Shown here piece after piece: positions 1 to 64,000 of a DNA stretch of 64,000 bases (the first letter of the stretch is position 1; each line of letters starts with the position of its first letter). The stretch lies in assembly GCA_028821775.1 (NCBI GenBank), contig JAPKFB010000003.1, forward strand, positions 1 through 64,000. The letters run 5' to 3'. The stretch is from Roseibacillus sp. GTDB lineage: Bacteria > Verrucomicrobiota > Verrucomicrobiia > Verrucomicrobiales > Akkermansiaceae. The notes below the pieces were generated by a model. That model saw only the letters and a list, made by a program, of their open reading frames with translations, ran no database searches and had not been told where the DNA came from. Both the position numbers and the translations under genes were made by a program.

Positions 1-195
1 CCGGAACCGACGCCCACCCCGGAACCACCTCCGCTTCCTGCGGAGTTTACCGAGTACACGGTCAAATCCGGGGACATCCTCTCTCGGATTGCGCGGAACC
101 ATGGTGTGACGTCGGATTCCATTCAAAAGGCGAATGGAGTCACCAACCCCGACAAGATCAAGGCGGGGGATGTTTTGAAGATTCCTTCCCGGTAG
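1..195 (+). CDS. LysM-domain protein, C-terminal fragment
   Basis: The window opens inside a reading frame ending at TAG 193-195. The visible 64 residues are a Pro/Glu/Thr-rich linker (about residues 1-14) followed by one LysM module: a YTVKSGDILSRIA start, a central NHGVT turn and a KIKAGDVLKIP end. LysM modules bind N-acetylglucosamine-containing glycans such as peptidoglycan, so this is probably an envelope protein. A C-terminal LysM after a proline-rich linker fits a cell-wall hydrolase or an envelope scaffold. The catalytic part, if any, lies outside the window. Confidence 0.85.
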   Translation, partial: PEPTPTPEPPPLPAEFTEYTVKSGDILSRIARNHGVTSDSIQKANGVTNPDKIKAGDVLKIPSR

Positions 196-294
196 GTCAC
201 CAAGGTCAAGCATTGGGAGGCATTTCAGCTTTCGGTTCAGAAATTCGAATTTAGGATTTTGAATTTCGTCGCGGGCGCGTAGCTTCCCCCCGAA

Positions 295-1245
295 ATGAGC
301 GGGTGTGGTGCTAATCGCGGACCGAAAATGTTGATGGATCCTGGTTTGCACCGGGAGAAGAAGCCGGACTGGATTCGGGTCCGTTTGCCACATAACCCGG
401 CATTCTGGTCCACCAAGGCGCTGATTAACGATCTCAAGTTGGTGACCGTTTGCGAGGAGGCTCAGTGTCCCAATCGATGGGAGTGCTGGGGGCAGGGGAC
501 TGCGACGTTCATGATCGCAGGCGAGAAGTGCACGCGGGCCTGTGGGTTCTGTGCGGTCAAGACCGCCAAGCCTGAGGCGTTGGAGGAGGATGAGCCCCAG
601 CGGGTGGCGGAAGCAACCAAGCGGATGAACCTGAATCACATCGTGATCACCGCCGTGGCGCGCGACGATCTCAAGGATGGCGGAGCAGAGCATTTTCAAC
701 GAACGATCGAAGCGGTGCGGGCGGTGAATCCCAAGATCATCATCGAAGTTCTCGTGCCCGACTTCAATGACAAGGACTGGGCCCTGAACCTTGTGATGGA
801 AGCGCGCCCCCACATATTCAATCACAACATCGAAACGGTGGAGCGGCTCACTCCGCTGGTGCGCAGCCGTGCCCAGTATCAGCGATCACTGACGGTCTTG
901 AAGAAGGCCAAGGAGATGGTGGATGGCAAGGTCGCGACCAAGAGTGGCTTGATGCTCGGATTGGGGGAGCACGAAGAGGAGGTCCTCCAGGCAATGGATG
1001 ATTTGTGCGCCCACGGAGTGACTGTTCTTACCATGGGGCAGTATCTGCGCCCGAGTGCGATGCACCTTCCCGTGGTGGAGTACATCACGCCGGAGCGGTT
1101 TGAAGAGTTTCGCGTGATCGCCCTGGAAAAGGGCTTTCGCCACGTCGCGAGCGGCCCGCTGGTGCGGAGCTCCTATCATGCCGCCGACTTCCATCCGGAA
1201 GATGATGTGCTGGACGCGATTGATGCGGAACTCGCCGCCAGGTAG
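295..1245 (+). CDS. lipA: Lipoyl synthase (radical SAM)
   Basis: LipA inserts two sulfur atoms into protein-bound octanoyl groups to make lipoyl cofactor for 2-oxoacid dehydrogenases and the glycine cleavage system; it is cytosolic. The 316-residue frame has the auxiliary-cluster cysteines C53, C58 and C64 (CEEAQCPNRWECW) and the radical-SAM triad C79, C83, C86 (CTRACGFC). It ends with the family's RSSYHA motif near the C-terminus, whose serine ligates the auxiliary cluster. Length matches the family. The start is uncertain: ATG 295 gives an odd N-terminus (MSGCG), and ATG 328 or 334 would give a more usual start just before the KKPDWIRVRLP block. No lipB is seen nearby. Confidence 0.97.
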   Translation: MSGCGANRGPKMLMDPGLHREKKPDWIRVRLPHNPAFWSTKALINDLKLVTVCEEAQCPNRWECWGQGTATFMIAGEKCTRACGFCAVKTAKPEALEEDEPQRVAEATKRMNLNHIVITAVARDDLKDGGAEHFQRTIEAVRAVNPKIIIEVLVPDFNDKDWALNLVMEARPHIFNHNIETVERLTPLVRSRAQYQRSLTVLKKAKEMVDGKVATKSGLMLGLGEHEEEVLQAMDDLCAHGVTVLTMGQYLRPSAMHLPVVEYITPERFEEFRVIALEKGFRHVASGPLVRSSYHAADFHPEDDVLDAIDAELAAR

Positions 1246-1267
1246 CGGACTGCTTCGTCGTCCGGGT

Positions 1268-1292
1268 CGCGGGCTCTGAGCTCAGGCCCGCG
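1268..1292. terminator. Bidirectional hairpin between convergent genes
   Basis: A 7-bp perfect stem (CGCGGGC / GCCCGCG) encloses a loop that is itself nearly palindromic (CTGAGCTCAG). It lies between the lipA stop and the stop of the convergent EEP gene at 1293. There is no clear T-tract on either side, so its activity as a terminator is inferred from position and symmetry. Confidence 0.45.
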
Positions 1293-2366
1293 CTACTTTG
1301 CCAAGTCGAAGAGGGTAAGGAGTGGTCGGTGATCAGAGGCTGAAAACCACTGGGGATCATCGATGATGCGGCTCTCTTTCTGCACCCAGAAACGACGAAG
1401 GGCCTTGCTGGCGAGGACGTAGTCAAAGCGCGAGTAAACGTGCTGGTAGTCCCAGTAGTGAGTCCAGACCTCGCCGCGGGAATCCTTGTGGGAGAGGGGT
1501 TCCAGATAGCGCGCTGACTGGTAGGTGCCCTGGATGGAGCGCACCGGACTCTCGCGACGGGTCTCATTGAAGTCGCCGTAGACGCAGAGAAGGGTGTCGG
1601 GGGACGCGTCTAGAACGCGGTCGGCGTGCTTGCGAAGGAGGTAGGCTTCATTGCGACGCATGAGGTCCTGATGGCCTTGGGGGATTTCGCGCTTGGACTT
1701 CAGGTGGACGCCAAGAAAGCGCACTTGTTTGTCACCAGCCTGGACGGTGACATCAAGGATGCCACGCTGCATCGCAAATTGCTTGGGGTTGTTTTCTCCA
1801 TCGACCGATTTGTAGGTGAGGCTGCCTCCCGCGCCCTGGGAGTTGGTGGCGACGATGGGAAAGCGGGAGAGGAGGGCAAGGCGTCGAGTAGTGTCCTCTC
1901 CTCCGGCATGTTCGCGGTGCGGGAGGTTGAGGCCGGCCTCGGCGAGATACTGCTGTAGCTCGGTCAGGTCTTTGAGGCTTCCAATTTCACAGATGCCGAA
2001 GACGTCCGGTTGGGCGGCCACCACAAGTTTGACGAGGGCCATGATCTCCTTTTCCGGTTTCTTACGATCCTTGCGCTCGCCACTCACGTAGCGAGACATG
2101 GTGAGGTAGTTCTTGATGTTGTAGGAGAGAAAACGGAGGGGGCTGGAGTCTGGATCTCTTTCAGTCGGAGCGGGCTCTGGACCCGGGATGGGGGTGGGAT
2201 CAGCGAGGGGCTGTGCCGAATTCTTTGGATCCCCCCGTTCCCAATCCGAGGGCTGATCCTCCTTGTCGCCACAGGAGGAGAAGAGGAAAGTGAGGGTCAG
2301 CAATAAAAGCGCCCCGGCGTAATGCGGGGCGCGATTGAATTCAGAGATTGGAGCAGGGTGCCGCAT
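1293..2366 (-). CDS. Secreted endonuclease/exonuclease/phosphatase-family lipoprotein
   Basis: The 357-residue protein starts with a hydrophobic signal ending in the lipobox-like LFSSC (Cys32), then a Pro/Glu-rich linker to about residue 75. The rest is an EEP (DNase I-like) fold. Expected active-site elements are in order: LSYNIKN, the CEIG glutamate, GVHLKSKR, YGDFNE and the terminal SASDHRPLL. These enzymes hydrolyse phosphodiesters (nucleic acid, inositol phosphate or sphingolipid); the substrate here is unknown. It is probably exported and lipid-anchored. Its start overlaps the tatA stop by one base (TGATG), so the two are likely cotranscribed and translationally coupled. Confidence 0.88.
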   Translation of the reverse strand: MRHPAPISEFNRAPHYAGALLLLTLTFLFSSCGDKEDQPSDWERGDPKNSAQPLADPTPIPGPEPAPTERDPDSSPLRFLSYNIKNYLTMSRYVSGERKDRKKPEKEIMALVKLVVAAQPDVFGICEIGSLKDLTELQQYLAEAGLNLPHREHAGGEDTTRRLALLSRFPIVATNSQGAGGSLTYKSVDGENNPKQFAMQRGILDVTVQAGDKQVRFLGVHLKSKREIPQGHQDLMRRNEAYLLRKHADRVLDASPDTLLCVYGDFNETRRESPVRSIQGTYQSARYLEPLSHKDSRGEVWTHYWDYQHVYSRFDYVLASKALRRFWVQKESRIIDDPQWFSASDHRPLLTLFDLAK

Positions 2367-2653
2367 CAGGACACTTCGGAGGCTTCTTCCCTGTGTTCGG
2401 CTTTCTTGGTTTCGGCTTCCTTGGTTTCGGGCTCATTGGTTTCGGCCTCATTGGACACATCCATTTCGGCCATTTTGATTTCGTCCTCAAATTCGTCACG
2501 GGCGCGTTTGAACTCGCCCATGCTCTTGCCGAGACCACGAGCAAGCTCGGGAATCTTCTTGGCACCAAAGAGGAGCAGGACGACGACGAAAATCACTGCG
2601 ATCTCCGGGCCGCCGAGGCCGCCGATGAACGCTAAACTCTTTATCATGAGCAT
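2366..2653 (-). CDS. tatA: Sec-independent translocase TatA/TatE family
   Basis: A 95-residue protein with one N-terminal membrane helix ([16 protein letters not shown]), the hinge [21 protein letters not shown], a short amphipathic helix, and an acidic Glu/Thr-rich tail. This is the classic TatA layout; TatA oligomers form the pore that exports folded twin-arginine proteins. Tat-like substrates in the window include the sialidase, the DUF1501 protein and the TIM-barrel epimerase. tatB and tatC are not next to it. The start could be Met1 or Met3 (2653 or 2647). It is divergent from hrpB across about 130 bp that should hold both promoters. Confidence 0.95.
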
Positions 2654-2784
2654 AACTTAATTTGGTTTTGGTTGGGGTGCAAAGAAATAACGCGGGACCG
2701 GAGAATGGCCTTCCAAGGGCACTTGAACAGGTCGCCCCGAATCCCTGTTTTCTTTGAGTTAGCAGGGACTGCGGGTTTTTCAGC

Positions 2785-5376
2785 ATGATGGAATTAGGAT
2801 TTGGATGTTACGTCGCAGGAACTAAGGAAGAGGGAGTGGATCTGCCAGTAAATGAGATTTCGGGTGAGTTGGTGGCGCGGTTGCAGTCCGGGCACCGGGT
2901 GCTCCTCCGTGCGCCCACAGGGTCGGGGAAGTCGACCGGAGTGCCCGCCATGATTTTGGAAGCAGGGGTGGTGGAGGGCATGATCGTAGTCGTGCAACCG
3001 CGGAGAATGGCGGCCCGGATGCTGGCGGAGTTCGTGGCGCGCTCGCTGGAGGTGAAGTTGGGAGGGGTGGTCGGCTATGCGGTGCGCTTTGATAGTTGCT
3101 ACTCGAAACGGTCGCGCATCGTCTACGTCACGGACGGCGTGCTCCAACGCTGGCTGCGCGATGATCCCACCCTGCGGGGCGTGGGGGCGGTGCTCTTCGA
3201 TGAGTTTCACGAGCGGCGCTTGGCTTCGGATCTTTCGCTGGCCCGAGCACTCGAAATACAGGATGGCGCGCGCAGGAATCTGAAAGTCATGGTCATGTCG
3301 GCCACCTTGGAAACGGCGGGTCTTGCGGATTACCTGGAGCCTTGCGAGGTGCTGGAGGCTGGCGGACGAATGTATCCGGTGGAGATTGCCTATGAACCGG
3401 CTCCTCCCCCAAAGCGCGGGCGGCAAGGTGCGATGGAGAGCGTGCCGGTCTGGGAGCAGGTGGGGAAGGTTTGTCGCGAGGAATTGGAAAGGGAGCGCCG
3501 TCCCGGTTCCCGGATCCTGATCTTTTTGCCGGGGGCCTTTGAGATTCGCAAGACGGTGGAGATGTTGGAGCGAAGTGGATGGTTCCGGGGGTGGGAGGTG
3601 AAGCCACTGTACTCCGCCCTTTCGCCGGCGGCGCAACGGGAGGCCGTGGGGCCGGGAGCGAAGCCTCGGATCATCGTTTCGACCAATGTGGCGGAAACCT
3701 CGATCACGATCGATGGGATCATCTGCGTGATCGACTCGGGACTGGCACGCGTCTCGTCGTTTGATCCTCGGCGTGGGATCGACACTCTCACCATCCAGAA
3801 GATTTCTCAGGCGGCGGCCGAGCAACGAGCAGGGCGGGCGGGCCGAACCGGGCCGGGGCGCTGCGTTCGCCTTTGGAGTGAACGTGATCACGCGCGGCGC
3901 GAGGCCTTTGAGCGCCCCGAAGTGCGCCGGGTGGATCTTGCGGAGGCGGTACTCTATTTAAAGGCGTCCGGAGTGGTCGAGGTGCGCGATTTTCGCTGGC
4001 TCGACGTGCCGGAAGAGAATGCGCTGCAACGGGCTGAGCACTTGCTGAGCATGCTGGGGGCCGTGGATGGGGGGGGTGTGATCACGGCAGTTGGGCGCAC
4101 AATGGCGCGCTATCCGTTGCATCCTCGCGCAGCGCGGCTGTTAGAGGCCGCGGAGGAGGAAGGCTGCGTGGCGGAAGCGTGCTTTGCAGCAGCCGTTCTG
4201 CAGAGCGAAGGGGTGTTTGCGAGAAAGGTGACCCGTGCGCAGCGTGGGAATTTTCAAAGGGACGATGACCGATCAGATTTCGAGGGAGAGTGGCGGGCGT
4301 GCGAAGCGGCGGAGCGGATGCGGTTTGATCCCACCCAGTGTGGTGCGCTCGGGATTCATGCGCGGGAGGCGCGGGAAACCCTGAAGGCGTGGAAGCAGTT
4401 GTGCGGGTTAGCGGCTCGTCCGGGAATCCGAACGAGCCACGTGATGATGGAGGAACTTCGGGAGCAACTGGGGCGGGCCATGTTGGCGGCCTTTGCGGAT
4501 CATGTCGCGGTGCGGATGAGCAAGGGGACCCTGGCTTGTCGGGTCGTGGGAGGCCGGCGGGGAAAGCTGAACGAGGCCAGTGTGACGCGGGAGGCGGCAG
4601 TCCTGGTGGCTGCCGAGATGACCGAAGTGCAGGGGCGCGAGATGACGGTGCATCTGCAACACGCGGTCGCGATCGAAGAAGAGTGGATGCGCGAGATGTT
4701 TCCGCAAGCATTTCGCGAAGAGTCAGGGGCCATCTTTGATAAGGTCGCCCGCCGGGTGCTCGCGCGACGACGGGTGGTCTTTCATGATCTGGTGATCGAG
4801 GAGAAGGAAGGCGGGGAGGTGAATTATGAAGAGGCTGCGGCTCTGCTCGCGGAGCGCGTGGTGGATGGCACACTGAAGTTGAAGAAGTGGGATGCCAAGG
4901 TGGAGCACTGGATTGCGCGGGTGGCCTTCGTGGCGGAGGCGATGCCGGAATTGGAGATGGGTCCCATCGGGGTCGAGGAGAAGATGCTGCTCTTGACGCA
5001 GGTTTGCGGCAAGGCGCGCTCCTATCGCGAGATCAAGGATCGCGACGTCTGGCCCGCCTTGCGCCAGTGGTTGTCGGCTCCGCAGGCTGCCGCCCTGGAA
5101 AACTATGCGCCCGAGCGAATCGAGCTCGTGAACGGGCGGAGCGCCAAGGTGAGCTATGAAGCGGGAAAGCCGCCCACAATCGGGCTCAAGGTGCAGCACC
5201 TTTACGGAGTGGAGGAGACGCCGCTCATTTCGGGGCAACCGGTGCAGGTGCAGGTTCTAGCTCCGAACCAGCGGCCGTGGCAGGTCACCCAGGATCTCAA
5301 GAGTTTTTGGGAGCGCGGCTATGCGCAGATGAAAAAGGATCTGGTCGGGCGCTATCCGAAGCACGAGTGGAGGTAG
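2785..5376 (+). CDS. hrpB: ATP-dependent helicase HrpB
   Basis: An 863-residue DEAH-box protein. Visible motifs: Walker A GSGKST (about 46-51), DEFHERR from residue 139, VMSATLE, NVAETSITIDG, and QRAGRAGRTGPG. The C-terminal third is the HrpB-specific region and ends in the signature GRYPKHEWR. HrpB proteins are cytosolic DEAH/RHA-like RNA helicases of poorly defined role, possibly in RNA processing. Length matches the usual 800-850 residues. The ATG pair at 2785 gives about 25 residues before the helicase core; a slightly later start cannot be excluded. The gene stands alone. Confidence 0.96.
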   Translation: MMELGFGCYVAGTKEEGVDLPVNEISGELVARLQSGHRVLLRAPTGSGKSTGVPAMILEAGVVEGMIVVVQPRRMAARMLAEFVARSLEVKLGGVVGYAVRFDSCYSKRSRIVYVTDGVLQRWLRDDPTLRGVGAVLFDEFHERRLASDLSLARALEIQDGARRNLKVMVMSATLETAGLADYLEPCEVLEAGGRMYPVEIAYEPAPPPKRGRQGAMESVPVWEQVGKVCREELERERRPGSRILIFLPGAFEIRKTVEMLERSGWFRGWEVKPLYSALSPAAQREAVGPGAKPRIIVSTNVAETSITIDGIICVIDSGLARVSSFDPRRGIDTLTIQKISQAAAEQRAGRAGRTGPGRCVRLWSERDHARREAFERPEVRRVDLAEAVLYLKASGVVEVRDFRWLDVPEENALQRAEHLLSMLGAVDGGGVITAVGRTMARYPLHPRAARLLEAAEEEGCVAEACFAAAVLQSEGVFARKVTRAQRGNFQRDDDRSDFEGEWRACEAAERMRFDPTQCGALGIHAREARETLKAWKQLCGLAARPGIRTSHVMMEELREQLGRAMLAAFADHVAVRMSKGTLACRVVGGRRGKLNEASVTREAAVLVAAEMTEVQGREMTVHLQHAVAIEEEWMREMFPQAFREESGAIFDKVARRVLARRRVVFHDLVIEEKEGGEVNYEEAAALLAERVVDGTLKLKKWDAKVEHWIARVAFVAEAMPELEMGPIGVEEKMLLLTQVCGKARSYREIKDRDVWPALRQWLSAPQAAALENYAPERIELVNGRSAKVSYEAGKPPTIGLKVQHLYGVEETPLISGQPVQVQVLAPNQRPWQVTQDLKSFWERGYAQMKKDLVGRYPKHEWR

Positions 5377-5459
5377 GGACCATCGCAGCGTCGGGAAACG
5401 CACGGCGAATTTTTGAGTTTTATCTCTGTGAGGTTCGGAGAACTCGCTAGAGTGCAGTC

Positions 5460-6170
5460 GTGGCAAAGATGATCCTGCTCATTTCGCTCGTTCCGACGAT
5501 CCTTGCGATTGTGGTGCGAAAATTTTTCTGTGATCGCGGAGTGCGATTGGCTGGAGATGCCGCGACTTCGCGCACGGGGCGGGAGTTGGCTGCCCTCTTG
5601 TTGACCAAAGCGGGCCTGAGTGAGAAGGTGGAGGTTGTTGAGAAGCGGCGCGCAGAAGTGAAGATCGCGCCTGCGAAGTTGATCTTGAGCAAGCGGTTGG
5701 CGGAGGGAAAGAACGTGATCGCACTGGGTGAGGTGGCCCTGCTTTGTGGGCATGCGCTTATGGCGGTGAAGAATCCCGATCTTATGAAGTGGCGGCAGTG
5801 GGCGGTGAATTTTAGTTTTGCCTTTCCGATCTTCACCCTGGTGGTGTTGATCTTTGCGATTGTGGCCGCGAAACTATCCGTGACCCTGGGGCTCGCGATT
5901 GCAGCGGCAGCCTTGGCCTTGGGCAGCGGGATGTCCCTGGCTTCGGTCCAGGTGGAGGTGCAGGGGGCCAAGATGATGGCGACCATCATCGATCAATCGC
6001 GGATTTTTCCGCGCCTGAAGGAGAGTGAAGCGGTGGCCATGGCCTGCAAGGCGCTTGCCTATCGACAGGTCGTTCCCGGCGCGATCGAATGGCTGATGGG
6101 AAAGGACATGGAGAAAAAGATCGCGAGGGAAGTAGGTAAGCGGGTGGCCAGGAAGGTGATGAGGCGATGA
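5460..6170 (+). CDS. YugP-type zinc metallopeptidase homologue lacking the HE of HExxH
   Basis: A 236-residue membrane protein with an N-terminal hydrophobic segment and two closely spaced central ones (about 115-155). Its plan resembles the neutral zinc metallopeptidases of the YugP family: a GRELAALLLTKAGLSEKVEV block, then IALGEVALLCGHALMA, then two membrane helices, then LASVQVEVQGAKMM and a C-terminal AMACKALAYRQV stretch. In the peptidases the central motif reads AHEVGHA. Here it is A-L-L-C-G-H-A: the His-Glu pair is replaced by Leu94-Leu95 while the second His (98) remains. I infer a catalytically dead homologue. The start is GTG 5460 or ATG 5469. Confidence 0.6.
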   Translation: MAKMILLISLVPTILAIVVRKFFCDRGVRLAGDAATSRTGRELAALLLTKAGLSEKVEVVEKRRAEVKIAPAKLILSKRLAEGKNVIALGEVALLCGHALMAVKNPDLMKWRQWAVNFSFAFPIFTLVVLIFAIVAAKLSVTLGLAIAAAALALGSGMSLASVQVEVQGAKMMATIIDQSRIFPRLKESEAVAMACKALAYRQVVPGAIEWLMGKDMEKKIAREVGKRVARKVMRR

Positions 6171-6233
6171 CCATTGATTTGTGGTTGGTGATTGGATTGG
6201 GCGACGTTCTTGCTACCCTCCAATGATTTTTCC

Positions 6234-7634
6234 ATGAAATTAAAATTTTGCGGCGCAGCCGGTACGACGACGGGGTCCCAGCATCTGCTGGAAGTGAACG
6301 GTAAGAAGATCTTGCTCGATTGTGGGCTCTATCAAGGGCGCCGCCACGACGAGTATGAGATCAACTGCTGCTTCCCGCATTTTGATCCCGCCAGCATAGA
6401 TGTGGTGGTGCTCTCGCATGCGCACATCGACCACAGCGGAAATTTGCCCAACCTTTGCAGCAAGGGGTTTATGGGGAATATTTATGCCACCTTCGCGACG
6501 CGGGATCTGTGCCAGATCATGCTGGCGGACAGTGCACGGATTCAAGCCAGCGATGTGAAGTGGCTCAACAAGCGGCTCAAGAAGGAGGGCAAACCGCTCC
6601 GGGAACCGATTTACTCGGTGGTGGATGCGGACCAGTGCATGCGGAATTTTGTCAACGTGGGCTATGACCGGCCCCTGCCGATTTCGGACGGGGTGACCCT
6701 TACTTTTCTTGATGCCGGGCACATCCTCGGAAGCGCCCAGATCATTCTCGATATTGAGGACAGGGAGGACGGGAAGAAGAAACGCTTCCTCTTCTCCGGT
6801 GATGTGGGACGGGGTGACAACGAGATTTTGCGCGACCCGGTAGCGGCCAAGGAGGTCGATTTTCTACTCATGGAAAGCACCTACGGCGGGCGCGAGCACG
6901 AAATGGAGGCCAAGGCGGACGATCGCATCGTGGAGATTCTCGATCGTGCCCTCAAGCGGGGGGGGAAGATTCTGATTCCGGCCTTTGCGGTGGAGCGGAC
7001 CCAGGCCTTGCTTTGGGTATTGCACCAGTTGTTTGAGGAGGAGCGCATTCCCGAAGTGCCGGTCTACGTCGATAGTCCGCTGGCGGTGAATGCGACCGAG
7101 ATTTTCCGTCTTCACCCCGAGTGCTTCAATGAGGAGGTGCACGCCTTTCTCTACGAGAAACGAAATCCCTTTGGGTTTGAAGGTCTCACCCTTGTTCGCG
7201 AAGTGCGCAAGTCCAAGGAGTTGAACGCCCAGGAAGGGCAGGCGATCATCATTTCGGCCTCGGGAATGTGCGAGGCGGGTCGCATTTTGCACCACTTGCG
7301 GAACGGGATCGGTGATCCCAAAACCACGATCTTGTTCGTTGGATACTGCGCCCAGCAGACCTTGGGGTGGAAAATCCGCCAACGATGGGAGAAGGTGAAA
7401 ATCTTCGGAGAAGAGTTTCAGATCCGAGCACAGGTTGAGGAGCTCGATTCCTTTTCCGGCCACGCCGATCATTCAGAGTTGCTCGACTACTTCGGTGCGA
7501 TGACAGGGGACAAGAAGAAGGTGTGGCTCATACACGGTGAGGAGGAGCGTTCCGAGATCATGCGCGATGCGTTGCGGGAAGTGCACCGCGGCGAGATCAA
7601 CGTCGGAACCTTGGGCGAGACGGTGGAATTTTAG
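6234..7634 (+). CDS. Beta-CASP metallo-beta-lactamase-fold RNase
   Basis: Translation from ATG 6234 gives 466 residues; a longer frame from a TTG upstream adds an unconvincing tail. Metal-binding HxHxDH is at 62-67 (SHAHIDHSG). Later MBL and beta-CASP elements follow: GHILGSAQ, SGDVGR, PAFAVERTQ, DSPLAVNATEIF, SASGMCEAGRILHH and the terminal SGHADHSEL. This is the KH-less CPSF73/YSH1-like group found in many bacteria, expected to cleave RNA in the cytoplasm. No partner gene adjoins; the downstream gene is convergent with only 9 bp between stops. Confidence 0.93.
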   Translation: MKLKFCGAAGTTTGSQHLLEVNGKKILLDCGLYQGRRHDEYEINCCFPHFDPASIDVVVLSHAHIDHSGNLPNLCSKGFMGNIYATFATRDLCQIMLADSARIQASDVKWLNKRLKKEGKPLREPIYSVVDADQCMRNFVNVGYDRPLPISDGVTLTFLDAGHILGSAQIILDIEDREDGKKKRFLFSGDVGRGDNEILRDPVAAKEVDFLLMESTYGGREHEMEAKADDRIVEILDRALKRGGKILIPAFAVERTQALLWVLHQLFEEERIPEVPVYVDSPLAVNATEIFRLHPECFNEEVHAFLYEKRNPFGFEGLTLVREVRKSKELNAQEGQAIIISASGMCEAGRILHHLRNGIGDPKTTILFVGYCAQQTLGWKIRQRWEKVKIFGEEFQIRAQVEELDSFSGHADHSELLDYFGAMTGDKKKVWLIHGEEERSEIMRDALREVHRGEINVGTLGETVEF

Positions 7635-7643
7635 CCCGCGGCC

Positions 7644-8444
7644 CTAGTTCGGGGGAGTGCGTCGAAGGAACGTCGACAGCTCGCGGAGTTTGTCGGTGTT
7701 GATCAAGTCAACGCCGGTTTTGTGGAGGATGCTCCAGCAGGATTCCTGATCGGGAACGGCCCAGAAGCGGAGAAGACGGTTCTCTTTGTGGGTGCGGGCC
7801 ACGAAAGCATTGAGCTTCGCGAGTTCTGGAGCGGGAATCTCGCCGCTTCCGCTCCACTTGAAATGCGAGGTCCAGTTGTCGCTCACCAGCGAAATGAGAT
7901 TGGCTGGAGCCTTTGTTCCAAGGTCGGGCGGGCGACCGTCGAGAGAACAATAGCGGGTCTCATCTGCCTCCAGCAGGGCACGAGGACGATTGCCGCTCAG
8001 GATTGCCATGATGGGACCAGGGCGGGCCCTGCCCTCGAGCTGAGCGGTAAAGAGATGTTGGTAGCGGGTGAGGAGTTGATCGAGAATCGGATAGGCTTCG
8101 TCGCCATCGCTCTTGATGTCGATGAGGATGATGAAGCGTTCGCTCTCGGGATAAACCTTGCCCTTGTGGGCCTGCACCCGATCGGCGAGCGGTTTCAGAT
8201 AGAGGGCTTCGAGAGTGTGGCCTGGGCGAAGTTCAGACTTTCCGTGTCCGACCAGAAACTTGCCGGCGACGAGGAAGATGTCCGCTTCCACGCTGCAGAA
8301 TCCCTGCGCAAGAGCATCGAGGAGCGGGCGTTCATGGCGGTAGTCATTGTGAGCGTGTGCGCGGGGAAGGGGGGATGGCTCCGCAGCGAAGGAGGGGGAG
8401 AAGCAGGGCGCAAGAGTGAGCAATGCGAAGAAGCGGGCCGTCAT
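7644..8444 (-). CDS. Secreted glycerophosphodiester phosphodiesterase/PI-PLC-like protein
   Basis: From ATG 8444 (266 residues) the protein has a good signal peptide ending about FAA-E. The longer frame starts at a TTG at 8486. Residues of the GDPD-type TIM barrel are visible: AHAHNDY (His30, His32), VEADI (Glu53, Asp55), VGH (His67), and a LIDIKSD strand. A family of secreted proteins with an H-x-H-N-D-Y motif is annotated as PI-PLC/GDPD-like in bacteria. It may cleave exogenous phospholipid headgroups in the periplasm or outside. No operon partner is seen. Confidence 0.72.
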   Translation of the reverse strand: MTARFFALLTLAPCFSPSFAAEPSPLPRAHAHNDYRHERPLLDALAQGFCSVEADIFLVAGKFLVGHGKSELRPGHTLEALYLKPLADRVQAHKGKVYPESERFIILIDIKSDGDEAYPILDQLLTRYQHLFTAQLEGRARPGPIMAILSGNRPRALLEADETRYCSLDGRPPDLGTKAPANLISLVSDNWTSHFKWSGSGEIPAPELAKLNAFVARTHKENRLLRFWAVPDQESCWSILHKTGVDLINTDKLRELSTFLRRTPPN

Positions 8445-8708
8445 CCGTTGAGGATCGCCAGTCTTGGTCTGAGTTGCACCTCTCAAATACTCCTTTGTGA
8501 GGAGGAGAGGCCCCAGCCTGCGCGGCAGAGTTGATCCGCATGGACAATGGGATTGTCAGGGTGGTGTTCACACTCCGAGGAGATGCTAATGGGGGCGTAT
8601 GCCTGATTGTGGTGGATGTGATGGATCCTCTCCGGCGACCTTGCGGGTCGGCCGTTTGACTCGGGGGCGAAGCGCCTGCTCTAACAACAAAACGCTCTGT
8701 CGGCGCGT

Positions 8709-8733
8709 CGTGGTGGAGAAATTCACCACCACG
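8709..8733 (-). terminator. Hairpin abutting the stop of the 8734 gene
   Basis: An 8-bp perfect stem (CGTGGTGG / CCACCACG, 9-nt loop) starts right after the TAG of the minus-strand gene ending at 8734. No T-run follows, so it may be a weak terminator or an mRNA 3'-end stabiliser. In the rest of the 8445-8708 gap I see no gene, only the putative promoter region of neither neighbour (both flanking genes are on the minus strand, so the 7644 gene's promoter should be here). Confidence 0.4.
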
Positions 8734-9423
8734 CTAAAGAAAGTCCCGGATGGAATGGAGCTTGAGGCGGGAGGTGCGGGGGTCGTTGTAGAAGAAGATC
8801 AAGCCGCGGGCTTTGTCTCGCAACGGCCAGTTGGAGGAAAAGAAGGACTTCCAAGCCTTCTCCTTGCGGTAGTAGAAAATGGCGTGACAGAGGTCCTTGC
8901 CCTGGTCCGCGGTGGGTCTGATGATGGTGTGTCTACCTGGTTTGAGGGCGAATTTTTTTGCTCCCACCTCGCCGGCGATGTCGATCTTGGTGGCATTGAG
9001 GAAGAGGAATTTTCTGCTTCCAAATTGAGTGGCGCGGTTGTCGAAGGGAATGATCGTGAAGCCGTCAGCGTTGGTGGCTCCCTTGCGCACGAGAAGGAGG
9101 AGTTGCTGGGAGGAACTGAGGGCCCTCGCCTTTCCATAGACCTTGAACTTGGGCGTCCCATCTGTGCCTTCGCCGATCTTGCCGACTGCCCAGGTGGCGA
9201 GGCGCTTGACCGAGTAGGGAGCGGAAAGCTGGTTGGACGGGATCTCAACTTCGAGGGTCTTGCCTTCCCCGATCAGCAATTCGATCGGCTGGGGTTTGGC
9301 GAGGCGCGGAAAGGAAACGAAGCGGAGAGTGACGTTCTCGCTTTGCTGGGCCAGGCAGGGATGCATGGAGGCCGCCCAAGCAAGGAGGAGGAGGGGGATG
9401 CTCGGAAGACGAGGGAAAGGCAT
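8734..9423 (-). CDS. Secreted conserved protein paired with Verru_Chthon protein A
   Basis: A 229-residue protein with a clear signal peptide (cleavage near CLA-Q, residue 25). The mature part looks like beta strands with no catalytic motif I recognise. Repeated phrases such as IPFDNRATQFGSRKFLFLN suggest two similar beta domains. It starts 36 bp after the stop of the Verru_Chthon protein A gene on the same strand, so it is probably cotranscribed. I believe small secreted proteins of this kind often accompany Verru_Chthon genes in Verrucomicrobiota, but I cannot check that. Function unknown. Confidence 0.6.
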   Translation of the reverse strand: MPFPRLPSIPLLLLAWAASMHPCLAQQSENVTLRFVSFPRLAKPQPIELLIGEGKTLEVEIPSNQLSAPYSVKRLATWAVGKIGEGTDGTPKFKVYGKARALSSSQQLLLLVRKGATNADGFTIIPFDNRATQFGSRKFLFLNATKIDIAGEVGAKKFALKPGRHTIIRPTADQGKDLCHAIFYYRKEKAWKSFFSSNWPLRDKARGLIFFYNDPRTSRLKLHSIRDFL

Positions 9424-9459
9424 ATTCTATTGTTCGGAAGGATTGGGAGGTGACGATGA

Positions 9460-12400
9460 TCATACTTCCTGCTTGCTGAGAAAGCGGAAACGCACGATTC
9501 GCAGCTTGCGGCCGAAGATCTTGTTGGTCTTGGAATCGAGATCGGCCTGCTTGAGGTGGGCTTCGTCCTCTTTGGAGTCGAGGTATTCGGGGACGCGCTG
9601 CACGACAGCTTCGCACCAGGCCCGGGCTGCGACCTTGCCGTTGCTATCGAGGGAGTCGCCGTAGGTCCGGATCACGAAGGTGTCGCCCCGGGGGGTGAGC
9701 TGGGCGGCGAAGTTGCGCAGAAGATCAGCTTGGTCGACGTAGGCGGCACTGCCATAGGCGACGGGGCCTTCGAGGGCCTCCTGGAACGGGGCATTCATTT
9801 TGCTGAGTTCATCGGGAGTGAAGCGGCGGTCGGGGGAGCGGAAGCCTTCGTTGATGGCGACGCTATCGTCATCGAGGGCCGCTTGCAGGGCTCCCTTGAC
9901 TGCGAGTTCCTTGTCGCTGGCATCGAGTCGCCGATTGATGAACTCAGAGAGTGAGAGGAAGGGGCCGCGCAGCTTGACCTGCTTGACGACCGCGACGGCA
10001 AGATCCTCGATTTCCTGATCGCTTAGATCGCGCCAGCTGGTCCATTGGTCGGGGTCAGCGGGATCCTGGCTGCTGCCTTGGTGGGGGGCTCCATTGGGCA
10101 GAGAGACTGATGAGACGGGGGTGCCGGTGGGGGCTTCATCATCGAGCTTGAGCCCCGTCCTCATGGCGGCGCTCTTTTCGAGGAAGGAGATTTTCTTACC
10201 CTTGAGGCTGGAGAGAAACACCTTCCAGGCTTCCACTGAGGTGGAATTGACGTTGAAGGGGCCCTTGAGGAGGAGGTGGGAGGAGATCGTGTCGGCAAGT
10301 CCGCCGACCGGGAGGCGGGCGTCGCGGAACATCTTGGAGAGTCGGCTCTCATCGATGTTTTTCAGGTAGGGGACGATGCGACGGTTGGGCAAGTCATCTC
10401 CTTCAAAGAAAAAGCGTTCGGCGATCTGTTCGGCGCTACCGCGCGAAGTTTCGAAGACATCGGTGGTGGCGGGAGCGATGGAGGAGAAGAAGTAATCGTC
10501 CCAGAGAGCCTTGTTGGCGAGGTAGGAATGGTCCGCCAGGGTGACCCTTTTGTCGCTGATGTCTTCGCTGAATTCGCGGGTCCAGTTGGTGGAGGCTTCA
10601 TCGGCCTTGATGTAGGGATGAGCGTATGAATTTCCGATCGCTTGCAGGGTGTGGGGAAAGAGCCCGCCCTGTCCGCTGGCGGTGGTGCGCTGGAAGGCGT
10701 CGAAGGTGTTGCTGGCGCGGGAACCGAGCGCTTCATTGGCGAGGCTGAAACCGCCGAGGTGGGCATGGCTGAGGGAGGCAATGGAGATTGGGGGGACGAC
10801 CGGAACCTCTTGCTGGACGACGTTGGTGGTGCCGGTCTCGGTGGTGTAGCCGCCCCCATAGAATCCTTGATTCTGCCGGTTGACGGCCACGTTGGCTTCA
10901 AACACCGAGTTGATATTCTCGACCCACCAGTTCCATCCGTGGTGGTAAAAGGAGTCGTCATCGGCGCGGTCGATGAAGGCTGTCCCGGTGATGGGGGTTG
11001 AGTGCAGGAAGGGGCGGCTGGTGAAGTGGCGTCCGGCATAGGCCCCGGCATTCGACGATTCGTGGGTTTCACATCCCGCCACCAGGTTGACGAGCAGGAA
11101 GGGCTCATAGTCGGCGGCGATAATAGCGGCGCCCGAACGAGGTGGGTAGCTGATCTTGGTTTCCTCATTCGGGAAGGACTTTTTCATCAGTTGGGCGTTG
11201 AAGCGCTTGGTCTTGACCACTCCGTTCACCCGCGAACCCATGCGGCTGCAGAGCTGGTATTGGCGGTTCATCCAGAGTGTGCGGTCGTGTCCGCCGGCCG
11301 CCTGCGACACGCTCGATTGGCGCATGAAGAACTGGAGGGCGCTGCCGTTGGCCAGTTCGGTGTCCTCGCTGGCTTCTATCGTGAAGGAGATCTGATCCCC
11401 GGCGCTGAAAGTGAGGGCGCCGTTTCCCCGGCTGGCGTCGGGGGGCTCGATGTGCTGGTTGTTGGTGCTCTGGTCGGAGCGGGGCATTTTCAGGAATAGA
11501 TTGGGGTTCCAGCCCGGAACGACTTCCCGGTCGGCCTTGAAGACGTTGGAGTTGACCAAGCGGTTGAGGCCGGATCTCCCGAGGGAAAAGACGCGGACTT
11601 CGCCGGGTTCAAAGACGATGGGACGGATGCCGGAAAAGAAGAGAGTGAAGCCCGTGTCGCGGTCCCCCCCCGAACTGAGGCCGTTTGTGATCCATGCCAG
11701 GGACGTGTCCGTGGAGGAAATGTACTGGCCGTTGTTTTTGTTCCAGCGGATGGCAAGGGGCAGGTTGAAGAAGCGCATCTGGGTGGCGTAGTGCATTGGA
11801 TCGCCGTGGTTCATGACCAGCGGAACGTTGTAGGGGTTCCAGAGGGTCATGGAGGGGGTGATGCCCAGATGGAGTTTGTGGGTGTCCGTGTTCCTGGGGT
11901 TGTTACGTTGTTCCGTCGAAGTCCGGGGCTCGGCGGTGGTGCTGAGGAGGAACTGAAGTTTGATGGGCACGGGGAGGCGGTAGAGGTTGGTATACTCGCG
12001 TTTAAAAGCTGGGCCTCCGCTCCCAAAATCGGGATTGCTGATCTGAATCCCGCTGCGCAGAAGCCGCGACCCGAAGGTCACGCCCTTGTGGCGGTAGAGT
12101 TGGTAGTAGGCTGCGAGGTCCTGGATGGGAACGCGCTCCTGCCCGGCGGCGTCGAAGCGATAGAGCATGAACTGGTCGCTTGTTTCGCGGTCGTTGATGG
12201 GGCGCTCAAGGAGGGTGGTCAGATCGCGTTTGAGGCCGCCCTCCCGCACATCAGCCAGGACCTGGTAGGAATAGGGCGTGGTGTGGTGGAAGTTGTTCGG
12301 GGCGTCCTCGGTGGCTCCGTCGACAAGGCTGAGGGTCTGCAGGGATAGGACGGCCTTCAGTTGCCCTTCGTCCGCCAGCTGTTCGAGCCCCTCGATGGTG

Positions 12401-13173
12401 CTGGTCCCGGTCGAGCCGGGAGCCTGGTGCCGGAAGATTTTCTTCGCGAGGGACTGCCGGTCGTCGAGTTCATAGGAATCTTCCATGATGCGGGCCTTCT
12501 GGCTTTCGTCACCGATCCACCACCCGTAGCGACCGGATGGGGCGGTGGCCCCTAGTCGGGAGCGAACCGGAATGAGGCGCGCATTGACAAAGTCCTCTGG
12601 TTTGCTGTCAGTCCCAAGTGATCCTCTTTCGACGAGGCGAACTGCGGCGGCATTTGCCCCCGGTGCGACCGAACCTTCGAGAGAAAGGTTGAGGGCGGTT
12701 GAAAGCTCCCCGGTCTCACTTTGATTGAGCGAGACGAGCCACGAGCGGAAGTGATCTTTTCGGTTCTTGGTGTAGGTCGGGTGCATGCCGGTGTTGGCGT
12801 CTCCCTTGATGGTGCGGTGCTCGCTTGGCTCGTCGGGGCTATTCTGGGCGCCATCGAGCTCGCCAGCCCGCCATGAATCCCACACTCCAGTCCAATGCCG
12901 GTGGCCGAGAGTATTTGCCAGAATGGTGCTTTCCGCGGAGACCCGTTGGTCGGGACCGAGTTGCTGCTGCAATTCGCCGATGGCCAGCATGAGCGCAAGG
13001 CGGGCATTGGCGCGGGCCTCCATCAGGGCGGCATCCTGCGAGGTGGTGCGGATTGTAACGGTGCTGAGGCTGAGCAGGGCGATGGCAACCAAGCTGAGAA
13101 GGACCAGCATGCTGATGGTTGTCAGGAGTGCAAACCCGTTGCGTTCGGAGTGGAGGGATGATTGGGTTTTCAT
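9460..13173 (-). CDS. Verru_Chthon cassette protein A (prepilin-like giant pseudopilin)
   Basis: A 1237-residue protein whose N-terminus is prepilin-like: a charged leader, NGFALLTTISMLVLLSLVAI, and one membrane helix, then a very long exported domain. The leader, the length and internal blocks (YHHGWNWWVEN, SLSHAHLGGFSLANEA) fit the Verru_Chthon cassette A family, known mainly from Verrucomicrobiota. Such proteins resemble type IV pseudopilins and are presumed to be processed by prepilin peptidase. Cassette proteins B, C and D usually accompany A but none is seen here. The start ATG at 13173 gives the typical short leader. A tRNA gene lies about 200 bp upstream. Confidence 0.85.
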   Translation of the reverse strand: MKTQSSLHSERNGFALLTTISMLVLLSLVAIALLSLSTVTIRTTSQDAALMEARANARLALMLAIGELQQQLGPDQRVSAESTILANTLGHRHWTGVWDSWRAGELDGAQNSPDEPSEHRTIKGDANTGMHPTYTKNRKDHFRSWLVSLNQSETGELSTALNLSLEGSVAPGANAAAVRLVERGSLGTDSKPEDFVNARLIPVRSRLGATAPSGRYGWWIGDESQKARIMEDSYELDDRQSLAKKIFRHQAPGSTGTSTIEGLEQLADEGQLKAVLSLQTLSLVDGATEDAPNNFHHTTPYSYQVLADVREGGLKRDLTTLLERPINDRETSDQFMLYRFDAAGQERVPIQDLAAYYQLYRHKGVTFGSRLLRSGIQISNPDFGSGGPAFKREYTNLYRLPVPIKLQFLLSTTAEPRTSTEQRNNPRNTDTHKLHLGITPSMTLWNPYNVPLVMNHGDPMHYATQMRFFNLPLAIRWNKNNGQYISSTDTSLAWITNGLSSGGDRDTGFTLFFSGIRPIVFEPGEVRVFSLGRSGLNRLVNSNVFKADREVVPGWNPNLFLKMPRSDQSTNNQHIEPPDASRGNGALTFSAGDQISFTIEASEDTELANGSALQFFMRQSSVSQAAGGHDRTLWMNRQYQLCSRMGSRVNGVVKTKRFNAQLMKKSFPNEETKISYPPRSGAAIIAADYEPFLLVNLVAGCETHESSNAGAYAGRHFTSRPFLHSTPITGTAFIDRADDDSFYHHGWNWWVENINSVFEANVAVNRQNQGFYGGGYTTETGTTNVVQQEVPVVPPISIASLSHAHLGGFSLANEALGSRASNTFDAFQRTTASGQGGLFPHTLQAIGNSYAHPYIKADEASTNWTREFSEDISDKRVTLADHSYLANKALWDDYFFSSIAPATTDVFETSRGSAEQIAERFFFEGDDLPNRRIVPYLKNIDESRLSKMFRDARLPVGGLADTISSHLLLKGPFNVNSTSVEAWKVFLSSLKGKKISFLEKSAAMRTGLKLDDEAPTGTPVSSVSLPNGAPHQGSSQDPADPDQWTSWRDLSDQEIEDLAVAVVKQVKLRGPFLSLSEFINRRLDASDKELAVKGALQAALDDDSVAINEGFRSPDRRFTPDELSKMNAPFQEALEGPVAYGSAAYVDQADLLRNFAAQLTPRGDTFVIRTYGDSLDSNGKVAARAWCEAVVQRVPEYLDSKEDEAHLKQADLDSKTNKIFGRKLRIVRFRFLSKQEV

Positions 13174-13378
13174 CGGTTCCTACGCATCAGGATTCATCTC
13201 AAAGTGAGGTGAGATTCAGCCATCTCGAATGGGAATAGCTCGGCCATCGGCACTTGCAAAAATCGGCAACCAGGCACCCGTCTTGCCCATTTAGATAACA
13301 ATCCACTTCCATTGCGAAAATGCAATCCCATTTGTGGAGCAGCCTTTTCGTTCAAATGCCGTAAATTCTATGATTCAA

Positions 13379-13453
13379 TGGTGCTCGGTACTGGACTTGA
13401 ACCAGTGACTTCATCCGTGTGAAGGATGCACTCTACCACTGAGTTAACCGAGC
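13379..13453 (-). tRNA. tRNA-Val (anticodon CAC)
   Basis: The minus strand folds into a full 75-nt cloverleaf. The acceptor stem is GCTCGGT/ACCGAGC, the D-arm is ACTC/GAGT with loop AGTGGTA, and the anticodon stem is CATCC/GGATG with loop TTCACAC (anticodon CAC). It has a 5-nt variable loop, a T-arm ACTGG/CCAGT with loop TTCAAGT, discriminator A and an encoded CCA at 13379-13381. The anticodon reads valine codon GTG. Confidence 0.97.
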
Positions 13454-13506
13454 GTCTGGCGGAGACTTAGCGCATGCCTGCGGATGAGGCAAGTGTGGAA
13501 GGAGAG

Positions 13507-14184
13507 TCATTTTTTGGAGGGTTTGCCTTGGGGTCTGCCCTTCTTGATTTCGAGACCGCGGAGGACGATGTCGTCGAAATAACCCATGTCGTCAAAGGAT
13601 CCGATTCCGATTTGGCCCCAGGTGAAGGTCTTGTCGACGGTGGACTTGACGGGCTTCGCCATGTCGTCGAAGTAGACCTCGATCTTACCGCTCTCCACGT
13701 CGCGCACGATCTTGAGGTTGTGGAACTGGCCGTTCTTCCAGGGGATGCCTTCCTTGACCATGGTGAGATTGGTGCGCGGGGCCTCGTTGACGATGAAGAT
13801 TTGACTCGAATTCTGATCGGGGACTTCGCCGAGGTGGAGGTAGTAATAGTGGGAGGGGTTCTGGTAGTTGAAGAAGAAGCAGAGGTCGCGGTGGCCGCGG
13901 GTGGTCTGCGTGGTCTGAATGCGCGCGGTGAGCACGAAGGAACCCACGATTTTGTCCTTGAGGAGGGAGATGCTGTGGGGACTGCGGTAGGGCGGATTGT
14001 AGCTCGATTTTCCCAGCAGTTCGTAGACCTGGTTGCCGTCGATTTCGGTCAGCTTCCACTTTTTGTCGTCGGTGGTTTTCCAGGCGTGGGCGCCCTTGGA
14101 GAAATCTTCCTTGATGATGAGAGGGAGGTCCTTGTCCGCGTGGAGGGTGGCGGTGAGAGCAGTGAGGAGGAGGAGTGTGCGCAT
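13507..14184 (-). CDS. Secreted LamG/3-keto-disaccharide-hydrolase-like (DUF1080-type) protein
   Basis: A 225-residue protein with a signal peptide (MRTLLLLTALTATLHA) and one jelly-roll domain of concanavalin A-like type. Supporting phrases are a FSKGAHAWKTTDDKKWKL opening, FNYQNPSHYYYLHLG, HNLKIVRDVESGKIEVYFDD and IGIGSFDDMGYFDDIVL. These resemble the DUF1080/LamG glycan-binding or glycoside-cleaving domains abundant in Planctomycetes and Verrucomicrobia. No catalytic acid pair can be assigned. It is last in a minus-strand series after the epimerase, DJ-1 and broken cytochrome genes, pointing to secreted sugar metabolism. Confidence 0.72.
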   Translation of the reverse strand: MRTLLLLTALTATLHADKDLPLIIKEDFSKGAHAWKTTDDKKWKLTEIDGNQVYELLGKSSYNPPYRSPHSISLLKDKIVGSFVLTARIQTTQTTRGHRDLCFFFNYQNPSHYYYLHLGEVPDQNSSQIFIVNEAPRTNLTMVKEGIPWKNGQFHNLKIVRDVESGKIEVYFDDMAKPVKSTVDKTFTWGQIGIGSFDDMGYFDDIVLRGLEIKKGRPQGKPSKK

Positions 14185-14229
14185 GAGGAGAGGTTGGAGG
14201 GGGCAGAATTGAGTTACAAGGGGTAAGAT

Positions 14230-14645
14230 GTCGCAGACGGGTGGGGGTCTGGCAGGCAGCGCAGCCGACTTGATGGTAGAGGTTGTGGTCTCGGGTGGGA
14301 TTACCCGGGAGAGTCGGGGAGTCAGGCCCTTTTACAGGGATCGAGAGCAGGTAGTGGGTGAGGGCTTCGAGGTCCTCTCCGGCCTTCTCAGGATCTAAGC
14401 CGAAGAGATGTGGCATGTGACATCGACTTCAGAGCGTGAGGGGAGTCGATCAATCCTGGCAGGAGCGACGATGAGAAGAGGTGGTGCAGTCCCGCGAGAT
14501 CGGGCGCCCCCGCGGTGCTTCCCAATTGGTGACAATGGCCGCAGCCGTTTCAATAAATGAGAACCCGGCCTGCCGAAATCTCCGGCGGAGGCGCCGCGGA
14601 CAAAGTCAGCGTGCTTACAAGAATAACGAGGGCGAGAAACCTCAT
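14230..14645 (-). pseudogene. Decayed di-heme c-type cytochrome gene
   Basis: Starting at ATG 14645, which overlaps the DJ-1 stop (ATGA), the frame gives a signal peptide MRFLALVILVSTLTLSAA and then TGA at 14550-14552. The same frame continues with NGCGHCHQLGSTAGAPDLAG, a perfect heme site. Near 14416 a one-base shift is needed to continue as MPHLFGLDPEKAGEDLEAL. A second heme-like site follows as VGCAACQ, with the axial His replaced by Gln (codon 14249-14251), after which similarity fades. Three independent lesions indicate a pseudogene rather than one sequencing error. It was part of the epimerase/DJ-1/LamG operon. Confidence 0.8.
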
Positions 14646-15211
14646 GCGCCAAGCGCCTTGCGAGCTTCGTCCAAAAGGGCAATCCATGGTCCGATGAAGT
14701 GTCCGTTGTCATGGAAGGTGCGGCCGCTGACGAGGTTGCGGTCGATGACGCAGGGTTCGTCGACAAAGGTGCCGCCGCAGACTTCGAGGTCGAACTTGCA
14801 CTTGGGGACGGTGGCCATGCGGCGCCCGCGGACACAGTCCGCGTAGGCGGGGATCTCGACCCCGTGACAAACACTGCCGATCGGCTTGTTCTGCTCAAAA
14901 AAGTGTTTGGTAATGCGGACGAGATCTTCGTCGTAGCGAAGATATTCCGGAGCGCGGCCACCGCTGAAGAAGATGCCGAGATACTCGTCGGGATCGATCT
15001 CGCTGAAGGCGACCTCCGCTTCGATCGAGTAGCCTTCCCACTCCTTGGTGATCGTCCAGCCGGGCTTCACTTCATGGAGGACCATCTGGTAGCGGCGCTT
15101 TTCTGGAGCGGCGATGACCGGTTGGAAGCCGCCTTCGATGAGCCGGTAGAAGGGGTAAAGGGTGTCGACGGTTTCGGTGGCATCGCCGACGATGATGAGG
15201 ACTTTGGACAT
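14642..15211 (-). CDS. DJ-1/PfpI family protein
   Basis: A 189-residue single-domain protein of the DJ-1/PfpI glutamine amidotransferase-like superfamily: opening VLIIVGDATETVDT (Glu13), the FFSGGRAPEYLR loop, and the nucleophile elbow GSVCHGVEI with Cys115-His116. Members include deglycase- or glyoxalase-like enzymes, chaperones and peptidases; the exact activity cannot be told. It lacks a signal peptide, so it is cytosolic. It lies 72 bp after the epimerase gene and overlaps the broken cytochrome gene by four bases. Confidence 0.92.
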   Translation of the reverse strand: MSKVLIIVGDATETVDTLYPFYRLIEGGFQPVIAAPEKRRYQMVLHEVKPGWTITKEWEGYSIEAEVAFSEIDPDEYLGIFFSGGRAPEYLRYDEDLVRITKHFFEQNKPIGSVCHGVEIPAYADCVRGRRMATVPKCKFDLEVCGGTFVDEPCVIDRNLVSGRTFHDNGHFIGPWIALLDEARKALGA

Positions 15212-15283
15212 GGGGAGACGGTGGTCAGGAAAGAGGGCTCAGGGTTCTGAAGAGAGGGAAAACGAAAGAAGGGGGGCGATGAC

Positions 15284-16192
15284 CTAGATCTCGCGGAGGC
15301 ACTTTTCGAGGTAGGACCGGGAGCGATTGATCTCGGCGGTGACGCCGGCGGTGGTTTGGTGGATGGGGAGCCCGCGGGGGTAGGGGTGCATGAACGGTTC
15401 GGTGAATCCCGTGAAGTTGACTTTCTTGAGTCCGCGGAGAAGTGGAGTGAAGTCAAGCGGACCGCGGCCGGGCATTTGGAGAAGCTCCTTGTCGCGGGGC
15501 TGTTTCTGGTGGGAGCCGGTGCCGAACTGCTGGCCGTAAAAGAAGGCGATCTTGTTGCCGAGTTCGGGGATGAGCTCGCCCTGCATCCGGGCGTCCTGCG
15601 GAAGGTGGTGTGGCGCGAAGGCGAGACCCAGGTGAGGATGGGTTGCGAACTCAGCAAACCACTTCATGCCATCCGTGGTGGTAAGAATCTGGCCGCTGTG
15701 ATTCTCGATCGCGATGGTGACCCCGTGTTCGCCAGCGGCGTCCGCATGGGGCATCATTTGATCGACGAATCCTTTCACGGCGGCCTTCAGTTCGTCGCCT
15801 TTCGCGCTCTTGTTGCCCCTGGCGCCGCAGACGATGAGATGGCAACCAAAGCGTTTCGCGATCGGGAGTTCGAGCCCGAGTCCGAAGGGCCCGAGTTTGT
15901 AGTGGGTGAGGACACCGAGTTGGACTTTGCTTTTCCTGAGGAGTTCCTCGAGAGCATCGAGTCCCATCTCGGCGATTTGTTCACGATGGTTGGCGTGGGG
16001 ACGGGGCCAGATATCGATCGCGCTCGTTCCAGCCATACTGATTTCAGGAAGGACCTCAGCGAGTGGAGTGGTGCCATACATCGCCGAGGAAACGAGGTAA
16101 TTGAGCTTGAAGTTCTGCTCCGTCTTCGTGGCACGGGAGGTGCTGGCGAGAGCCGCGGCGCTGGTGAGTTGGCAAAAAGTGCGGCGATTCAT
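15284..16192 (-). CDS. Tat-signal sugar phosphate isomerase/epimerase-type TIM barrel
   Basis: From ATG 16192 the protein has 302 residues with a Tat-like signal (MNRRTFCQLTSAAALASTS); a TTG at 16243 would extend it without sense. The body is an AP-endonuclease-2-like barrel. Visible features are IDIWPRPHANHREQI, LIVCGARG, VTIAIENHSGQIL (metal-ligand Glu/His region), LGLAFAPHHLPQD, and NFTGFTEPF with a late Glu. These secreted TIM barrels are widespread in Planctomycetes and Verrucomicrobia and presumably isomerise sugars outside the cytoplasm. It heads the minus-strand operon and is divergent from nanA across about 190 bp. Confidence 0.85.
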   Translation of the reverse strand: MNRRTFCQLTSAAALASTSRATKTEQNFKLNYLVSSAMYGTTPLAEVLPEISMAGTSAIDIWPRPHANHREQIAEMGLDALEELLRKSKVQLGVLTHYKLGPFGLGLELPIAKRFGCHLIVCGARGNKSAKGDELKAAVKGFVDQMMPHADAAGEHGVTIAIENHSGQILTTTDGMKWFAEFATHPHLGLAFAPHHLPQDARMQGELIPELGNKIAFFYGQQFGTGSHQKQPRDKELLQMPGRGPLDFTPLLRGLKKVNFTGFTEPFMHPYPRGLPIHQTTAGVTAEINRSRSYLEKCLREI

Positions 16193-16381
16193 GAGTGGTG
16201 ACTGAGATAGAGAGCAGGAAGCGACCGATCTGTCAGTGGGCAATCGCGTTGATCTCAGCGCGCGAGCGGGAAGTCACCTGATCGGGGGCGGGTGGCAAAT
16301 ACGGGCCGAGCAGAGCAGGCTTGATCGACGAAGGCCTTTTGAGTTTGGAATCTGGGCAGAGAGTTGTCAGCGTGGTCTCGG

Positions 16382-17311
16382 ATGGAAGCGCTCGGGATAA
16401 AGGGATTGGTGGCCGCGGTGGTGACACCAATGGACCTGGATGGGGAATTGAATCTCGGGCTGGTGCCGCGGATCGCGGCGCACCTGGAGGGGATTGGGAT
16501 CTCGGGGGTCTACATCGCGGGCAGCACGGGGGAGGGGATGTCGTTGACCGACGACGAGCGGCGGGCGGTGGCGGAAGCCTATGTGGAAAGCTGCCGCGGG
16601 AAGATGCACACCGTCGTGCAAGTGGGGCACAACAGCATGAAGGCGGCGGCGGCGCTGGCGGCCCATGCGGAAGCGATCGGTGTGGATGCGATCTCTGCGA
16701 CGCCGACGGGATATTTTCAAGCGGATGGCGAGCGCGGTCTGGTGGGGGCGATGGCTGCGATTGTCGAGGCGGCGCCGAAGACGCCCTTCTATTACTATCA
16801 CATCCCGAAGCTGTCCGGGACCAACATGAATCCGATGCGGTTTACGGAGCTCGCGATGAATGAGCTTCCCACCTTTTGTGGGATCAAGTATTCCGATGGT
16901 GGGACCGTTCACAATTTGCCTTTGCTACAAAAAATCGCCCCCGAGCTCGAGTTTTTGAGTGGTTCCGATGAAGGCTACCTGCAGTCCCTGGCAATCGGTT
17001 ACCAAGGGGCGGTGGGAAGTACCTACAACTACGCGGCGCCGCTTTATCACAAGGTGAGGGAGGCCTTCGAGGGGGGCGATATGCCGGAAGCTCGGCTCTG
17101 GCAGGGACGGGCCATGGAAATGATTGAGGCCATGCTTGCCAGTTGCGGACGAGCAAGTTTGAAAGCAATGATGGCGATGGTGGGGATTGACTGTGGCCCC
17201 TCTCGCCGGCCGGTGGAGCCTGCGACCCCGGAGCAATTTGCGAATCTCCGGACGAGCCTGGAGCAGATGGGTTGGTTTGCATGGATGAACATGGATGGAG
17301 CAGGAGCATGA
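16382..17311 (+). CDS. nanA: N-acetylneuraminate lyase (DHDPS/NAL superfamily)
   Basis: NanA cleaves N-acetylneuraminate to N-acetylmannosamine and pyruvate in the cytosol via a Schiff-base lysine. Seen in the 309 residues from ATG 16382: GSTGEG at 47-52, FYYYHIP (Tyr about 137-139), GIKYSD with Schiff-base Lys169, and FLSGSDE. The YYYHIP and GSTGEG forms favour sialic acid lyase over dihydrodipicolinate synthase. A TTG at 16364 would add six residues. The stop overlaps the start of the kelch-symporter gene (ATGA), so both are probably translated as a unit for sialic acid use. A sialidase lies about 19 kb downstream. Confidence 0.92.
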   Translation: MEALGIKGLVAAVVTPMDLDGELNLGLVPRIAAHLEGIGISGVYIAGSTGEGMSLTDDERRAVAEAYVESCRGKMHTVVQVGHNSMKAAAALAAHAEAIGVDAISATPTGYFQADGERGLVGAMAAIVEAAPKTPFYYYHIPKLSGTNMNPMRFTELAMNELPTFCGIKYSDGGTVHNLPLLQKIAPELEFLSGSDEGYLQSLAIGYQGAVGSTYNYAAPLYHKVREAFEGGDMPEARLWQGRAMEMIEAMLASCGRASLKAMMAMVGIDCGPSRRPVEPATPEQFANLRTSLEQMGWFAWMNMDGAGA

Positions 17312-20028
17312 TGAAGACATTGGTTGTGACCGGGATGGGGCTGCTGGCACTGAGCTGGTCCACGCTCGGAGCAGAAGAGAGTTCGCTCGCCTGGGAGCGG
17401 TTGCCGGATTTGCCTGACAAAGAAGGCTTCGCCGGAGCCTTTGCCGGGATCGCCAAGGACCCCGCTCAGGGAAAGGAGTTTCTGGTGGTGGCAGGAGGTG
17501 CAAATTTTCCAAACGGGCGACCGTGGGAGAAGGAGAAGAATCCGATCAAGATCTATTATGATCGAGTGTTCACGTTGGAGCTTGGAGCGGAGAAGTTGGA
17601 GTGGCAGGAACTCGGGAGGGAGACGGCGCAGCAGAGGCTGCCCCATCCGGTCGGTTACGGGATGTCCGTGTCGCTGCCCGAGAGGGGATCGTGCCTTTTT
17701 ATCGGGGGGAAGCATGAGAAGGCCCTCGATGAAGTCTGGGAGGTAACAATCGATGCCGGAGGAACGGTGGCAATCACTGCCCGGGCGAAATTGCCCGTGC
17801 CCCTGGTGGAAGGGGTGGCTGGTATGGTGGGCACGAAGGTGATCGTGGCTGGAGGGGCGACCAACAAGTCCGGAGGAGGATTCGAGACGGTGCAGCAGGT
17901 GTTCGTTCTGGATACGAGCCAAGAGGAATGGGAATGGGAGAAGACCTCCTGGCCGGAGTCGGAGAGTGGAGTAAAGGCACGGGGTCGCATGTATCCGGTG
18001 GCCGGGGTGCGCGGTGATAAGTTTTACCTCTTTGGGGGTCGCGACCATGCCGCCAGTGAGGACGAGGCCGGGAACAGGTTTGAGGGGCTCGATTGGTTGG
18101 CGGATTGCTACGAGCTCGATACCACCACCAAGCAGTGGAAGCGGCTTGCCGACATGCCCGAGGCGCGTTCTGCAGCTCCCGCGATGGCGGTGTCGGCTGG
18201 AGTGAGTCACCTGCTCTACCTCGGTGGAGTGCCTGTTCCGTTTCTGCGGGAGCAAGTTGCGGCCCGACCCGCCTTGAACGGGCAGGGTCATGAGCATCCC
18301 GGGTTTCCCAATTCGATCTTGGCGTATGACACGATCACCAACACCTGGGCGCCGGCAGGATCCTTGCCGAGGGAGGTGAACTTTAACTACGAGACCAAGG
18401 CGGACCCGCGCACCTGGGCGACGGTGACCACGCCGGTGGTGTTCTGGGGCGAGAAGGTGTTGATTCCGACCGGTGAGATCAAGCCCGGCGTGCGGTCGCC
18501 GCAGGTCTTGATGGGTGAAATCAAAGAGGAGCGGGCGAGTCTCGGATTGCTGAACTGGATCGTGATCGCAGTCTACTTGTTGGGGATGGTGGGGATCGGT
18601 TACTGGTTCATGAAACGGAAGGCGGCGGCCACGACGGAGGCCTATTTCCGGGGAGGGCAAAAAATCCCCTATTGGGTGGCAGGCTTGTCGATCTTTGCGA
18701 CCGTCCTGAGCTCGATCACCTTCATGAGCATCCCGGCGCGGGCCTATCAGACCGACATCACCTGGTACATCGGTCAGCTCGCCATGTTGCTCATCGTCCC
18801 GATCGTGGCCTTCTGCTATCTGCCCTTTTTCCGGAAGCTCGATCTGACCAGCGCCTATCTCTATCTGGAGCGGCGCTTCAATCTGGCAGTGCGTTTGTTC
18901 GGGAGCCTGTCCTTCATCATTCTGCACATTGGGCGCGTGGCAATCGTGCTCTACCTCCCTGCAGTGGCGCTGGCAGCGGTTTCAAACATTGATGTCGATC
19001 TGGCGATCATTCTTATCGGCGTGCTCTGCGTGATCTATACCGTGATGGGTGGCATTGAGGCCGTGGTGTGGACCGATGCGGTGCAGGCGATTGTCCTGAT
19101 GGGGGGTGCCGTTCTCTGTCTGCTGCTGGTCCTTTTCAATGTGGAGGGCGGAGTCGGGGGAGTGATGGAGGTGGCCCAGACCGATGCGAAGCTCCTTCAG
19201 AATCTGACCATGGAGTTCAACATGAAAGACGGGACCACCACCGTGTATGTTCTCCTGGTGGCGTTCTTCTTCAATTCGTTCCTGCAATACACGTCCGGTC
19301 AGGATGTCATTCAGCGCTACGTCACGACCAAGGACGTGGGGTCGGCGCGGAAGTCGCTTTGGCTCACGATGTGGATGTCGGTCTTTGGATCGATCATCTT
19401 CTTCCTCCTGGGAACCGCACTCTATGCCTTTTACAAATCGCAGCCTGAGCTTCTGGATCCGGCCATGACGAAGGGGGATGGGATTCTGCCGTTTTTCATC
19501 ATGCAGCAATTGCCCGCGGGAGTCGCGGGACTGATCATCGCGGCGGTCTTTGCGGCATCCCAGTCCTCGGTTTCCAGCTCGCTCAACAGTGTCGCCACCG
19601 CGTGGACCAAGGACTTTGATGCACGATTGATCCGACCCAACGCCTCGGACGCGCACTACTTGTTTTCGGCGAAGATGGTTGTGGTGGTCACCGGGGTGCT
19701 TGGGATTGGGGTGGCGACCATCATGGCACATTCCAATATCGAGAATGCCTTCAAGACCTTCCTTGGGATTGTCGGATTGTCATCCGGGTCGCTGGGGGGG
19801 CTCTTTGCGCTCGGGGTCTTTACGAAGAAGGCCAATGGCACCGGGGCCCTCATCGGTGCGCTGGTGGGCATTGGGGCGGTCGCGACGGTCAAGTTTTCCG
19901 GCGCTCCGGTCACGGGATTGCTTTATGCCTTCATCGGATTCACTTCGTGCTTCGTGGTGGGTTATCTCGCCAGCTTGATCTGGGGTGGATCCGACGAGAA
20001 GGGCGAGGGATTGTCGGTGCATGGATGA
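17308..20028 (+). CDS. NanM-like kelch mutarotase fused to SSS-family sodium symporter
   Basis: A 906-residue two-part protein. Residues 1-22 form a signal or leading helix. About 30-400 is a kelch beta-propeller of the N-acetylneuraminate epimerase (NanM) type, with repeats marked by VVAGGANFPN, LFIGGKHE, VIVAGGATN, FYLFGGRDH and LYLGGVPVP. From about residue 412 a sodium:solute symporter follows, with about 13 membrane helices and motifs TEAYFRGGQKIPYWVAG, GGIEAVVWTDAVQ and FAASQSSVSSSLNSVATAW. I infer that the external propeller converts alpha- to beta-sialic acid and the symporter imports it with Na+. It overlaps nanA by four bases. ATG 17311 is an equal start choice. Confidence 0.92.
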   Translation: MMKTLVVTGMGLLALSWSTLGAEESSLAWERLPDLPDKEGFAGAFAGIAKDPAQGKEFLVVAGGANFPNGRPWEKEKNPIKIYYDRVFTLELGAEKLEWQELGRETAQQRLPHPVGYGMSVSLPERGSCLFIGGKHEKALDEVWEVTIDAGGTVAITARAKLPVPLVEGVAGMVGTKVIVAGGATNKSGGGFETVQQVFVLDTSQEEWEWEKTSWPESESGVKARGRMYPVAGVRGDKFYLFGGRDHAASEDEAGNRFEGLDWLADCYELDTTTKQWKRLADMPEARSAAPAMAVSAGVSHLLYLGGVPVPFLREQVAARPALNGQGHEHPGFPNSILAYDTITNTWAPAGSLPREVNFNYETKADPRTWATVTTPVVFWGEKVLIPTGEIKPGVRSPQVLMGEIKEERASLGLLNWIVIAVYLLGMVGIGYWFMKRKAAATTEAYFRGGQKIPYWVAGLSIFATVLSSITFMSIPARAYQTDITWYIGQLAMLLIVPIVAFCYLPFFRKLDLTSAYLYLERRFNLAVRLFGSLSFIILHIGRVAIVLYLPAVALAAVSNIDVDLAIILIGVLCVIYTVMGGIEAVVWTDAVQAIVLMGGAVLCLLLVLFNVEGGVGGVMEVAQTDAKLLQNLTMEFNMKDGTTTVYVLLVAFFFNSFLQYTSGQDVIQRYVTTKDVGSARKSLWLTMWMSVFGSIIFFLLGTALYAFYKSQPELLDPAMTKGDGILPFFIMQQLPAGVAGLIIAAVFAASQSSVSSSLNSVATAWTKDFDARLIRPNASDAHYLFSAKMVVVVTGVLGIGVATIMAHSNIENAFKTFLGIVGLSSGSLGGLFALGVFTKKANGTGALIGALVGIGAVATVKFSGAPVTGLLYAFIGFTSCFVVGYLASLIWGGSDEKGEGLSVHG

Positions 20029-20348
20029 TGAGCAAGCCGGTGACAGAGCTGCGTAATCTGGGTCCTCGCTGTGCCGAGTGATTGGCGCTGATTGGAATCT
20101 GTGATGAGGGGGCCCTGCGCAGGGCGGTGGAGGCTTATCGGGAGTTGCTCGTGCAGGAAGTAACCAAGTGGCATCGGATGTGGCTCTATGCGCTGGAGGA
20201 TGTCGATTGTTTGCAGCTTGTCCCTGAGAAAATGCGGGAACTGGAGAGCGAAGCAGGGGTGGAGCTGGGCTCCAAATTCGAACGAACGGATGCACGTTGC
20301 TTGATAGGAGATCCGCTCTCGATCCTGGTGGCGAGGCCGAAATCCTGA
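20028..20348 (+). pseudogene. TfoX C-terminal-domain protein with in-frame TGA
   Basis: The frame starts at ATG 20028 overlapping the symporter stop and reads MSKPVTELRNLGPRCAE, then TGA at 20079-20081, then LALIGICDEGALRRAVEAY and HRMWLYALEDVDCLQLVPEK in the same frame. This is the stand-alone TfoX C-terminal domain (LGPKSAEWL...IGI...VEAYRRL...MWLYALEGAL). The interrupted position is commonly tryptophan, so TGG to TGA is the simplest explanation. About two residues are also missing before VEAY, and the last 25 residues look unrelated. The domain is thought to act in small DNA- or RNA-binding regulators. Probably inactive. Confidence 0.68.
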
Positions 20349-20395
20349 TTGCCAGAGGGGCGGGGACGGCGCATTCTGTGGACCGTTGTTTCCCA

Positions 20396-21811
20396 ATGCC
20401 TGTGCGAATTCTGATTTCTCTCGTTGTGGTGGTCCTTCTGGTGTGCCCGCGAGGCAGCGCCGCCGAGGAGCGCCCGAACGTGGTGCTCTTTCTGATCGAT
20501 GACTTGGGATGGATGGATCTCGGCTGTCAGGGGAGCACCTACTATAAGACGCCGAATATTGATCGCCTGGCAGCGAGGGGAGTGCGCTTCACGAATGCCT
20601 ATGCCGCCTGCGCGGTCTGCACTCCGACGCGGGCGAGTGTGATGACCGGAAAGTATCCGGCGCGTACTCTGATGACGCAATGGTTGCCGGCCGGGCGATG
20701 GAGTGCGACCAGCCATCGGATGCGGGAAGGGCGGTTTCTGCGGGGATTGCCGCTGGAGGAAATCACCCTCGCGGAAGCCTTACGCGCGGAGGGCTACCGG
20801 ACGCTGCATGTCGGGAAGTGGCACCTAGGCGCTCCTCCCTTCTCTTCGCCGACCCAACATGGGTTCGAGGTCAACATTGGGGGGAGTGAGCATGGTGCTC
20901 CGGGGGCCTACTTTTATCCTTACACCGGCAAGTGGACGGTGCCAACCACGGGGAACCCGGTGACCAAGGTGACTCTCCCGGACGGAAAAGAGGGTGAGTA
21001 TCTCACTGATCGGCTCACCGATGAAGCGCTCGCCCTGATTGCGAAACACCGGGAGGATGCCTTCTTCCTCTACTTTCCCCACTACGCGGTGCACACGCCG
21101 CTGCAGGCCCAAAAAGAAATGGTTTCCCGCTATCAGAAGGTGCCGAAGGCTCAGCGGCAGGGGAAGCCGGTCTACGCCGCGATGGTGGAGAGCGTTGACC
21201 AGAGTGTCGGGCGAGTGATGAAGTCGCTGGAGGAGCATGGCCTCGCGGAGCGCACGTTGATCATCTTCACCTCGGACAACGGAGGGTTTGCGGGAGCGAC
21301 TGATCATGCGCCGCTGCGCGCCAATAAGGGATCGCACTATGAAGGAGGGATTCGAGTGCCGTTCATGGTGACGGGGCATGGCGTGACGGAGCGCGGAGTG
21401 GAATGCGATGTGCCGGTGATCACGAACGATCTCTATCCCACGATCCTTGAGGTCCTTGGGTTGCGGGCGCGACCCAGGCAGCATCTCGATGGGGTGAGCC
21501 TCGCACCAATCCTGAACGGAACCGGAGCGATTGAGCGGGATGCGCTCTTCTGGCACTACCCTCACTACAACCGTCATCCTCAGAGTGCGCCGGTTTCCAT
21601 CGTGCGGAAGGGGCCGTGGAAACTGATCGCGTTTCTGGAAAGCGGGAACCTGGAGCTCTATCACCTGGCGAAGGATCTGGGAGAGGCGAAGGACCTCGCG
21701 CTCATCGAGCAGGATCGGGCGCAGGTGCTGAAGAAGTTGCTGGATGATTGGAAATCGCAGGTGGGAGCCGATCCGATGCTTCCGAATGCCCGATTTGGTG
21801 GTCGGCCGTGA
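20396..21811 (+). CDS. Secreted arylsulfatase-type sulfatase (S1 family)
   Basis: From ATG 20396 the protein has 471 residues with a signal peptide (cleavage near SAA-E, residue 23). S1 sulfatase elements: NVVLFLIDDLGW (Asp35/36 calcium ligands), the formylglycine site CTPTR at 75-79 followed by TGKYPAR, HVGKWHLG, and SDNGG. It should remove sulfate esters from glycans after Cys75 is oxidised to formylglycine. The HTPLQAQKEM region and the CTPTR form fit exo-sulfatases of carbohydrates; the substrate is not identifiable. It overlaps the next sulfatase start (TGATG), making a three-sulfatase operon behind the sialic acid genes. Confidence 0.93.
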   Translation: MPVRILISLVVVVLLVCPRGSAAEERPNVVLFLIDDLGWMDLGCQGSTYYKTPNIDRLAARGVRFTNAYAACAVCTPTRASVMTGKYPARTLMTQWLPAGRWSATSHRMREGRFLRGLPLEEITLAEALRAEGYRTLHVGKWHLGAPPFSSPTQHGFEVNIGGSEHGAPGAYFYPYTGKWTVPTTGNPVTKVTLPDGKEGEYLTDRLTDEALALIAKHREDAFFLYFPHYAVHTPLQAQKEMVSRYQKVPKAQRQGKPVYAAMVESVDQSVGRVMKSLEEHGLAERTLIIFTSDNGGFAGATDHAPLRANKGSHYEGGIRVPFMVTGHGVTERGVECDVPVITNDLYPTILEVLGLRARPRQHLDGVSLAPILNGTGAIERDALFWHYPHYNRHPQSAPVSIVRKGPWKLIAFLESGNLELYHLAKDLGEAKDLALIEQDRAQVLKKLLDDWKSQVGADPMLPNARFGGRP

Positions 21812-23211
21812 TGAAGGTGCTCGCGGTCATTGTTCTGACCCTCGGAGGGTATTTTGTTTTTCCTGGCGGAGCGGCAGCGAGGAAACCGGATGTTCTTTTC
21901 ATCATTGTTGATGACATGAACGACTGGATCTCGTTGCTCGATCCTGAGTCGCCGATCAAGACGCCACATCTTGAACGATTGGCGAAGCGTGGGATGTTGT
22001 TCACGCGCGCCTATTGCATATCACCTGCCTGTAATCCTTCCCGTGCTGCCACCCTGACTGGTTTGCGACCGTCGACGACCGGGGTCTATGGCAACAAGAG
22101 TGACTGGCAGCGAGCGCTCCCTGAGCGGAATACCATCATGCAGTTGTTCCAGAGGGCGGGATATTCGGTGAAGGGAGCAGGCAAGGTTTTTCACCACCAG
22201 CTTGAGGGAGCCTTCCACGACGAGAGCTCCTTCGACGAGTTTCAAGCGATGGCACCGCAAAACATGCCTCCAAAGAAGCTGAATGGTGCGCCCGGTTATG
22301 GTTCGCGCAATACGGACTGGGGTGCGTGGCCGGCGGATGAGATGGCGACCATCGATTTTCGCACCGCGGACTACTGCATCGAGGCCTTGAAGAACCCTCC
22401 TGCTGAGAAGCCGCTCTTTCTCGCTTGCGGCATTTTCAAGCCCCATTCGCCGTTCTTTGCGCCGCCACGATATCATAAGGGGGTGGCGGGCATTCATCCT
22501 CCGGTGCGGCGCTCTGATGACTGGAAGGACCTGCCTGCCGGCGCGAAATCACTGCTGGGAAATAAGAAGTGGTTCTGGGAAGGAATGATGAAGCTGGACC
22601 GGCGGGTGCCCCACTCGTTCACGGATTTTGTGGAAGCCTACGCGGCGTGTTGTACCTTTGCGGATGCTCAAATCGGAAGAGTGCTCGATGCTCTCGATGC
22701 CAGTCCGCGCGGGGCCGAGACGATTGTGGTGCTCTGGTCCGATCATGGGTTTCATCTTGGCGAGAAAGACCACCTTGAGAAGTTTGCGCTCTGGGAAAAG
22801 AGCACCCATGTGCCCTTGATCATCGTTGCGCCGGGGGTGACCAATGCGGGCAGTCGATTTGAAGATCCGGTCGATCTCTCGGTCCTCTATCCCACTTTGG
22901 CGGAATTGGGTCAGCTTCCGATCAGGGGGAGAGTTGAAGGGAGGAGCTTGGTGCCGATGCTGACAGGCAAACAATCCAGTTGGACGGATCCCGCGGTGAT
23001 GACCTATGGGCGGGGTAACCACGCCGTGCGAAGCAGGCGCTGGCGCTACATTCGCTACGCCGACGGAACGGAGGAACTCTACGATCACGACAACGATCCT
23101 CACGAGTGGGTCAACCTGGCTGCGCGCCGGGAGCATGCAGGGGTGAAGGCTGCGCATCGGAAGTGGTTGCCGAAAGAGGAAGCAAAGCGCGTCCCGGACT
23201 TGAGAAAGTAA
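21811..23211 (+). CDS. Secreted iduronate-2-sulfatase-like sulfatase
   Basis: A 466-residue S1 sulfatase from ATG 21811 with a signal peptide ending near AAA-R (residue 24). Motifs: DVLFIIVDDMNDW, CNPSR at 74-78 then TGLRPST, GIFKPHSPFFAPPRY, and WSDHGFHLGEKDHLEKFALWEKSTHVP. The FKPH and GFHLGEK patterns are characteristic of the iduronate-2-sulfatase-like group acting on glycosaminoglycan-like chains. Middle gene of the sulfatase operon; only 2 bp separate its stop from the next ATG. No sulfatase-maturing enzyme is in the window, so activation must be supplied from elsewhere. Confidence 0.93.
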   Translation: MKVLAVIVLTLGGYFVFPGGAAARKPDVLFIIVDDMNDWISLLDPESPIKTPHLERLAKRGMLFTRAYCISPACNPSRAATLTGLRPSTTGVYGNKSDWQRALPERNTIMQLFQRAGYSVKGAGKVFHHQLEGAFHDESSFDEFQAMAPQNMPPKKLNGAPGYGSRNTDWGAWPADEMATIDFRTADYCIEALKNPPAEKPLFLACGIFKPHSPFFAPPRYHKGVAGIHPPVRRSDDWKDLPAGAKSLLGNKKWFWEGMMKLDRRVPHSFTDFVEAYAACCTFADAQIGRVLDALDASPRGAETIVVLWSDHGFHLGEKDHLEKFALWEKSTHVPLIIVAPGVTNAGSRFEDPVDLSVLYPTLAELGQLPIRGRVEGRSLVPMLTGKQSSWTDPAVMTYGRGNHAVRSRRWRYIRYADGTEELYDHDNDPHEWVNLAARREHAGVKAAHRKWLPKEEAKRVPDLRK

Positions 23212-23213
23212 CG

Positions 23214-24671
23214 ATGAAGAGGAGAATCATTTCAGCGCTGGTGCTTGCGGTCGCCCTTTGGCCGCTGGCGCGAGGCGAAGGGCCGTTCAATGTGCTCTTC
23301 ATCGCGGTCGACGATTTGCGACCGATCTTGGGGTGCTATGGCGACAAGGTCGCCCTTACGCCGAAGATCGATCAGCTCGCGAGTGGGGGGACCTTGTTCC
23401 GCAGGGCCTACTGTCAACTGGCGGTGTGCAGTCCCTCTCGGCTCTCGCTCATGACGGGACGCCGTCCGGATACCATTCAAGTCTGGGACCTCGGCACGCA
23501 CTTTCGCCAGGTGATGCCGGAGGTGGTGACTCTGCCCCAGCATTTCAAGAATCATGGGTATCACACGCGCTCGTTGGGTAAGATTCTTCATGGAAGCGGC
23601 TCGCCCGCGAAGGATCCGCCCTCGTGGTCGGAAAGTCCCCGACACGATGTCACTCGAGATCCCAAAGGGCGTTACGCGACGGCAGAGAATTTGAAGGGCA
23701 AGGGCCTGAAGCGGGCGGCCTCTGAGTCGGTGGCCGTCCCGGATGAAGCTTACCTCGATGGCAAGGTTTGCGTCGACGCGCTGCGTGCCTTGGAGGAGTT
23801 GAAGAAGAGGGAGAAGCCCTTCTTTCTCGCGGTTGGGTTTCGCAAGCCCCATCTCCCATTCTGTGCTCCGAAACGCTATTGGGAACTCTACGATCGGGAC
23901 GCGATCCCCGAGCCCGCAACGAGCACTCATCCTGAGGGAGCCCCCGAGTTGGCGGTGCGGAGTTGGCGGGAATTGGAGGGCTACACCGACATTCCATCCG
24001 ACCGAAAGATGACGGCGGCAAAAGTGCAGGAACTTCGCCACGGCTACTACGCCTGTGTGAGCTACATCGACGCGCTGGTGGGGCGGCTCCTGGACCGCTT
24101 GGAGGCGCTCGGCCTGGAGGAAAAAACGGTGGTGTGTCTCTGGGGCGATCATGGGTTTCATCTCGGTGAGCAGGGTCTCTGGACCAAGGCGAACAACTAT
24201 GAACTGGCCACGAGGGTGCCGCTCATTATCTCGGTTCCGGGACAGAAGGGCCCTGGTGCAGAATCAAGGGCCCTGGTGGAACTGGTTGATTTGTATCCCA
24301 CCCTGGTAGCGGTGTGTGGACTGGAGGAGCCGGAGGGCATGGAAGGGACCAGCTTTGCCCCCCTGTTGGAGAATCCCGACCGTCCGTGGAAAACGGCGGT
24401 CTTCAGTCAGTATCCGCGCGCGCGAAGTGGGCACCGCCATCGCGGTCACGGCGACTTGATGGGCTATGCAGTGCGCACCGAGCGGTATCGCTACGTCGAG
24501 TGGCGGGATTGGAAGACGGGGACAGTGGAGGCGCGAGAGCTCTATGATCAGGATGCTGATCCGCATGAAATGACGAACTTGGCGCCGGCTCCCGGGCAAG
24601 AGCAGGTCGTGGAGCGCCTTGGTAGGATCCTGGCAAGGGGCTGGGAAAAGGCACGACCGCCGCAACGATAA
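23214..24671 (+). CDS. Secreted iduronate-2-sulfatase-like sulfatase
   Basis: A 485-residue S1 sulfatase from ATG 23214; an upstream GTG would run into the preceding gene. Signal peptide MKRRIISALVLAVALWPLARG. Motifs: NVLFIAVDDLRP, CSPSR at 72-76 followed by TGRRPDT, VGFRKPHLPFCAPKRYW, and WGDHGFHLGEQGLWTKANNYE. These match human-type iduronate-2-sulfatase spacing closely (VDDLRP, SPSR, RRPDT, RKPH, GFHLGE). It is the last of the three overlapping sulfatase genes; an aminotransferase of a different pathway begins 58 bp later. Confidence 0.94.
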   Translation: MKRRIISALVLAVALWPLARGEGPFNVLFIAVDDLRPILGCYGDKVALTPKIDQLASGGTLFRRAYCQLAVCSPSRLSLMTGRRPDTIQVWDLGTHFRQVMPEVVTLPQHFKNHGYHTRSLGKILHGSGSPAKDPPSWSESPRHDVTRDPKGRYATAENLKGKGLKRAASESVAVPDEAYLDGKVCVDALRALEELKKREKPFFLAVGFRKPHLPFCAPKRYWELYDRDAIPEPATSTHPEGAPELAVRSWRELEGYTDIPSDRKMTAAKVQELRHGYYACVSYIDALVGRLLDRLEALGLEEKTVVCLWGDHGFHLGEQGLWTKANNYELATRVPLIISVPGQKGPGAESRALVELVDLYPTLVAVCGLEEPEGMEGTSFAPLLENPDRPWKTAVFSQYPRARSGHRHRGHGDLMGYAVRTERYRYVEWRDWKTGTVEARELYDQDADPHEMTNLAPAPGQEQVVERLGRILARGWEKARPPQR

Positions 24672-24729
24672 CCCTTCCAAGCCTTTTTGGTTGGCAAGCG
24701 GGTTGGCAGGAAGAGGATGGCGATCAGCA

Positions 24730-25845
24730 ATGAGCGAATTTGCACAACTAAATCCTGCCGAGCGAATCCTGATGGGGCCCGGGCCCTCCACCGTGCCTGC
24801 TCGGATCTTACAGGCGATTGGAGCCCCCACCTTGGGGCACCTCGATCCGCAATACATCGAAATCATGGACGAGACCTGCGCGATGTTGCGCCGAGTCTTT
24901 CAAACGGAAAACGCGCTGACCTTTCCGGTTTCTGCGACTGGTATGGCGGGCATGGAAGCGATTGCCAGCAACCTCGTGGAGCGGGGCGATGAAGTGATCG
25001 TGTGCGTGAATGGGGTGTTTGGTGGACGCATGAAAGACATCATGGAGCGCTGTGGTGCGACCGCCCACCCAGTGGAGGCGGAGTGGGGGGAGATTGTGAC
25101 CGATGAAGCGGTGGCTGAGGCCGTTCGGGCTCACCCCAAGGCGAAGTTGGTGACGATCGTGCACGCGGAAACTTCGACCGGAGCGCATCAGCCCCTGGAG
25201 AAGATTTCAAAGATTGTGCATGAGGCGGGGATGCTCCTGGTGGTCGACGCGGTGACCTCGCTGGCCGGGCATCCGGTGAAAGTCGACGAATGGGAGATCG
25301 ATGCCATCTTTTCGGGAACCCAGAAGTGCCTTTCGTGTCCCCCCGGGCTTTCCCCGGTCTCGTTTTCGGAGCGCGCGCTGGCGGTGATCGACGGGCGGGA
25401 GAGCAAGCCCCAGAGCTGGTACTTTGATGTTTCGATGTTGCGCGCTTATTACTCCGGGAGCGGGAAGCGGGCCTATCATCACACCGCGCCCATCAACATG
25501 ATCTATGCCTTACGGGAAGCCTTGGCGATTGTCCTGGAAGAGGGCTTGGAGAATCGCTTCGAGCGTCATCGCCAGATGCATCACCGCTTGCGCGAGGGGC
25601 TGAAAATGCTGGGGATCTCCTACATTCCGAAAAATTCGCTCCACACCTTGAATTGCGTTTCCATTCCGGAAGGAGTTGACGATGCGCAGGTAAGAAGTCG
25701 CCTGCTCAGCGAGTACTCGATTGAGATTGGGGCGGGGCTCGGTCCGTTCGCAGGCAAGGCGTGGCGGATTGGGCTCATGGGCCATGCGGCCACTCAGCGA
25801 AATGTGGACTTGTTCCTCGCTGCGCTGGAAGAGGTCATGAAGTGA
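24730..25845 (+). CDS. Alanine--glyoxylate (or serine--glyoxylate) aminotransferase, class V
   Basis: A 371-residue PLP enzyme from ATG 24730. Landmarks: LMGPGPSTVP, SATGMAGMEA (phosphate-binding loop), VHAETSTGA, VVDAVTSLAG with Asp173, and SGTQKCLSCPPGLSP with Schiff-base Lys199. A YYSGSGKRAYHHTAP substrate loop follows. These are the signatures of alanine-glyoxylate aminotransferase, which converts glyoxylate to glycine. It sits 27 bp before glcD, giving the block glycolate to glyoxylate to glycine. It could also serve as a serine-pyruvate aminotransferase. Confidence 0.92.
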   Translation: MSEFAQLNPAERILMGPGPSTVPARILQAIGAPTLGHLDPQYIEIMDETCAMLRRVFQTENALTFPVSATGMAGMEAIASNLVERGDEVIVCVNGVFGGRMKDIMERCGATAHPVEAEWGEIVTDEAVAEAVRAHPKAKLVTIVHAETSTGAHQPLEKISKIVHEAGMLLVVDAVTSLAGHPVKVDEWEIDAIFSGTQKCLSCPPGLSPVSFSERALAVIDGRESKPQSWYFDVSMLRAYYSGSGKRAYHHTAPINMIYALREALAIVLEEGLENRFERHRQMHHRLREGLKMLGISYIPKNSLHTLNCVSIPEGVDDAQVRSRLLSEYSIEIGAGLGPFAGKAWRIGLMGHAATQRNVDLFLAALEEVMK

Positions 25846-25872
25846 TGGGATTGAAAGAGTAGAGAGCTGCCG

Positions 25873-27318
25873 ATGAATCAAAGTGCGCTGAATGAACTGA
25901 GTGCGTTGTTGCCCGCTGAGCGGGTGATGACGCAGGATGCGCATCTGGCGGCTTATGAGTCGGATGGGCTGACCGCCTTCAAGGCGAGACCACGGGCGGT
26001 GGTGGTGCCGGAGACGGCAGAGGAGGTCATCGAGGTGGTGCGCTGGTGTCATGAGCGGGAGGTGCCCTTTGTGGCGCGTGGAAGCGGGACCTCCCTGTCG
26101 GGTGGATCGTTACCGGTGGAAGATGGAATTGTGATCGCCCTGAATCGATTGAATCGAATCCTGGAAGTGGATCCCATCGATCGCGTGGCGGTGGTGGAGC
26201 CGGGAGTGATCAACCTTGATGTCAGTCGCGCCGCTGAGCAATACGGCCTGCACTTTGCCCCTGATCCATCAAGTCAGTCGATCTGCACGATTGGAGGGAA
26301 TGTGGCGTTCAATTCGGGGGGCGCACACTGTTTGAAATACGGGATGACTTCCAATCATGTGATGGGGCTGAAGGCCGTACTGGCCACCGGGGAAGCGGTC
26401 GAGTTTGGGGGGCGCAGCCGGGAGCAGATTGGGCCCGACCTCACGGGATTGTTTTGCGGATCGGAAGGGCTTTTCGGAGTGGGATTGGAGTTTACCCTGC
26501 GGCTCCTTCCCAAGGCGGAGGATTTTCACACCGTGTTGGCCGGTTACGGATCGCTGGAAGAAGCGGGCAGCGCCGTTTCGGCCGTGATCGAATCCGGCTT
26601 GCTGCCGGGCGCGCTGGAGATCATGGATGCGCTCGCGATCGAAGCGGCGGAGGCGGCGGTGGCCTGTGGCTATCCGAAGGGTGCGGAAGCGGTGCTCATC
26701 GTGGAGCTGGAAGGACCGGTCGAGAAGGTCGCCGCCGAGCGGGAGCAACTGGACAGAATTTTGAAGGACACCAACTCGTTCGAAGTGCGGGTGGCTGCGA
26801 ATGCAGAAGAGCGCATGACGATTTGGCGGGGGCGCAAGAGCGCCTTCTCCGCGGTGGGGCGACTAAGTCCGGACTTCATCGTGCAGGATGGGGTGGTTCC
26901 GCGCAGCCGGCTGGGAGAGGCGCTCCGGCGCATCGGTGAGATGTCCAAAGAGACCGGCTTGCGGGTCGCGAATGTCTTCCACGCGGGCGACGGCAACCTG
27001 CACCCGCTCATTCTCTATGATGGACGGGTGGAAGGGGGACTGGAACGCGCGGAGGCTCTGGCGGGACGTATTCTGGAGATGTGCGTGGAGATGGGCGGAT
27101 CGATTACGGGCGAGCACGGAGTCGGGATGGAGAAGCGTGACTTTTTGCCCGGGATGTTCTCGGATTATGACATCGCGGTCATGAAGCGGGTGCGGGCGGC
27201 TTTTGATCCCAAGGAAGTGGCAAATCCGGGGAAGATGTTCCCCGGAGCGGAGGCCCCGGCCCTGTCTCAGCACGGGCTGCACCCCCTGGAAAAGGCGGGC
27301 GTGATTTCGAGAGAGTAA
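25873..27318 (+). CDS. glcD: Glycolate oxidase FAD subunit GlcD
   Basis: A 481-residue FAD-linked oxidase. The FAD-binding type 4 domain spans about 35-220 with [30 protein letters not shown] and [13 protein letters not shown]. The C-terminal domain has [20 protein letters not shown] and [18 protein letters not shown]. GlcD with GlcE and GlcF oxidises glycolate (or D-lactate) to glyoxylate and passes electrons to the quinone pool. The stop overlaps the glcE start (TAATG). Order aminotransferase-glcD-glcE-glcF, all on the plus strand, implies one operon. Confidence 0.96.
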
Positions 27319-28382
27319 TGAGCGAGCGACCGGTCAGTGCGGAGGATGTGGCAGCGGCGGTGCGAGGGCATTCGCAGGTCTGCGCAGTTGGGGGCGGGAC
27401 GAAGCGGCCGCTGGTCGGGGCCGGAGTGCCGATCGAGTTGAGTGCCCTTTCAGGTATCACTGAGTATGAGGCTTCCGAGTATACATTTACGGCCATGGCG
27501 GGAACACCGGTGGGCGAAGTGGAGGACGCCCTCAGAGCGAAGGGCCAGTATCTTCCCTTCGATCCGCTATTCGTGGAGGCGGGCGCGACGCTCGGCGGCA
27601 CGGTGGCCTCCGGGCTCTCGGGGCCGGGTCGTTTTCGCTACGGGGGAATTCGTGATTTCCTGATCGGCGTGCAGTTTGTCGACGGTCGGGGGCAGCTCGT
27701 GCGCTCCGGCGGGAAGGTGGTCAAGAATGCAGCGGGGTTCGATTTGCCCAAGTTCATGGTGGGAAGTCTGGGGCGCTTCGGGATCATGACGGAGCTGAGC
27801 TTCAAGGTGTTTCCCGCTCCGGTGGGATCGGTCACGCTGAAAGTCGCCTGTCCCGATTCCGCCGAGGCGATGGAGCGTCTCGCGGAGATTTCCTCGTCAC
27901 GCTGGGAGGCCGATGCCTTGGACTATCAGGGCGGAGAGGGAGCCCTCTTCCTGCGTCTGGGCGGCCCACGGAAGGCGTTGGACTTGCTTTCCCAAGAGAT
28001 TGGAAATCGTTGGCCAGGAGAAGTGACCCGGCTGGAAAATGGCGCGATCTGGACTGACGTCAAGGAGGCGCGTTGGGGCGCGGGAACCCATCTGGCAAAG
28101 GTGCCGGTCACTCCGTCCAGGATCGTGGATCTGGAAGAAGGGCTGGCCTCCCTCGAGGGCGTGCAGAGTTGGTATTCCTCCGGGGGGGCGGTGGCTTGGT
28201 TGTCTTTTGACGGCAGTGACCGCGAGGCATTGGACAGGCGCCTGACTGATTGTGGACTGGCGGGTTTGACGGTTCGTGGGGAGGGAGGAGGGAGTCCCTG
28301 GCTCGGTCAACGTGAGTCCGGGAAGATCCTGGGAGCGGTGAAGATCGCGCTCGATCCGGAGGGAAAATTCCCGGCAACCTAA
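27318..28382 (+). CDS. glcE: Glycolate oxidase FAD subunit GlcE
   Basis: A 354-residue FAD-binding protein with the shorter GlcE layout: VCAVGGGTKRPL, then EAGATLGGTVASGLSGPGRF, RYGGIRDFLIGVQFVDG and GGKVVKNAAGFDLPKFMVGS (GlcE-typical). The C-terminal half is poorly conserved, as usual. GlcE is the second flavin subunit of the glycolate oxidase complex. It starts within the glcD stop codon and ends 15 bp before glcF. Confidence 0.94.
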   Translation: MSERPVSAEDVAAAVRGHSQVCAVGGGTKRPLVGAGVPIELSALSGITEYEASEYTFTAMAGTPVGEVEDALRAKGQYLPFDPLFVEAGATLGGTVASGLSGPGRFRYGGIRDFLIGVQFVDGRGQLVRSGGKVVKNAAGFDLPKFMVGSLGRFGIMTELSFKVFPAPVGSVTLKVACPDSAEAMERLAEISSSRWEADALDYQGGEGALFLRLGGPRKALDLLSQEIGNRWPGEVTRLENGAIWTDVKEARWGAGTHLAKVPVTPSRIVDLEEGLASLEGVQSWYSSGGAVAWLSFDGSDREALDRRLTDCGLAGLTVRGEGGGSPWLGQRESGKILGAVKIALDPEGKFPAT

Positions 28383-28397
28383 CTGAATTAAAAACCC

Positions 28398-29657
28398 ATG
28401 TTGCACAAGATTGATGCGGAGAAGGTGGGGCCTTTTGGCGAGCCGATGGCAGAAGCGGTGCGCAGTTGTGTGCATTGCGGATTCTGCTTGGCGGCTTGTC
28501 CGACATACGGAGAGCTTGGTCAGGAACTCGACACCCCGCGTGGACGCATCGTCTTGATGAAGGAAGTGCTGGAAGGGGGGCTCGAAGTGGAAGAAGCATT
28601 GCCCCATCTCGATGCTTGCCTCGGTTGCCTGGCCTGTGAACCCGCCTGTCCGTCCGGGGTGGAGTATCGAAACCTGATCAGTCCCTTCCGTACGCTTGCC
28701 GAAGAGAAACGATCGCGACCAGCCTCCGAGAAACTGCGGCGGTTCATGGTCTTGCAATCCCTGCCCTATCCGGGGCGCTTTCGAGTGGCGGCAACGATGG
28801 GCAAATTCGCCAAGCCTTTTGCCAATCTGCTGCCCAAGTCGATGCGGGCGATGATGGATCTGCTTCCATCCTCGCTGCCTCCGAAACAAGAGTTGCAGGA
28901 GCGTTATGAGGCGAAGGGGGAGAGGCGTGCGGTGGTGGCGCTTCTCGCGGGCTGTGCGCAGCAAGTTCTCGATCCCGACATCAATGCGGCAACGATCGAG
29001 GTGTTAACCCGTCAGGGGGTGGAAGTGCTCGTGCCGAAAGCGCAAGGGTGCTGCGGCGCACTGTCCTGGCATGTGGGCGATCATCGAGCGGCGCAGGCAT
29101 TCGCGCGGAAGAACCTCGATGCCTTTTCCGAGGTCGATGCCATCATCACCAACGCTGCGGGTTGCGGTTCCGGGATGCACGAGTATCCGCTCATCCTGCG
29201 GGGGACGGACGATGAGGGGCGAGCGACCGAATTTGCGAAGAAGGTGGTAGATGTGACTGTCTTTCTCCGGGGGCTCGGCGACCTGGAGGAGATTCCTGAT
29301 TCGAAGAAGGAGGTTACGATTGCCTATCACGACGCGTGCCACCTTTCGAACGGGCAAGGGGTTCGGGACGAGCCGCGTGAATTGCTGCGGAGAATTCCAG
29401 GCGTGACGGTGGTCGAGCTGAGGGAGGCTCATCTCTGTTGCGGATCAGCCGGGACCTACAATGTGGATCAACCTGGAATTGCAGCCTCACTCGGAGCGCA
29501 AAAGGCGCAGGCAGTCGTCGCGACTGGGGCCACGGTGGTGGCGAGTGGAAATATTGGTTGTCTCACCCAGTTGAAAATGCATCTCGAAAGATTGGATTCG
29601 GGAGTGCAGGTGCGCCATACTGTGCAGGTCCTTCGGGATGCATGGGATTCAAGGTGA
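28398..29657 (+). CDS. glcF: Glycolate oxidase iron-sulfur subunit GlcF
   Basis: A 419-residue protein with two N-terminal [4Fe-4S] sites (CVHCGFCLAACP and CLGCLACEPACPSG) and the two C-terminal CCG-domain signatures (QGCCGALSWHVG and HLCCGSAGTYN). This is the electron-transfer subunit of glycolate oxidase, peripheral to the inner membrane. It closes the glc block; a small predicted membrane ORF and a HAD phosphatase follow on the same strand. Confidence 0.96.
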   Translation: MLHKIDAEKVGPFGEPMAEAVRSCVHCGFCLAACPTYGELGQELDTPRGRIVLMKEVLEGGLEVEEALPHLDACLGCLACEPACPSGVEYRNLISPFRTLAEEKRSRPASEKLRRFMVLQSLPYPGRFRVAATMGKFAKPFANLLPKSMRAMMDLLPSSLPPKQELQERYEAKGERRAVVALLAGCAQQVLDPDINAATIEVLTRQGVEVLVPKAQGCCGALSWHVGDHRAAQAFARKNLDAFSEVDAIITNAAGCGSGMHEYPLILRGTDDEGRATEFAKKVVDVTVFLRGLGDLEEIPDSKKEVTIAYHDACHLSNGQGVRDEPRELLRRIPGVTVVELREAHLCCGSAGTYNVDQPGIAASLGAQKAQAVVATGATVVASGNIGCLTQLKMHLERLDSGVQVRHTVQVLRDAWDSR

Positions 29658-29664
29658 AGCTGTT

Positions 29665-29898
29665 GTGACCTCTGGAGTGAAGGGCCCTGTCAATAACTCA
29701 GGGGGTCCTCTTTTTGGTGCAAGGTCCTCCATTCTGATTTTTTCTGTGGCCTTTCTCCTAATTGGAGCGGCCGGGATGGCGCTCGCGGCATCGCTCGGCT
29801 TTCGTAAGGAGAGGCACTTCGGGAAGAGTTTCTGGCCCGGAGATTGCTGGGCGGACGAAGTGTTGTGTGGGATGTTTCGTTCGGAGTGGAAACAGTAG
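29665..29898 (+). CDS. Possible small single-pass membrane protein
   Basis: A frame from GTG 29665 (77 residues) contains one convincing membrane helix (SSILIFSVAFLLIGAAGMALAA). The rest is a short Cys/Trp-containing tail of no recognised family. It lies between glcF and the HAD gene, where the spacing would otherwise be a 250-bp gap in an operon-like run. There is no RBS or recognisable homology, so it may be chance. Confidence 0.35.
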   Translation: MTSGVKGPVNNSGGPLFGARSSILIFSVAFLLIGAAGMALAASLGFRKERHFGKSFWPGDCWADEVLCGMFRSEWKQ

Positions 29899-29905
29899 TT
29901 CGAAC

Positions 29906-30634
29906 ATGAGCGTGCAACCTGACCAAACCAAGGCGCTGTGTTTTGACCTTGGGAATACCCTGATTGAATTTGGCCCCCGCCAGATCGCCCATCAGTATGA
30001 ATTGCTCAAGGGGGCGCTGGAAGAGATGTTGGGTCCCTGCGATGGAGCCGCATTGAAGGCCGTGCGGGACCGGCAGATTGTCGCGCCCTATTCCAACGGC
30101 TACCGCGAGAATGATTTGAGAGAGTGCGGTGCGGAGTTGATCCGAGAGATTTACGAGGTGGAGCCCGAAGATCACCAGGTGGATGCGCTGGTGGAGGCGC
30201 GCTATCAGGCCTTTATGGATGGGGTCGAAGTGACCGGGGAGGTGCTTGAACTGTTGAGGAAGCTTCAGACGCGCTATCGCTTGGCACTGCTCTCCAACTA
30301 CCCTTGTGGGCGATCGATTCGCGATGGTCTCGCGAAGCTTGGGTTGGCGGAGTTCTTTGCGTGCATTGTTGTGTCCGGCGAAGTGGGTTTCGTGAAGCCG
30401 CATCCGCGCCCCTACGAACTGATGCTGGAGGGGCTTGGGTTGAATGCTGATCAATGCGTCTATGTCGGCGACAACTGGCTGGCTGATGTGCAGGGGGCGA
30501 AGGGAGTCGGGATGCGCGCGGTTCTCACCACCCAGCATGTGCCCTATGAGAGATTCGAGCCCAAGGAAGGCGATCACCAACCGGAGGCACGCATCGGGAA
30601 CCTGGCGGAATTGGAAGGGCTCTTCCTGGCCTGA
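29906..30634 (+). CDS. HAD-superfamily hydrolase, possible phosphoglycolate phosphatase
   Basis: From ATG 29906 the protein has 242 residues. HAD motifs: CFDLGNTLIEF (motif I), LLSNYP (motif II), GFVKPHPRPY (motif III Lys) and YVGDNWLADVQGA (motif IV). The second Asp of motif I is Gly, as in the YihX-like 'DLGN' phosphatases, so it is not a sign of inactivity. The cap is alpha-helical (class IA). Its place behind the glycolate oxidase genes suggests it could be the phosphatase that releases glycolate from 2-phosphoglycolate, but sequence alone does not fix the substrate. Confidence 0.85.
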   Translation: MSVQPDQTKALCFDLGNTLIEFGPRQIAHQYELLKGALEEMLGPCDGAALKAVRDRQIVAPYSNGYRENDLRECGAELIREIYEVEPEDHQVDALVEARYQAFMDGVEVTGEVLELLRKLQTRYRLALLSNYPCGRSIRDGLAKLGLAEFFACIVVSGEVGFVKPHPRPYELMLEGLGLNADQCVYVGDNWLADVQGAKGVGMRAVLTTQHVPYERFEPKEGDHQPEARIGNLAELEGLFLA

Positions 30635-30873
30635 CCAGCGCACGGAGGCCAGAAAGTGCTCCGGAGGAAAGGCTTATTTCTTGAGTGAGGATCGCTTGAT
30701 GTGAGGAAGGAAGAGATCGCCAACCTGGCGTTCTTTGGAAGCGAGAGGGGGGGATCGTCGATGATTCCGTTTCAAAGTGCGATCCCGAGGGAACCGGCTT
30801 GTCTTGCGCGCTTGGATCACGCAAAAAAGGAGGAGCACCGCAAGGTGCCGTTCACTTCCGCAACCCGAAATTC

Positions 30874-32352
30874 ATGAATAAGCTGCTCTTCCTAAACCTT
30901 GTTGTCGTTTGTGCATCTCTCTCTCCGGCCGCCAATCGACCCAACGTCGTTTTCGTTCTTACTGATGATCAACGCTCGGACGCCCTGAGCTGCATGGGGG
31001 CCAAGCATCTCGAGACGCCCAACATTGATCGGCTTGCGGCGGAAGGTGTTCTCTTCAAGAATCACTTTTGCACCACCTCATTGTGTTCTCCCAGCCGGGC
31101 CTCCATCCTGGGTGGGCTTTACGCTCACGCCCATGGGGTCACCAACAACTTCACGGATTACCCCAAGGAGTTGCCCACCTTCCCGCGCCAGTTGCAAAGT
31201 GAAGGCTACGCCACAGCGTATATCGGGAAGTGGCACATGGGCGAAAAGGACGACAGCAAGCGTCCGGGCTTCGATCACTTCATCACGCACCAAGGGCAGG
31301 GGAAGTACTTCGACACGGTCTTCCGGGTGAACAATGGCGAGCGCAAAGTGGTGCCCGGGTATTACACCACGGTGGTGACCGACTTGGCGATCGACTGGCT
31401 CCAGCAGCAAAAGAAGGACCAGCCCTTCCTCTTGATCCTCGGACACAAGGCTCCGCACAGCTTCTACTTTCCCGAGCCGAAGTACCAGGGAGTCTTCGAC
31501 GATGTGCGTGTTCCCTATCCGGACACAGCCTTCCATCTCGATGACAATCCAGTCTGGATCAAGCAGCGCCTGACTACCTGGCATGGTATTTACGGGCCGC
31601 TCTTTGAGTGGCGCAAGAAGTTCCCGGACACTTCGGCGGCCGGCATGGTCGCATTCGAAGAGATGATTCGAGCCTACTGGGGGACGCTGCTCTCGGTTGA
31701 TGACTCGGTGGGTCGACTCTATGACGAACTCTGGCGGATGGGAGCGCTCGACAACACGCTCTTCATCTTCACCAGCGACAACGGACTCCTCGAAGGAGAA
31801 CACGGAATGGTCGACAAGCGTACTGCGCATGAAGGATCGCTCCGCATCCCATTGGTGGTGCGCTATCCCGAACTCGTTTCTCCGAAGAGATCCAAGGTGA
31901 TTGAGGCCCAGACCCTGACTCTCGATTTCGCCGCCTCCATTCTCGAGATTTGCGGAGCGAAGGCGCTGCCCAAGACCCAGGGGCGCTCCTGGAAGAGCCT
32001 CATCACGACCGGTGATCCCGAATGGCGAACGAGTTGGTACTACGAGTACAACTACGAGAAGCAGTTTCCCTACACACCGAACGTGCGGGCTCTCCGCACG
32101 GATCGATGGAAGTACATCCGCTATCCTCACGGGGATGGCTCACCCGACAAGCATCTGGCCGAGCTCTACGATCTGCAGGCAGATCCCGAAGAGCGTTACA
32201 ACTTGATCAAGGACAAGAAGCACGCGAATCTCGTGAAGGAGCTGCGGGCTGTGTTGGATCGCCGGATCAAGGAAGCCCACCCGGATGGCAAGGACAGGAT
32301 GCCGATGGACGAAGGGATCAAGGGCGAATTGCCTGACGAGAGTATTCGCTAG
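30874..32352 (+). CDS. Secreted sulfatase, N-acetylglucosamine-6-sulfatase-like
   Basis: A 492-residue S1 sulfatase from ATG 30874 with a signal peptide ending near SPAA-N (residue 20). Motifs: [18 protein letters not shown] at 71-75 then [24 protein letters not shown], and [24 protein letters not shown]. The TDDQR, HGVTNN and GLLEGEHG pattern resembles N-acetylglucosamine-6-sulfatase-like and choline-sulfatase-like branches. The stop codon TAG is formed by the TA target of the adjacent MITE plus the element's first G. About 240 bp upstream hold no gene. Confidence 0.92.
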
Positions 32353-32534
32353 GGTGTGTTCGAAAACCCGACTGGCGGCGGGGTTGGAATTGATTCGGAA
32401 GGAATCCGAGGCCCTTTTTCCTTCCAGCTGCGTTTCCGTCTGGCTCTGTAGGCTTGCCCATCGCTGCCGGTCGACGCCTTGCCAATCGGAAAAATTACTC
32501 GCTCCGGCCCTCACCCGGGTTTTCGAACACACCC
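32352..32534. mobile_element. 183-bp MITE with 19-bp perfect inverted repeats and TA duplication
   Basis: The element begins GGGTGTGTTCGAAAACCCG (32352-32370) and ends with the exact reverse complement (32516-32534). It is flanked on both sides by TA (32350-32351 and 32535-32536). TA target duplication and short perfect inverted repeats are typical of non-autonomous IS630/Tc1-mariner elements. The interior has no convincing gene. It sits between two convergent genes, and each one's stop codon TAG is TA plus the terminal G of the element. Removing the element and one TA leaves overlapping native stops, TAA on the plus strand and TAG on the minus strand. Confidence 0.85.
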
Positions 32535-33268
32535 TAATCAGTTGAGAGTTCGATCTCGCACCGCGGAAGAGCGGAGCGGAGCTGGGCGAGGCCCTTCTTG
32601 GTCACCTTCGTTTCGCCGAGCCACACTTTTCTGAGCGATCGGATTTTGACGAGGGAAACGATGCACCCGTCGGTGATCTTGGTGTTGCGTAGGTTGAGCT
32701 CTTTCAGGACAGGGAGGGCGGTAAGCTTGGCAACCCCAACGTCGCTGATCGCGGTGTCACGCAGGCCGAGGTAAATGAGCAAGGGGAGGTCCTTGAGATG
32801 TTCGAGCCCTGCGTTGGTGATCTTCGTCCCTCCGATCGGAAGAAACTGGAGGGATGGCAACCCTGCGAGATGCGCCATGCCCTTGTCGTCGACGTTCGTC
32901 TGCCACAGGTTGAGCCATTCGAGTTTCTTCAGCTTGGAGAGGTGGGCCAGGCCAGCGCCGGTCAGGGAGGTGCCTTCCAGGGAGAGATCGGTCAGGTGCT
33001 TGAAGCTGGCCACGAGTTTGAGGTCGTCGTCCTGGAGATTGGCGGAGCCATTGAGCTTTACCTCAGTCGCCATTTTGGTCTGGTCTTCTCGAAAGACAGT
33101 TCCGCCCAGCGCAGCGATCGCTTTCTCGGGAGGGATGGAGGGCGCGGGAGGTTCCGTATCCTTGGCCTTTGCAGGGCCCGCAAGAGCGATGCTCGTCAAC
33201 ACGAGTTGGAGAGATCTCTTCAGGATGTGCACTGGGGGGAGTATTTTGCGGATGATGCCGTCAAGCAA
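32534..33268 (-). CDS. Secreted leucine-rich-repeat protein
   Basis: About 232-244 residues. The N-terminus holds a signal peptide (ILKRSLQLVLTSIALAGPAKA) and the body has about six LRRs of 23-24 residues. They have the form L..L..L.L..T.IT..GL..L..L, for example LTDLSLEGTSLTGAGLAHL, LEWLNLWQTNVDDKGMAHL and LKELNLRNTKITDGC. Bacterial LRR proteins of this type probably bind protein partners outside the cell; the function is unknown. There is no ATG before the signal: the choice is TTG 33268 or GTG 33232, the second giving the better signal peptide. The stop codon uses the MITE end. Confidence 0.8.
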   Translation of the reverse strand: MLDGIIRKILPPVHILKRSLQLVLTSIALAGPAKAKDTEPPAPSIPPEKAIAALGGTVFREDQTKMATEVKLNGSANLQDDDLKLVASFKHLTDLSLEGTSLTGAGLAHLSKLKKLEWLNLWQTNVDDKGMAHLAGLPSLQFLPIGGTKITNAGLEHLKDLPLLIYLGLRDTAISDVGVAKLTALPVLKELNLRNTKITDGCIVSLVKIRSLRKVWLGETKVTKKGLAQLRSALPRCEIELSTD

Positions 33269-33454
33269 GAGACTTCAGCTGGCGAAGACACCCGCAAGAA
33301 CAAAGCGCGGGCTGGGTCGACCCGAAGTTGACCAGTTTCTCGGGAAGTTCTGCCGATCGTGGCGACGCTTTCCTCGGGCGTTCCCATTGTAAGGGTCGTC
33401 CTTGCTTCTTGAGTGGGTAGCAAGCAAGCTCCGTGGCCGCGTAATTCTGGGACC

Positions 33455-34342
33455 ATGTCTGAAGGAGATTTCTACGCCATTTCTGCCGGCCTCGTCTGGT
33501 CCTTCGGTGTGATTCTGATGCGAGTCTCCGGACTTCACATTCAGCCGGTCGCCCTCACGATCTTCAAGAGTGGAATGGCCACGATGTTCTTTGCGATGAC
33601 CCTTCCGGTTCTCAACGAACCATTTGTCCAGAGCCTTCCTGCCGAAGCCTATTTCCGCCTGGTGGTGAGTGGTATTCTCGGAATTACAATTGCGGACACG
33701 ATGTTCGCGGCCGCCTTGAATCGACTGGGCGCCAGTCTCCAGGCCCTGGCCGATTGCATCTACTCACCGGCGATAGCGGGAATCGGATTTTTGATGTTCG
33801 AGGAATACCTGGGAATGTGGGAACTCCTGGGAGGGATCTTGGTTGTTGGGGGGGTAGCCGTGGGAATGCGAATGACGGCAGAGGTGCACAGTCGAAAGGA
33901 CTTGGTCATGGGAGTGATCCTCGCTTCCGGTGCGCACATCATCATGGCTGTCGGAATCCTGATGGTTCGTGATCTCATTCGGGAGGAAAGCCTTTCCATC
34001 GTCTGGATCTCAGGGGTTCGCTTCTTTGCTGCGACGGTCACCCTTGTCGGTCTGGCTCTTTTCAGGATGCCTGCCAGGGAGGTATTCATGGGATTTACCC
34101 GTTGCGACACCTGGAAAACCACCATTCCCATGAGCTTCCTCGGCCCCTTTGTCGCCACCATGTTGTGGACTGCGGGCTTCAAGCACCTTGCCGCTGGGCG
34201 GGCGGCTATATACAACCAGCTCTCCACCGTTTTCATTCTGCTCTTGGCCGTCCTGATTCTGAAGGAGCGGATGACGAAGCGTAAGTTGACGGGGATCGCC
34301 CTGGCTGTTTGTGGGGCCCTTTTAGTTGCGTTGCAGAATTGA
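33455..34342 (+). CDS. EamA/DMT-family membrane transporter
   Basis: A 295-residue protein with ten predicted membrane helices in two five-helix EamA halves (about 5-135 and 150-295). Examples are AISAGLVWSFGVILMRVSGL, ELLGGILVVGGVAVG and LAAGRAAIYNQLSTVFILLLAVLILKERMT. The second half ends with the familiar LKERMTKRKLTGIALAVCGALLV. Drug/metabolite transporters export metabolites; the substrate is unknown. ATG 33455 was chosen because the first helix starts soon after. It is divergent from the LRR gene. Confidence 0.9.
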   Translation: MSEGDFYAISAGLVWSFGVILMRVSGLHIQPVALTIFKSGMATMFFAMTLPVLNEPFVQSLPAEAYFRLVVSGILGITIADTMFAAALNRLGASLQALADCIYSPAIAGIGFLMFEEYLGMWELLGGILVVGGVAVGMRMTAEVHSRKDLVMGVILASGAHIIMAVGILMVRDLIREESLSIVWISGVRFFAATVTLVGLALFRMPAREVFMGFTRCDTWKTTIPMSFLGPFVATMLWTAGFKHLAAGRAAIYNQLSTVFILLLAVLILKERMTKRKLTGIALAVCGALLVALQN

Positions 34343-34375
34343 GTCGATTCGGGGCTCCTGAATGGCTTTTCTGCA

Positions 34376-35944
34376 ATGGTCATGACGGGATCGATTCGAT
34401 GGACGCTTGCAGTTTGTGCCTTTGTGATCACGCAGGTGGCGGTGGCCCAGCAACCGGCACCGGTCAAGCGTCCCAACGTTTTGTTGATTGTGGCCGATGA
34501 CATGAACTGGGACAGCCCGGGGTGCTTTGGGGGAACGGTCAATGGGATCACTCCAAACATTGACCGTCTCGCGGAGGAGGGGATGCGATTCTGGCACGCC
34601 TACGTCAATGTGGCGGTATGTACTCCTTCCCGGTCCGTGATGTTGACCGGGCTCTATCCTCAGAATTCGGGGGTGAAGGGATTTCAAAACATCCGACCTG
34701 GCACTCCCACCTTATCCTCCATTCTCAATCAAGCCGGCTACCTCTGTGGAACCATTGGCAAGCCGCTGGGACAGCAGGAGCTCTTCCGCTGGGGAGTGAC
34801 GTATCGCTGGCAGGGGGCAGGGGATGAAGATCGGTGGGGGCGCAATCCCGCGGTTTACCGGCGTTTCACGAAGTCATTTTTGGAAGCCGCCAACTCATCC
34901 GGTCAGCCGTTTTTCCTGATGGCGAGTTCGCACGATCCGCATCGGCCATTTGCGAGCGGGGGGACGAAAGGCATTCGCGCGCAGAGGCCCCATATTGAGC
35001 GGGGAGATCCTTCGGGTCAGTTCAATCCGGAGGAAGTCACGGTTCCTGGGTTTCTTCCCGATCTGCCTGAGATTCGTCGTGAGATTGCCGACTACTCGAG
35101 CTCGGTGCGCCGTTTCGATGACACGGTGGGAGCGATTCTCGGAGAGCTCCGCCGGGCGGATCGCGAGAAGGATACGATCGTGGTGTTGCTTTCCGACCAC
35201 GGAATGCCCTTCCCCTTTGCCAAGAGCAATTGCTATTTGAACAGTAACCGGACTCCCCTCATCGTTCGTTGGCCCGGGAGGGTGAAGCCAAGCCGCATCG
35301 ATCGTGATCACATGGTTGCCGCCATCGATCTTGCTCCAACGATCCTGGAGGCGATTGGGGTGCCTGCCAACAAATGGAATACCCTGGGGAGCGGGCCCGC
35401 ACGGTTTGACGGGCGATCCTTTCTTGCGCTCCTGGAGGGCAGGACGCAACAGGGTCGGGATCATGTCTTCACCCAATTCGATCATATTCACGGCCGTCGG
35501 CCCTATCCCATGCGTTGCGTGCTCACCAAGGAGATGGCCTATATCTTCAATCCCTGGTCAGATGGAAATCGAATCTACCATGCCGAGCCGTTGAGCGGGC
35601 AGACCTTTCGTGCGATGCAGAATGCTGGGGAACAGGATGAGGAGATCGCGAAGCGGGTCGGGCATCTCCAGCGCCGCACGGTGGAGGAGTGTTACGATCT
35701 CAGGGTCGATCCGAATTGCAGGACGAATGTTGTGAATGACCCCGCCTATCGGGAGCGACTCGACAATCTGCGAGAGCGTCTTCGGCTGTGGTTGACGGCA
35801 ACGAAGGATCCCGCCCTGCAGGCCTTATTGCGGCGGGACGACCCAGTCGCCCTGCAGAAATACATGGCGTTGTACCTGGAGCAAGCGAAGCTGGAGATGG
35901 AGGAACGCAAGGTCTATGAACAGGGAACGCGCTATCGATTCTGA
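34376..35944 (+). CDS. Secreted sulfatase, heparan N-sulfatase-like
   Basis: A 522-residue S1 sulfatase with a signal peptide ending near VAVA-Q (residue 24). Motifs: NVLLIVADDMNWDSPGC, CTPSR at 82-86 with MLTGLYPQNSGVKGF, SSHDPHRPF and VLLSDHGMPFPFAKSN. PQNSGVKGF, SDHGMPFPFAKSN and NRTPLIVRWPG resemble N-sulfoglucosamine sulfohydrolase-type enzymes. The protein may therefore act on N-sulfated or related amino sugars. It is followed after 25 bp by the sialidase on the same strand, suggesting joint use on a complex glycan. Confidence 0.93.
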   Translation: MVMTGSIRWTLAVCAFVITQVAVAQQPAPVKRPNVLLIVADDMNWDSPGCFGGTVNGITPNIDRLAEEGMRFWHAYVNVAVCTPSRSVMLTGLYPQNSGVKGFQNIRPGTPTLSSILNQAGYLCGTIGKPLGQQELFRWGVTYRWQGAGDEDRWGRNPAVYRRFTKSFLEAANSSGQPFFLMASSHDPHRPFASGGTKGIRAQRPHIERGDPSGQFNPEEVTVPGFLPDLPEIRREIADYSSSVRRFDDTVGAILGELRRADREKDTIVVLLSDHGMPFPFAKSNCYLNSNRTPLIVRWPGRVKPSRIDRDHMVAAIDLAPTILEAIGVPANKWNTLGSGPARFDGRSFLALLEGRTQQGRDHVFTQFDHIHGRRPYPMRCVLTKEMAYIFNPWSDGNRIYHAEPLSGQTFRAMQNAGEQDEEIAKRVGHLQRRTVEECYDLRVDPNCRTNVVNDPAYRERLDNLRERLRLWLTATKDPALQALLRRDDPVALQKYMALYLEQAKLEMEERKVYEQGTRYRF

Positions 35945-35969
35945 GAGATCATACTCCCGACCATTCACC

Positions 35970-37100
35970 ATGAAGACCTCCCGCCGTTCCTTTCTGAAAT
36001 CGTCCGCCGTCCTCACAGGTTCCATTGTGGTGGTCTCTCCTGGGAGAGCTGCTCCGGAAGCGAAGATCGTGGAGACAAAGATCATCAGCCAGTTTCCGTC
36101 CAACTATCACGGCTGGCCCACTCTTGCGCAAAGGAAGAATGGGGAGCTCCTGGCAGTTTGCTCGGGCGGACGGGAGGGACACGTCTGTCCTTTTGGTCGA
36201 GTCGAATTCATGAAGTCCAACGATGGCGGCGAGAGCTGGTGTTTTCCGCGTGTCGTTATCGATGGCCCAATTGATGATCGTGATGCTGGAATCGTGGAGA
36301 CTGCGAAAGGATCCATTCTCATTACCAGCTTCACTTCCAACGCGTATGAAGGGCCGCTGGGAAAGAAGAGCGGAGAGGATCTTCGGCGTTGGAAAGCCGC
36401 TCACCATCGCAGCGATGCGGAAGGTCGCAAGAAGGCGCTGGGGTCGTGGATGATTCGTTCCACCAATGGCGGATTGAGTTTTTCGGGGCGATACCGGGTT
36501 CCTCTGAACAGCCCGCATGGTCCGATCCAACTTTCCGATGGCCGCCTCCTCTATGCAGGGAAGGCCCTATGGACACCGGAATCGAAGGTAGGGGTCTGCG
36601 AGTCAAAGGATGACGGGCTCAGCTGGCAGTGGCTCTCCGACATCCCAACGCGAAAAGGGGATGCGCACAAAAGCTACCATGAATTGCACGCTGCCGAAAC
36701 GCAGGACGGTAAACTGGTGGTCCAGATTCGGAATCACAACTCAAGGAATGCAGGAGAGAGCTTGCAGTGTGAGTCATCGGATGGGGGCAGGACGTGGAGC
36801 GACCCGCAAGCGATCGGAGTCTGGGGCTTGCCCTCGCACTTGTTGCGTCTCCGGGACGGCCGTCTCCTCATGAGCTACGGCTACCGCCGCAAGCCCTTTG
36901 GGAATCAAGCTCGTCTGAGCGAAGATGGGGGGACGACCTGGTCGGAGCCGATCATGATCTCGGGAGATGGAGTGAGCGGAGACTTGGGGTATCCCTCGAC
37001 GGTGGAGCTGGTCGCCGGACAGTTTCTCTCGGTCTGGTACGAGAAGATGGCAGGGTCGCCTCGGGCAGTCTTGCGGCAGGCGAGGTGGAGATTGACCTGA
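35970..37100 (+). CDS. Tat-exported sialidase/BNR-repeat exo-glycosidase
   Basis: From ATG 35970 the protein has 376 residues. It opens with a twin-arginine signal (SRRSFLKSSAVLTGSIVVVS) and contains five Asp-box (BNR) repeats: SNDGGESW (83-90), STNGGLSF, SKDDGLSW, SSDGGRTW and SEDGGTTW. This is a six-bladed sialidase-type propeller. The family releases terminal sialic acids, though some members are sialidase-like with other roles. The nanA and NanM-symporter genes in the same window make genuine sialidase activity plausible. It is cotranscribed with the preceding sulfatase by spacing. Confidence 0.85.
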   Translation: MKTSRRSFLKSSAVLTGSIVVVSPGRAAPEAKIVETKIISQFPSNYHGWPTLAQRKNGELLAVCSGGREGHVCPFGRVEFMKSNDGGESWCFPRVVIDGPIDDRDAGIVETAKGSILITSFTSNAYEGPLGKKSGEDLRRWKAAHHRSDAEGRKKALGSWMIRSTNGGLSFSGRYRVPLNSPHGPIQLSDGRLLYAGKALWTPESKVGVCESKDDGLSWQWLSDIPTRKGDAHKSYHELHAAETQDGKLVVQIRNHNSRNAGESLQCESSDGGRTWSDPQAIGVWGLPSHLLRLRDGRLLMSYGYRRKPFGNQARLSEDGGTTWSEPIMISGDGVSGDLGYPSTVELVAGQFLSVWYEKMAGSPRAVLRQARWRLT

Positions 37101-37661
37101 AGAGGTCAAGAGCCTCTGCGCTCCTGGTTGCGGAGGGAGCCTTCCCCGTGTTCAGACCTAGCAGGAATAGCTCAAGGTTAAGATGGGTCCACGACCCCGG
37201 AGGGGTCACCACGCCGTTGGACAAGGGAGCGTGCTGCGATTCATGAAGCCGTTGCGATCCAACCGGGATCGGATCGTTCGCCGGATCATAGACCCAGGGT
37301 GTCGCGTCCGTCTTAGCATCGCTTCGCCGTGACGTTGCTGCTCAACCTGGCAGCTGTTCTGTTACGGGTTCACCTCCTTCCCGAAGCGCTCATCGGGTTC
37401 GTCACCATCTGGAGTGTTCATGTCCCACTCGTGTCCACAGATGACTCATTCAAACTTATCCGGGTGGTCGGGGACTCCCTCCATTTCGCAAAGGGGGATG
37501 ACCAATTCTGACAAGGGGGAGATAAGGGGAGCGATCACCAAGTAGGCACTGCGATTTCCATCACCTTGAACTCGGCCGAACTAGAGGTGGCAACCTTGTG
37601 ATTTGATTTCCCAGAGAGGTCTCAGGGGGCAACGCCAGGGATCAGGGTGAGTTAGCTCCTC
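37101..37661. other. 560-bp gap between convergent genes
   Basis: No intact gene is seen. The plus-strand frame at 37329-37511 is probably antisense noise. The minus strand holds a short zinc-ribbon-like remnant (separate entry). The rest shows no repeat, tRNA or clear terminator. Confidence 0.5.
37362..37490 (-). pseudogene. Zinc-ribbon-like remnant (PhnA-like?) with in-frame TGA
   Basis: The minus-strand frame reads LCEMEGVPDHPDKFE, TGA at 37446-37448, then VICGHEWDMNTPDGDEP and stops at TAA 37362-37364. The ending ICGHEW looks like half of a zinc ribbon (C-x-x-C-G-H-E-W), with the first Cys at the TGA, as in PhnA-type or similar small zinc-ribbon proteins. No proper start or upstream domain is present. 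I consider it a decayed fragment; family assignment is weak. Confidence 0.3.
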
Positions 37662-40600
37662 CTACTTCAATTCGGAGAGATATTCCACGACATCCCGAAT
37701 CTCCTCCGCCTTCATCAGGGCCCCAAGGGGAGGCATGGTGGAGGAAAGGGTGTGACTGGAAATTTCGTGGGGGCGGAGATTTCGTTTTTTGCCATCGGCC
37801 ATTGTGACGACCCAGAAATCCTCGGACTTCCTGGTAAGAAGACCGTTGATTTCTTCTCCGTCCCTGGTCTTCAGGACGATCGTGCCGTAGCCCTCGGAGA
37901 TCTCCTTGGTTGGCTGCAGCATGGAGGTCACCAGATGCTCCCTGGTGCGCCTCGCTCCAATTTTCGAGAGATTGGGGCCGAGGTTGCTTCCATCCTTGCC
38001 GAGTTGGTGGCAGCGAATGCACTGCGCGGCCGCATGGTTGAGAACGAGTTTCCTTCCGCGCTCGGCATTGCCACCGAAATAAAGGCGATCTGGAGTCTCG
38101 GGAAGATCGATGCCCTTGGTCTTGGCGGCCTGCCAGAGCTCCAACTTCCATGCCGGCGCGGCTTTGCCCGCGCGGTAAGCGGCGATCAGGTCGTTCATCT
38201 TCTTCGTTGCACGCGGATCCTTGATCGTGGCCAGTTGGATGACCGCTTGGCCTTGTCCGGCCGGTTTGGCCTCATCGAGAAGGGTCAAGAGGAGGTTGAG
38301 GAGAGGAAGCCCGGCCTGATTCGCATATTGGCGGGCTTTTTCCTGCACTTTGGGGTCCGAGGATCCCAGGGCGGCGGCCACGAATTTTTTCAGGTCGGGA
38401 GACTTCGTTTTGGCCAGCGCCTCGAGGAGACGTATCTGGAGGGCGGAGTTGAGCGTGCCAAAGTGCTTGCTCGCTCCTTGCAGCCACTTGATTTCTCCGC
38501 GGACCGACACCCCGTTGAGAAGGACCTCGCGGAGATCGTTGTCAGCCATGAGGATTGGGTTCAACCGTGTCACCGCCGCCTGGACCGGTTTGTCGTCACG
38601 CGGTGAGTGCTTGCGGTAACGGCCTTCCACCGGATCCAGAACCGGGGGTTCTGACCACCACAGGATGGAGGCCAAGGCGGTGCGTTTCATGTTCGACGAT
38701 CCCTCGCCGTGCTTCAAGTAAGCCTCCAGTCGTTGTAAGCCGGAGAGCGAGCCAACGCGAAAGGCCGCGTTGATGACCCGGCGAATGAGGGCTTCGTTGG
38801 TGAGTCCCTTGCGTTCGAGTAGGAGGGAAAGAGCAGGCAGGGCATCAGGAATGGATTGATCGTCGTGAATGGCGCGCGCGGCCTCGAGGAGAACAAGTTC
38901 ATCCTTGTCCTTCAGGAAGGCTTTGACTTGTGGAGACTTCAGTTTGCGCAATGCGACGATCGCTCCGAGCCGGACAGATCTGCTCTGGTGAGTCGAAAGG
39001 GAAGCCAATTGCCCCGTCGACATTGCGCCCTTCAATCCCATCACGGCGGCATGGCGAAGATAGGCGTCGGTGGAGCCTCCGGATTCCAAGAGCGCCACGA
39101 GGGAGGGAGCGGCACTCTTGACCCCATGGTTGCCTAGAGCGATCGCGCTGAAGAATTTCACGCGGGGAGCTTGGTGGGCGAGGCTTTTGAGCAGATAGTT
39201 CTGAAGGCCGGCGATTTCTTGGATATTTCCGGGGGTTTCCCCGGTCACCTTTGCGCATTGAGCAATCAGTTCGGGATCGCCGCTCTCCCACGCTTGCGTC
39301 AGATGGGCGAGATAAGCCGGGGCTTGGCGGGCGAGTTGGCCCATGCCCCAGATCGCATGCAATTTGCCCACCCTAGTCGCCTCCGGGTCGTTGAAGGTGA
39401 ATTGGAAGACTCCGAACTTCTTCTGGCGGACCAGTTCGAACTGGCCCTTCATGCGCACGCGCTGATCGGGGTTGTTGAGCCATCGTTTTAACACCTCGTC
39501 GGTTGCTTGGGTTGCATCAAGAGCAAGGATTTTCTGGGTCTCCTCACGGGCGGGATGGCGGTTTTCTTCCGCGACATCGAATCGGTGAATGGAGCCTCTC
39601 TTTGAGCCGTAGGAAGCGGAGTAGAGGGCGCCGTCGGGGCCGATGGCGAGCCCCGTGTTGCTCACTCCGCCCTTGATCGCGGACTGTTCCTTGAACTCAA
39701 AGTAGGCCCCCTTCTCCGTGAACCTGAAGACCCGCACTTCGCTCTTCTGATTCGTCATGAAAAAGCAATCGGCGAGGGCAAGGGAGAGCGCGGTGCCAGG
39801 ATTGGCCGTGAAGCCGCAGGGTCCCGGGCCGAAATTGCCGATGGTGGGCGTAAGGTAGGCCGCGTGATCCTTGCGATCGGGCAGGAAGAGTTTCTCGTCC
39901 ATCCATGGGTTGTAGGCATCGATCCCGCTGATCTTGATGAAGTCCTGTTTGCGCAACCACTGCCAGTTTAATCGCCACCCGTGTTCACTCCCCTCTGTGA
40001 TGTAGAGGGAACGCTCCTTTTCGCCAGGGTAGTCTCCGTCGTTGTCCATGCTGAACAAGTTGCCGTGAGAATCAAAGGCGAGTTCCTGGGCATTGCGCTC
40101 ACCACTCGAGTAGCGCTCGACCCGGGAGCCATCCATCTCGCAACGAAAAATCCCACCCGCGTTCGGCATGTGGTAGGTCTTGCCTTCCTTGGTCTGGAGG
40201 AAGTGGCCCTTGTCAGCGAGGGACCAGTAGACCCGACCGTCCGGCCCGAGAGTGACGCCGCTCAGGTTGTGTCCGCCCTGTCCCATGTGGACCTGGAAAC
40301 CGGTCGCCACCACTTGCTTTTCTTCCGGAATGCCGTCGCCGTCCTTGTCGACAAAGCGGAGGAAGTCTGGTTCGGCTGCGACGAACACATCATGGCCCAC
40401 TGCGAGCACTCCTGCCGAGATGCCCGTCACTTCGTTATGAAATTCACCAAGGGTTTGAATCGTTTCCGCTTTGCCGTCGCCATTCTTGTCGACGACTTGC
40501 ATGAGGCTGTCCTTTTGCACGGTCAGGTCCTGCCAGTCTCTCTTGCCATCGCCATTGCGATCCGGAATCCAGCTCTGGCCGGTCAGGTAATCGCGATACC

Positions 40601-41273
40601 AGGCGCGGCGTTCCTCCACCGTGGTGAGGGAGAGATCCATTTTCACGAGGTCCTGGTGATGCCGAATATCGAGGCTGCTCTGCTTGCGTCGTTTGGCTAC
40701 CGTGATGTAGGCACGGCCGCGATCATCGAGGGAAATGGCAACACTGTTTGCAATGGAGGGATCGCTGGCCCACTCGGTCACGAGATAGGTGTCTGTTGTT
40801 GCGGCGCCTGGTGCTGGAGTCGGGCCGGGGGAGATGCCGGGCAAATGAATGGTGTGGATGTTGGCCCAATCGTTCTTGTTGCTCCCATGGACCGTGAGGC
40901 GGACCCAACGTGTTTTGATGTTCGGGATTTTATAGGCGACGACCCTTTCCTGGCCCTTGCTTTGAAACTTCTGCGGGGCCCTCCAATTCTTCCCGTCGTT
41001 CGAAGTGCGGATATCGAAGGCGTAGTCACGCTCACCATGATAGAAGCCCACTCCAACCTGGGAGAGACTCACCGCGTCGCTCAGTTCGCATTGAATCCAG
41101 TGACCGCGGCCCAGGGCGGACCACTTCGATTCGGCATCGGCGTCGAAGGCCTTGGCGGCTTCATTGCCGGTTTGCGACTGATCCGCGGTGATGGATTTGA
41201 GGACTGCAGCCTTCGGTGAGCCCGCAAGGGTGAGACTCGCCAAGAGAGTGGCGAGGAGGGGAATTCGTTTCAT
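37662..41273 (-). CDS. PVC-type heme-binding dehydrogenase with discoidin and HEAT domains
   Basis: A 1203-residue secreted protein from ATG 41273 (signal MKRIPLLATLLASLTLAG; ATG 41309 is an alternative). Domains in order: an F5/8 type C-like discoidin domain (about 25-140), a membrane-bound-dehydrogenase/glucose-dehydrogenase-type propeller (about 165-570), a HEAT-repeat region (about 600-1030) and a C-terminal cytochrome c with CIRCH (Cys1085, Cys1088, His1089). This is the PVC-type CxxCH-heme protein expanded in Planctomycetes and Verrucomicrobia, presumed to oxidise sugars or alcohols in the periplasm. Fusion to a discoidin domain suggests glycan binding. It stands alone. Confidence 0.9.
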   Translation of the reverse strand: MKRIPLLATLLASLTLAGSPKAAVLKSITADQSQTGNEAAKAFDADAESKWSALGRGHWIQCELSDAVSLSQVGVGFYHGERDYAFDIRTSNDGKNWRAPQKFQSKGQERVVAYKIPNIKTRWVRLTVHGSNKNDWANIHTIHLPGISPGPTPAPGAATTDTYLVTEWASDPSIANSVAISLDDRGRAYITVAKRRKQSSLDIRHHQDLVKMDLSLTTVEERRAWYRDYLTGQSWIPDRNGDGKRDWQDLTVQKDSLMQVVDKNGDGKAETIQTLGEFHNEVTGISAGVLAVGHDVFVAAEPDFLRFVDKDGDGIPEEKQVVATGFQVHMGQGGHNLSGVTLGPDGRVYWSLADKGHFLQTKEGKTYHMPNAGGIFRCEMDGSRVERYSSGERNAQELAFDSHGNLFSMDNDGDYPGEKERSLYITEGSEHGWRLNWQWLRKQDFIKISGIDAYNPWMDEKLFLPDRKDHAAYLTPTIGNFGPGPCGFTANPGTALSLALADCFFMTNQKSEVRVFRFTEKGAYFEFKEQSAIKGGVSNTGLAIGPDGALYSASYGSKRGSIHRFDVAEENRHPAREETQKILALDATQATDEVLKRWLNNPDQRVRMKGQFELVRQKKFGVFQFTFNDPEATRVGKLHAIWGMGQLARQAPAYLAHLTQAWESGDPELIAQCAKVTGETPGNIQEIAGLQNYLLKSLAHQAPRVKFFSAIALGNHGVKSAAPSLVALLESGGSTDAYLRHAAVMGLKGAMSTGQLASLSTHQSRSVRLGAIVALRKLKSPQVKAFLKDKDELVLLEAARAIHDDQSIPDALPALSLLLERKGLTNEALIRRVINAAFRVGSLSGLQRLEAYLKHGEGSSNMKRTALASILWWSEPPVLDPVEGRYRKHSPRDDKPVQAAVTRLNPILMADNDLREVLLNGVSVRGEIKWLQGASKHFGTLNSALQIRLLEALAKTKSPDLKKFVAAALGSSDPKVQEKARQYANQAGLPLLNLLLTLLDEAKPAGQGQAVIQLATIKDPRATKKMNDLIAAYRAGKAAPAWKLELWQAAKTKGIDLPETPDRLYFGGNAERGRKLVLNHAAAQCIRCHQLGKDGSNLGPNLSKIGARRTREHLVTSMLQPTKEISEGYGTIVLKTRDGEEINGLLTRKSEDFWVVTMADGKKRNLRPHEISSHTLSSTMPPLGALMKAEEIRDVVEYLSELK

Positions 41274-41402
41274 GTTGGGGATGGGGAAGGTTCTGATACG
41301 GAGATGCATTTGTCCATCTAGCGTTGAGTTGCCAGCAAGGAGGATCCAAGCTACGCGGCTTTCCGCTTGGCTCCAATTCTCCTACCTGCAACTCTCCTAG
41401 AC

Positions 41403-42248
41403 GTGGCATCTAGATTCAAGACTCGCTGTCCTCATTGCAAATCGAATATCGCCTATGAAGCGGAGCACGCGGGCAAGCCGGCCAAGTGTCCGACCTGTAA
41501 AGGCGAAGTGCAGATTCCCAAGATTCCTCCGGTGGTGCCGGGGTTGGTGGCCTCCGGCTCGCATTCCAGTCGGTTATCGGTGCCAGATTCCGGCGCTGCT
41601 TCCAAGCATCAGATGCTCCCTTCCGCAGAGGGAGGCATGGGACTTGCCTTCAGCGATCCGATGGATTCCCAAGCTGCAGCCATGTATGGGCTCGGGAAGG
41701 AGGGGACCCTCACCTGGGGATTTACGCTTTGCCTGGTGTTCCCCATTGTGTCGTGGCTCGCCTTTTGGCGAGGGGCGGCGACCTTGATCACCCTCATAGG
41801 AAGGGAAGGCGAGGAGGGATTGCAAAAGGCGAAGTTCCTTGATCATCTCGAAGTCGTTGTTTCGATGTCGGTGCTCGTTGTGATTCTCCTTGGAGTGCTC
41901 TTCGTTCTCAATGCGATGCATGGAAAAAAAGTCCCTCTCCGGGAGGTGCTCTTCACAACCGGGCTTATTCTCCTGCCCTTGGTGGGGCTTGCTCTCTATG
42001 GGCTCGGTCTCTCCTTTTTCAAGATCAAGTCGGCCGACGCGATGGAAGTGATCGGCTACGTCACCACCTTCTCCACGCTTCTGAGTTTGAGTAGCTTCTT
42101 TCTTCTTGTCTTCGCCGCCATCACGAGCGTGATCGGCTACTCGAAAAAGGCGGGGTTCTGGCTCACTCCCGCGGTGCTCATTGTTGTCATTGTGCTCTTC
42201 GGTTGGATTTCGAAGCTGACCTCCGAGATCGGGAAGATGGGGAACTGA
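41403..42248 (+). CDS. Zinc-ribbon multi-pass membrane protein of unknown function
   Basis: About 281 residues from GTG 41403. The N-terminal 40 residues form a zinc ribbon (CPHC ... CPTC), typical of the MJ0042-like fingers in PVC proteins. A variable linker and then about five membrane helices follow, from about residue 105. I cannot assign a function; ribbon-plus-membrane proteins of this kind are common and uncharacterised in the phylum. The start is uncertain because no ATG precedes the ribbon (TTG 41367 is another option). It is divergent from the heme dehydrogenase gene. Confidence 0.7.
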   Translation: MASRFKTRCPHCKSNIAYEAEHAGKPAKCPTCKGEVQIPKIPPVVPGLVASGSHSSRLSVPDSGAASKHQMLPSAEGGMGLAFSDPMDSQAAAMYGLGKEGTLTWGFTLCLVFPIVSWLAFWRGAATLITLIGREGEEGLQKAKFLDHLEVVVSMSVLVVILLGVLFVLNAMHGKKVPLREVLFTTGLILLPLVGLALYGLGLSFFKIKSADAMEVIGYVTTFSTLLSLSSFFLLVFAAITSVIGYSKKAGFWLTPAVLIVVIVLFGWISKLTSEIGKMGN

Positions 42249-42406
42249 GAGGAAGGGGAGCAAATTTTCAGGTGATCCGGGCGGATTCTATGCATCTGGC
42301 AGAGACCACGAAGGAACAGGCGCCCATTCGTCGGGGAGGGAAGCCATTGAACCGTTAAAATGTTGTTGCGGTCGCGATCAAATCCAAGGCACTCATTGAG
42401 AACCCG

Positions 42407-43657
42407 ATGATCAATCGAACCGGATCCAGACTCCTCCTCTTTCTTCTCGGGAGTGCGCCTCTTGTGCACGCCGAAAAGGATCCGCGGGAATGGGAGGCGG
42501 AACTGGAGAAGAAATTTGCCGCCTCCAAAAACTATGTCGCAAAATACGAGAGTATTTCGCCGGGGAAGGATGGAGTGCTTAAGATTACGGTGGCCGAACT
42601 GCGTGAGATCGGAGCTTCCATGATTGAGATGAGTGCAGAGGGGCAGGCCATGATGTCCATACTGCGAATTCCGCGGGGACACCCAGGAGAGGGGGTTTAC
42701 TATTCAGTCGGGGAACAAAAAAGTGTGGTGGTGGGATTTGAGGAGGGGTTTGCCGCTTGGGCGGCAGGGTTGGAGGCTGTGCGAAAGTCTTTGCGCGACA
42801 ATGCGCCGGTAAGAAATCTGAAGTGGCATTGGTCGGCCGCACCGTGCTACCTCGACGGGATGCTCAATGTCAGTTTGCGCCTTCACAATGAAGGGGAGGC
42901 CCCCTGGGTGAATGATATGCTCACGAGATTTTCCACCAAGGTGGAGGAGAGTGGGAGTTCGGTGATCTTTACTCTTCCCGACGAGTTGAACGTTTCGATC
43001 GACCAACAAAGCGGGCTCCTCTCCGAGCAACGAGTTTTGAGGGGAGGCCAGCAGGTCGTCCTGAGATTAAAAAAGGTGGATGCCCTCAAGGGGATTGAGG
43101 ATTTCCAGAAAATCCTGACCAAGGAGAACTGGGACAATGCGGAGAAAGTTCCTTTCGGTCAGGCGCCGATGGCGGAGGAACTCACTAGAATCGGAGCCCA
43201 GGTGCTCATGACCGCCGCCATGGATTCAGATTTCACCTTGGATGAACTGGGCGCCCGCATGAAGCAGGAACGCAAACAACTGATTGACTACTGGAAGGTG
43301 ACCCATGGGAGCAAATTCAGTCTCTTGGTCACCAAGAGAAAAGTGCGAATCATGCGGGGGAGTCTCCTGACCGAATATCAGAAGTTTGTGGACCGCGACC
43401 CTCTCGCTCCGAAGCGACTGGGTTTCTTGCCATGGTTGCAGCAGGAACGACCAACGATCGAGAGGAAGCTGGAAGGAGAATTGTCGGGCAGTGATGCGAT
43501 GAGAGCCACGCGGGGTGAAATGGAGCCCTGGCTTCCCCTGGCGAATATTCCCCTTCCCCTTCGTGAGAAGGTGGTGGTGTTTCTCAGACAGTTTTTCGAT
43601 TCCGCCAACGGGGCCCTTGCCATGATGTTGATGGATGAGGTTGTGAAGGACGAATAG
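42407..43657 (+). CDS. Secreted protein of unknown function
   Basis: A 416-residue protein with a signal peptide (MINRTGSRLLLFLLGSAPLVHA, cleaved before EKD). The mature N-terminal part (WEAELEKKFAASKNYVAKYESISPGKDGVLKITVAE) is faintly reminiscent of LolA-like lipoprotein carriers. The remainder is alpha/beta with no catalytic motif I recognise. It is monocistronic as far as can be seen, and the next gene is convergent. Confidence 0.65.
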   Translation: MINRTGSRLLLFLLGSAPLVHAEKDPREWEAELEKKFAASKNYVAKYESISPGKDGVLKITVAELREIGASMIEMSAEGQAMMSILRIPRGHPGEGVYYSVGEQKSVVVGFEEGFAAWAAGLEAVRKSLRDNAPVRNLKWHWSAAPCYLDGMLNVSLRLHNEGEAPWVNDMLTRFSTKVEESGSSVIFTLPDELNVSIDQQSGLLSEQRVLRGGQQVVLRLKKVDALKGIEDFQKILTKENWDNAEKVPFGQAPMAEELTRIGAQVLMTAAMDSDFTLDELGARMKQERKQLIDYWKVTHGSKFSLLVTKRKVRIMRGSLLTEYQKFVDRDPLAPKRLGFLPWLQQERPTIERKLEGELSGSDAMRATRGEMEPWLPLANIPLPLREKVVVFLRQFFDSANGALAMMLMDEVVKDE

Positions 43658-43693
43658 GCGAAGGATGGAGGGACGTTGCCTCTAGGTTCCGAA

Positions 43694-43708
43694 TCGCCGA
43701 GACGGCGA
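43694..43708. terminator. Short GC hairpin between convergent genes
   Basis: A 6-bp stem TCGCCG/CGGCGA with an AGA loop between the stops at 43657 (plus) and 43744 (minus). There is no T-tract; a weak or bidirectional terminator is inferred from position only. Confidence 0.3.
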
Positions 43709-43743
43709 CGAGCCGGGGATGCAGGGAAGGGCGGGGAGTTTTC

Positions 43744-45225
43744 TCACGCCAGCACGCCTTTCACGATCTTGCCATGAACATCGGTCAGTCGATAGTGGCG
43801 ACCTTGGAAACGGTAGGTCAGCCGTTTATGATCGATTCCAAGCAGGTGGAGGATTGTGGCGTTGAGATCGTGGATGTGGACACCCTTGGTCGGCTTGTCG
43901 ACGATGTTGTAGCTCCAGTCATCGGTCTCCCCGTAACTGGTGCCACCCTTGATGCCGCCTCCGGCCATCCAGATGGAGAAACAGCGGGGATGATGATCGC
44001 GGCCGTAATTCGTTGCGTTTCCACCTTGGCGGTAGACCGTGCGCCCAAATTCTCCGCCCCAAACCACCAGGGTGTCGTCGAGCATGCCGCGACTCCTGAG
44101 ATCTTGGACCAGGGCGGAAGATCCCTGGTCGACTTCCTTGGCCAGCTTGGGATGACGACCGGGAAGATTGGAATGATGATCCCAACCACGGTGGTAAAGT
44201 TGGATGAAGCGCACATCGCGTTCGGCCAGTCGACGAGCGAGCAGGCAATTGGCGGCGTGCGTTCCAGGGGTGCGGGCGTCCTCGCCATAGAGCTTGAACG
44301 TGCTTTCTGGTTCGTCCGAGAAGTCCGTCAATTCAGGAACCGAGATTTGCATGCGGTAGGCCATTTCGTACTGAGCGATGCGCGTGGCGATTTCCGGATC
44401 CCCGACCTGTTCGAAGCGTTGCTGGTTGAGCTCTGCCAGAACATCGAGCATCTCGCGTCGTTCCTGCAACCCCGCGCCGGTGGGATCCTTGAGGTAGAGG
44501 ACGGGATCGCCAACTCCGCGCAGTTTCACCCCTTGGTGATTGGAGGGAAGAAATCCACTGCCCCAGAGTCGCGAGTAGGTTGGTTGGGCTTGGTTATCCG
44601 AATTCTTGTCGAGGAGAACCACGAAGGCCGGGAGGTTCGCGTTGGTGCTGCCGAGGCCGTAGCTCGCCCAGGCCCCGAGCGAAGGGCGTCCCGGTTGCTG
44701 ATGACCGGTTTGGAAAAAGGTGATCGCCGGGTCGTGATTGATCGCCTCCGTGTACATCGATCTGATGATGCACATCTCATCTGCGATCTTCTGATGGTGG
44801 GGCAACATATCGCTGATCCACTGCCCGGATTGTCCACACTGCGTGAATTTGTTGAACGACTTTGCAGCGGGAAAAGACTTCTGTCTCGAGGTCATTCCGG
44901 TAAGGCGTTGGCCTCCGCGAATGGAATCAGGCAGGTTCTGGCCATCGAGTTTTTCGAGGGTCGGTTTGTAGTCGAAGGTGTCGACTTGAGAAGGCGCGCC
45001 CGATTGGAAGAGATAGATCACACGCTTGGCCTTGGGTGCGAAGTGAACCGGTCCGGCTTCCCCGGGGCGGTATCCCGGGCCGTTCTTTTCGGCGCGGCTC
45101 GCAGCCTGAATTGTGGGTGAGTTCAGGAGGGAAGCCAGCGCCGCAGCGCCAAGTCCCGCCGTGGTGCCGCGTTGGAGGAAGTGGCGGCGTGTCAGATTGA
45201 TATGATGCTCGGTAAGGGGGTCCAT
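43744..45225 (-). CDS. DUF1501 protein (Tat-exported, alkaline-phosphatase-like fold)
   Basis: A 493-residue protein with a Tat signal ([25 protein letters not shown]). Characteristic DUF1501 stretches: [82 protein letters not shown] and [19 protein letters not shown]. These exported proteins of unknown activity belong to the alkaline-phosphatase/sulfatase superfamily. They are nearly always next to a PSD1/DUF1553 gene, here 5 bp upstream. The pair probably acts together at the envelope. Confidence 0.95.
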
Positions 45226-45230
45226 GGTCG

Positions 45231-48200
45231 TTATCCTTTGGTGATGGCTTCGCTCAGGTTGAGGAGCATTCGTGCGACCGCGGTGTAGGCGGCGTGTTCG
45301 GGAATATTGAGGTTCTCGTTCCGGGGGAGGGAGCCAATCCCGAGAAGGGTCTTCGCGCTAGGCTCGTCCGCCTGGTAGTGGGCCAGTCTCTTGTTGAGCG
45401 CTCGCCTGAGGATGGCTAGTTCTCCAGCGGACGGCACTCGCGAGGTGACCGTGCGGAAACCAAATCGCAATCGATCGTCAGGGGAACTCCCGCCTTTCTG
45501 GATCATTCGCTGGGCGAGGAAGCGGGCTGCTTCCACAAACTGCGGATCGTGCATCAAGACAAAGGCTTGCAGAGGAGTGTTGGTCCGCGATCGGCGGACC
45601 ATGCAAAACTCCCGTTCTGGGGCATCAAAGGTCGCCATGGTGGGAGGCGGCACAGTGCGTTTCCAATAGGTGTAGATGCTTCGGCGATAGAGATTTTTGG
45701 GATCCTTAGGGTGGGGGTAATTGCGCGAATAGCCCGGACGATTGTTGAGTTCCATCCAAAGCCCGTCCGGGTGATAGGGATACACCGATGGACCGCCGAT
45801 TTGTGGCTGCAGCAAGCCGCTTGCGGAGAGTGCACTGTCGCGGATAACTTCACCGTCCAGGCGCATCCGGGGGCCGTGGGAGAGGAGCCGGTTCTCTGGG
45901 TCGCGGGTGTGTATGCCGGGCGAGATCCGGGAGGACTGGCGGTAGGTGGCTGAGAGGATGATCTGTTTGAGTAGCCCCTTCACGTCCCATCCGGAATCAA
46001 CAAACTCCACCGCAAGCCAGTCGAGGAGATGCGGATGACTTGGCCACGCGCTCTGGCGGCCAAAGTCCTCACTCGATTTCACGATCCCCAATCCGAAGAG
46101 TTGTTGCCAGAAGCGGTTGGCGGTGACCCGCGCGGTGAGGGGGTTGTCCGGACCGGTGAGCCACTTTGCGAGAGCGAGGCGATCTGCCGGGTGGTTCTGG
46201 GGAAGGGAGCCGAAGAAGGAGGGTATGTTTGCCCCCACGATTTCCCCCGGCTTGTCGTATTCGCCGCGTTCAAGGATGTGGGTCATGCGGATGCCTGGTT
46301 TCTCGGCCATTACCATGGTGGCCGGAAATGCGGTCTTGGCGCCTGCTTTTTCCCTGCGCAGCGAGGTCAGCTTGGCCGCGATTTTCACGAGTTCGGGTGG
46401 TCCAAATTGCCCGATGAGATAGTTGCGCAACTGCTCGCGCTGGGTGGTGGTTCGTTTGGGGGGAGCAAGGCTGAGAGCCTTCTGGATCGCAGACGGAATG
46501 CTCGCGGATTGGTCCCCGGTCACAGAGAGGCGAAAGCGTCCGATCTGGTGGCTGTTGCCGAAGCTGTGAATCATGCGCACCCGCACGGCCGCTTCTGCGG
46601 GAATGGGCTCCTCGAAAAGAAAGGTCGCGACCCGGTTTGCCTTTTTGGTGTTTCCATCGACCGCCCAGCCTGCCTTTCCCGTTGCTCCATCGATGGCTTT
46701 CTCGATGCCGTAGTTTTGCTGCTCATAGTCCGCCTCTGCGGTCGCAATCTTCACGCGATGTACTTTGTCGGCCAGCTTGTAGGTGACTTCGAATTCACTG
46801 AGGACATAGTTGCCGTTGGTCCCCCGGCTGGTCGACCCATTGGTCAGGCTGGGATGCATCAGTGCTTCGAGGCGGATGGCTCTCATGGGCTTCCTGCTAT
46901 TTTTGGTAAGAAGAAGATCGTAGATTTCGGTGGTGGGGTTTTTCCCGCTCGCGAGCACGCTTTGGTCATCCAGGGCCTTGAGCTCTGCTCCACCCTCAGA
47001 GGTCATACGGATCGGCACTCCCGTTTTCCAGGTGGGCCGGGGTCTCTTGCTGAGGGTTTTCTCCCACCTGGCCAAGACATCGTGCGAGCCGCCCGTTTCG
47101 AGGAGGAGGGCGCGATAGATCTTCTCGGCATCGGCTATTTGGTTCCCGAGGATTGTGTCTTGGCCCACGGACAACGGTGAAGCTACTTTGAGCCGTGGGT
47201 CGAATCCGTTCAGTCCGCGTTCCGGAACCTGGTTGAAAAAGGCGAAGAAGCTGTAGAAATCCTTCTGGGATACGGGATCGAATTTGTGATCGTGGCAACG
47301 GCTGCAAATCATGGTCAGGCCCATCCAGACCGTGCTCGTGGTGACCACGCGATCGACGACGTACTCGGTTCGATATTCTTCATCGATGACGCCTCCCTCG
47401 ATGGTGATGGGATGATTGCGGTTGAAGCCGGTCGCGAGACGCGTCTGGTCGGTGGCGTCGGGCAGAAGATCCCCCGCAATCTGCTCAATCGTGAATCGAT
47501 CGAAGGACATGTTAGTGTTGAAGGCATGAATGACCCAGTCGCGCCAGACCCACTGGTCCCGGTTGCGGTCATATTGATAACCGTTGGTGTCGGCGTAGCG
47601 GGCTGCATCGAGCCAGTAGCGGGCCATGTGTTCACCGTAGGACGGTGAGGCGAGCAGGCGCTCGGCGGCCTTGGCATGGGCGCTCGGAGATTGATCCGCG
47701 AGGAAGGCATCCAATTCGGCGGAGGTGGGGGGCAATCCGGTGAGATCGAAGGAAGCTCGGCGGAGCCAAGTGGCGCGGTCCGCTTCCGGAGATGGCGCCA
47801 GTCCCTCCTGCTCAAGTCTGGAGAGCACGAAGTGGTCGATCGCACTGCGGGACCAACTGGTCCTCGTTGTCTTCGGCACAGATGGGCGCTTGGGTGGAAT
47901 GAAGGCCCAGTGTCGGGAGAAATCCGCCCCTTCCGTGATCCATTTTCGGATAAGGGCAATCTCTCCCCGTTGCAATTTATTTCCACTCTTCGGGGGCGGC
48001 ATGACCTCCTCCGGATCGCTGCTCAGAAGTCGCTCGATGACAATGCTCTCCTCCGGTTTGCCCGGAAGGATCGCATGAAAGCCATCCCGCTCTGCGGTCG
48101 CCATTTCCCGCACATCCAATCTGAGCTTCGCTTTGCGTGCTTTGCGATCCGGGCCGTGGCACTGATAGCAGTTTTCCGAGAGGATGGGCTGAATGTCCCG

Positions 48201-48290
48201 GGCGTAGTCGATCTCCTGCGCGATCAATAACGTGGGCACTACGCTGAGCACGACTGTTGCGGAGACAGAAAGCAGAGACGGACAGCGCAT
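45231..48290 (-). CDS. PSD1/DUF1549/DUF1553 cytochrome protein
   Basis: From ATG 48290 the protein has 1019 residues with a signal peptide ([25 protein letters not shown]). Upstream starts at 48338 or 48530 are possible but less signal-like. Domains: PSD1-type cytochrome with CYQCHGP (Cys41, Cys44, His45), the DUF1549 helical region ([32 protein letters not shown], a second heme motif [13 protein letters not shown]), then DUF1553 at the C-terminal part ([22 protein letters not shown]). These planctomycete-verrucomicrobial proteins are of unknown function and pair with DUF1501 proteins, as here. It is divergent from the selenoprotein gene. Confidence 0.94.
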
Positions 48291-48509
48291 GGGTATATTA
48301 AGCGAAGATCTGAGGGAGTGAGCGAGCAGGAACTTCATTGAGACGGGAGTGTTCCCGGGAGGTTGGTCGACTCTGTTTGGAAGCCGTCCTGCTGCGGCGA
48401 GTTGATCGATGGATTCCGGTGCAACTTCGAAACGCTCAGCCGGTTTAATCCTTGCTGCCCGGATTCGTTTGTGGAGATCGGGGGCGCCATCGGTTATCAA
48501 CAAAAGATC

Positions 48510-50537
48510 ATGCTCATGCTCGCGCTGCAAATACGACGAACCATGCCTCTCGCTGCCATTTGGGGCCTTCTATTCCTCCCCCAAGTCGGAGCCCAGAAAT
48601 CTCCCGTTCAGGAAAACGAGTTGACGACCGTCGGAGGCGTGACGCCCGAAGCGGTTCTTAAACGCCTGGGCGCTCGGCTAGAGCACGGAGTTTCCGCTGC
48701 TCAATTGAGCAACTACGCCCGCCACTTTACCGGAATTGATCGCGATGCAGATGGGCGTCATTCCAAGGCGGAGTATATCGAGAACGGCAACTACCTGACT
48801 CCACAGGCGCGGCGTGGGATATTCAGCGCTGCCGATAATGACCTGGACGGATTTGTGACGAAGGCGGAGTACATCCTGAATCGAATCATCACGGATGAGG
48901 CCAAGGCCATCGTGCAGGCCATGGATGACGACCGGGACGGCTTGGTGCAGCGGCTGGAGTTCGTGAAGCATGCCAAGGCGAAACTGTCGGACGAGAAACT
49001 CAGTGGGGCAGTCTTCGCCGCCTTGGACACCGATGGGAACGGAGCGCTCCGAGTTCCGGAATACCTTCGGGTCTGGGGGCAATGGGCACGGACCGGTCGC
49101 AAGAGTCCCGCGCAACGACTGAACAAGGTCTCTGGCGATCCGGGTGCGGCCAAGGAACAACCGGGGAGGACGCGGCCTGGGGGGGCGCGTGGTCGAGAGG
49201 GTGGGGGACCTCCTCCAGGACGTCCCGGTGGTGGATTCAGACCATTCAGTGCAAACAGCGATCCGGTCCGTCTCAACCAAGCGGGATTGAAGATTGGATC
49301 ACCCTTGCCCGAGGTCACGATCGTGGACGCCGAGGGCAAAAAGTTTGAAACGGCCAGTCTCAAGGGCAGTTATTCTGTCTTGGTATTTGGTTGCCTTACC
49401 TGACCGCCCTTCCTGAAGAGTGTCTCCGGTCTGGAGACCATCTATCGTGACTACGCTCCCAAAGGGGTGCGGTTCTTCTTCGTCTACAAGACGCTGGCTC
49501 ATCCCGAAAGCGACGGCTACCTCAATCCCCTCTCCCTGGAAGAACGGCTCCTGCATGTTCGGGAGGCCCAGCGGACCTTCAAGGGGGTAAGCATGCCCTG
49601 GCTTTGCGACAACATGTCGAACGAGTTGAAGAAGACCTTGGGCGGATTGAATAATCCGGAGTTCCTCTTTGATCCCGAGGGCAAGATCGTCAGCTTGCGG
49701 GACTGGAGTTCGCCCAAGGATCTCCGGGCCGATTTGGTGAGGCTCGTTGGGGCGGTGTCCACTCCCACTCGGGTCGAAGACTTGAATCTTGAGTTTGAAA
49801 AATCGCCTCCTGTTGCTCCTCGGGGGGTGGTGCCGCGGATCAAGGTCCCCGCTGCCCTGAAGCCGGTCCAGGTGACCCCGAAAGATAGCGGGGAAAGTCC
49901 CTACTATGCAAAGTTGCGTGCTGAGGGGGACGATGAGCTCCTGAAGACCGGAGAGGGAACACTCTATCTCGGGCTCCACTTGGATCGCCTCTACAATGTG
50001 CATTGGAATAATCTGGTCGCACCGATCGAATACGAGCTCAGCGCGGCAGAGGGTACGATCATCTCTCCAAGGACCGGAAAGGGACCCAAGGTGGAGGCTG
50101 CCGCAGATAGCGATCCCCGCGAGTTTTTGGTGAGCGTGCGGGGTGGCGAAGCGGCGAACCCATTACGCCTGATTGTGCGTTACTATGCCTGCAACGATGC
50201 GGAGGGCTGGTGTAAATTAGTGACCCAATCCTATGTGATCCATCTAGAACGGGATCGGGATGCTGGGGTCGTGCGAGCGCGCGAGTGGGGCGCTGGTCGC
50301 CGACCGGGCGGTCCTCCGAATCGTGGCCCGGGCGGGCCGGAAGGGGGCGGGCCTCAGGGAGGGTTTTCGGTGGAACGCTTGTTCCGCTTCGACAAGGATG
50401 GTGACGGCAAGGTCAGCAAGGAGGAGTTGCCCGAGTTTCTCCGCGGACGCATTCTCGAGAGAATGGATGCCAACCAGGACGGCGTCATCGAGAAGAAGGA
50501 AGCCGAACGGGTTTTTGGAACTTCCGCCGGGAATTGA
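48510..50537 (+). CDS. Selenoprotein: EF-hand / deiodinase-like thioredoxin fold / EF-hand
   Basis: The frame is open from before 48510 to TGA 50535-50537 except for one in-frame TGA at 49401-49403, read as selenocysteine 298 of 675 residues. From ATG 48510 there is a signal peptide (IRRTMPLAAIWGLLFLPQVGA). Four EF-hand loops follow at 77-88, 109-120, 139-150 and 173-184, then a Gly/Pro/Arg-rich linker. A thioredoxin-fold domain from about 260 has C-L-T-Sec-PPF in the deiodinase position, then VYKTLAHPESDGY and LCDNMSNELKK as in deiodinase-like proteins. A beta-rich domain (about 380-580) and two EF-hands (628-639, 653-664) end it. Probably a periplasmic or extracellular calcium-binding oxidoreductase. 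Confidence 0.85.
49401..49438 (+). promoter_or_regulatory. Sec-specifying TGA and bacterial SECIS hairpin
   Basis: TGA is at 49401-49403. A perfect 6-bp stem GTCTCC (49422-49427) / GGAGAC (49433-49438) encloses the loop GGTCT (49428-49432). The loop starts 24 nt after the TGA and has G in its first two positions. Bacterial SECIS elements place a small stem-loop roughly 16-37 nt after the UGA with an early G in the loop. As I recall, the E. coli fdhF SECIS loop also contains GGUCU. SelB would bind here and direct Sec insertion. Confidence 0.8.
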
Positions 50538-50558
50538 TAGCAGGCTTGGGGCCGCTTC

Positions 50559-53087
50559 TCAGACGCTGAAGGATCCGATCTCGATCAACTCCAGGATCAC
50601 CTCATCGTCCTCATCGCAGTGATCGAGGTTGACTGTGAAAACGACGCTCCAGTCGTTGAGTTCCTCGGTGTCGACGAGGACCTGTTCGACCCGCCAGGAG
50701 CGTGGGTTTGAGGAGTCATCGATTCGGAAGTGCTTGGCATTTCTCGCTTCGGGATCCATCCGGATCATGCCGTGGAATTCCCAATACTCCTCCATCCGAG
50801 TGGCAAGGGTATCGCTGTTCCATTCCCCCTGGACCTGTTGAGCACTTGCTTGCCAGTCCCCTCGGGAGAGATCCTTTACGAAATCGAATGCCGCTCGTCG
50901 GATCGCCCGCATGAACGGGGGGCGATGATGAGTGAGCGGAGTTCGGCGGCGATTTTCAGGAGATCGCTGGTCGGGCGGAACATACTCGGGATTCCGCAAG
51001 CGCTCCCACTCATCGAGGAGGCTTGAATCCACTCCGCGGACGATCTCCTCCAGGAAGTTTTCGACTTCCTCAAGCTCCTCGGTCTTAAGGGCGGGAGGCA
51101 CCGATTGGGCGAGAACTTTGTAGACCTCCGTGACATGGCGCAGGAGGACCGCCTCGCTGCGCTCCAGACCATAGTTCTTCACGTAGTCTTCAAACGATTG
51201 CCAGTTTTCGAACATCTCGCGCGCCACGGACTTTGGTCGTACGGAGACCTCTTTGGCCCACGGGTTCCCTCGCACAAACTCGTTGTAGGTATCGTAGATG
51301 AAGTCCTTGCCCGGCTTTGGGTGTTCGACTTCATCGAGAATTTCCATGCGCTTATCATACTCAACTCCATCGGCCTTCAAATTGGCGATCAGTTCGCCCT
51401 TGATCTTGTCCACTTGCCGACGAAGAACGGCGGTTGGGTCTTCCAGGATTGCTTCGATCAGTGAAATCACCTGCAGGGCATGAGCGGGGTCCTCGGCATT
51501 CAGCTGTGGAATGGCTTCCAGAAGGTAGAGACCGAGGGCCTGGTTCATGGTGAAATCTTCCTGCAGGTCGACATTGAGTGCGACCTTGGCCGGCCCCTCG
51601 CGTTCGTCAGGAGGGATGATGGTCAAGACTTCTCCCTCAACGAGACCACGGAAAAGGGCGAAGCCTCGGCGACGCAGCGCTCGTTTCTTGGTGTCCGATT
51701 CGTGGCAGGATGAGATCAGTCTCCGCATCTCAGCGCAACCATCCTCCACCTTTCGACTGAGCACATTGAGGAGCATGCCGTGCCTGATGGTGAAGCTGGA
51801 GGTGAGTTTCTCCGGTGGTGAGTGGATGAGCTTTTGGAAGGTCTTCTCGTCCCAGTTGACGAAGCCCTTTTCCGGCGGTTTTTTCTTGTTGGCCTTGCTC
51901 TTCTTTCCCTTGGCCGCAGCCTTTTGGTCGGCCCTGAGGTTCTCGATCGCGTGTTCCGGGGCCTGCGCGACGACATATCCGATCTCGTCGAATCCCTTCC
52001 GGCCAGCGCGGCCGCAGATCTGCCTGAAGTCACGAACCGCCAGGATCCTGGTGCTCTGCCCGCCGTATTTGAAAAGCCGGGTAAAGAGAACGGTTCTAAT
52101 CGGAACATTAACGCCAACTCCGAGGGTGTCCGTGCCGCAGATCACCTTTAGAAGTCCCCGTTGTGCGAGTTTCTCGACCAGGACGCGGTACTTGGGAAGC
52201 AAGCCGGCGTGGTGAATGCCAAGTCCGTGTCGCAGCAGTTTCTGGATGTCCTTCCCGTAGGGACTGCGAAAGTCTGCTTCGACGAGTATCTCCGCAATGG
52301 CGGCCTTCTCCTCCTTGCTGCAGAAGTTCCTGCTTGTTAGATTCTGGGCTGTGCGAGCACAGGATAACTGGGTAAAGTGCACGAGGTAAATCGGAGCGCG
52401 GCCGGCGTCCGCCAGTTCCTGGACCTTTTCTTCCAGCGCAACGGTGCTGTACTCGAATTCCAGCGGGACGGGTCGATTCTCCGATTTGACGAGGGCGGTC
52501 GGGACGTTGGTGAGATCGGTGAGGGCCTTCTCAAAGAAAGAGGTCTCTCCGAGAGTGGCTGACATCAGGAGGAATCTGGCTTGGGGCAGGGAGAGGAGGG
52601 GGATCTGCCAGGCTACTCCGCGCTCGTGGTCGGAGTAGTAGTGAAACTCGTCCATGATGACATCGTCCACCGCAGCGGTCCCGCCTTCCCGCAATGCGAG
52701 GTTGGAAAGAATCTCGGCAGTGCAGCAAATGACCGGTGCGTCGGAGTTGACGGTAGCGTCTCCGGTAATCATCCCCACGTTCTCGGCCCCGAAAATTTGG
52801 CAGAGGGAGAGAAACTTTTCGTTGGCCAGGGCCTTGACCGGGACGGTGTAGTAGGAACGCCTCCCCTGGCAGATCGCTCTGAACTGCAACGCTAGCGCGA
52901 CCAGCGATTTCCCGGAGCCGGTTGGAGTGTTGAGAATCAGGTTCTTACCAGCAAAGAGTTCAAGAATCGCTTCTTCCTGGTGGTCGTATGGTTCAATCCC
53001 CTCCTCGATCAGGTAGTTCAGAAATGCGTCGAGAATCTCATCGTTGGAGGACGGATCATTCAGCTGGGACGGGTCGAGTGCGGGCAT
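50559..53087 (-). CDS. Ski2/Mtr4-like DEAD/DEAH RNA helicase with DUF3516-type C-terminus
   Basis: An 842-residue helicase. Motifs: NTPTGSGKS (Walker A, 57-61), DEFHYY (146-151), [40 protein letters not shown] and [15 protein letters not shown]. The long C-terminal half matches the DUF3516-type extension of bacterial Ski2-like helicases. A Lys-rich insert ([15 protein letters not shown]) follows the core. It is expected to unwind structured RNA, possibly with a ribonuclease. It is convergent with the selenoprotein gene, only 21 bp between stops. No partner is adjacent. Confidence 0.92.
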
Positions 53088-53399
53088 GAAGCGCGCGCAG
53101 GCTGCTTCATGAAGCGGAAAAAGGAAAGCCCGGCGAATTGAGTAAGGACCAAGCCCCTTGGGGTGCAGTTCATTCGTTACTCATTAACGATCGAAGGGCT
53201 GCAAAAGAGACACAAGTCCATTGCCAACCGAGGACCTTCGCCTTTGCGGTCGACCTGATAAAGACAAGTGCAAATCGCAAGGATATTTGTAAGGGAGGGA
53301 TCGGATTCCGACGTCTCGATCTCCAGCTAGGATCGAAGCGACGACGGGACATCCGGAAGAGGCAAGTTCGAGGAGGAGTGGAGTGGTTCCGGGAAACGG

Positions 53400-53590
53400 A
53401 GCCTGATGGTTGTTTAAACGTGATCTGATCTTGTAGCGGCGCATCAACTCACGCTTATTGGCCTCTGGGATCAACACTAGTCGCACAAGCTCAGTTTTCA
53501 GGGCTCTCAGATCGCGCGTCTTCCAGGGCATTCAACACTTTGCGAAGTATAAACCATGTCTCCGAACACCTTCTAACCATGTCCCCGGTC
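53400..53590 (-). mobile_element. Remnant of IS481-type element (transposase N-terminus and left end)
   Basis: The minus strand from ATG 53531 reads MPWKTRDLRALKTELVRLVL then ANKRELMRRYKI, matching the start of IS481-family transposases (MPWK ... LCRRFGISRKTGYKW). Similarity ends after about 36 codons, near 53424. Upstream on the same strand are two copies of GACATGGTT within GGGGACATGGTTAGAAGGTG and TTCGGAGACATGGTTTATA (forward copies at 53552-53563 and 53575-53586). They are like the ends of such elements. The DDE domain and right end are absent. In the rest of the gap 53088-53648 I see no gene. Confidence 0.5.
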
Positions 53591-53648
53591 TGTATAAGCT
53601 GCAATCCCTCCGGGGACGAGGCCCCATCTTAACCTTGTGCCATTCCTG

Positions 53649-54110
53649 CTAGAAGCGCCGGTAGGGATTGACCCCATCGAGCTCCCGGTGATAAGTGCCT
53701 CGGATGCCGATCGTCACCGCATCGCCCGCCTTCACCTTATTGGCCGTGGCGAGAAATCCTTCCCACCACTTTCTGGTCATCTCTTTCATCTCAGGGGTCA
53801 GCTTGTCGGGGGATGGGCCGGGAACGCCTCCGATGTCGGAGCTGCTGAAGTAGGGGACAATCTCGAAGGTGCACCCATCGACCTTGGCATGGATCCACTG
53901 CGCGGGTTGACCGAATGCGCTACCGTCTCCGTGCTCCGGATTGCTGATCACGCGCTTCCTAACGATGCCGTCGCCAATGATGGTCACTTTCTCCTTTTCG
54001 ATTTTGATGGAGATCACGCTGTCGAGTTCCGCGAGGGAGCTGTTTCCTCCTGCCATCGAGATTTGAGCGATTCCGAGTAGGAGACTCGTGGTCAGACAGG
54101 CAGTTTTCAT
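53649..54110 (-). CDS. Small secreted protein of unknown function
   Basis: A 153-residue protein from ATG 54110 with a signal peptide (MKTACLTTSLLLGIAQISMAGG). The mature protein begins with a strand-rich region (VISIKIEKEKVTIIGDGIVRKRVI), has a single internal Cys (VDGCTFEI), and ends with a helix and GIRGTYHRELDG. I recognise no family and no enzyme motif. A frame to 54137 adds only residues before a better signal start. The 60 bp to the upstream pilT-like gene suggest they may share a transcript. Confidence 0.6.
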   Translation of the reverse strand: MKTACLTTSLLLGIAQISMAGGNSSLAELDSVISIKIEKEKVTIIGDGIVRKRVISNPEHGDGSAFGQPAQWIHAKVDGCTFEIVPYFSSSDIGGVPGPSPDKLTPEMKEMTRKWWEGFLATANKVKAGDAVTIGIRGTYHRELDGVNPYRRF

Positions 54111-54169
54111 GATGAGGAACCTAGCAGTATTTTCCACCCTCAGGGTAAGAGAAATGTAAAATGCAGGGG

Positions 54170-55684
54170 CTATTCGAACAGTTTTTGCAAGGCTTGCTGA
54201 TCATGGGCATGCCGAAAGGCAGTCTCGCGGCTGATTTGGCCGCGGCACTCCAGGGTTGCCAGCGAGCGTTCAAGGGTGACCATGCCCTCTTCGGCCCCGG
54301 TTTGCATCGCACTTTGCATGTGGTGTTCCTTGCCTTCGCGAATGGTGTTCGCGACCGCCGGAGTGACAATCAGTTTCTCCAAGGCGGGCAGGCGTTCGTT
54401 GTGCCGGATCGAGGGGACCAATCGTTGCGAGACAACGGCTCGCAGGGAGGAGGCAAGCTGAGTGCGAATGTGGGGCTGCTGGTGACCAGGGAAGACATCG
54501 ACAATGCGATTCATGGCGGAGGTGGCGCTGCCGGTGTGAAGAGTGGAGAGGACCAGGTGACCGGTCTCGGCCGCCGTGAGAGCGGCGGAGATGGTGGCGA
54601 GATCGCGCATCTCCCCCAAGAGGATCACATCCGGATTTTCGCGCAGGGCATCACGCAATCCCGAGCTGAAGCTCTCCACGCTTTCGCCGACCTCGCGTTG
54701 GTGGATGAGGGACTTGTCATCCTCGTGTTCAAACTCGATGGGATCCTCAATCGTGATGATGTGGCGTGCGGCAGTGCGATTGATGTGATCCACGATCGCA
54801 GCGAGAGTGGTGGACTTTCCCGATCCGGAAGCTCCGGTGACCAAGACCAAGCCGCTGGCATAAGCTCCGAGTGCCTGCAGGTCTCGTGGGAGGTTGAGTT
54901 CGGTGAAGGATGGGATCCGATTGCGAATGGGCCGGATGGCGGCGGCTAGTCCCCGGGAGTGACGGAACACATTGATGCGGAAGCGCCGGCTTCCTTCGGA
55001 GAGATTCCATCGGATGCCAAAGTCCACGCTTCCGCATTGCTCGAGTTTGCGGGTGTAGTCCTCCCGGGGAATCAACTGCAGAATCTGATCGTCGGTGGTG
55101 GGAGCGGATTCGAGGGAGGCGATGATGCCCATTCGTCTCAGTTGAGTCGGTTTTCCCGAGGACAGAAAAATGTCGGAAGCGTCAGCCTGCAGGGCCTGCT
55201 CAAGAGCGCGGAGAACGCCCGGAGAGGGACTGCGATCTGAGACCTCCAAGCCGAGAGTGGGAGAAAGAGAGGGGCCTTCCGGGGGTGGGAGCGGGTCGCC
55301 GCGTGAGGGTTGAAGCGGAATCGGGGGCGGAGGGTCTTGCTTCGAAACCTTCGGGAGGTCCGGGCTCTCTCCCTCACTATCATGGTGCACCCCAGTCTCA
55401 ACAGTCTGCAATTCGATGCGGCAATCCGATTCGTTGGACCTCACCGCGTAAGTGAATTCTTCTCCGTCCGCAGTGCAATAGCGACCTTCGAGAGAGGGGC
55501 CTGTTACAGGCTCTCCAACGACCTCTACCGAAAGCCGTTTCACCAGGTCAACGGGCACGGCGGGCATGGGAAGCTCAATGGATTCGTCACCCTTCACCAC
55601 GGTGGGAATCTCGTCAGGAATGAGAACCAGCTTCTCCGCCCGTTGGGCGATCAGCAACTTCAGAAAGGTATCGATAACGGCCAT
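54170..55684 (-). CDS. PilT-like twitching-motility ATPase with extra N-terminal domain
   Basis: A 504-residue ATPase. The C-terminal 350 residues are PilT-like: ADASDIFLSSGKP, GASGSGKSTT (Walker A, Lys290), EDPIEFEHED, HQREVG, VILLGEMRD (Walker B), and TAAETGHLVLSTLHTGSA (His box). About 165 extra residues precede it: a small alpha/beta region (MAVIDTFLKLLIAQRAEKLV), then a Pro-rich linker. The extra part may be a degenerate copy of the PilT N-terminal domain. PilT powers pilus retraction; the N-terminal addition and the lack of other pil genes make its exact role uncertain. Confidence 0.88.
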   Translation of the reverse strand: MAVIDTFLKLLIAQRAEKLVLIPDEIPTVVKGDESIELPMPAVPVDLVKRLSVEVVGEPVTGPSLEGRYCTADGEEFTYAVRSNESDCRIELQTVETGVHHDSEGESPDLPKVSKQDPPPPIPLQPSRGDPLPPPEGPSLSPTLGLEVSDRSPSPGVLRALEQALQADASDIFLSSGKPTQLRRMGIIASLESAPTTDDQILQLIPREDYTRKLEQCGSVDFGIRWNLSEGSRRFRINVFRHSRGLAAAIRPIRNRIPSFTELNLPRDLQALGAYASGLVLVTGASGSGKSTTLAAIVDHINRTAARHIITIEDPIEFEHEDDKSLIHQREVGESVESFSSGLRDALRENPDVILLGEMRDLATISAALTAAETGHLVLSTLHTGSATSAMNRIVDVFPGHQQPHIRTQLASSLRAVVSQRLVPSIRHNERLPALEKLIVTPAVANTIREGKEHHMQSAMQTGAEEGMVTLERSLATLECRGQISRETAFRHAHDQQALQKLFE

Positions 55685-55690
55685 CGCGCA

Positions 55691-55706
55691 GATCCTGATC
55701 AGGATC
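55691..55706. promoter_or_regulatory. 16-bp perfect palindrome upstream of the PilT-like gene
   Basis: GATCCTGATCAGGATC begins 6 bp before the start codon (on the reverse strand) of the PilT-like gene. It could be an operator or a cruciform in the leader; no family is recognised. It is too close to the start for a promoter. Confidence 0.4.
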
Positions 55707-56093
55707 TAACCTATCAACGTTGGAGGGGCCACTTTTAGTTCCCGCCTACTGATGGGGGATGATCTCCGAGAGGAAGATCCGTCATCTCCGCCCCCAAGCA
55801 CGCAGAATGCGGCACTTCGTGCTCCCCCGGGGACTCACGCGGAGCGCATCCCTCCGATGTGGTGAACGCGTGGCGAAACATCTCCCGGGTCACCAGTGAG
55901 CGGGATCAGGATGCGAGATTGATGGTGCCGTCGATCAGGTCAGTGGAGCGGGCCAAAAGGAGATTGGAGGGAAGGCGCCCTTGTCCGACGCTAGGGTAGA
56001 GGGCATTTGGACTTCATTGATTCGGCCGTGCGCCCTCTGTCGCTGCCCAGGGATGTCGAGACGGGGGCCGGCGGGCTCTTCTCTGCACACAAA
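55707..56093. other. Gap upstream of PilT-like gene and beyond the PEP-CTERM terminator
   Basis: I see no gene, tRNA, repeat or other signal in this stretch. It should contain the PilT-like gene promoter. Short open frames here show no recognisable protein. Confidence 0.4.
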
Positions 56094-56121
56094 AATGCTG
56101 CCGATGGTGATCGGCAGCATT
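56094..56121 (-). terminator. Rho-independent terminator of the PEP-CTERM gene
   Basis: A perfect 12-bp stem AATGCTGCCGAT/ATCGGCAGCATT with loop GGTG (plus-strand sequence). Read on the minus strand it is followed by TTTTTGTGTG, giving a classic hairpin plus U-tract 32 bp after the gene's stop at 56154. Confidence 0.9.
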
Positions 56122-56153
56122 GCATTCGAGAGTCTTTGTCAGTCCGTAAGGAA

Positions 56154-56879
56154 CTAGCGGCGCCGGCGAAGAACCAAGCCAATGAAGCTCAAGCCCAAGA
56201 GGGCCAGTCCGCTGGGCTCCGGTACGATGTCAAGTTTCAGATTGTCGATGTAGAAATTTTCTGCATTAGCGCCGTTCGAAGCCCAGATATTGAGACCCTG
56301 ATACTGGGAAGGTGAGGCACCTCCGTTGACCCAAGTGCCATTGTAAATCTCAGTTCCGCCATAACTCACCGCTGCGGTATCGGCGTCGAGATCGATGCTG
56401 ACAGTCACCGCGACCCACTGATCAGTGAGAAGAGCGGTTGTGGCGCCGGCTGCGGCTTGAAACTCGCCAGTCCCTCCGTTCCCGACGAGGTGCAAACCAG
56501 TCTGAAATCCGCCACTTAACGTCGCCAAGCGGCTCATATAAATTTCTGCTGTTCCGTCGAACGCCGCAGGCTGATAGAGGTCAAAGGAGAAGGCGAGCTG
56601 ACCCGTGGTAATCGGGTCTGCCAAGTCCAAGGTGGAATCGCCGCCATAGCCAGGGTTCGTCGAGAACGCGATCGATTGGCTTCCGCCACTCGCATGGGAA
56701 TCGACAATATCTACGATCCGAGATCCTCCAAAATCGACCCAGCCTCCCTGGCCGTCGGAATTTCCGAGCGCATAGCTCTCGAAGTCTTCATTAAAAACGG
56801 TAGTTGCTCCGGCGGAGGTAGTGAATGAGGCTAAACCGACGATCGCAATGATCGGCTTGAGGCTGTTGTGGATTTTCAT
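56154..56879 (-). CDS. PEP-CTERM sorting-signal exported protein
   Basis: From ATG 56879 the protein has 241 residues. It has a signal peptide (IIAIVGLASFTTSAGA), a beta-rich middle of LamG/jelly-roll character with GGNGTGEF-like turns, and a C-terminal VPEPSGLALLGLSFIGLVLRR signal: VPEP, membrane helix, Arg cluster. PEP-CTERM proteins are sorted by an exosortase and often attached to exopolysaccharide or the surface; the exosortase is not in this window. It is monocistronic with its own strong terminator. Confidence 0.93.
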   Translation of the reverse strand: MKIHNSLKPIIAIVGLASFTTSAGATTVFNEDFESYALGNSDGQGGWVDFGGSRIVDIVDSHASGGSQSIAFSTNPGYGGDSTLDLADPITTGQLAFSFDLYQPAAFDGTAEIYMSRLATLSGGFQTGLHLVGNGGTGEFQAAAGATTALLTDQWVAVTVSIDLDADTAAVSYGGTEIYNGTWVNGGASPSQYQGLNIWASNGANAENFYIDNLKLDIVPEPSGLALLGLSFIGLVLRRRR

Positions 56880-57315
56880 GGCGTAGGTTGAGTTTCTCTC
56901 TCCCCCAAAAGATCTCCGTTGAATCGGCATCCGGCAACAACAATCCGAATCTTTTTGGTCTTTTGTGCCGGAGTGAGCTCCTTGGGGATTCTGAAATATT
57001 GGGAATCATGAAAGGAATCGAGCACAGGGGGCCTAGAATTCCCAGAGTTTGGCGCATTTCTGGGCGTCGTCGCCTCAGGGCGGTGGGAGTGGGTTTCCGA
57101 GGGGAAAGGAGGCGAAAAGTGCTCCTTTGGTTCCGCTACCACGTGATCATGGCGGTAGGGGCGTCCGCTCCAGATTCCCGTATTTTGGGTCGGACGGCGG
57201 CGGGAGGCAGAATTCAGGGGTGTGGCACAGAGAAGATGGCAGAGCGCACTGCTGCGGGAGGCAGAAGGGTTCAGATTCGCGCGAGGGGAGTAGATTGAGC
57301 TTTTGAGAGAGAATG
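56880..57315. other. Gap between PEP-CTERM and VOC genes
   Basis: I see no gene. GCGGGAGGCAGAA occurs twice, at 57200-57212 and 57254-57266, which may be chance. The PEP-CTERM promoter should lie in the right-hand part. Confidence 0.35.
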
Positions 57316-57717
57316 CTACCCCTCTGGTTTGCGCGCGGCATCGACCACTTCGAAGAGGTAGCCCTCCGGCATTTTGAAGAAGAAGCGCTCGAAGGGTGTT
57401 TTGCGGATCGGCGCGATGAGCTCGGCGCCGTGGGCAACCAGCCGTTCCTTGAGCGCTGGGAACTCTGCCAGGGGATAGTCGACGGCCACGTGGCGCCCAA
57501 ACTCCTTCTCGAAGGGAGAGACCTCAAAACCCGGGACATGGAGAATGTGAATCTGTTGTCCTTCTGAGAGTTCCAGCCAAGCCGCTTCCACTTCGATGTT
57601 GCCGGGCCGCACGACGAGTTTCCAAGCCAGGGTTTGGATGAAAAAATCACGTGTCGCGATCACGTCGCGAGTGCCCAGGGTCAGGTGATTGAAGCGGGTT
57701 ACGGGTTTGTTGCTCAA
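57316..57717 (-). CDS. VOC-family (glyoxalase/bleomycin-resistance-like) protein
   Basis: A 133-residue protein with the paired beta-alpha-beta-beta-beta layout of the VOC superfamily: FNHLTLGTRDVIATRDFFIQTLAWKLVVRPG, FGRHVAVDYP, and RFFFKMPEGYLFEVVDAARKPEG. The metal-binding His and Glu positions (FNHLTL, GRHVAV, FEVVD) are kept. Substrate unknown. The start is TTG at 57717 (SNKPVTRFNHLTL); no ATG is available. Confidence 0.85.
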   Translation of the reverse strand: MSNKPVTRFNHLTLGTRDVIATRDFFIQTLAWKLVVRPGNIEVEAAWLELSEGQQIHILHVPGFEVSPFEKEFGRHVAVDYPLAEFPALKERLVAHGAELIAPIRKTPFERFFFKMPEGYLFEVVDAARKPEG

Positions 57718-57810
57718 GAGGGATACAGTCTGGCAGGTGGGTTGCGGGAGGCAAGGGGCGATGAATCTGGGAACTTGTGCGGGGGCAATCCGGGTGTCAG
57801 AATTCCCGAG

Positions 57811-58281
57811 ATGAAGTCCTCTCTCTTGCTCGGATTGTTTCTTGCTTGGCCCGGGCTGTCAGTGTGGGCTGAGGAGGACAAGAAGGCCGAAGCGAAGATC
57901 CGCTCACCGCGAGCCGGAGAGACCGTGGAGCACTGGTTTGTTGCCAAAGGGCGGACCAAGAATGTGCCGGAAGACCAGGTCGTGATTCTGTTTCGGCCGG
58001 TGGGAGAGGACGGATTTCTGTTTCCGCTCAGTGAAGGGATCAAGGGGAACCGGTCCTTCTCCGAGAAGATCTACCATGAGAAGACCGATGAGGGGATTCA
58101 GGTCATCCAAGTGCGAACCGTGCCGGTTGATATTGCCAGGAAAGTCATTGCCTATCGCCGCGCCATTCTCAAGTGGGTGGACGGGGGACGGAAGGGGACG
58201 CAGCCCGGATTTGCACCCGGCTTGTTGGAGAGCACGGTCCGCTTGACAGAAGTGGAGTATGAGCTCGAGGAGAGCGAGTGA
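57811..58281 (+). CDS. Secreted beta-sheet protein of unknown function
   Basis: From ATG 57811 the protein has 156 residues with a signal peptide (MKSSLLLGLFLAWPGLSVWA). The mature domain (IRSPRAGETVEHWFVAKGRTKNVP ... VVILFRPVGEDGFLFPLSEG) resembles an Ig-like or Gmad2-type binding module, but I cannot be certain. The preceding frame to 57634 is not credible coding. Divergent from the VOC gene. Confidence 0.6.
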   Translation: MKSSLLLGLFLAWPGLSVWAEEDKKAEAKIRSPRAGETVEHWFVAKGRTKNVPEDQVVILFRPVGEDGFLFPLSEGIKGNRSFSEKIYHEKTDEGIQVIQVRTVPVDIARKVIAYRRAILKWVDGGRKGTQPGFAPGLLESTVRLTEVEYELEESE

Positions 58282-58364
58282 GAAGAGCGGGAGGAGAGGA
58301 AGGATTGCGCGGGTGAAGGGAGGGCCCTCTTTCAACTCTACGCAATTGGCATGTTCGCAGAAAA

Positions 58365-58982
58365 CTAGGGATCGGGTTGGTATTCCTCGGTGGTGTCGAG
58401 CACTTGGGCCTTCACGATGAGATCGCGAAACTGATCCTCGGGCACGTCGTTCAGAGTCTTGAGAAAAGCGAGGAGGGAGGGGAGGTCTTTGGGGCTGATT
58501 TTTGTGGCGGCATAGCCGTCCTGTTTTTCTGCACGCGCGGTCAGTTTGGCGCGGAGAACCTTTTGTAGGTCGACCTTGCGAGGGCCCAGGTTGCGAAGCG
58601 AAGGAGCCTTCCCATCGGTAAACTGGGGGGGAGTGTGACACGCGATGCAATTGCCGACGCTGGAGGGACCTTCGTCCCGGAGGAAGGTCTTGTATCCTTC
58701 ATAGGCGGCGCGATCCATGCCTGGCGGGACCTTGAGAAGAACGCGGCCCTCCTGATTGGCGAGGCGACCGAGAATGCGCCCAGCGAGATCGCTCGCGGCC
58801 TCGCCCTCTTCGGCCTTTTCCGGGATTCGATTCGCGTAAACAAAGGCATCATAGACTGCACGCTTTGTGCTGGCGAGGCGGTGCACCTTGGTTTTCTGCT
58901 CGATCGATCCGGCCTTATCCACAGCGAGGGAGGTGCCCAGGCCCAGGGCAATTCCGATCGCGAGGACGCCCAGTTGTTTCAT
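58365..58982 (-). CDS. Periplasmic mono-heme cytochrome c
   Basis: From ATG 58982 the protein has 205 residues: signal peptide MKQLGVLAIGIALGLGTSLA, then a helical region and one heme site NCIACHTPP (Cys112, Cys115, His116). It is followed by PSLRNLGPRKVDLQ and a late region KISPKDLPSLLAFLKTL resembling the methionine-ligand part of class I or MauG-like cytochromes. It follows the propeller gene by 5 bp, so it probably is its electron acceptor. The 310-residue version from 59297 is an overlap artefact. Confidence 0.85.
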   Translation of the reverse strand: MKQLGVLAIGIALGLGTSLAVDKAGSIEQKTKVHRLASTKRAVYDAFVYANRIPEKAEEGEAASDLAGRILGRLANQEGRVLLKVPPGMDRAAYEGYKTFLRDEGPSSVGNCIACHTPPQFTDGKAPSLRNLGPRKVDLQKVLRAKLTARAEKQDGYAATKISPKDLPSLLAFLKTLNDVPEDQFRDLIVKAQVLDTTEEYQPDP

Positions 58983-58987
58983 GCGCT

Positions 58988-60631
58988 CTACTTGCCCGCG
59001 GTCTTGAGTTCGTCTCCCACGATCTCCAACTTGATGATGGAGCCGTAGCCGCGCTCGGTGTGTCGCACGGGAGCGTTCGAGTTGCAGGTCCAAAGATTCC
59101 CCTCCTCGTCGAATTCGATTTCCCGCGTGTAGGTCACACGTGAGGGCAGGCGAAACTCGACCAGCTTTTCGGTCTTGGGATCGAAGCGGTACAAGGCGTC
59201 GTTGCCTGTGCCACAAATCCAGACCTTTCCTTTCGGATCGAGGTTCAAGGCATAGGGAATCTGGTTCTCCTTGTCGGGCAGGTCGTAGACTTTCCACTTC
59301 TCCGTCTTGGGATCAAATTTGCCAAAGACTCCCGAGCCGTATCCTGGAACCCAGACCGTTCCGTCCTGAGCGAGATGCAGTCGGCGTGGTCCGCGAAAGG
59401 GAGGATTCCATTCCTTGATGTCCCCATCCGGGGAGTTCGGATCGATGCGACCAATCCGATTTCCGTTGAGCTTGGAATACCAGATCGTCCCGTCGACCGG
59501 GGAGAAGTCGATGCCATAGGGCGTGATCCCCCGCGACTCGCCCTTGCCCGCTCCGGCAGCCTGGTCTTTGCGGAGGAGTTTGTATTCCTTCACCTTGAGG
59601 GTCTTGGGGTGAAGGGAGAAACAGGAGTTCCGTCCCGCATCGGTGTACCAAACGAGTCCTTCCGGATCCTTGGGGTTGATCCGCAACGTGTGAGGGTAGG
59701 AACCGCGGCGGGCGGGGGGCTCTGCGCTCGAGGTGATGGTGAACTTCCTGGTTTTCAGATTAAACTTCGCGATCTCTCCGGACACGCACAGGGTGCACCA
59801 CATGTGCCCGTCGTTGCCCAATTCGATCGAGTGCGGCCCGCGGTATTTTCCAGGGAAGCGATGGAATTCGCGCTTCCCGGTTTTTGGATCAAGGGTGGCA
59901 ATCGAGTTGGAGGCCATGTCGACGGCATAGATCGTTCCGTCAGGGCCAATTTCGAGATCATGGATCATGGCCTCAAAGCGCTTGCCCATGTCCCACTCCG
60001 TGATTTTCGCCTTGGTGGCCGGACCGGTGGGTGCGGGGGGTGCCTGATAGGCGGGCCACTTTTCCACGGCCTCATCCGAGTATGTATCGATGAGGCGTTT
60101 CACCAAGGTTTTTTGGGTGTGTTTGTAGAGTCCGCCAAAGCCATCCATGCGCGTGATCATGGTTTCCCAATCGACCGGGCGCTCGGGAGTGCGAAAGCCG
60201 ATCGTGCCAGCCTGGTGACAGTAGGTGCACATCATCTTGAAGTTGTGCTTATCCTTCGCACTGTTCCACTTGAGCATGCTGAAGCCGCTGTTGGCCGGGC
60301 GTTGCCGTTCAAGGATTGCTCCCGTGGCGGGCTTCATGGTGAAGGCCAGGTCCGATGTTTCCATTGCGATTTTTTTCTTCCAGGAATCTTCCTCGCCCAG
60401 GAGACGGGCCCGCACGTTGAGAGTGGTGTCGCGCAGGCCGCTGATGGTGAAACTGCCATCGGCTTGCGTGAATACCGAAGTGCTCTGATTGAGTTTCTCA
60501 TCAAAGGCTGACACCGTCACGCCTTCCATGGGCTTTCCGGAACCGTCCGAGACCGTTCCTCGGATCGTATTGGCGGAGGCAGGTGAGAGGATCGCTATCA
60601 GGCTCGTGGTGATCGCTAGAATGATTTTCAT
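58988..60631 (-). CDS. Heme-containing Vgb/streptogramin-lyase-like propeller protein
   Basis: From ATG 60631 the protein has 547 residues with a signal peptide (MKIILAITTSLIAILSPASA). Domains: a carboxypeptidase-regulatory-like beta domain (about 21-100), a heme site CTYCHQAG (Cys135, Cys138, His139), and a six- or seven-bladed propeller of the virginiamycin-B-lyase type (about 230-540). The propeller repeats are like IYAVDMASNSIATLDPKTGK, YRGPHSIELGNDGHMWCTL and KVWICGTGNDALYRFDPKTEK. It is followed at 5 bp by a cytochrome c gene. Probably a periplasmic dehydrogenase or lyase with its own electron path. Confidence 0.85.
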   Translation of the reverse strand: MKIILAITTSLIAILSPASANTIRGTVSDGSGKPMEGVTVSAFDEKLNQSTSVFTQADGSFTISGLRDTTLNVRARLLGEEDSWKKKIAMETSDLAFTMKPATGAILERQRPANSGFSMLKWNSAKDKHNFKMMCTYCHQAGTIGFRTPERPVDWETMITRMDGFGGLYKHTQKTLVKRLIDTYSDEAVEKWPAYQAPPAPTGPATKAKITEWDMGKRFEAMIHDLEIGPDGTIYAVDMASNSIATLDPKTGKREFHRFPGKYRGPHSIELGNDGHMWCTLCVSGEIAKFNLKTRKFTITSSAEPPARRGSYPHTLRINPKDPEGLVWYTDAGRNSCFSLHPKTLKVKEYKLLRKDQAAGAGKGESRGITPYGIDFSPVDGTIWYSKLNGNRIGRIDPNSPDGDIKEWNPPFRGPRRLHLAQDGTVWVPGYGSGVFGKFDPKTEKWKVYDLPDKENQIPYALNLDPKGKVWICGTGNDALYRFDPKTEKLVEFRLPSRVTYTREIEFDEEGNLWTCNSNAPVRHTERGYGSIIKLEIVGDELKTAGK

Positions 60632-60879
60632 GGAAGGGGTTGCGGGATTTGGAGTGGAGAATGCTGGAGATCGAGAAGCCGAGAAGCAGGAGGCAGGGAA
60701 GAGTCCAGTCAGGAATGCGCGATCCGGGCGTCTCTTCCGCAAGCTTCCCGGGTCGAAATATTTGCGGACATGCGCCCCGATCTGCGCCACGATGAAGATG
60801 CGGTCCGCCATGGTCAGGAATGCTGACGGCCCGAGAGGGTGTGGAAGTCCTCTCTGGTGACCGCCACGTCGCTATCAAC

Positions 60880-61860
60880 ATGAACTCTCGATCGATCTTA
60901 TTCACCTCCTTGGCTGTCCTTGCCGGGGCGGGATGCCTTGTTGCCGCTTCCGAGAAGGGGGCCGTAGAAAAACGAAGCTATGACTTTGAGGAGGCCGGGA
61001 AGGAGATGGAATACCGCCTCTATGTCCCCACCAGCTACAAGAAAAAGGTCAAGACTCCCCTCGTGGTGCTGCTGCACGGGTTGGGCAGCAATCCCTCGCA
61101 AGTCATTCGCTATTCGGGGATCACCGCAGAGGCGGAGAAGCGTGGTTTTATCGTGGTGGCCCCATTTGGTTACAATGAACGCGGATGGTACGGCAGCCGC
61201 GGCAAGGGCAAGGAAGGATCCTATTTTGGGCAACCGGGCGACCCCGATAATCTTGGTGAACTGAGCGAGAAGGATGTCCTCAAGGTGCTCGAAATCGTGC
61301 GAAGCGAATTCAACATCAACGAGCACCGAATCTATCTCATGGGGCATTCGATGGGGGGTGGAGGGACGGTGTATCTCGGTTTCACCTATCCCAAGATTTG
61401 GGCGGCCCTTGCGCCGCTCGCTCCCGCCCTGCAGGGCAGCCCCTCGGTCTTGGAAAAGATCAAGGTGCCGATCATGGTGGTGACCGGGGAGCAGGATCGT
61501 CTCGTTCAGGTCGGCACGGTGCGGCGATGGGTCGAGCACATGAAGGAGCTCAAGATGACGCATGTCTACAAGGAGATTGCAGGTGGGGACCACTTTGGCA
61601 CGATCACCAATAATCCTGAAATGATTGGTGAGGTTTTTGAGTTTTTCGACACCTATCAGCGTCCCGAAGCCCGCAAGCTGGCGGAACCCTATCGCGAATT
61701 TACCAACCAGGCGGGCAAGACCATCTTCGCGAAGCCCGTGACGGTGACCGCTGGGAAAGTCACCATCGAGCGCAAAGACGGAAAGGTGTTCACCTTGCCC
61801 CTCACTTCACTCAGTGAAGTGGATCAGGAGTTTCTCAAGGAGTGGGCCGGCAGGCAGTAG
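60880..61860 (+). CDS. Secreted LpqC-like esterase fused to an SHD1-type domain
   Basis: A 326-residue protein with a signal peptide (to about residue 23). It has a polyhydroxybutyrate-depolymerase/LpqC-like alpha/beta hydrolase: LVVLLHGLGSNPSQVIR, LMGHSMGGGGT (nucleophile Ser157), TGEQDRLVQ (Asp) and AGGDHFGT (His). The last 55 residues (FTNQAGKTIFAKPVTVTAGKVTIERKDGK ... LSEVDQEFLKEW) look like an SHD1-type module, common at the ends of secreted PVC proteins. It probably hydrolyses ester bonds of polymers such as polysaccharide or cell-wall esters. Confidence 0.85.
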   Translation: MNSRSILFTSLAVLAGAGCLVAASEKGAVEKRSYDFEEAGKEMEYRLYVPTSYKKKVKTPLVVLLHGLGSNPSQVIRYSGITAEAEKRGFIVVAPFGYNERGWYGSRGKGKEGSYFGQPGDPDNLGELSEKDVLKVLEIVRSEFNINEHRIYLMGHSMGGGGTVYLGFTYPKIWAALAPLAPALQGSPSVLEKIKVPIMVVTGEQDRLVQVGTVRRWVEHMKELKMTHVYKEIAGGDHFGTITNNPEMIGEVFEFFDTYQRPEARKLAEPYREFTNQAGKTIFAKPVTVTAGKVTIERKDGKVFTLPLTSLSEVDQEFLKEWAGRQ

Positions 61861-61882
61861 GAGAAGGGCAGGGGGCGTTTTG

Positions 61883-62941
61883 CTACCGGGAGTTTTCAGC
61901 CTCCTTCAGGTGTTCCTCGAACCACGCGATCTCCAAGGCGGTCGCCGCCTCAAATCCTTGGCGGTAAATGCCGTAGTGGGTCGTTCCCTTCAGGATGTGA
62001 TACTTCACGGTAGTTCCATTTTTCTGGAGGATTTCGGCCACCTTTTTCCCGTTCATCTCCGTCTTCATGAGCTCCTCGTTCTCCACATCAATGATGAGCA
62101 CCGGAACGGTGATCTGCTCGGCCGCCTCGATGTTGTTGTGGCCGATGCGCTTGGCGTAATTGTAGCGCATGTGGGCGTAGGACGACATCTTCCCACCCGG
62201 CTTTCCGGTTTGGTAGGGGACCGGTTCGGTTTTCCCTCTCGCTTGACGGGTGAGGAGTGCGAAGTCGGCACGGATGGCCTTCTCGGACCTCCCGCCGCCC
62301 ATGCCTGGGACTTGCATCGCAACGCACTTCACGCGGGGATCATGAGCAGCCGTCCAGGTCACCAGACCGCCGCCGTAACTCGTGCCCAAGAGGCCAATGC
62401 GCGCCGGGTCGACATTCTTCTCGCCGGAGACAAAGGCGATCGCGCTGCGGATGTCTGCACATTGATCCGAAAAGTCCATCTGCCAGCGAATGGCTCGCGC
62501 CTTCACGGTGACCTCTCCGTGAGCATTGGGTTCGGGCATGGGTTCGAGCATGAGGAGCTTGCTCTCGCTCTCTCCCCAGCCGCGGTAGTCGAAGGCCAGA
62601 AAGAGATAGCCGCGCTCGACAAAGTGCGGGGCCAGTCTGGCAGGGAGCCGTTTCTTCGTTCCGCCCGTGCCGTTGACAAAGACCACCGCAGGAAGGCGTT
62701 CTTCAGGTTTGAGATTCTTGGGAAGATAGAGGTCGGCCGACATGCGGGTGCCATCACTCCAGATCGTCACCTGACGGCGCTCGACCGAATTGGGAAGGGG
62801 AGGGTAATTGCGCGCCTTCTCCTCAGAGGCCGGGCGTCCCTGCGGTTTTGGTGCTGGCGTATCCTGCGCTTGAATGATGGCGCAGAGCGCAAGAGCGATC
62901 GCTGCCGCGAAGGCGAAGAGAAGTGGTTTCGAGCCTGCCAT
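61883..62941 (-). CDS. Secreted alpha/beta hydrolase (acetyl xylan esterase-like)
   Basis: A 352-residue protein with a signal peptide (to about AIIQA-Q, residue 25). The dienelactone-hydrolase/acetyl-esterase plan is visible: LYLPKNLKPEERLPAVVFVNG, FDYRGWGES, GLLGTSYGGG (nucleophile Ser), and KGTTHYGIY (His). The acid residue would be in VLIIDVENEEL. It is a likely exported esterase for deacetylating or trimming glycans. It is convergent with the LpqC-like gene (22 bp apart) and lies just past the WA-repeat gene on the same strand. Confidence 0.85.
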   Translation of the reverse strand: MAGSKPLLFAFAAAIALALCAIIQAQDTPAPKPQGRPASEEKARNYPPLPNSVERRQVTIWSDGTRMSADLYLPKNLKPEERLPAVVFVNGTGGTKKRLPARLAPHFVERGYLFLAFDYRGWGESESKLLMLEPMPEPNAHGEVTVKARAIRWQMDFSDQCADIRSAIAFVSGEKNVDPARIGLLGTSYGGGLVTWTAAHDPRVKCVAMQVPGMGGGRSEKAIRADFALLTRQARGKTEPVPYQTGKPGGKMSSYAHMRYNYAKRIGHNNIEAAEQITVPVLIIDVENEELMKTEMNGKKVAEILQKNGTTVKYHILKGTTHYGIYRQGFEAATALEIAWFEEHLKEAENSR

Positions 62942-62942
62942 C

Positions 62943-64000
62943 TTATCGTTCTTTCGGATGTCGTCTCGTCACTCGATTCTGGGCCTCCTGGGTGAGTCCG
63001 CTGCTCGCGAGCCATTGCTGAGCGTCTTCGCGGCGGTGGCGGTAATATATTTGTCCGGTGCGGATGAGGGCCTCCTGGCGAGCATTCGGGTCGCTCACCG
63101 ACTCAGCCCAGGCAATCGCCATGGTGGGGTTTTCGTAGGCCATCCGGCTGGCGTAGCCGCTGATGGCGGAGTCGCGTCTGGGAGAAGGCGTCATCGCATT
63201 AATGTAGTTGCCGGCTTCCTCCGGATTTCGCCCGGCCCAAGAGGAAAAAGCGGAGTCCATTCCGCGGGCCTGACCTGAGCTGGAGGGCAGCGATTCCAGC
63301 CACGCCACGGCGGCGGCCGGGTCGCGTCGCGCCCAGCGCCCACCGACCTGATCGATCACGCGATTGCCTTCCGGTTGACCGCTGAGTTGGCTTGCCCATT
63401 GCGCGGCCGCTTCCGGATCCGCACCGACGAAGTCCTGGGCAATGTTCCCCATCGTTGCATTTCGCATCTCTCCTTCGGGCAGGGTGGCGGCCCACGCGGC
63501 GGCGGCTTCCGGCCCTTCCGACTGCAGGATCTTTCCGGTCACGATCCCCATCAAGTGTCCGGCCTCTCGGTCGCCCGCGGCGACAAGCCCGAGCACGAAT
63601 TCAGTCGCGGACCGCGGATTGGAATCGGCCAGGCCCTGAACCATGCCATTCATGAGATAAGACCGGTTCGCAAAGCCCTCGCTCTGGTCTCCGAGCGAAT
63701 CGAACCAGGCCTTGGCCGCTTGGGGATCCGCACTGGCCCAGCCCGCGAGGGTTGCCCCCATGTCCGGTTTCTTCGTGTCGGCACCATGCATGATCGCGTC
63801 CACGCCCCCGATCTTTCCCCACGCGTAGTGGAAGTCGCGAAAGGCAGGGTCATTGTGATCGAGGTCGGAGATCTCTTCACGCATGGTCCGGGCGTTTTCA
63901 ATCGTGATGCCAGCCAGGAGCTTCAGAAAGGCGGCCCGACGCTTGATCGGATCGAGGGTGCTTCGAAATTCCTGGCCCAGCATCTTGATTTGAGCAGTGC
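62943..64000 (-). CDS. Tandem-repeat 'WA' protein, partial at window edge
   Basis: The frame ends at 62943 and runs open to the right edge, so the start may be ATG 63983 or beyond. About 350 residues are built of imperfect repeats of roughly 32-36 residues: A-x-x-x-W-(AL)-x-x-L-P ... (d)P-x-A-A-A-x-W-x-x-x-L. Examples are PEAAAAWAATLPEGEMRN, DPEAAAQWASQLSGQPEGNR and DPAAAVAWLESLPSSSGQ. It looks like an alpha-solenoid, probably protein-binding. These repeats recall secreted verrucomicrobial proteins of unknown function. Confidence 0.7.
   Translation of the reverse strand, partial: TAQIKMLGQEFRSTLDPIKRRAAFLKLLAGITIENARTMREEISDLDHNDPAFRDFHYAWGKIGGVDAIMHGADTKKPDMGATLAGWASADPQAAKAWFDSLGDQSEGFANRSYLMNGMVQGLADSNPRSATEFVLGLVAAGDREAGHLMGIVTGKILQSEGPEAAAAWAATLPEGEMRNATMGNIAQDFVGADPEAAAQWASQLSGQPEGNRVIDQVGGRWARRDPAAAVAWLESLPSSSGQARGMDSAFSSWAGRNPEEAGNYINAMTPSPRRDSAISGYASRMAYENPTMAIAWAESVSDPNARQEALIRTGQIYYRHRREDAQQWLASSGLTQEAQNRVTRRHPKER

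Follow-up and report, generated by a model that had tools for sequence, protein, structure and literature searches.

Bacterial deiodinase-like selenoproteins, with both Sec-containing and Cys-containing forms, were reported from the Sargasso Sea in 2005 (PMC1088965) and have been catalogued ever since without a known function or reductant; a 2026 catalogue lists them as UxxC proteins (PMC13188914). These proteins, known from the Sargasso Sea and GOS data and covered by the models PF00837 and NF038285, share with the protein described here a thioredoxin-like fold, a Sec site, a bacterial SECIS (bSECIS) and Cys homologues, and some of their relatives, for example L055, also carry N-terminal EF-hands. 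Vertebrate iodothyronine deiodinases share the F-G-x-x-T-U-P motif together with a nearby Cys before the Sec, which in the deiodinase 1 motif is found at position -2 relative to Sec. ResA/DsbE-type oxidoreductases also have a thioredoxin fold (for ResA, the target-normalised Foldseek TM reaches 0.81), and the C-terminal region of DipZ matches over both domains, with a poor rmsd. Finally, the N-terminal domain of DsbD (DsbD_N, PF11412) has in common with our protein an Ig-like beta domain, a W-x-N motif and two Cys near the C-terminus.

The gene studied here lies on the forward strand at 48510-50537 of a 64,000-nt stretch of Roseibacillus sp. DNA (hereafter the window, meaning the whole stretch analysed). 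The sequence establishes its reading frame, Sec codon, selenium machinery, SECIS, conservation and domains, and indicates that it is a genuine selenoprotein gene; we put the probability that its product is a selenoprotein of the deiodinase-like thioredoxin-fold branch at about 95%. Compared to the catalogued UxxC proteins, the product has a CxxU motif, scores below the family cut-offs, a domain with a Cys pair and a clade of its own. It differs from the vertebrate deiodinases in having the Cys at -3 instead of -2 and in being bacterial, predicted to be secreted and equipped with EF-hands, with thyroid hormone an unexpected substrate. ResA, DsbE and DipZ have a C-x-x-C motif in which the second Cys follows the nucleophile, whereas in our protein the partner Cys comes before the Sec. 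As for DsbD_N, the corresponding domain is fused to its proposed thioredoxin-fold partner and not to a membrane transporter, and the sequence match is marginal. The combination of CxxU with a DsbD_N-like architecture is apparently a distinct and uncatalogued variant: within the libraries searched, we found no paper joining deiodinase-like selenoproteins with DsbD domains, no description of deiodinase-like selenoproteins in Planctomycetes and no curated model describing the CxxU variant with a Cys-pair domain.

One frame, one internal TGA and the relatives

A single frame runs from the ATG at 48510 to the TGA at 50535-50537, which directly abuts a TAG so that the gene ends in TGATAG; the in-frame ATG at 48516 is a possible alternative start. 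With its sole internal TGA (49401-49403) translated as U, the gene encodes 675 residues, the putative selenocysteine being Sec298. This TGA lies in the context V-F-G-C-L-T-[TGA]-P-P-F, and Cys295 (49392-49394), a candidate resolving Cys, stands three residues before it, in support of the C-x-x-Sec motif proposed in an earlier, sequence-only reading of this DNA. Translation likewise bears out that reading's description of a frame open to 50537 and interrupted once, at 49401. Its expectation that standard gene calling would split the gene also proved correct: with table 11, two open reading frames are returned (48363-49403 and 49467-50537), and the break introduced by ordinary annotation falls right at the active site.

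The sister gene L021, from a metagenome-assembled genome (MAG), is 90% identical over residues 2-675 and keeps the same frame. For the 358 codons that follow the TGA, comparison with L021 gives a dN/dS of 0.26, whereas the two alternative frames give 0.78 and 2.8. This result shows that the part downstream of the TGA is translated in the same frame.

TGA occupies the same codon in at least 16 relatives across genus and phylum boundaries. They comprise 12 further genomes of the genus, L021 and the Planctomycete MAGs L022, L023, L070 and L071, and the TGA always lies inside FGCL[TA]-TGA-PPF. Six relatives (L034, L057-L060 and L072) have Cys at position 298, encoded by TGC or TGT within GCLTC, and eight have Asp within GDLTD. 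Cys295 never varies among the CLTU and CLTC forms and is changed to Asp jointly with the Sec in the DLTD forms. The homologues with U and with C to which the sequence-only reading had looked for confirmation are thus both found, and homologues ending at this codon, which it had named as evidence against itself, are not what we see: with TGA or Cys at position 298, they run on for approximately 300-400 codons. Taken as a set, these relatives offer Sec, Cys and Asp versions for testing what Sec adds.

In a tree of the thioredoxin domain, the protein belongs to a separate clade (support 100/98), and the Asp forms make up one clade. The window gene is placed among Planctomycete genes and apart from those of other genus members, with moderate support (90/92), which hints that it may have been acquired by transfer. 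L072, a Cys form from a genome without selB (G806), is nested among TGA forms, a pattern as expected for a change from Sec to Cys with loss of the machinery. Viral relatives were searched for and none were found, and a PHROGs search gave no match.

The Asp clade (L061-L068, family f34) is a separate observation. Both active-site residues are changed to Asp (GDLTD) in this clade, whose members have no C-terminal Cys pair and begin with a long repeat region that looks like a beta-helix by eye. These relatives are apparently redox-dead and yet well conserved.

SECIS hairpin and selenium machinery

Downstream of the TGA, positions 49422-49438 form a hairpin (GTCTCC-GGTCT-GGAGAC) with a 6-bp stem, the 5-nt loop GGUCU and a folding energy of -8.2 kcal/mol. 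The sequence-only reading had described both stem and loop correctly and had placed the hairpin 24 nt after the TGA; this distance is the one to the apical loop (49404-49427), and the stem begins at 18 nt. The published bSECIS model specifies a loop of 3-9 nt with a G in loop positions 1-2, a stem of 4-16 bp, a spacing of 16-37 nt and a minimum free energy of at most -7.5 kcal/mol (PMC13188914), and the hairpin agrees with the model in all four constraints.

On its own, the window hairpin stands out only slightly: it lies at z = -0.5 when a 53-nt piece is dinucleotide-shuffled, and a synonymous-codon shuffle gives p = 0.06, which alone is not significant. A SECIS-type hairpin is, however, present in 24 of 24 TGA-containing homologues and in none of 16 Cys or Asp homologues (Fisher p = 1.6e-11, before allowing for shared ancestry), and because of this split we consider the hairpin to be beyond chance. 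Pairing in the stem reaches 97% in the close family and drops to 35-59% when the stem is slid; covariation is weak there, with one compensated pair. The mono-Sec subfamily (GSHT-U-GPF) has another stem sequence, in a register shifted by four bases. Because of this four-column shift, a pair tally in a single register across mixed subfamilies comes out too low.

The source genome (5.2 Mb, 94.5% complete, a draft in 200 contigs) encodes selA (492 bits), selB (300 bits), selD (365 bits) and a tRNA-Sec (68.6 bits), the latter reported by ARAGORN as tRNA-SeC with anticodon tca (UCA), so that the search for sel genes proposed in the sequence-only reading turned up the whole set. The selD gene (L018) itself contains a TGA at its catalytic position, in SSCAG-U-ASK. 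Among relatives, selA or selB is present in every TGA-form genome tested, and the genomes with Cys or Asp forms are without selA or selB, with G026 as sole exception. In two Planctomycete genomes the selenoprotein gene comes immediately after selD-selB-selA-tRNA-Sec, on one strand (L022:507-6356 and L086, equal to G711, 6690-12622), which suggests that it can be one of the principal users of the selenium machinery in these relatives; no linkage to a sel operon was found in the 64-kb window. The gene shows the features by which a bacterial selenoprotein is recognised: its UGA is in frame and coding goes on beyond it, some homologues carry UGA and others Cys at the site, and the genome has selA, selB, selC and selD.

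Could the TGA be something other than a Sec codon? If it were a real stop, what remains would be a pseudogene or the two genes at 48363-49403 and 49467-50537. Standard gene calling yields exactly these two frames, and TGA serves as an ordinary stop both for this same gene and at other places in the window. A stop here would nevertheless cut the thioredoxin domain at its active site, and it is difficult to reconcile with same-frame purifying selection on the downstream part, with the retention of the TGA across genus and phylum boundaries where only Cys or Asp replace it, and with the presence of sel genes and a SECIS. We therefore regard a real stop as very improbable, and reject a pseudogene in particular on the basis of the same-frame dN/dS of 0.26 after the TGA.

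The chance that the TGA is a sequencing or assembly error for TGC or TGT, which the sequence-only reading had named as a way for it to fail, is smaller still. The assembly is a draft in 200 contigs and Cys homologues do exist (L034, L072), but 16 or more independent genomes share the same TGA, and the hairpin occurs only in TGA forms; because independent relatives share the codon, we rejected an error. Equally negligible is a genome-wide reassignment of TGA (e.g. to Trp) or a non-specific readthrough, even though the frame would be open whatever residue TGA encoded. TGA terminates both the selenoprotein gene, at TGATAG, and the adjacent helicase-like gene, which means that TGA has kept its function as a stop codon here, and on this ground a reassignment was rejected. 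Furthermore, redox forms free of TGA have Cys and never Trp at the position, and a tRNA-Sec is present.

Domains of the predicted protein

The selenoprotein is composed, in order, of a signal peptide, four EF-hands, a Gly/Pro-rich linker, a thioredoxin-like domain, a C-terminal beta domain and two further EF-hands. The N-terminal signal peptide (MLMLALQIRRTMPLAAIWGLLFLPQVGAQ; 48510-48596), predicted from the sequence itself, would direct export to the periplasm or beyond. The four N-terminal calcium-binding loops (48738-49061, with start codons at 48738, 48834, 48924 and 49026) are identified by Pfam EF-hand_7 (3e-10) and by the positions of the loop motif, and the two C-terminal loops (50391-50501, starting at 50391 and 50466) by EF-hand_5 and motif positions; DxDxDG loops thus score above the Pfam threshold. 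Stand-alone genes homologous to the N-terminal EF-hand segment occur at L085:6214-7083 and L084:4050-4919, in G005 (L085) right behind the selenoprotein gene and in G006 about 8 kb off. Because the segment is a separate gene in these two genomes, the window gene appears to be a fusion, which suggests a functional link between EF-hands and selenoprotein.

The thioredoxin-fold domain (49260-49769) is recognised by Pfam, by a profile match to the PDB and by its AF2 model. It passes the gathering cut-off of PF00578 AhpC-TSA (30.4 versus 26 bits), falls just below that of PF00837 T4_deiodinase (24.6 versus 27 bits) and is under the curated cut-off of NCBIfam NF038285 deiodinase_rel (71.9 versus 250 bits). 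Searched against the PDB, the family profile of the domain retrieves type III deiodinase first (E = 2.9e-7) and ResA next, and the AF2 model matches ResA/thioredoxin folds. The label deiodinase-like given by the sequence-only reading consequently holds for fold and branch; with T4_deiodinase below and AhpC-TSA above the cut-off, it is not to be taken as a function. Thyroid hormone is not expected in these bacteria, and other organohalides are conceivable substrates. In the alignment with ResA, Sec298 is matched with the nucleophilic Cys; with Phe at +3, Cys295 at -3 is left as the partner.

The C-terminal beta-sandwich domain (49860-50255) bears a marginal resemblance to DsbD_N. DsbD_N is the top Pfam family for four of 14 relatives (best E 0.0013); the window's own sequence gave no match to it, and the gathering threshold is not reached. 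By hhalign against the DsbD_N domains of the source genome and of E. coli, the domain aligns with P = 7.6e-4 and a probability of 25%, with the Cys in register. The AF2 model (pLDDT 77) retrieves nDsbD among weak Foldseek matches in the PDB, with E no better than 0.01; other Ig-like folds are among these matches too, and NEAT and adaptin folds have scores similar to those of nDsbD. A profile search of the PDB with this domain gave no match.

Possible routes of reduction

Cys561 and Cys568 of the C-terminal domain (YYAC-NDAEGW-C, 50190-50213) form a candidate redox pair. The pair is kept in all scorable Sec and Cys forms except L021, which has Ser for the first Cys (YYASNDEEGWC), and is absent in seven of seven scorable Asp forms; Cys561/568 thus supply, L021 excepted, the conserved Cys pair of a DsbD_N domain. 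That the pair tracks the thioredoxin motif (CxxU or CxxC versus DxxD) suggests an intramolecular thiol relay. Because the Asp forms are one clade, the joint loss of the Cys pair with the change to the Asp motif may be a single event, and together with the Ser in L021 this means that the pattern supports a relay and does not prove it.

In our reading, SelB and tRNA-Sec(UCA) insert selenocysteine at the UGA at 49401, guided by the hairpin that starts 18 nt after it. For the chemistry we hypothesize the following mechanism, by analogy with thioredoxins, deiodinases and DsbD. In the exported protein, Sec298 at the nucleophile position would act outside the cytoplasm as a catalytic selenolate, its substrate being perhaps a disulfide, hydroperoxide or organohalide, and Cys295 would resolve the intermediate to a Cys295-Sec298 selenenylsulfide. 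The DsbD-N-like domain, via Cys561/Cys568, could then pass electrons to the selenenylsulfide from the DsbD of the cell and so reset the enzyme; the genome does encode a DsbD (L080), which has a DsbD_N, a membrane and a thioredoxin part. Ca2+ is probably bound by the EF-hands to stabilise or attach the protein, and perhaps the relay is tuned by calcium through all six. We put forward such a secreted and self-contained relay, in which the protein's own DsbD-N-like domain is fed by membrane DsbD, as a tentative proposal that we consider less likely than not. If true, it would be a selenoprotein with a built-in periplasmic reductase; the clade in any case supplies a candidate for a built-in reductant domain.

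We give about an even chance to a different arrangement, in which Cys561/568 are structural, an external thiol or thioredoxin resets the enzyme in the manner of peroxiredoxins or deiodinases, and the C-terminal domain is a substrate- or surface-binding module. The lack of one Cys in L021 and the weak similarity to DsbD_N fit such an arrangement, and so does the absence of the C-terminal domain from the mono-Sec deiodinase-like proteins that these organisms also have, L055 among them; against it, the pair, L021 apart, accompanies the Sec/Cys active site and is missing in the Asp forms.

The genomic context was also considered. Divergent from the selenoprotein gene, on the reverse strand, lie a gene presumably of DUF1501 type (43744-45225) and a large, putative cytochrome-domain gene, presumably of PSCyt/PSD1 type (45231-48530). 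The DUF1501-type gene, a relative of which adjoins the selenoprotein gene in L021, is the sole neighbour common to the window and L021, and the genus copies of the selenoprotein gene sit in other contexts. As a clue to the substrate, the conserved neighbourhood gave nothing usable beyond the link to the sel operon in Planctomycetes, and a scan for promoters and terminators gave nothing above chance.

The same genome contains a second deiodinase-like selenoprotein, L055 (G000:C13:39268-39768, with a frame from about 38600). It combines EF-hands with the motif GSYT-TGA-PPF, passes the PF00837 threshold with 79.4 bits and has the hairpin AAGCC-GGTC-GGCTT after its TGA.
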